Shown: positions 1 through 18,274 of the stretch, piece by piece | How the letters are laid out: every line of letters begins with the position of its first letter | How positions within the stretch are numbered: the first letter of the stretch is position 1 | From: JALSIF01 sp026981635 [NCBI: bacterium] | GTDB lineage: Bacteria; 4484-113; JALSIF01 | Assembly: GCA_026981635.1 (NCBI GenBank) | Contig: JALSIF010000157.1 | Span: forward strand, 1 to 18,274 | Length of the DNA stretch: 18,274 nt | Reading direction: 5' to 3' | Program-made: the position numbers and the translations under genes | The notes under the pieces: generated by a model | What the model saw: only the letters and a program-made list of their open reading frames with translations | Told to the model about the DNA's origin: nothing | Databases searched by the model: none

Positions 1-424
1 ACGGATCAACTTCGTAGGCTTTGTGGAAGCTAACACCATCTTTCAGGGGGGGGTTGATGTGGTGGTATGCGACGGGTTTGTGGGCAACATCCTGCTTAAA
101 GCCAGTGAGGGAATGGGAAGGGCGGTGATATCTGCCATCGCCAGGGAGTTTCGGCGTCGGCCACTGGTGGCCATGCTGGCCAAGCTGGTCCTGGCCGGCT
201 TTTTCAAGGAGCTGCGCGCCTCCATGGACTACTCCCAGTACGGGGGAGCCCCCCTGCTGGGGGTGGAGGGCAACGTGATCATCTGCCACGGACGAAGCAA
301 CGCCAAGGCCTTTCAGAACGCCCTCAGGGTAGGAAGGGAGTTAGTGGAAAGTGAGATACTCAAAAGGATGCGGGAGAGCCTCAAGTCCGCATCCACATCC
401 CAAGAGGGAGGTACGGGCAGTTGA
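1..424 (+). CDS. plsX: Phosphate acyltransferase PlsX, C-terminal part
   Basis: PlsX makes acyl-phosphate from acyl-ACP, the donor used by PlsY to start phospholipid synthesis at the membrane. The reading frame is open from base 2, so the start lies outside the window and about 140 C-terminal residues are visible. They carry the family hallmarks in order: NFVGFVEA, DVVVCDGFVGNILLK, the MDYSQYGGAPLLGV segment, and VIICHGRSNAKA close to the C terminus. After these comes a short Ser/Gly-rich tail ending in TGA (422-424). The stop overlaps the fabH TTG start in the sequence TTGA, so fabH is translationally coupled. Position before fabH-fabD-fabG is the common bacterial order. The identity is read from motif memory; the N-terminal half cannot be checked here. 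Confidence 0.96.
   Translation, partial: RINFVGFVEANTIFQGGVDVVVCDGFVGNILLKASEGMGRAVISAIAREFRRRPLVAMLAKLVLAGFFKELRASMDYSQYGGAPLLGVEGNVIICHGRSNAKAFQNALRVGRELVESEILKRMRESLKSASTSQEGGTGS
406..412 (+). promoter_or_regulatory. Ribosome binding site of fabH
   Basis: GGGAGGT lies 8 nt before the TTG at 421 and inside the end of plsX. It decides in favour of TTG 421 as the fabH start; the protein then begins MSLRSVISGTGSY, as expected for FabH. Confidence 0.75.
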
Positions 425-1428
425 GCCTAAGAAGCGTAATCAGTGGTACGGGAAGCTACGTTCCCCCCACCATCCTGACCAACCACGACCTGGAACAGAT
501 GGTGGACACCTCTGATGAGTGGATCACCACCCGCACCGGCATCAAGCGGCGCCATATCACCCGAGACGGGGAAACCAACTCCTACATGGCGGTCCGGGCG
601 GCGCGGGCGGCGCTGGAGCAGGCGGGCCTGGAGCCGGAAGACATCTCTGCCCTGGTGCTGCCCACCGTCACTCCGGAGTATGTCTTTCCCGCCACCGCCC
701 AGCTGGTGCAGGCGGAGCTGGGGCTCAAGGACGCCCTCACCTTTGACCTCAACGCCGCCTGCAGCGGGTTCATCTATGCCCTGAACGTAGCCGACAACCT
801 GGTCCGCTCGGGGGACCACCGGCATGTGTTGGTGATCGGCAGTGAGGTGATGACCGCCATCACCAACTGGGAGGACCGCTCAACCTGCGTGCTGTTTGGC
901 GATGCGGCGGCGGCGGTGGTGCTCAGTGCCTACCAGCCCAGGGACGGGGAGCCCTTTGGCCTGGGCAAGTTTGTGGTGGGTTCCAACGGCAAGCTCTATA
1001 AGCTCCTCTACCAGCCGGCGGGCGGCTCCCTCATGCCCCCTTCCCACAAGACGGTTGACCAGCGGCTCCACTCGGTCCACATGCACGGAAATGAGGTGTT
1101 CAAGAAGGCGGTGCGCTACCTGGAGCGGGTGGTAAGCGGAGTACTGGAGAAGAACCAGCGCAAGCCGGAGGACATCCGCTGGTATGTACCCCACCAGGCC
1201 AACCGGCGCATCATCATGGCGGTGGCGGAGCGCTTTGGCATCCCCGAAGAGCGGGTCTATGTAAACATCCACGAGTATGGCAACACCACTGCCGCCTCCA
1301 TCCCCCTCTGCTTAGACGAGCTAAACCGCCAGGGCAAGCTTGAGCCGGGGGATGAGCTGATCCTGTTTACCTTTGGAGCAGGGTTTACCTGGGGCGGATG
1401 CCACCTGGTTTGGGGGCCAGGGAAATGA
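421..1428 (+). CDS. fabH: Beta-ketoacyl-ACP synthase III (FabH)
   Basis: FabH condenses an acyl-CoA primer, commonly acetyl-CoA, with malonyl-ACP to start each fatty acid. The 335-residue length is typical of the family. The thiolase-fold catalytic triad is visible: Cys114 in NAACSGF, His258 in VPHQAN, and Asn288 in YGNTTAAS. The early TSDEWITTRTGI segment and the C-terminal FTFGAGFTWGG segment are also characteristic. The TTG start is supported by GGGAGGT 8 nt upstream and overlaps the plsX stop. The TGA stop overlaps the ATG of fabD (ATGA at 1425-1428). Primer preference (straight versus branched) cannot be decided from these motifs. Confidence 0.97.
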   Translation: MSLRSVISGTGSYVPPTILTNHDLEQMVDTSDEWITTRTGIKRRHITRDGETNSYMAVRAARAALEQAGLEPEDISALVLPTVTPEYVFPATAQLVQAELGLKDALTFDLNAACSGFIYALNVADNLVRSGDHRHVLVIGSEVMTAITNWEDRSTCVLFGDAAAAVVLSAYQPRDGEPFGLGKFVVGSNGKLYKLLYQPAGGSLMPPSHKTVDQRLHSVHMHGNEVFKKAVRYLERVVSGVLEKNQRKPEDIRWYVPHQANRRIIMAVAERFGIPEERVYVNIHEYGNTTAASIPLCLDELNRQGKLEPGDELILFTFGAGFTWGGCHLVWGPGK

Positions 1429-2465
1429 ACCAGTCCAGCAAAGAGGCTCCCTCCTTTGCCCTGATGTTTCCCGGTCAGGGCTCCCAGAAGGTGGGGATGG
1501 CAAGGGAGTTTCATGACCAGTTTCCCGCCGCACGGGAGGTCTTTGAGCGGGCCGAGGCGGCACTGGAGAGAGAGGGGGAGTGGGGCCACGGCAGCCTCAC
1601 CCAGATCATCTTTGAGGGGCCGGAGGAGAAACTGACTCTAACCGAGATCACCCAGCCGGCGGTGCTTACGGCAAGCTACGCCATCTATCAGGCTCTGGCT
1701 CCGCTCCTTCCCCACCCGCCCAGCTTCCTGCTGGGTCACAGCCTGGGGGAATACACTGCACTGGTTGCCGCCGAGGCGCTGGGCTTTGAGGATGCGGTCC
1801 GACTGGTCTTCCTCCGCGGCCGGGCCATGCAGGAGGCGGTCCCGGTGGGAGAAGGAGCCATGGCGGCCGTAATCGGACTCTCCCCCACCAAGCTGGAGGA
1901 GATCTGTGAGCGCTTCTCGGTCCAGGCCGACCTGCGGCCAGGGCGCTGCACGTGCATGATCGCCAACTACAACTCACCCGAGCAGTTCGTAATCAGCGGT
2001 CACCGACAGGCGGTGGAACAGGCGATGGAGGCAGCCCGGGAGGCGGGGGCTAAGCGGGTGGTGGAACTTAGGGTGAGCGCCCCCTTCCACAGCACCCTGA
2101 TGCAACCGGCGGCGGCGATGCTCAGTCCGGAGCTAAGACGCACCCCCTTCACCCGCTGCCGGATCCCGGTGGTGGCGAACTACAACGCCCGCCCCTACCC
2201 CACCGATCCGCGGGCCTACGCCGAGCTTCTCACCCGCCAGATCTTTTCTCCGGTGCGCTGGGAGGAGTCGGTCAGTTTTCTAGCCCAGCAGGGGGTGGAG
2301 GCGCTGCTGGAGGTTGGTCCGGGGAGGGTGCTTATGGGGCTGTGCCGGAAGATCAGCCCCGAGCTAAAAGTGGGCGCACTGGAAACACCCGAGCGACTGG
2401 AACGGGCGCTTGAGCTGGTGGGGGGCAGAGCGGCCACCCTCAGTGCCCAGGGGGAGGGAAGGTGA
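1425..2465 (+). CDS. fabD: Malonyl-CoA:ACP transacylase (FabD)
   Basis: FabD moves malonyl from CoA to acyl carrier protein, supplying the extender for FabH and FabF. From the ATG at 1425 the protein is 346 residues. It starts with the MFPGQGSQ motif (about residues 14-21), has the nucleophile Ser106 in GHSLGEY, Arg131 in FLRGRAMQEAVP, and catalytic His222 in PFHST. An in-frame ATG at 1398 would add nine residues but would lie 31 bases inside fabH. The ATG at 1425 overlaps the fabH stop and is preceded by a purine-rich GCCAGGGAA stretch, so it is preferred. The C terminus carries a short Ala/Gly-rich tail before TGA, which overlaps the fabG GTG. Confidence 0.96.
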   Translation: MNQSSKEAPSFALMFPGQGSQKVGMAREFHDQFPAAREVFERAEAALEREGEWGHGSLTQIIFEGPEEKLTLTEITQPAVLTASYAIYQALAPLLPHPPSFLLGHSLGEYTALVAAEALGFEDAVRLVFLRGRAMQEAVPVGEGAMAAVIGLSPTKLEEICERFSVQADLRPGRCTCMIANYNSPEQFVISGHRQAVEQAMEAAREAGAKRVVELRVSAPFHSTLMQPAAAMLSPELRRTPFTRCRIPVVANYNARPYPTDPRAYAELLTRQIFSPVRWEESVSFLAQQGVEALLEVGPGRVLMGLCRKISPELKVGALETPERLERALELVGGRAATLSAQGEGR

Positions 2466-3208
2466 GCCTGGAGGGGAAGGTCGCCCTGGTGACGGGGGGC
2501 TCGCGGGGGATCGGCGCAGCCACCGTCCGACTTCTCTGCCGCGAGGGCGCCCGGGTGGCGCTCAACTTCCACCGGAGTTCTGAGGCCGCCGAGCGGCTCA
2601 GGGAGGAGCTCAGGGAACTCCCCGGTGAGGTCCACCTGTTTCCCTTTGATGTGGCCGACCCGGACCAGGTCAAGGCTGAAGTTGCCCGCATTGGAGAGGA
2701 GCTGGGGCCGGTGGAGCTCCTGGTCAACAACGCCGGCCAGCGGGTGGACGGGCTGGTGCTCAGGATGAGCGACGAGGACTGGGAGAGAGCCCTGCGGGTG
2801 AACCTTACCGGGGCATTCAACGTGACCCGTGCGGTGCTGCGCCAGATGGCTCCCCTCCGGCGGGGCGCCATCGTCAACGTTAGCTCGGTGGCCGGGGTAG
2901 TGGGGAGCGTGGGCCAGGCAGGCTACGCGGCGGCCAAGGGGGGGCTGATCGCCTTCACCAAGACGCTGGCCGAGGAGTATGGCCCCCGCGGCATTAGGGC
3001 CAACGCGGTGGTGCCCGGCATCATTGAGACCGCCATGACCGAAAACCTGCCCCAGGAGCTGCGTCAGCGCTATTTGGCCCAGATTCCTCTGGGTAGATTT
3101 GGCAAGCCAGAGGAGGTGGCGGAGGTGATCCTATTTCTGCTGAGCGATCGGGCCAGCTACATCAGCGGGGCGGTGATCTCGGTGAGCGGAGGTGGAGTGC
3201 GGATATGA
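2462..3208 (+). CDS. fabG: 3-oxoacyl-ACP reductase (FabG)
   Basis: FabG reduces beta-ketoacyl-ACP with NADPH after each condensation. It is a 248-residue short-chain dehydrogenase. Visible motifs are the Rossmann TGGSRGIG (11-18), the NNAG motif (89-92), Asn114, and the catalytic Ser142/Tyr155/Lys159 with the family's 13- and 4-residue spacings. The C-terminal SDRASYISGAVISVSGG is typical. The GTG start overlaps the fabD stop (GTGA, 2462-2465), and GGGGAGGG lies just upstream at 2451-2458. The position between fabD and fabF separates it from the many other SDR enzymes. Downstream there is a 95-bp gap where acpP would usually be found. Confidence 0.95.
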   Translation: MSLEGKVALVTGGSRGIGAATVRLLCREGARVALNFHRSSEAAERLREELRELPGEVHLFPFDVADPDQVKAEVARIGEELGPVELLVNNAGQRVDGLVLRMSDEDWERALRVNLTGAFNVTRAVLRQMAPLRRGAIVNVSSVAGVVGSVGQAGYAAAKGGLIAFTKTLAEEYGPRGIRANAVVPGIIETAMTENLPQELRQRYLAQIPLGRFGKPEEVAEVILFLLSDRASYISGAVISVSGGGVRI

Positions 3209-3303
3209 GACTGATAGAATCGCCTGCCATAGCTTATCCAACAGAACAGCCAGGACCCAGCTCAGAAACAAGGGAGGAGGGCAAAGCTGTCAAGCGGTAG
3301 GAG
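3209..3303 (+). other. fabG-fabF gap lacking acpP, with an unused Shine-Dalgarno-like site
   Basis: This 95-bp gap holds no plausible gene. AGGGAGGAGGG (3271-3281) is a strong ribosome-binding-like sequence, but no ATG, GTG or TTG follows at normal spacing; the next start is the fabF ATG 22 nt later. A second, weaker GGAG (3300-3303) abuts that ATG directly. The acpP gene often found here in other bacteria is missing, and no DSL phosphopantetheine motif can be read in the gap. Confidence 0.6.
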
Positions 3304-4584
3304 ATGAGTGCTCGCCGAAGAGTTGTGGTAACGGGACTGGGCGTGGTCTCCCCTTACGGGATTGGCCTCAAGGTCTTTGAGGAAAACATTTTTGCCGGCC
3401 GCTCAGGCATCCGCCGCATCACCGGCTTTGACCCCTCCGGTCTTCCCACCAAAATAGCGGGGGAGATCACCGACTTTGACCCCACCCAGTTCATAGACCC
3501 CAAGCAGGCCCGCCGCATGGACCAGGTCCACCTTTTTGCGGTGGCAGCGGCCAAGCTGGCGCTGGAGGATGCCAAGCTGGACCTGGAGGGGATGAGCGAG
3601 GAGGAGAAGCTTCGCTCGGGCATATACATCGCCAGCGGCATCGGGGGCATTCGCACCTTCCTGGATCAGGTGGTGGTGGTGGCCACGGTCTACTTTGAGA
3701 ACCGGCGGGCGGCGGTGAAGAAGATCAGCCCCTTCTTCATCCCCAACATCATCGCCAACATGCCGGCCGGTCTGGTCTCCATGGAGACCGGTCTGATGGG
3801 GCCCAACTTCGGTCCGGTGAGCGCCTGCGCCTCGGCCAACCACGCCTTGGGGCTGGCCTTCCGGGAAATCCGCGACGGCTATGCCGACATCATGCTTACC
3901 GGTGGCACAGAGAGCGCAGTCAACTTCCTGGGCATGGCTGGATTCAACGCTATGCGCGCCCTCTCTACCAGAAACGACGAGCCGGAGAAGGCCAGCCGTC
4001 CCTTTGACCGCGACCGGGACGGCTTCGTGATGGGTGAGGGGGCCGGGGTGTTGGTGTTTGAGGAGCTGGAGCACGCCAAGCGGCGGGGGGCAAAGATCTA
4101 CGCCGAGGTGGTGGGCTTTGGCCAGAGCGCCGATGCATACCACCTGACCCAGCCAGCCCCGGGCGGCAGAGGTGCCTCCCTCGCCATCAGCAACGCCCTC
4201 CATGATGCCGGGATCACCCCAGAGCAGGTGGACTACATCAACGCCCACGGCACCTCCACTCCCCAAAACGACATCGCCGAGACCCAAGCCATCAAACTTG
4301 CCCTGGGCGACCATGCCTATCGCACCAAGATCAGCTCCACCAAGTCCATGATCGGCCACCTGCTGGGAGCGGCGGCGGCGGTGGAGGCAATAGCCACTGT
4401 GCTTGCCCTGGTCAGGCAGCAGTGTCCCCCCACCATCAACCTGGAGAATCCCGATCCGGAGTGCGACCTGGACTATGTGCCCAACCAGACCGAAGACCAC
4501 TCCATCACCTACGCCATTTCCAACGCCTTCGGTTTTGGAGGGCATAACACAGTGATGGTGTTTAAGCGCTGGGAGGGAGAGTAA
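3304..4584 (+). CDS. fabF: Beta-ketoacyl-ACP synthase II (FabF)
   Basis: FabF elongates acyl-ACP with malonyl-ACP. The 426-residue protein begins with RRVVVTGLGVVSPYG. It carries the Cys-His-His triad: Cys175 in VSACASANH, His315 in NAHGTSTP, and His352 in SMIGHLLGAAAA. The C-terminal gating loop NAFGFGGHN spans 407-415. It is slightly longer than usual, with about eight extra residues near 118-140, before ISPFFIPN, by comparison with E. coli FabF. An in-frame TAG (3298-3300) precedes the ATG, so this start is fixed, yet GGAG directly abuts it with no spacer. FabF rather than FabB is preferred from the overall motif pattern and operon context. Confidence 0.95.
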   Translation: MSARRRVVVTGLGVVSPYGIGLKVFEENIFAGRSGIRRITGFDPSGLPTKIAGEITDFDPTQFIDPKQARRMDQVHLFAVAAAKLALEDAKLDLEGMSEEEKLRSGIYIASGIGGIRTFLDQVVVVATVYFENRRAAVKKISPFFIPNIIANMPAGLVSMETGLMGPNFGPVSACASANHALGLAFREIRDGYADIMLTGGTESAVNFLGMAGFNAMRALSTRNDEPEKASRPFDRDRDGFVMGEGAGVLVFEELEHAKRRGAKIYAEVVGFGQSADAYHLTQPAPGGRGASLAISNALHDAGITPEQVDYINAHGTSTPQNDIAETQAIKLALGDHAYRTKISSTKSMIGHLLGAAAAVEAIATVLALVRQQCPPTINLENPDPECDLDYVPNQTEDHSITYAISNAFGFGGHNTVMVFKRWEGE

Positions 4585-4599
4585 CCCTCCTCCCGGCCC

Positions 4600-5454
4600 T
4601 CACCTCTCCTGACCCCTGAGCTCTTCCACCAGGGCGGGAAGCACCTTAGCCGCTGAGCCCCGCAGGGAGTAGTGGGCGTGGGGGGTGAGGGCGGTGGCGG
4701 CTGGGTTTACCTCCACCATCCTGCCTCCCCGGGCGGCGGAGATCTGGGGATAGAGGGCGGCGGGATAAACCTCGGCCGAAGTTCCCACCACCAGCATGAG
4801 ATCGGCCCGCTGGGAAAGCTCGTAGGCCTCCCGCTCGGCATCCTGGGGTAGGAGCTCGCCGAACCAGACCACGTGGGGGCGAAGGAGAAGGGACCCCTTC
4901 TCCCGGTCGCTAAGTCTGGCCAGCTCAGGGGGCAGGACGTCCCCCCGGCCCATCTCCTTCCATCGCTTCTCCACCTGGGAGAGGTGGGGGGGAAGGTCGC
5001 CCAGGGGAGGAGGGGGAAGCTCCACCAGTAGATGGCGGGCGTCGGGGGGAGAACCCACCGGCCGGGCAAAGTGGATGTTGCCGTGCAGTTCCACCACCCG
5101 CTGGCTCCCTGCCCGCTGGTGGAGACCGTCAATGTTTTGGGTGATGAGGGCAAACTCCCCTCCCCTCGCCTGAACCAGCCCCTCAAGCTCGGCCAGGGCC
5201 AGGTGGCCGGGGTTGGGGCTCACCTGGCGGATCTGCTCGCGGCGCCACTCGTACCACTGCCAGACAAAGGCGGGGTCGCGCTCAAACCCCTGGGGGGTGG
5301 CCAGATCCTCCAGGGAGTACTGGGACCAGAAACCGTCCGGCTCGCGGAAGGTGGGAATGCCACTCTCCTTGCTCACCCCCGCTCCGGTAAGCACCACCAC
5401 CACACCCGCCTGGGCCAGCAGGCGGGCCACCTGGGCAACCTCTTCCTCCACCAT
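4600..5454 (-). CDS. Sir2-family NAD-dependent protein deacylase lacking the zinc cysteines
   Basis: Sirtuins remove acyl groups from lysine using NAD+. The 284-residue protein has the NAD-binding GAGVSKESGIPTFR (24-37), TQNIDGLH (105-112), catalytic His124 in ELHG, RPHVVWFGE (192-200), VVGTSAEVYPA (222-232), and EVNP (248-251). Tyr68 and Arg71 in WYEWRR match the YxxR signature of class III sirtuins, which favour succinyl/malonyl-lysine. The oddity is a total absence of cysteine. After His124 the sequence reads NIHFARP where relatives have a Cys, and a Pro-rich segment of about 65 residues replaces the tetracysteine module. No clear Shine-Dalgarno precedes the ATG at 5454. It converges with fabF (15 bp apart). 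Family assignment is firm; enzyme activity is inferred. Confidence 0.93.
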   Translation of the reverse strand: MVEEEVAQVARLLAQAGVVVVLTGAGVSKESGIPTFREPDGFWSQYSLEDLATPQGFERDPAFVWQWYEWRREQIRQVSPNPGHLALAELEGLVQARGGEFALITQNIDGLHQRAGSQRVVELHGNIHFARPVGSPPDARHLLVELPPPPLGDLPPHLSQVEKRWKEMGRGDVLPPELARLSDREKGSLLLRPHVVWFGELLPQDAEREAYELSQRADLMLVVGTSAEVYPAALYPQISAARGGRMVEVNPAATALTPHAHYSLRGSAAKVLPALVEELRGQER

Positions 5455-5574
5455 GGCCGCATCAAGATAGCAACCCCCATCCGAGGGTCCAATTTCGTAT
5501 GCTTATGTCAAAGCTAACTATTCTATACATTCGTATAGCTAAAAAATTGGCTAAATTGCCGGTAGAGTAGGTTT
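5455..5574. promoter_or_regulatory. AT-rich divergent intergenic region with operator-like palindrome
   Basis: This is the largest gap in the window and is much more AT-rich than the flanking genes. It separates the divergent sirtuin and EEP genes. It holds a perfect palindrome, CTATAC-ATTC-GTATAG (5523-5538). It also has two copies of TTCGTAT (5494-5500, 5530-5536), three of GCTAA (5513, 5538, 5550), and an inverted pair CCAATTT (5489-5495)/AAATTGG (5544-5550). TATACA (5524-5529) could be a -10 element for the + gene, but I see no good -35. On the - strand a TTGACA is readable around 5505-5510 without a convincing -10. Promoter and operator roles are inference. Confidence 0.45.
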
Positions 5575-6996
5575 GTGGGCAGGCGTGGATATCTGTTGAC
5601 AACGTGGCTCTTTTTGGCCCTGGTGGGGGTCCTGGTGCTTGCTGGGGAGCACTCCCCGGCTGAGGTTTCCACTGGCCCCCCGCCCAGCCTTTCATCCACG
5701 GGCAGTGGGGACCGCCTTCCCCCCTTCCCGCCGCTCGGCCTTGACCGCCGCCTTTCCGCCATCAGTCCGCTGGTGCAGGTGATCTATGGGGACGAAGCGG
5801 TGATGGAGAGAAACGCCAGCGAGGTGGCCAGCCACCACCTGCTTTTAAGTGGCGGGGTGGCGGAGATCGGCTGGGCCATCTACCGCATCGGCGGGCTGGC
5901 CTACGGGGGATACCCCCAGGCCATCTCCCTAGAGCTGGGGGGAGCCACCCAGCCCTGGGCGGAGGTGGACCTGGCGGTGGGGGACTTCACCCACCAGCGC
6001 TGGGCCTTCTACGGGCCGCTAAACCCGGAGGAGCTTTCCAGCGGGCAGGTGGCCCTGGACCAGTTCAGCCTTACCCCGGAGGATGTGGTCTCGCCCAACG
6101 GCAACGCCTTCCTGCTGGTGGTAGCCCGGCCGGGGGCGGCGGTGGAGATTGCCCGGGTGAGGGTGGAGCTGAAGGAGGTGCCGGCCAGGATCGGCACCTA
6201 CAACATTGAGTGGCTGGAGCGGCCGGGGATGCGCGGAGGCTATGAGCGCAGTGAAGAGGACTTCTATGAGCTTGCCCGCATAATCGCCTCTGACTACGGC
6301 TTTGACTTGGTGGGGATCGCCGAGGTGGTGGACCAGGAGAGCCTCAACCGGCTACTCACCTACCTTCCCGGATATGATGCGGTCTTCATCGCTTCGGGCA
6401 GGGAGAGCCAGCACCTGGCCCTCATCTACCGCACCGGCCGGGTGGAGATTCTCAACGCCTACGAGGAGGACGCCATCCGCATCGGCAACCCCTTCCTGAG
6501 GCCGGGGCTGGTGGTGGAGGCGCGCATCGGCAACTTTGACTTCAAGCTGATGATGGTTCACCTCAAGGCCCTCTTTGACAGCTCCTCCAAGGCCAAGCGG
6601 CTCCAGCAGGCCCAGGAGATCAACAGCTGGCTGGACCAGCAGTTTGCCGACCCCAGCGGGGAGCGGGACTTTATTGTCTTGGGGGACATGAACGACTTTC
6701 TCGGCTCCCCTCCCCTGGAGGAGATCCGGCTGGAGGGCAGGGCGGAGCGGATGCACTTCCTCACCGAGGAGCTGGAGCCGGGGGACTACTCAACCCCGGA
6801 GTATGAGTCCACCGTGGACCACATCGCAGTGAGCGCCGACTACACCTACTCGCCGCCGGGCGGACCGGAGCGGGAGTATATCTCCGGGTCGGTGGACATC
6901 CTTCCCCTGGTGGATATCTATCCCAACTACATCCTGCGCCTCTCCGACCACCAGCCGGTGGTGGCGGCATTCAGGGTTGCGGTGGATGATGATTAA
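5575..6996 (+). CDS. Secreted endonuclease/exonuclease/phosphatase-fold protein
   Basis: The protein has 473 residues. Residues 1-25 look like an uncleaved anchor or signal peptide (RR followed by LLTTWLFLALVGVLVLAG). Residues about 60-203 form a beta-rich region I do not recognise. Residues about 205-468 are an EEP (DNase I/exonuclease III/inositol phosphatase superfamily) domain. Its motifs are TYNIEWL (Asn210), AEV (Glu250), MVHLKA (His329), LGDMND (Asp371, Asn373), STVDHIAVS (His416), and SDHQPV (Asp458, His459). All catalytic positions seem intact, so Mg2+-dependent phosphodiesterase or nuclease activity outside the cytoplasm is likely. The substrate is unknown. The GTG start at 5575 has only a weak TAGAGTAGG upstream. 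It converges with the AT-rich nuclease gene, 13 bp away. Confidence 0.85.
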   Translation: MGRRGYLLTTWLFLALVGVLVLAGEHSPAEVSTGPPPSLSSTGSGDRLPPFPPLGLDRRLSAISPLVQVIYGDEAVMERNASEVASHHLLLSGGVAEIGWAIYRIGGLAYGGYPQAISLELGGATQPWAEVDLAVGDFTHQRWAFYGPLNPEELSSGQVALDQFSLTPEDVVSPNGNAFLLVVARPGAAVEIARVRVELKEVPARIGTYNIEWLERPGMRGGYERSEEDFYELARIIASDYGFDLVGIAEVVDQESLNRLLTYLPGYDAVFIASGRESQHLALIYRTGRVEILNAYEEDAIRIGNPFLRPGLVVEARIGNFDFKLMMVHLKALFDSSSKAKRLQQAQEINSWLDQQFADPSGERDFIVLGDMNDFLGSPPLEEIRLEGRAERMHFLTEELEPGDYSTPEYESTVDHIAVSADYTYSPPGGPEREYISGSVDILPLVDIYPNYILRLSDHQPVVAAFRVAVDDD

Positions 6997-7009
6997 GCTC
7001 TCACAAATA

Positions 7010-8065
7010 CTAATCGGTATAAATAACTAAGTCTCTTTTCTTATATCCAAACTGCTCTATCATTCTTCTACAAATATTTTCTATCATAATAGCAGAGAAA
7101 TGAGTTTCTACATACAATCTTGGCGCAATTTTCTCAGGACTTCTTAGGTCAACCTCTGAATTACTAAAATATAGTCTCTTGGTTCCTCTTATTGATTTGG
7201 TGAGCGCAAGAAACTTGGCCTGATCTTCATTATAAAGAATCTTTGATAACAATACTAATAATTCTTTCCAAGTTTTCACCTCGTATTTTTTCCCTTTAAA
7301 AGCAAAGGCCTTTATTTTCTTATATGTCCTAGAAGTAGTCGAATGTAAGCTTAGTATTTCATCGTCATCAATTCTTGTTCCAATAGTGTCCACTTCTCGT
7401 ATAAGTTGCCTTAGATGCTCGGATATTGTTCTCAAATCTAAATCAATGCTATAATTATTCTTAATATAATCTTGGAGAAGATCAGATATTATTTCGTCAG
7501 AGTTCACAAGTTCTAGAAAAGCTCTAGGAATGACCTCTTTGGCCTCCCTCTCTTTTCTCTTTTTTTCAAATTCATCCCTTGCCTTCTGTACGGCTCTCCC
7601 ATCTATTACAGCTTTTCTTTCAATAAAGTCTTTTAAATTACTTACAATAGTGTCCAAATTATCAATCGTCATATTAAACGTACATACAACTCTATTCCTC
7701 CAGCTTTCCTCAACTACTGGAAGGTATATTTTCCAAACAAAGCCATCAGTCAGCACTGCTAGACTAGACCCGACTTTGAAAGCATACTTCAAAAGTTGCT
7801 CTTCTGAGACATCAATTGATCCAAGTTTGGGAGACTTAACCTCAATAAGAACTTTAGGGTTACCCTTTACCAAGAGAGCATAGTCTACTCTATCTCCGTT
7901 CATAGGATACTCTGGATTCACTTCATCAAAATTAAGAGTATCCCATCCCAAAGCTCTCAAAATTGGAACTACTATTATTTGTTTAATTGCTTCCTCATTG
8001 AGCCTATTTCTATTGTCTAACTCTTTTATTCTTTGAATCTCAGCTCTCAAATTTCCAGAACCCAT
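7010..8065 (-). CDS. Standalone HsdR N-terminal-type (predicted type IV) restriction nuclease
   Basis: From the ATG at 8065 the protein has 351 residues. The N-terminal ~150 residues resemble the nuclease domain of type I restriction subunit R: NEEAIKQIIVVPILRALGWD, then Asp61 in RVDYALL, and Glu75-x-Lys77 in IEVKSP, a PD-(D/E)xK core. A charged, probably helical segment follows (about 155-180). The C-terminal part (GTKRLYFS, RLYVETHFSA) is shared with standalone proteins of this type. There is no helicase and no HsdM or HsdS nearby. The gene is strikingly AT-rich (19 GC of 60 in bases 7201-7260), unlike all neighbours, which suggests horizontal acquisition. A TTG at 8110 would add 15 residues, but AGGGAGAG lies 7 nt before the ATG at 8065. 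A defence role is inferred. Confidence 0.82.
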   Translation of the reverse strand: MGSGNLRAEIQRIKELDNRNRLNEEAIKQIIVVPILRALGWDTLNFDEVNPEYPMNGDRVDYALLVKGNPKVLIEVKSPKLGSIDVSEEQLLKYAFKVGSSLAVLTDGFVWKIYLPVVEESWRNRVVCTFNMTIDNLDTIVSNLKDFIERKAVIDGRAVQKARDEFEKKRKEREAKEVIPRAFLELVNSDEIISDLLQDYIKNNYSIDLDLRTISEHLRQLIREVDTIGTRIDDDEILSLHSTTSRTYKKIKAFAFKGKKYEVKTWKELLVLLSKILYNEDQAKFLALTKSIRGTKRLYFSNSEVDLRSPEKIAPRLYVETHFSAIMIENICRRMIEQFGYKKRDLVIYTD

Positions 8066-8069
8066 TAGC

Positions 8070-8453
8070 CTACTCTCCCTGCGACTTTCTGATTTCGCTA
8101 CTGTGGTCAACTCTATCCATCCCCCCGGCGGGCCTGAGCCTCACCGCTGTCCCGTAGCAGACGAACTCGGTGTAGCCACCCTCACCGCTGGAGCTGTCGT
8201 AGCGTACCATGATTACTGCATCCGCCCCCCGCAGGCGGGCGTCTTCCAGCATCCGCTCCATCGCCTCGGAACGGGCCTTCTCGCACATCTCCGAGTAGGG
8301 GGTGACTTCGCCGCCGAGCATCATCTGGAACCTCGCCCACATATCATAAAACATGCCCCGGGTCCTTACCGTCACCCCGCGGACGATGCCCAGTACCTGT
8401 TCAATCTCATAGCCGGGGACCTCAAAGGATGTGGTAACTATGATGTGGTTCAC
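8070..8453 (-). CDS. YbjQ/UPF0145 family protein
   Basis: The 127-residue protein matches the YbjQ/UPF0145 family. It has an opening VTTSFEVPGYEIEQVLGIVRG, a central KARSEAMERMLEDARLRGADAVI helix-strand unit, and a closing GTAVRLRP strand. The family is often called a putative heavy-metal-binding domain and forms pentameric rings in solved relatives; its function is not established. The GTG start overlaps the stop of the upstream patatin-like gene (GTGA, 8450-8453), so the two are translationally coupled. The last ~15 residues after RPAGG are polar, lack family resemblance, and are encoded by DNA grading into the AT-rich segment. This tail may have been altered when the downstream nuclease gene arrived. 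Confidence 0.85.
   Translation of the reverse strand: MNHIIVTTSFEVPGYEIEQVLGIVRGVTVRTRGMFYDMWARFQMMLGGEVTPYSEMCEKARSEAMERMLEDARLRGADAVIMVRYDSSSGEGGYTEFVCYGTAVRLRPAGGMDRVDHSSEIRKSQGE
8073..8080 (-). promoter_or_regulatory. Ribosome binding site of the HsdR_N-type gene
   Basis: On the - strand this reads AGGGAGAG, 7 nt before the ATG at 8065 and inside the end of the upstream YbjQ-like gene. It is the reason for choosing ATG 8065 over the TTG at 8110. Confidence 0.7.
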
Positions 8454-9274
8454 GGCCCTCTCCTAATCACCCTGTCCGGGTTTCTCTCTACGGGAGGGAC
8501 GGTCCCCCCTAGCAGCGGGAGGAGTACCCGCTGGGCCTCCTGGTAGCCTAGCTCCATCAACCGATCTATGGCGCCAAGGTCAACCGGTCTTACCCACTCC
8601 ATCTCCGGCTGAATAAGCACCACCCTTGGATCACGGGGAGGGAGCACCTTCTCAGTGGTTGACTTGAGCACCAGGATGAAGCTTATCTGGAGCACCTCCC
8701 GGTAGCGACGAGGGCGGCGGGGAAGGCGCAGGCGGGAGATGGGGTCGGAGGCAACGATGAGGTCAAAGTCTTTCTCCACCTGGTCGGTGGCCCACAGGGG
8801 GAGGTTGGAGTGGATGCCACCATCCACCAGGAAGCGGCCCTCAAATTCAACCGGAGAAAAAAGCCCTGGCACCGAGCAGCTTGCCCTTACTGCCCTGCCC
8901 AAGGGACCACTGCTCAGGGCTACCGGTTGGGCAGTGCTCACGTCGGTGCAACAGACCACCAGGGGGAGGGAGAGCTGCTCTATCCGCTCCACCTGGCAGG
9001 TCCGCTCCAGCTCTGCCTCCATGCGGGCGTAGCTCAGCGCACCCAGCCGGGAGGTAAGCTCCGGCCTGACCAGGTTGATCCAGCGGTAGCGGCGGTGGAA
9101 GCGTTCCACCTCCGCGGGGGGAAAGCCGGCTGCAATCAGGGCTCCAGTAATGGCGCCGGCTGACACTCCCACCACCCCGGCCACCTCCACCCCAAGCTCA
9201 GCCAAGGCGCGGTAGACCCCCAGGTGGCTGAGGCCCAAGGCGGCACCGCCAGAGAGTACGAGGAGGGCACGCAT
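8450..9274 (-). CDS. Patatin-like phospholipase (RssA/YlbK type)
   Basis: This is a 274-residue patatin-fold serine hydrolase with a Ser-Asp dyad. The oxyanion-hole motif GGAALGLSHLG lies at residues 9-19, nucleophile Ser38 in GVSAG, and the catalytic Asp151 in DGG. The ordering and short length fit bacterial cytoplasmic patatins that act as lipid acyl hydrolases; the true substrate is unknown. There is no signal peptide. The ATG at 9274 has no Shine-Dalgarno, and GATAAT (9292-9287 on the - strand) sits 12 nt before it, so a short-leader or leaderless transcript is possible. It lies 43 bp downstream of mrdA and is coupled to the YbjQ-like gene. Confidence 0.92.
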   Translation of the reverse strand: MRALLVLSGGAALGLSHLGVYRALAELGVEVAGVVGVSAGAITGALIAAGFPPAEVERFHRRYRWINLVRPELTSRLGALSYARMEAELERTCQVERIEQLSLPLVVCCTDVSTAQPVALSSGPLGRAVRASCSVPGLFSPVEFEGRFLVDGGIHSNLPLWATDQVEKDFDLIVASDPISRLRLPRRPRRYREVLQISFILVLKSTTEKVLPPRDPRVVLIQPEMEWVRPVDLGAIDRLMELGYQEAQRVLLPLLGGTVPPVERNPDRVIRRGP

Positions 9275-9317
9275 CAGGGGGATTTTATTATCGGCCGGCT
9301 GGAAGCTAGCCCTTCTT
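9275..9317 (-). promoter_or_regulatory. Possible promoter for the patatin-like gene
   Basis: On the - strand GATAATAAAAT (9292-9282) is an AT-rich, -10-like element ending about 7 nt before the ATG. No good -35 was seen. The gene has no ribosome binding site, which fits a very short leader. Weak evidence. Confidence 0.3.
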
Positions 9318-11159
9318 CTAACTACTTCCGGTCAGGACGCCCAAGGGGTCATACTCCGTGATCGCCCGAATGAGACGACCAGCGATAGGGACGGCCTCCT
9401 CCGAACCACTCCCACCGTGCTCCAGGAAGACCACCAAGGAGTAGGCTGGATCCTCGTAGGGAAAGTAGGCCACAAACCAGGCGTGATCCTTCAGCTCTTT
9501 ACCTGCTTGGGCCGTTCCTGTCTTCCCAGCAACTTTCACCGGCAGTGTGTTCAGCCGGTGTGCGGTCCCCTTGGGGTCGGATACCACCCTCCGCAGGGCC
9601 TGCTTGACTAGCCCGAGGTCACTGGTGGTGAGGGGAACGCGGACCGGCTCGCTCTGGGGCTCGGGCAGCTCCTTATCCCCGGCCAAGCGAGCTCTTATTA
9701 GACGGGGTGGAACTATGGTCCCTCCCCGAGCAATTAGATTCATCATCCAGAGAACCTGGAGGGGGGTGGCGGTTAGGAAACCCTGACCGATGGAGAGGTT
9801 TACCGTGTCGCCGGTGTACCAGATGCGGTCGTAGCGGGAGGTAAAGTAGGCCCGCTTCCACTCTGGAGTGGGCAGGAGTCCTGCCACCTCACCGGGGATG
9901 GGGATACCCACCTTCTCCCCATAGCCGAATAGGCGGGCATAGTGGGCGATGCGGCGGGCGCCAAGCTTCAGGCCCAGCTCGTAGAAGTAGGTGTCCACGC
10001 TTTCCGCCATGGCGAGGAAGAAGTCCACCGTGCCGTGGCCACCCGGCTTCCAGGTGCGGAAGCGCTGAGGGGGGTCACCCACCTCAATGTAGCCCTGGTC
10101 CTCAAATGGGGCGTAGGGGTCAACCAGGTTCTCCTGCAGGGCGGCCTGGGCGACCACCGGCTTGAAGACCGACCCGGGGGGATAGGCGCCGCTGATGGCG
10201 CGGTTGAAAAAGGGCTTGAGCAGGTCGTCAGTCAGGGCAAGTCTGATCTGTTTTCGGCCCTCTGGGGAGTAGAAGTCATTGGGGTCGTAGGCGGGACTGC
10301 TCACCAGGGCGAGGATCTCGCCGGTCTTTACCGCCGAGACGATGATCGCCCCTGGCCGCCCTCCCAAAAGCTGATAGGCCTTCTGCTGGAGGCGGGCATC
10401 AATGGTGAGCTTGAGGCTGGTGCCACGCTTGGGACTTAGCACCTCATAGAGGCCGCGGAATCGGCCGTCACGGTCCACCATCAGCCTGACCTCGCCGGGG
10501 GTTCCCCTCAGCACCGCCTCAAAGCTCCGCTCTACCCCACCCTTGCCCACCTGGTCGCCGGGCTGATAGCCGAAGGCCCTAAGCTGCTCCAGTTCGGAGG
10601 CAGAAAGCTGGCCCACGTAGCCGACGAGGTGGGCGGAGGCGCCTCCCAAGGGGTAATAGCGACGAAAGCCAAAGCGGTCAATAAAAAGCTCGGGAAACTC
10701 ATTTCGGTGGCGGGAGAACCAGGCGAGTTGGGCCTCGTTGAGGTCATCCACCAGGGTGACTGGCTGGAAGGGGTAGAGGATGCGCCGCTGCTCCTCCACC
10801 CTGAGGGTGAGGTCGGTGTAGGAGAGACCGGTCCGCTCTGCCACCACCGCCAGGACTTGGCTGAGGCGATTCCCATCGCCAGGTACGAAGAGTTTGAGGG
10901 AGAACTGGGGCAGGTTCTCGGCCAGGGGGACCCCGTTCCGGTCCACGATCTCTCCGCGGGGAGCGGGAATGGGAAGGGAGCGGATCTGATTTACCACTGA
11001 CTGGCGCAGGTAGCGCTGATAGCGGGCAGTCTGGAGAAAGAGCAGGCGGGGGATAAAGACCAGCCCCACCAGCATAACCAGAGCAAGGCTCAGTGCACCC
11101 AGCCTGGCCTGCAGGCGGCGGGCAGGATCTGGTCGCACAGTACTAGATGAGACCTTCAC
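9318..11159 (-). CDS. mrdA: Penicillin-binding protein 2, peptidoglycan transpeptidase (MrdA)
   Basis: PBP2 cross-links lateral-wall peptidoglycan in the elongasome with RodA and MreC/MreD. From the GTG at 11159 it has 613 residues. There is a membrane anchor at about 21-43, then a pedestal with RGEIVDRNG (68-76) and the GKGGVERSFE region (205-214). The transpeptidase domain carries SxxK (Ser330, Lys333 in PPGSVFKP), SxD (Ser387, Asp389 in ESVDTYFYE), as usual for PBP2, and KTGT (546-549). The frame stays open to 11276, but those extra residues look unlike PBP2 and overlap mreD. GGGAGGT just before GTG 11159 settles the start. It overlaps mreD by 17 bases. RodA is not in the window. Confidence 0.95.
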   Translation of the reverse strand: MKVSSSTVRPDPARRLQARLGALSLALVMLVGLVFIPRLLFLQTARYQRYLRQSVVNQIRSLPIPAPRGEIVDRNGVPLAENLPQFSLKLFVPGDGNRLSQVLAVVAERTGLSYTDLTLRVEEQRRILYPFQPVTLVDDLNEAQLAWFSRHRNEFPELFIDRFGFRRYYPLGGASAHLVGYVGQLSASELEQLRAFGYQPGDQVGKGGVERSFEAVLRGTPGEVRLMVDRDGRFRGLYEVLSPKRGTSLKLTIDARLQQKAYQLLGGRPGAIIVSAVKTGEILALVSSPAYDPNDFYSPEGRKQIRLALTDDLLKPFFNRAISGAYPPGSVFKPVVAQAALQENLVDPYAPFEDQGYIEVGDPPQRFRTWKPGGHGTVDFFLAMAESVDTYFYELGLKLGARRIAHYARLFGYGEKVGIPIPGEVAGLLPTPEWKRAYFTSRYDRIWYTGDTVNLSIGQGFLTATPLQVLWMMNLIARGGTIVPPRLIRARLAGDKELPEPQSEPVRVPLTTSDLGLVKQALRRVVSDPKGTAHRLNTLPVKVAGKTGTAQAGKELKDHAWFVAYFPYEDPAYSLVVFLEHGGSGSEEAVPIAGRLIRAITEYDPLGVLTGSS

Positions 11160-11655
11160 CCAGCACCTCCCGCCGGGCCACCTCGGAGATCCCCACCCAG
11201 GTGGCAAGCACCAGTACGAAGAAGACCAACAGCCACCACCACTCAACGGAAGCAAAGCGTCCCAGGAAGCCCCCATAACCTAGAAGGGAGACCAGCACAA
11301 GCTCAGCCAGCAGGAAAGTGAGGGCAAGCAGGGTGAGGGCAGTGGCTGCTACCAGGGGATTGCGCCGCCGCTCCGGGGGGGCAAGGAGAAACCCCGCTCC
11401 CACTGCCACTACCAAAAGGACGGTGTGCTGGAGGAAGAAGCGGACCGTCAAGGCGTCCAGCACCAGTCCCAAGCCGAAGGCAGCCACCAGCGGTGAGAGG
11501 GCACGGGGATAGCAGCCGGCGGCAAGGGCCGCCACCGCCAGTGCGCTAGCCGGAAGTAGGGGAGCAGCCGGTGGGTAGATGAGGGGCAAGGTAAGGTCAA
11601 ACAGCAAAGCGGGCAAGAGTAGCAGCAGCGCACTGACCAGTCCTCGCCGGGTCAC
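11143..11655 (-). CDS. mreD: Rod shape-determining protein MreD
   Basis: This is a 170-residue, very hydrophobic protein with five or six predicted membrane helices. It has few strong motifs, but the sequence GLVLDALT (about 62-69) resembles the conserved Gly/Leu-Asp segment of MreD, and the length is normal. MreD sits in the inner membrane with MreC and PBP2 in the elongasome. Assignment rests mainly on its position between mreC and mrdA and on the topology. The GTG start overlaps the mreC stop (GTGA, 11652-11655), and the 3' end overlaps mrdA by 17 bases. Confidence 0.9.
   Translation of the reverse strand: MTRRGLVSALLLLLPALLFDLTLPLIYPPAAPLLPASALAVAALAAGCYPRALSPLVAAFGLGLVLDALTVRFFLQHTVLLVVAVGAGFLLAPPERRRNPLVAATALTLLALTFLLAELVLVSLLGYGGFLGRFASVEWWWLLVFFVLVLATWVGISEVARREVLGEGLI
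11165..11171 (-). promoter_or_regulatory. Ribosome binding site of mrdA
   Basis: On the - strand GGGAGGT lies 5 nt before the GTG at 11159, inside the end of mreD. It decides the mrdA start against the longer open frame. Confidence 0.75.
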
Positions 11656-12503
11656 CTCTCAACCACCACCAGAACAAAGCTGAGCAGATCAAGTTGGGCG
11701 GCGGGGGCCACCTCAACTCTCACCCGCTCAAGCTCGGGTTCCTTGATCACCTTGATCACCCGTCCGATGTAGAGCCCGCGAGGAATCTCGCCGCTTGCTC
11801 CACTGGTGTAGACCTTGTCGCCCACCTCAATGGCCGCTTCGGGAGATAGGTAGAGAAAGTCCAGCCGGCGGGAGCCGTTGCCCTGCACCACGCCAGCGGC
11901 GGTGTGGGCGCCGGTCACTGCGCCGGCGGCAAAGTCGGGGTCGGTTATCAGCCTGACCTCGGCACCGCGGGGACCCAGCGCCACCACCTCTCCCACCAGG
12001 GCACCATCCTCCGACAGCACCGCCTGTCCCACCCTGAGCCCCTGGGATGAGCCCCGGTCAATCCACAGGCGAGAGAAGAACTGGTCGGTATTGCGCCCCA
12101 CCACCTCCGCCACCAGATAGTCAGTCTGGGGGCGGGGCTTGAGGCCGGCCATTCTGCGCAGACGCTGGTTTTCCTCCACCAGGGCGCGAAGATTGTCCAG
12201 CCGGGCGGTGAGTTCTCCGTTCTCCCGCCGAAGCTCGCGGTTTCTCCTGACCAGCATCCTGATGCCAAACAGGTAGCGCAGGGAGCTGGAGAGGCTTATG
12301 GTGTCCTCCACCGCATCGGCTGAGAAGGTGGCCGCACCGGCCAGTATGGTCTCGGTAGGTACCCGAGAGCTTCGCCACAGGGCATAAAACTTGAACAGAT
12401 AGAGCAGGACAAGGAGAATCAGCGCCCAGCCTGCCAGGGGGCCCATCCGTCGGCGGGGGACCCGGGGAGGAGTACCCCATTCTGGTAGATTGACCACACC
12501 CAT
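11652..12503 (-). CDS. mreC: Rod shape-determining protein MreC
   Basis: MreC bridges the cytoskeletal MreB side and the periplasmic PBP2. The 283-residue protein has a basic cytoplasmic tail, a membrane helix at about 22-40, a coiled coil at about 84-118 (RRNRELRRENGEL), and two beta-barrel modules marked by RLWIDRGSSQGLRVGQAV (145-162) and EIPRGLYIGRV (239-249). The ATG at 12503 has no good Shine-Dalgarno (a distant GAGGG). Met20 is an internal alternative without one either. The start codon overlaps that of the divergent secreted-protein gene, so its promoter must lie inside that gene or farther upstream. mreB, commonly just upstream, is absent here. Confidence 0.94.
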   Translation of the reverse strand: MGVVNLPEWGTPPRVPRRRMGPLAGWALILLVLLYLFKFYALWRSSRVPTETILAGAATFSADAVEDTISLSSSLRYLFGIRMLVRRNRELRRENGELTARLDNLRALVEENQRLRRMAGLKPRPQTDYLVAEVVGRNTDQFFSRLWIDRGSSQGLRVGQAVLSEDGALVGEVVALGPRGAEVRLITDPDFAAGAVTGAHTAAGVVQGNGSRRLDFLYLSPEAAIEVGDKVYTSGASGEIPRGLYIGRVIKVIKEPELERVRVEVAPAAQLDLLSFVLVVVER

Positions 12504-13470
12504 GATGAGACTAAGGACCCTCTACTGGACCCTCTGCCCGCTGGTCATTTTAGTTTGGCTCTCCCCTCCCGCCCTGTCTGAAGAGCTCACCGGCCCGGAG
12601 ATGACCGTCTCCCGCCACCTGGAGCTGGTCAGGCAAAACCGCTTTGACGACGCCGAGTGGCAGCTCACCACCAGCCTCAGGGGGCTGATCGGGTCGCGAG
12701 AGGAGGTGAGAAGTGCCTACTTCTTTAGCGTGGACGAACTGGCCTCGGCAGAGGATCCCTCCATTGAGGAGGAGTGGCGGCGGGAAGAGGGCATCCACCG
12801 GACTGCCATGGTGAGGGTGGAGGCGGGGAAGAAGAAGCTCTACTTCTATCTGCTGGTTGAGGAGGGGGAGTGGAGGATAGATGCCATCCGCTCGGAGCGT
12901 TTCTCAACCCTCACCGACGCCCGGCGAGACCTGTATGTCAACACCCCCTGGGAGTGGGATGAGCCAGGGACCCGCTTCCTCAAGTCGCGGATGCAGTTTT
13001 ATGAGCTTTGGAACCGGCTGGAGAAGTGGCTGGAGGAGCATGGCACCGTCCCCACCCTGGAGGAACTCTCAGCCACCGATGAAAAGGGGCGCCCCACCCA
13101 CCCGCTGGTGAGCGACCTGGGCAGGAACCAGTGGATCAAGCGTCCCATCCGGGTTGAACCCGTAAGCGGCAACGGAACCATGGGCGACATCGGCTACCGG
13201 CCGTTTGACCCCGACGGCAACGGCGAGTATGAGCACTACCTGCTGGTCCTCTACGGGCCGGTGGACCTGGGCTGGAGGATGGTGGTCAAGGGAACCAACA
13301 TCGCCCTGGCAGCCACCAACCTGGAGACCTACGGGGAGAAGGACTCCCTTGAGGTGCTGGTGAGGGAGGCGATCAAGGATACGGCAGTAGAGAGGCTTCT
13401 TGGGGAGCCGGGTTCATCACAAGACCAGCCGGAAGATACCGCCCCCCAAGGAGGAGGTGAGGAGGGATGA
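12502..13470 (+). CDS. Secreted protein of unknown function
   Basis: I do not recognise a named family. From the ATG at 12502 the protein has 322 residues: a signal peptide (MMRLRT, hydrophobic WTLCPLVILVWL, likely cut near ALS-EE at 24-28), then two regions. The first (about 33-130) looks like an NTF2-like/DUF4878-type fold, with HLELVRQNRFDDAEWQLT and YFYLLVEEGEWRID. The second (about 160-285) resembles the soluble part of GspG-like pseudopilins (GTVPTLEELS, NQWIKRPIRV, GDIGYRPFD, YLLVLYGP) but has no N-terminal pilin helix. The tail is Gly/Glu/Gln-rich. TTG 12490 and ATG 12505 are alternative starts. It overlaps the MscS gene (ATGA, 13467-13470), suggesting a shared envelope role. Confidence 0.75.
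   Translation: MMRLRTLYWTLCPLVILVWLSPPALSEELTGPEMTVSRHLELVRQNRFDDAEWQLTTSLRGLIGSREEVRSAYFFSVDELASAEDPSIEEEWRREEGIHRTAMVRVEAGKKKLYFYLLVEEGEWRIDAIRSERFSTLTDARRDLYVNTPWEWDEPGTRFLKSRMQFYELWNRLEKWLEEHGTVPTLEELSATDEKGRPTHPLVSDLGRNQWIKRPIRVEPVSGNGTMGDIGYRPFDPDGNGEYEHYLLVLYGPVDLGWRMVVKGTNIALAATNLETYGEKDSLEVLVREAIKDTAVERLLGEPGSSQDQPEDTAPQGGGEEG
13450..13458 (+). promoter_or_regulatory. Ribosome binding site of the MscS-type gene
   Basis: GGAGGAGGT lies 8 nt before the ATG at 13467, inside the end of the upstream gene. A second GGAGGG abuts the ATG. It supports translation of the channel from the coupled start. Confidence 0.7.
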
Positions 13471-14447
13471 ACCTGAGCAAGTTCAGCCAGTGGTTTGAGC
13501 GGATTGACTGGTTCCTGATCGGGGAGCGGGTGCTGTTTATTGCGGTGCTCATCGTGGTCACCTGGCTGATTGACCTGGTGCTCACCAGGGCCATAAACCA
13601 CCTCTTTGAGAGCCTCTCCCAGCGGCTGGGGGAGAAGAAGATCAGCCCCAGGCTCAAAACCCTGGGGCAGCTTCTAAACGGGATTGAGACCTTTGGTCTT
13701 TGGGTGCTGGCGGCGCTTATCGCCCTAGACAGCATGAATGTAAACATCGCCCCAATACTTGCGGCGGCGGGGATCACCGGCCTTGCCCTGGGGTTTGGCG
13801 CCCAGCGGCTGATCCAGGACCTCATCTCGGGCTTCTTCATCCTGCTTGAGGATCAGTTTCGGGTGGGGGATGTGATCACCTGCGGGGGCAAGACGGGGAC
13901 GGTTGAGGCGGTAAACATCCGCCTGACCAGGCTGAGGGACTTTGAGGGCAAGGTCCACTTCATCCCCCACAGCGAGTCGGGGATCATCACCAACCACACC
14001 CACGGCTTTGCCCATGCGGTGATTGAGTTTGGGGTGGACTACCGGGAGGACCTCAGCCGGGTCACCGAGGTGATCCGCATCGTGCTGGAGGACCTAAAAA
14101 ACGACCCCGATCTGGGGCCAGACATCCTGGAGACGGAGTTCTTCGGGGTGAGTGCTCTGGCCGACTCGGCGGTGGTCTTCCTCATCCGCATCACCACCAA
14201 GGAGAAGCGCCAGTGGCAGATCAAGCGCGAGGCGCTGGCCAGGCTCAAGGTGGCCTGCGACGTGGCGGGAATAAACATCCCCTTCCCCCACCGCCAGATC
14301 ATTACCGAGAAGCCCCCGGCGGCAGAGGGCGCCATTGACCGGGAGGAGTTCATGCGCCGCTACCGACGGGAGATTGACGAGATGCGCGATATCGCCAAGG
14401 AGGAGCTGATGCAGGTGGTGAAGGAGGGACCGGGTCAGGGCGACTAA
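13467..14447 (+). CDS. MscS-family mechanosensitive ion channel
   Basis: The 326-residue protein has three predicted membrane helices (about 18-40, 66-88, 93-127). The third is the pore helix with the classic Gly/Ala-rich pattern, AAAGITGLALGFGAQRLIQDL, followed by SGFFILLEDQFRVGDVI (121-137). A beta domain follows (GKTGTVEAVN, then FEGKVHFIPHSE), and an alpha/beta C-terminal vestibule with a long charged helix at about 290-326. Such channels open under membrane tension to release osmolytes during hypo-osmotic shock. It is compact, close to E. coli MscS in design. It is the second gene of a coupled pair, and its TAA overlaps the stop of the convergent methyltransferase. Confidence 0.95.
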   Translation: MNLSKFSQWFERIDWFLIGERVLFIAVLIVVTWLIDLVLTRAINHLFESLSQRLGEKKISPRLKTLGQLLNGIETFGLWVLAALIALDSMNVNIAPILAAAGITGLALGFGAQRLIQDLISGFFILLEDQFRVGDVITCGGKTGTVEAVNIRLTRLRDFEGKVHFIPHSESGIITNHTHGFAHAVIEFGVDYREDLSRVTEVIRIVLEDLKNDPDLGPDILETEFFGVSALADSAVVFLIRITTKEKRQWQIKREALARLKVACDVAGINIPFPHRQIITEKPPAAEGAIDREEFMRRYRREIDEMRDIAKEELMQVVKEGPGQGD

Positions 14448-15322
14448 CCACCACTCTGCCTCAACCGGCCGCTGCGCTTTCGTCTGGCTTCCCTGAGGCG
14501 CTGTTCGGCCGCCTCGGCGTAGCGGGGATCCCGCTCAATGAGGATGAACTTCCGGTTCAGTTCAACGGCCGCCACCCCGGTGGTCCCCACCCCGGCCATG
14601 GGATCAAGTACCAGCGCCCCCTCCTGGCTGGTGGTGAGCAGGACCCGGCGGAGAAGCTCCAGGGGCTTCTGGGTAGGGTGGAGGCGGCGGCCTGCCTCAT
14701 CTCGCAGGCGCTCCTTACCGCCGCAGGTGGGGATCTCCCACAGGTTGGATCCGGCCCTGCCCAGACCGAACTGCTTGGCAAAGTTTCGGTTGAAGTAGTA
14801 GCCCTCCGGGTTTTTCTCACTCCTGGGCTTGACCTTCCTCCCCAGGGAGGCCCAAAGCAGGGTCTCGGTGGCGTTGGTAAAGCGAACCCCGAGCCAGTTG
14901 GGCATCGGGTTGGTCTTTATCCAGATGACGTCGTTCAGGATCCAAAAGTCCAGGTCCTGGAGAAGGCGGCCGATGCGGTAGATGCTGTGGTAAGTCCCGA
15001 TCACCCAGAGTGTGGCCTGGGGCTTCATTACCCGGCGAAGCTCCCCGAGCAGTCGCTCCATGAAGCGGTCGTAGCTGGCAAAGTCGTCAAACTGGTCCCA
15101 GGGGACAAAGACTCCCTCCACCCGAGATCGGTCGCCCCAGCGACGCAACTTATTACGGCGGCGGCGGGGCAAGCGGAGGGCATATGGTGGGTCAAGAAAG
15201 ACCAGGTCGGCGATCCCCTCGGGAAGAAGAGGAAGCACCTCCAGGGCATCGCCCAAGATGAGGCGGTTGGTCACGTAGCGGGGGCTGTAGGGCCTGGTGC
15301 GGCGTGGGTTTAGGCGAAGCAT
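14444..15322 (-). CDS. Orphan site-specific DNA methyltransferase, beta class
   Basis: This is a 292-residue SAM-dependent DNA amino-methyltransferase. The catalytic motif IV DPPY (44-47) comes first, and the SAM-binding motif I DPMAGVGTT (240-248) is near the C terminus, with HPTQKP (215-220) between them. This order defines the beta class (M.MboIIA/CcrM-like, mostly N6-adenine, some N4-cytosine). Unlike CcrM, it lacks a C-terminal extension. A basic LPRRRRNK loop follows motif IV. No restriction gene lies beside it, so it is an orphan, with epigenetic or protective roles possible. The ATG at 15322 is 3 nt after the ABC ATPase stop, with the GGTGAGGG just before it. Target sequence cannot be read from the protein. 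Confidence 0.92.
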   Translation of the reverse strand: MLRLNPRRTRPYSPRYVTNRLILGDALEVLPLLPEGIADLVFLDPPYALRLPRRRRNKLRRWGDRSRVEGVFVPWDQFDDFASYDRFMERLLGELRRVMKPQATLWVIGTYHSIYRIGRLLQDLDFWILNDVIWIKTNPMPNWLGVRFTNATETLLWASLGRKVKPRSEKNPEGYYFNRNFAKQFGLGRAGSNLWEIPTCGGKERLRDEAGRRLHPTQKPLELLRRVLLTTSQEGALVLDPMAGVGTTGVAAVELNRKFILIERDPRYAEAAEQRLREARRKRSGRLRQSGG

Positions 15323-15325
15323 CCC

Positions 15326-16309
15326 TCACCCTCCGAGCTGGCCTGCTCCCCCGACCGCTCCCACCGGACGGGGAATTCCCACAAACTGCAGGAAGATCTC
15401 CTCCAGCTTTGGTTCCAGCTGGGCCAGGCGCTCAAACTCAACCCTTAGCTCGGCCATGGCCCGCATCAGGTCATAGAAACCGGCCAGATCGGGCAGCTCA
15501 AACCTCACCCTCACCCTGCCCCCACTCCGCTCAAGTTGTCGGTGGGGGAACTGGCCCAGTACCTGCCCGGCCCGCTCCCACTCGCCAGCCGGCAGGATGA
15601 GCTCCAGATCGCTGCGCTGAAAGAGCCGCTTCAGTTCATCCACCCGCTCCTCCGCTACCACCCGGCCGTGGTTGATGATCACTACCCGGTCGGCCACCGC
15701 CTCGGCCACATCCATCTGGTGGGTGGTGATGAGGATGGTCTTGCCCTCCTGCTCGGCAAGCTGGCGGAGTCTTGCCCGGATGGCCAAGGCGCTGGAGATG
15801 TCCAGCCCCAGGGTGGGCTCATCAAGCATGAGCAGGGGAGGGTCGTTTACCAGTGCCACCGCCAGGGCAACCTTCTGCTGCATCCCCCGCGAGAGGGTGG
15901 AGACGGGGCGGTGGGCATGCCCGGCAAGGTCAAAGTCAGAAAGCAGCTCCATTCCCCGGCTTTGGGCCTGGCTTCGGCTAAGGCCCCGAAGCACCCCGAA
16001 GTAGATCAGGTTTTCAAGAGCGGTGAGGCGCCAGTAGAGGTTGCGCACTCCCTCCAGAAGCACCCCCATGGCCACCCCGAGGGGCTCAATCCTGACCTCT
16101 CCCTGGTCGGGCAGCACCAGACCCAGGATCACCTTGATGGTGGTGGTCTTGCCGGCTCCATTGGGGCCCAGAAAGGCGGTAACCTGGAAGGGAGGAACGG
16201 TAAAGCTAACCCCATCCAGGGCAACCGTCTCCCGCCTGCGGAAGGGAGCCAGGGTACGGAAGGTCTTTCTGAGCCCCCTTACCTCAATCCATGCCCCTGA
16301 CCGCTCCAC
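15326..16309 (-). CDS. ABC transporter ATP-binding protein
   Basis: The 327-residue ATPase has Walker A GPNGAGKTT (48-56), signature LSRGMQQK (139-146; Arg instead of the usual Gly), Walker B LLMLDEP (159-165), D-loop GLD, and H-loop His197 in TTHQMD. The Q-loop has LLEGVRNLYWRLTALENL, with Glu86 where Gln is usual, as in some CcmA/DrrA-like exporters. The C-terminal ~100 residues resemble the accessory domain of ABC-2 exporter ATPases. No permease is adjacent, so the partner must be elsewhere. An in-frame TAG just upstream fixes the GTG start at 16309, although GGGAGGA abuts it without a spacer. Cargo is unknown. It lies 9 bp after the hotdog gene. Confidence 0.93.
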   Translation of the reverse strand: MERSGAWIEVRGLRKTFRTLAPFRRRETVALDGVSFTVPPFQVTAFLGPNGAGKTTTIKVILGLVLPDQGEVRIEPLGVAMGVLLEGVRNLYWRLTALENLIYFGVLRGLSRSQAQSRGMELLSDFDLAGHAHRPVSTLSRGMQQKVALAVALVNDPPLLMLDEPTLGLDISSALAIRARLRQLAEQEGKTILITTHQMDVAEAVADRVVIINHGRVVAEERVDELKRLFQRSDLELILPAGEWERAGQVLGQFPHRQLERSGGRVRVRFELPDLAGFYDLMRAMAELRVEFERLAQLEPKLEEIFLQFVGIPRPVGAVGGAGQLGG

Positions 16310-16318
16310 TCCTCCCGC

Positions 16319-16771
16319 CTAGCCCTCCTCTTGACTTGGTCCCTGTAGCCCTGGCGTGGGGGCGTAGATGGCGGTGGAGCTGGCCACTACCCTGCCCTCA
16401 CGGTCCAACACCTCCCCTCGGGTGAAGAGCAGGCGGCTTCCCTTGCGCACCACCTCACCCCAGGCGGAAAGGGGAAGGGAAGACCGATCGGCAGGGTTGA
16501 GGAACTTGAGCTCCATCTCGGCGGTGGTGGCGTGGAGATCGCCGAAACCCAGCTCAGCCAGTACTGCCAGCCCCATGGCTATGTCCAGCAGTCCCGCACT
16601 GGCGGCACCGTGGAGGAATCCGGCCGGGTTGGTGAGGTGGTCCAGCCGGCTCAGGGTAAGCCTGCACCTACCCGGGGAGAGCTGGTCAATCTCTGCTCCA
16701 AGCAAGCGGTCAAAGCCCGAGCGGCTGAGTACCTTCTCGGCGATTGCAATCAGCCCGGCACCCTCTGCCAT
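16319..16771 (-). CDS. PaaI-like hotdog-fold thioesterase
   Basis: This 150-residue hotdog protein resembles PaaI/YdiI-type acyl-CoA thioesterases. The HLTNPAGFLHGAASAGLLDIA segment (45-65) supplies Asn48, His54-Gly55 and Asp63, the usual positions of the active-site pocket. TTAEMELKFLNPA (82-94) is the second typical strand. The last ~12 residues are a polar tail. It probably hydrolyses a small acyl- or aryl-CoA, but the substrate is unknown. No Shine-Dalgarno precedes the ATG at 16771. It sits 38 bp after the putative sigma regulator and 9 bp before the ABC ATPase, likely in one operon. Confidence 0.88.
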   Translation of the reverse strand: MAEGAGLIAIAEKVLSRSGFDRLLGAEIDQLSPGRCRLTLSRLDHLTNPAGFLHGAASAGLLDIAMGLAVLAELGFGDLHATTAEMELKFLNPADRSSLPLSAWGEVVRKGSRLLFTRGEVLDREGRVVASSTAIYAPTPGLQGPSQEEG

Positions 16772-16809
16772 GGTGGTAGAGCTTAGCGGGAAAGAAGCTA
16801 AGGGAAGGG

Positions 16810-17577
16810 CTACTCGGAGATGACGAAGGTGACAAAGACCTCAATTGCCTTCTCCCCCCGCAGGCGCTGGAGGGTGAGGGTAGGGCCGCTCTCCAGCATG
16901 TCGGGCTGGCCAGCCGGAGAGAGGGCGGAAAGGTAGGGGTAGAGCTGGCGGAGAACCCTGGTGGGGTACTTGAGGGTAAAGCGGCGGGGGATCTGGCGCC
17001 CGAAGACCACCACCGGGCTCTGGTGGGGACCGGTGAGGCTGGGCGCCGAAAGGTCGTAGCGCACGTAGGCATCATCAAACACGTTGGACTGCTCAAAGAA
17101 GGGACGGATCAGCTCAATTCCCATCTCTCCGTCCTGGGCCTGGTTGAAGAGGGCGGCCATAAACTGTTCGGGGGTCATCCCCTGAACCAGGAAGTAGTAG
17201 TGGCTGGCCCAGGCGGGAAGGCTTTGCTCCCGGTAGCGGAAGCTGGCCCAGTGGGAACGGCGCAGGCGACCCGCCACCTCGGCCTTGGTCTCTGCCTCCA
17301 GGCTGACCTGGGCGACGAACTGGTCATGGCCGGTGATGTACCGGTAGTAGCGGGCACCAAAGTAGGGCAGGACACCAAAGAGGAGAACCCCGCCCAGGAG
17401 AAAGAGCAGGTTGCTGAGCAGGGTGCGGACCTCACCCGTGGTCCTCAGTCCCTGACTCTCAATGCGCCTAAGCAGGCGGCGGCGAAACTGGTCCTCTTCG
17501 GTGAGTTCGGGAAAGTCCCCCAGCACCTCACCCAGTCTCACCGCCCGACGCTCGGCTTCTCTTCTTCCCTGATGCAC
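16810..17577 (-). CDS. Single-pass membrane protein, possible sigma-factor regulator
   Basis: I do not recognise the family. The 255-residue protein has a charged cytoplasmic N terminus of ~52 residues with a DQFRRRLLRRIE helix, one membrane helix at about 53-73, and a ~180-residue C-terminal domain predicted outside the membrane. That topology and the position right after an ECF sigma gene are those of many anti-sigma factors. However, the zinc-binding HxxxCxxC motif of ZAS anti-sigmas is absent and the N-terminal part is short. It could equally be a downstream target of the sigma factor. The GTG at 17577 has no Shine-Dalgarno; TATATT lies 7 nt before it. Function inferred only from context. 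Confidence 0.65.
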   Translation of the reverse strand: MHQGRREAERRAVRLGEVLGDFPELTEEDQFRRRLLRRIESQGLRTTGEVRTLLSNLLFLLGGVLLFGVLPYFGARYYRYITGHDQFVAQVSLEAETKAEVAGRLRRSHWASFRYREQSLPAWASHYYFLVQGMTPEQFMAALFNQAQDGEMGIELIRPFFEQSNVFDDAYVRYDLSAPSLTGPHQSPVVVFGRQIPRRFTLKYPTRVLRQLYPYLSALSPAGQPDMLESGPTLTLQRLRGEKAIEVFVTFVISE

Positions 17578-17666
17578 CCGTACAAATATACCCAGGGGGA
17601 GGGAAATAGGTTCCCGGCGGGCTGTAAAAAGAGTTTTGGGCAGATGAAGAAAGAGGGAAAAGAGGG
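17578..17666 (-). promoter_or_regulatory. Sigma/membrane-protein gap with possible promoter and palindrome
   Basis: On the - strand GGAACC (17614-17609) resembles the -35 element of many ECF promoters; TATATT (17590-17585) follows after 18 nt and lies 7 nt before the GTG. GGGAA-N5-TTCCC (17601-17615) forms a small dyad over the -35-like site. The rest is polypyrimidine. An internal, perhaps autoregulated, promoter and a leaderless mRNA are possible but unproven. Confidence 0.3.
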
Positions 17667-18274
17667 CTAGTCCAGAAACTCCAGCACGTTGGGGCCGATC
17701 ATTTCCCTGACCAGCTCCCGTGCACGGCTAATGCGGCTTTTTACGGTACCGATAGAGATGCCCAGGATGTCGGCGATCTCCTGGTAGCTCATCTCCTGAA
17801 GCTCGCGCATGATGAGCACATCGCGGTAGATGGGCTTTAAGCTGTAGACCGCCTTGCGGATCTGTTCGGCGATCTGCTGGGGAACGATGGTCTCGGCCGG
17901 GTCGGCGTGGCGGGTGGCGGGCAGGCGCTCCAGAAGCTCCGGCCCGTCATCGTCGTTTGCTCGCTCCTGGATAAGCATCCTGCGCTGGAGGGACTGCTTA
18001 CGCAGGTGGCTCCTGATGTAATTGAGGGTGACCTTATAGATCCAGCTTTCAAGCGACGCCTCGCGGCGAAAGGAGCCGATGAACTTGAAGATACGCAGGA
18101 AGACCTCCTGGGCGATGTCCTCCAGCTGGTCGGTGGGGCCAAGGTGCTGGTAGATGATGTTGAAGACGTAGCGCTGATAGCGGGCCACCAGCTCGTCAAA
18201 AGCCTGCCGGTCACCCTCCTGGCAACGGGCGATCAGATCCTGCTTGTCCTGCCCGGGGTAGTAGGTGGGTGACC
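17667..18274 (-). CDS. ECF-type RNA polymerase sigma factor, 5' end outside window
   Basis: The frame is open to the window edge with no ATG, GTG or TTG before 18188, so the real start lies beyond it. Visible are ~201 residues. Region 2 begins DKQDLIARCQEGDRQAFDEL and continues with EDIAQEVFLRIFKFIGSFR and ESWIYKVTLNYIRSHLRK. A linker rich in Asp/Glu follows. Region 4 has LKPIYRDVLIMRELQEMSYQ, and the HTH is read as QEIADILGISIGTVKSRISRAREL. The layout without regions 1 and 3 is that of a group 4 (RpoE-like) sigma. GTG 18188 would delete the start of region 2 and is rejected. It heads the - strand operon and probably controls envelope-related genes, but the regulon is unknown. Confidence 0.92.
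   Translation of the reverse strand, partial: SPTYYPGQDKQDLIARCQEGDRQAFDELVARYQRYVFNIIYQHLGPTDQLEDIAQEVFLRIFKFIGSFRREASLESWIYKVTLNYIRSHLRKQSLQRRMLIQERANDDDGPELLERLPATRHADPAETIVPQQIAEQIRKAVYSLKPIYRDVLIMRELQEMSYQEIADILGISIGTVKSRISRARELVREMIGPNVLEFLD

What the first reader, a model, noticed from the sequence alone, without database searches (positions are those of the whole stretch)
4600..5454. Sirtuin with intact NAD/catalytic motifs but no cysteine at all
Canonical sirtuins hold a structural zinc with four cysteines between the catalytic-His motif and the RP..VWFGE motif. This protein has no Cys anywhere. The expected first Cys position reads Pro (FARP), and about 65 Pro/charge-rich residues replace the module (residues ~127-190). 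Catalytic residues are kept, so it may be a zinc-independent subgroup with a different lid.
Basis: partly seen in the sequence, partly recalled or inferred. Interest (0 to 1): 0.6.

Follow-up and report, generated by a model that had tools for sequence, protein, structure and literature searches.

The report
Zinc-free sirtuin with enlarged lid
This bacterial gene encodes an otherwise normal sirtuin (an NAD-using enzyme that removes acyl tags from proteins) that lacks the four cysteines sirtuins usually use to hold a structural zinc; related bacteria show the same loss, so it looks like a real natural variant, although zinc-free sirtuins as such have been noted before.

Summary
Window 4600-5454, minus strand, encodes a 284-aa sirtuin (Pfam SIR2, E 3.7e-43) with NAD and catalytic motifs, no cysteine, and a 61-residue stretch in place of the zinc module (median 30 over 108 aligned sirtuins). 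Having no Cys is not remarkable in itself (5 of 18 neighbouring proteins have none); missing the zinc tetrad is. A sequencing error is unlikely: 8 of 11 sirtuins in the 10 genomes held of this class lack the tetrad, among them the genome's second sirtuin; three, from one sister family, keep it. Three zinc-free pairs show dN/dS of 0.13-0.33. AlphaFold2 folds the protein confidently (mean pLDDT 96.5; 92-96 in the replaced module) and the model fits Sir2Af1 over 245 residues at 1.6 A. A YxxR pair suggests a SIRT5/CobB-like deacylase. Zinc-free sirtuins are not new as a kind: a Bacteroidota/Halomonadaceae-type clade lacks the tetrad, and papers note it in Vibrio phages and acetic acid bacteria. 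New here are a separate loss in this class and, in the window protein alone, a 27-residue partly helical insertion at the zinc knuckle. Activity and zinc were not measured.

The parts
4600..5454 (-). sirtuin gene, 284 aa, no cysteine
   Evidence: ORF; Pfam SIR2 3.7e-43; NCBIfam NF001753 255.6 bits against cut-off 243; AlphaFold2 model matching Sir2Af1 at Z 32.7
4885..5061 (-). zinc-free replacement of the zinc module (residues 132-190), between AR and LRPHVVWFGE
   Evidence: alignment with 107 other sirtuins; pLDDT 92-96 in the ten-residue blocks 131-190
4900..4980 (-). 27-residue insertion (residues 159-185) found in this protein alone among 108; predicted helices 158-167, 176-179 and 183-188 in and at its edge; possibly a partial duplication of the preceding segment
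   Evidence: not seen in 14 inspected modules of other genomes whose matches were best or reached into it
5080..5088 (-). LHG with the catalytic His124
   Evidence: residues 123-125; H124 invariant in 48 sequences
5242..5253 (-). YEWR, Tyr68-x-x-Arg71, the SIRT5/CobB-type acyl-pocket pair (meaning of the motif recalled)
   Evidence: residues 68-71; R71 in 90% or more of 48 sequences

Best explanation
The gene encodes an active NAD-dependent lysine deacylase of the Sir2 family (PRK00481 group, SIRT5/CobB-like) whose small-domain module keeps the sirtuin shape without metal. Shown by computation: NAD, catalytic and substrate-loop motifs present; no tetrad; a confident predicted fold close to zinc sirtuins; purifying selection on relatives that also lack the tetrad. 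Inferred: the knuckles that zinc normally ties are held by turns and packing (PPRD-x-x-G in relatives where zinc sirtuins have PP-x-C-x-x-C; a proline-rich segment plus the partly helical insertion in this protein), so the substrate can still bridge the FGE loop and the Rossmann fold and acyl groups are removed without zinc. Such an enzyme should keep working under chelation, zinc shortage or thiol oxidation, conditions expected to harm zinc sirtuins (expectation recalled, not tested).
For: Family. Motifs present. Same loss in 8 of 11 sirtuins of the class; in 7 of 10 genomes no tetrad-bearing sirtuin was found. Purifying selection in zinc-free pairs: dN/dS 0.195/1.32 (L020/L021), 0.22/1.64 (L002/L006), 0.422/1.26 (L010/L011); their modules 0.193/1.22, 0.252/1.32, 0.444/2.01; the zinc-keeping pair L005/L008 0.085/0.67, module 0.055/0.64. 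AlphaFold2 mean pLDDT 96.5, pTM 0.92, high through the module; Sir2Af1 over 245 residues at 1.6 A, Z 32.7; SIRT5 at Z up to 31.0. A zinc-free sirtuin of another clade (L109) also folds confidently (mean pLDDT 94.9, blocks 111-140 at 89-95). [quoted passage not shown]
Against: No activity or metal measurement. The same passage of PMC8556138 says zinc is important for the integrity of the domain; passages in PMC12700824 and PMC3484402 say zinc or its module is needed for deacetylation in canonical sirtuins and for structure and activity of PfSir2A. AlphaFold2 models carry no metal and can be confident for a protein that is not stable without one; no zinc sirtuin was folded as a control. The paralogue L031 has diverged (HNWR for YEWR; WFDE for WFGE and GTSGETVLA for GTSAEVYPA; branch length 1.7). 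The dN/dS pairs are other proteins: the window protein has no close relative to test, synonymous differences are large (pS 0.61-0.67), L010/L011 is less constrained (0.33), and in L020/L021 and L002/L006 the module ratio is somewhat above that of the whole gene.
Confidence: 0.72

Rival explanations
1. The module still binds a metal, through His/Asp/Glu ligands (His128, His141 and His157 lie in or next to it).
For: The window module listing contains three His.
Against: The paralogue L031 and L010, L011, L020 and L006 have no His in the module (5 of 8 zinc-free modules), so no such site is shared by the group; the three His stand 13 and 16 residues apart, unlike the C-x-x-C pairs. Distances in the model could not be measured.
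Confidence: 0.1
2. The protein no longer deacylates lysine; it acts as an NAD glycohydrolase, an ADP-ribosyltransferase or an NAD sensor, as proposed for SIR2_2/FAM118/ThsA proteins that have no zinc module.
For: In PMC12700824 (passages) lack of the zinc module goes with NAD processing rather than deacetylation.
Against: Pfam finds SIR2 and no SIR2_2 at E up to 0.001; PADLOC finds no family; the FGE loop and YxxR pair are kept; the model matches acyl-peptide-bound Sir2Tm, CobB and SIRT5.
Confidence: 0.13
3. Assembly or sequencing artefact, or a decaying gene.
For: Draft assembly (317 contigs, 85% complete); the insertion is seen in one genome only.
Against: Intact frame with codon composition like the rest of the gene; the loss recurs in the second sirtuin of the genome and in 6 of 9 sister genomes; purifying selection in zinc-free relatives.
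Confidence: 0.05

Closest known systems
Sir2Af1 of Archaeoglobus fulgidus (PDB 1ici, 1m2g, 4twi; organism recalled)
   Same: best sequence match in the PDB (4twi 9.8e-63) and best fold match (1m2g Z 32.7, 1.6 A over 245 residues; Foldseek TM 0.80/0.90, rmsd 2.7)
   Different: ordinary module with zinc cysteines (three visible in the alignment, role recalled) against 61 residues without Cys
CobB of Escherichia coli and SIRT5 (class III sirtuins; class recalled)
   Same: YxxR pair and core motifs; Z about 27-31
   Different: four module Cys in the CobB relative L074; the window protein is below the NCBIfam CobB equivalog cut-off (252.7 against 320)
Zinc-free CobB-like sirtuins of Bacteroidota, Halomonadaceae and others (L076, L081, L087, L107, L109, L127 and kin)
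   Same: tetrad lost, LRPHVVWFGE kept; L109 folds confidently
   Different: separate clade (16 rows, 100/99) grouped with zinc-bearing CobBs (97/93), with another replacement (such as RSS... and GDLC..G.QLRPH) and ordinary module length
Sirtuins of Vibrio phages phiGrn1/phiSt2 and KVP40 (PMC5107563, passages)
   Same: reported from modelling to lack the zinc ligand, with salt bridges proposed instead
   Different: phage proteins, 23.5% identical to the E. coli enzyme; not compared directly here
SIR2-domain sirtuins of some acetic acid bacteria (PMC11820453, passages)
   Same: predicted there to lack a zinc site in some genera
   Different: in that paper all PRK00481-type sirtuins, the group to which the window protein belongs, were marked as zinc-binding
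FAM118 / ThsA / SIR2_2 proteins (PMC12700824, passages)
   Same: sirtuin fold without zinc
   Different: lack the module altogether; here it is present and enlarged, and Pfam calls SIR2

Membership tests
Sir2 family (Pfam PF02146) | profile score over the gathering cut-off | tested here: met
   148 bits against 24
Sir2 family (Pfam PF02146) | GAGxS, QNxD, catalytic His in LHG, GTS and VNP motifs (recalled list) | tested here: met
Sir2 family (Pfam PF02146) | Rossmann large domain plus small domain | tested here: met
   predicted model, 245 residues on 1m2g at 1.6 A, Z 32.7
Canonical zinc-binding sirtuins | four Cys holding a structural zinc | tested here: not met
   0 Cys; Pro132 and Leu158 at the first and third positions
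NAD-dependent protein deacylase subfamily (NCBIfam NF001753, PRK00481.1-3) | curated score cut-off 243 | tested here: met
   255.6, in two stretches
CobB equivalog (NCBIfam NF040867) | curated score cut-off 320 | tested here: not met
   252.7
Class III (SIRT5/CobB-like) deacylases | Tyr-x-x-Arg acyl-pocket pair | tested here: met
   Y68-E-W-R71; meaning of the pair recalled
Class III (SIRT5/CobB-like) deacylases | NAD-dependent desuccinylation or deacetylation | not testable with these tools
   needs an enzyme assay
SIR2_2 / FAM118 / ThsA | SIR2_2 profile rather than SIR2 | tested here: not met
   only SIR2, plus a sub-cut-off TPP_enzyme_M hit, at E up to 0.001

The most novel reading that the evidence does not exclude
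Part of a small bacterial class runs its lysine deacylation on metal-free sirtuins only, and in this species the zinc knuckle has been replaced by a newly acquired, partly helical lid, perhaps built by duplication of an adjacent segment. That would give a deacylase insensitive to zinc limitation and thiol oxidation, and a natural experiment on what the sirtuin zinc is for.
Probability: 0.35. Interest if true: 0.6.

Novelty: new variant of a known kind. Interest (0 to 1): 0.4.

Why it matters
Papers treat the sirtuin zinc or its module as required for deacetylation (passages). A small bacterial class in which sister families keep or lack the tetrad on the same flanking scaffold gives close natural pairs to ask what zinc contributes: stability, substrate choice, or a redox switch. 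The window protein adds a metal-free module with a new partly helical piece, a good target for a crystal structure.

Tried and rejected
Chance absence of Cys: plausible for total Cys (P about 0.215), not for the tetrad.

Assembly error: judged unlikely.

Conserved gene neighbourhood as a clue to substrates: ORFs were listed for eight class loci, and Pfam was run on the neighbours of L031 only (MutS domain, SCFA transporter, class II aldolase, RNase PH). In the window the gene runs tail to tail with fabF and divergently from 5575-6996. No clue to substrates came of it.

Defence role: no PADLOC family.

Most listed matches start after the insertion; some start inside it. Inspected from that search: six best-match modules (L135-L140, L135 being the gene of L010; L141 printed none) and eight whose matches start inside it (L142-L149). 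None of the 14 has a similar insertion, and L136-L140 and L142-L149 have module Cys. Listed matches from G238 and G366:C78, starting at the insertion's last residue, were not inspected, nor were unlisted ones.

Internal duplication as its origin: local alignment score 35, reached by 3 of 2000 shuffles, but the segments were chosen by eye; DNA repeats in 4850-5100 do not pair the two segments, though a 24-nt direct repeat (71%) lies at 4988-5035 just before the insertion. Suggestive only.

One loss or several in the class: in the module-free tree the zinc-keeping family f4 groups with zinc-free f2 (99/91), which implies several losses or a regain; holding the 8 zinc-free rows as one clade is not rejected (p-AU 0.097). 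The 11 class rows are one side of a branch at 77/89 only.

Papers: ten searches over open-licence full text; no assay of a zinc-free CobB-like bacterial sirtuin was seen in the listings and passages, which does not show that none exists. Six papers were seen as passages; others as listings only.

Full report
What is there. The frame lies on the minus strand of 4600-5454 and gives 284 residues without a cysteine. It is a Sir2-family protein: Pfam SIR2 at 3.7e-43 and NCBIfam NAD-dependent protein deacylase subfamily over its cut-off, 255.6 against 243. GAGVS, TQNIDGLH, LHG (His124), LRPHVVWFGE, GTSAEVYP and VEVNP are present, and they hold most of the columns that never vary among 48 aligned sirtuins. 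Having no cysteine at all is not rare here: cysteine is 30 of 5558 residues in 18 neighbouring proteins and 5 of those 18 have none. What is unusual is that four conserved positions are empty.

The module. Aligned with 107 other sirtuins, the position of the first zinc cysteine is Pro132 and that of the third is Leu158; the fourth lies beside a 27-residue insertion, residues 159-185. The stretch measures 61 residues, the longest of 108, against a median of 30; the next longest is 57, in L004, which keeps four Cys and has its extra length elsewhere in the module. Rows dropped before that count: short frames (L019, the shorter frame of L071, L093), L120 (no frame found) and duplicates of the same genes; loci from L128 on were fetched later or are duplicates. 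L019, cut by a contig end and outside the class, also shows no Cys in its visible part. The sample was drawn by similarity to the window protein and does not estimate frequency in nature.

The relatives. The class is represented by 10 genomes, with 11 Sir2 proteins. Eight of the 11 lack the tetrad: the window protein, the second sirtuin of the same genome (L031, 0 Cys in 264 aa), four in family f2 (L010, L011, L020, L021) and two in family f3 (L002, L006); the six of f2 and f3 have one or two module Cys at other places. Three in family f4 (L003, L005, L008) keep it. The zinc-free ones keep the flanking scaffold: PL-P-E-x-PP-x-C-P-x-C...LRPH in f4 becomes, for example, PL-V-E-I-PP-R-D-E-R-G...LRPH in L011. 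In 7 of 10 genomes the only sirtuins found are zinc-free, with the caveat that the ten assemblies are 77-96% complete.

Elsewhere. Among 108 aligned sirtuins, 27 have two or fewer cysteines in the module, 8 have three, 66 have four and 7 have five. Sixteen rows of the tree form a well-supported clade (100/99) of Bacteroidota, Halomonadaceae and others with a different replacement; one of them, L095, has three cysteines. That clade joins zinc-bearing CobBs on a supported branch (97/93), so its loss is separate from that in the window's class. With module columns left out of the tree, the states 'three or more' and 'two or fewer' need six changes over 81 rows (27 of the 108 rows were left out, mostly near-redundant ones). 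Whether the class lost the tetrad once or several times is open: f4 sits with f2 in the tree (99/91), but one zinc-free clade is not rejected (p-AU 0.097). The bootstrap had not fully settled.

Selection. Nei-Gojobori estimates for zinc-free pairs give dN/dS 0.195/1.32 (L020/L021), 0.22/1.64 (L002/L006) and 0.422/1.26 (L010/L011), ratios about 0.15, 0.13 and 0.33; modules alone 0.16, 0.19 and 0.22. The zinc-keeping pair L005/L008 gives 0.085/0.67, 0.13, module 0.09. So zinc-free proteins are kept by selection, with large synonymous divergence as a caveat. The window protein itself has no close relative.

Structure. AlphaFold2 with 48 sequences gives mean pLDDT 96.5 and pTM 0.92; the ten-residue blocks from 131 to 190 score 92 to 96, with helices at 158-167, 176-179 and 183-188. 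Foldseek ranks Sir2Af1 first, and VIA-align places the model on Sir2Af1 (Z 32.7, 1.6 A, 245 residues), then SIRT5, Sir2Af2, Sir2Tm and CobB. L109, a zinc-free sirtuin of the other clade, also folds confidently (94.9; 89-95 in blocks 111-140).

Mechanism. I propose a metal-free NAD-dependent deacylase. [quoted passage not shown] the substrate loop FGE and the class III pair Y68/R71 are kept (meaning of the pair recalled), and the fold is predicted to hold. Against this stand statements that the zinc module is needed for deacetylation in canonical sirtuins (PMC12700824 passage) and zinc for structure and activity of PfSir2A (PMC3484402 passage).

What is known. Zinc-free sirtuins have been noted: Vibrio phage sirtuins modelled without a zinc ligand (PMC5107563 passages), some acetic acid bacteria (PMC11820453 passages; there all PRK00481-type sirtuins were marked zinc-binding), and the module-free FAM118/ThsA group (PMC12700824 passages). 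The window protein is therefore a new variant of a known kind; the insertion, not seen in 14 further inspected modules, and the pattern across the class are what is new, as far as the ten searches of open-licence papers show.

Noticed in passing
G000:C59 (L031:801-1592): A second sirtuin in the same genome, also with no cysteine and no zinc tetrad, HNWR in place of YEWR; beside a MutS-domain gene and a short-chain fatty acid transporter.
   Followed up: partly
3209-3303: Only 95 bp separate fabG and fabF, so the acyl carrier protein gene often found between them (order recalled) is absent; a PP-binding protein is encoded on another contig, G000:C74.
   Followed up: yes
7010-8110 (-): ORF with HSDR_N and a SeqA-C-like match in a stretch of about 35% GC in a contig otherwise about 60-69% GC: foreign-looking.
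   Followed up: no
14444-15322 (-): N4/N6 DNA methyltransferase; no restriction enzyme was identified beside it, but its direct neighbours were not scanned.
   Followed up: no
5575-6996 (+): 473-aa protein with no Pfam family at E up to 0.001, weak similarity to ExeM/NucH endonucleases, no cysteine.
   Followed up: no
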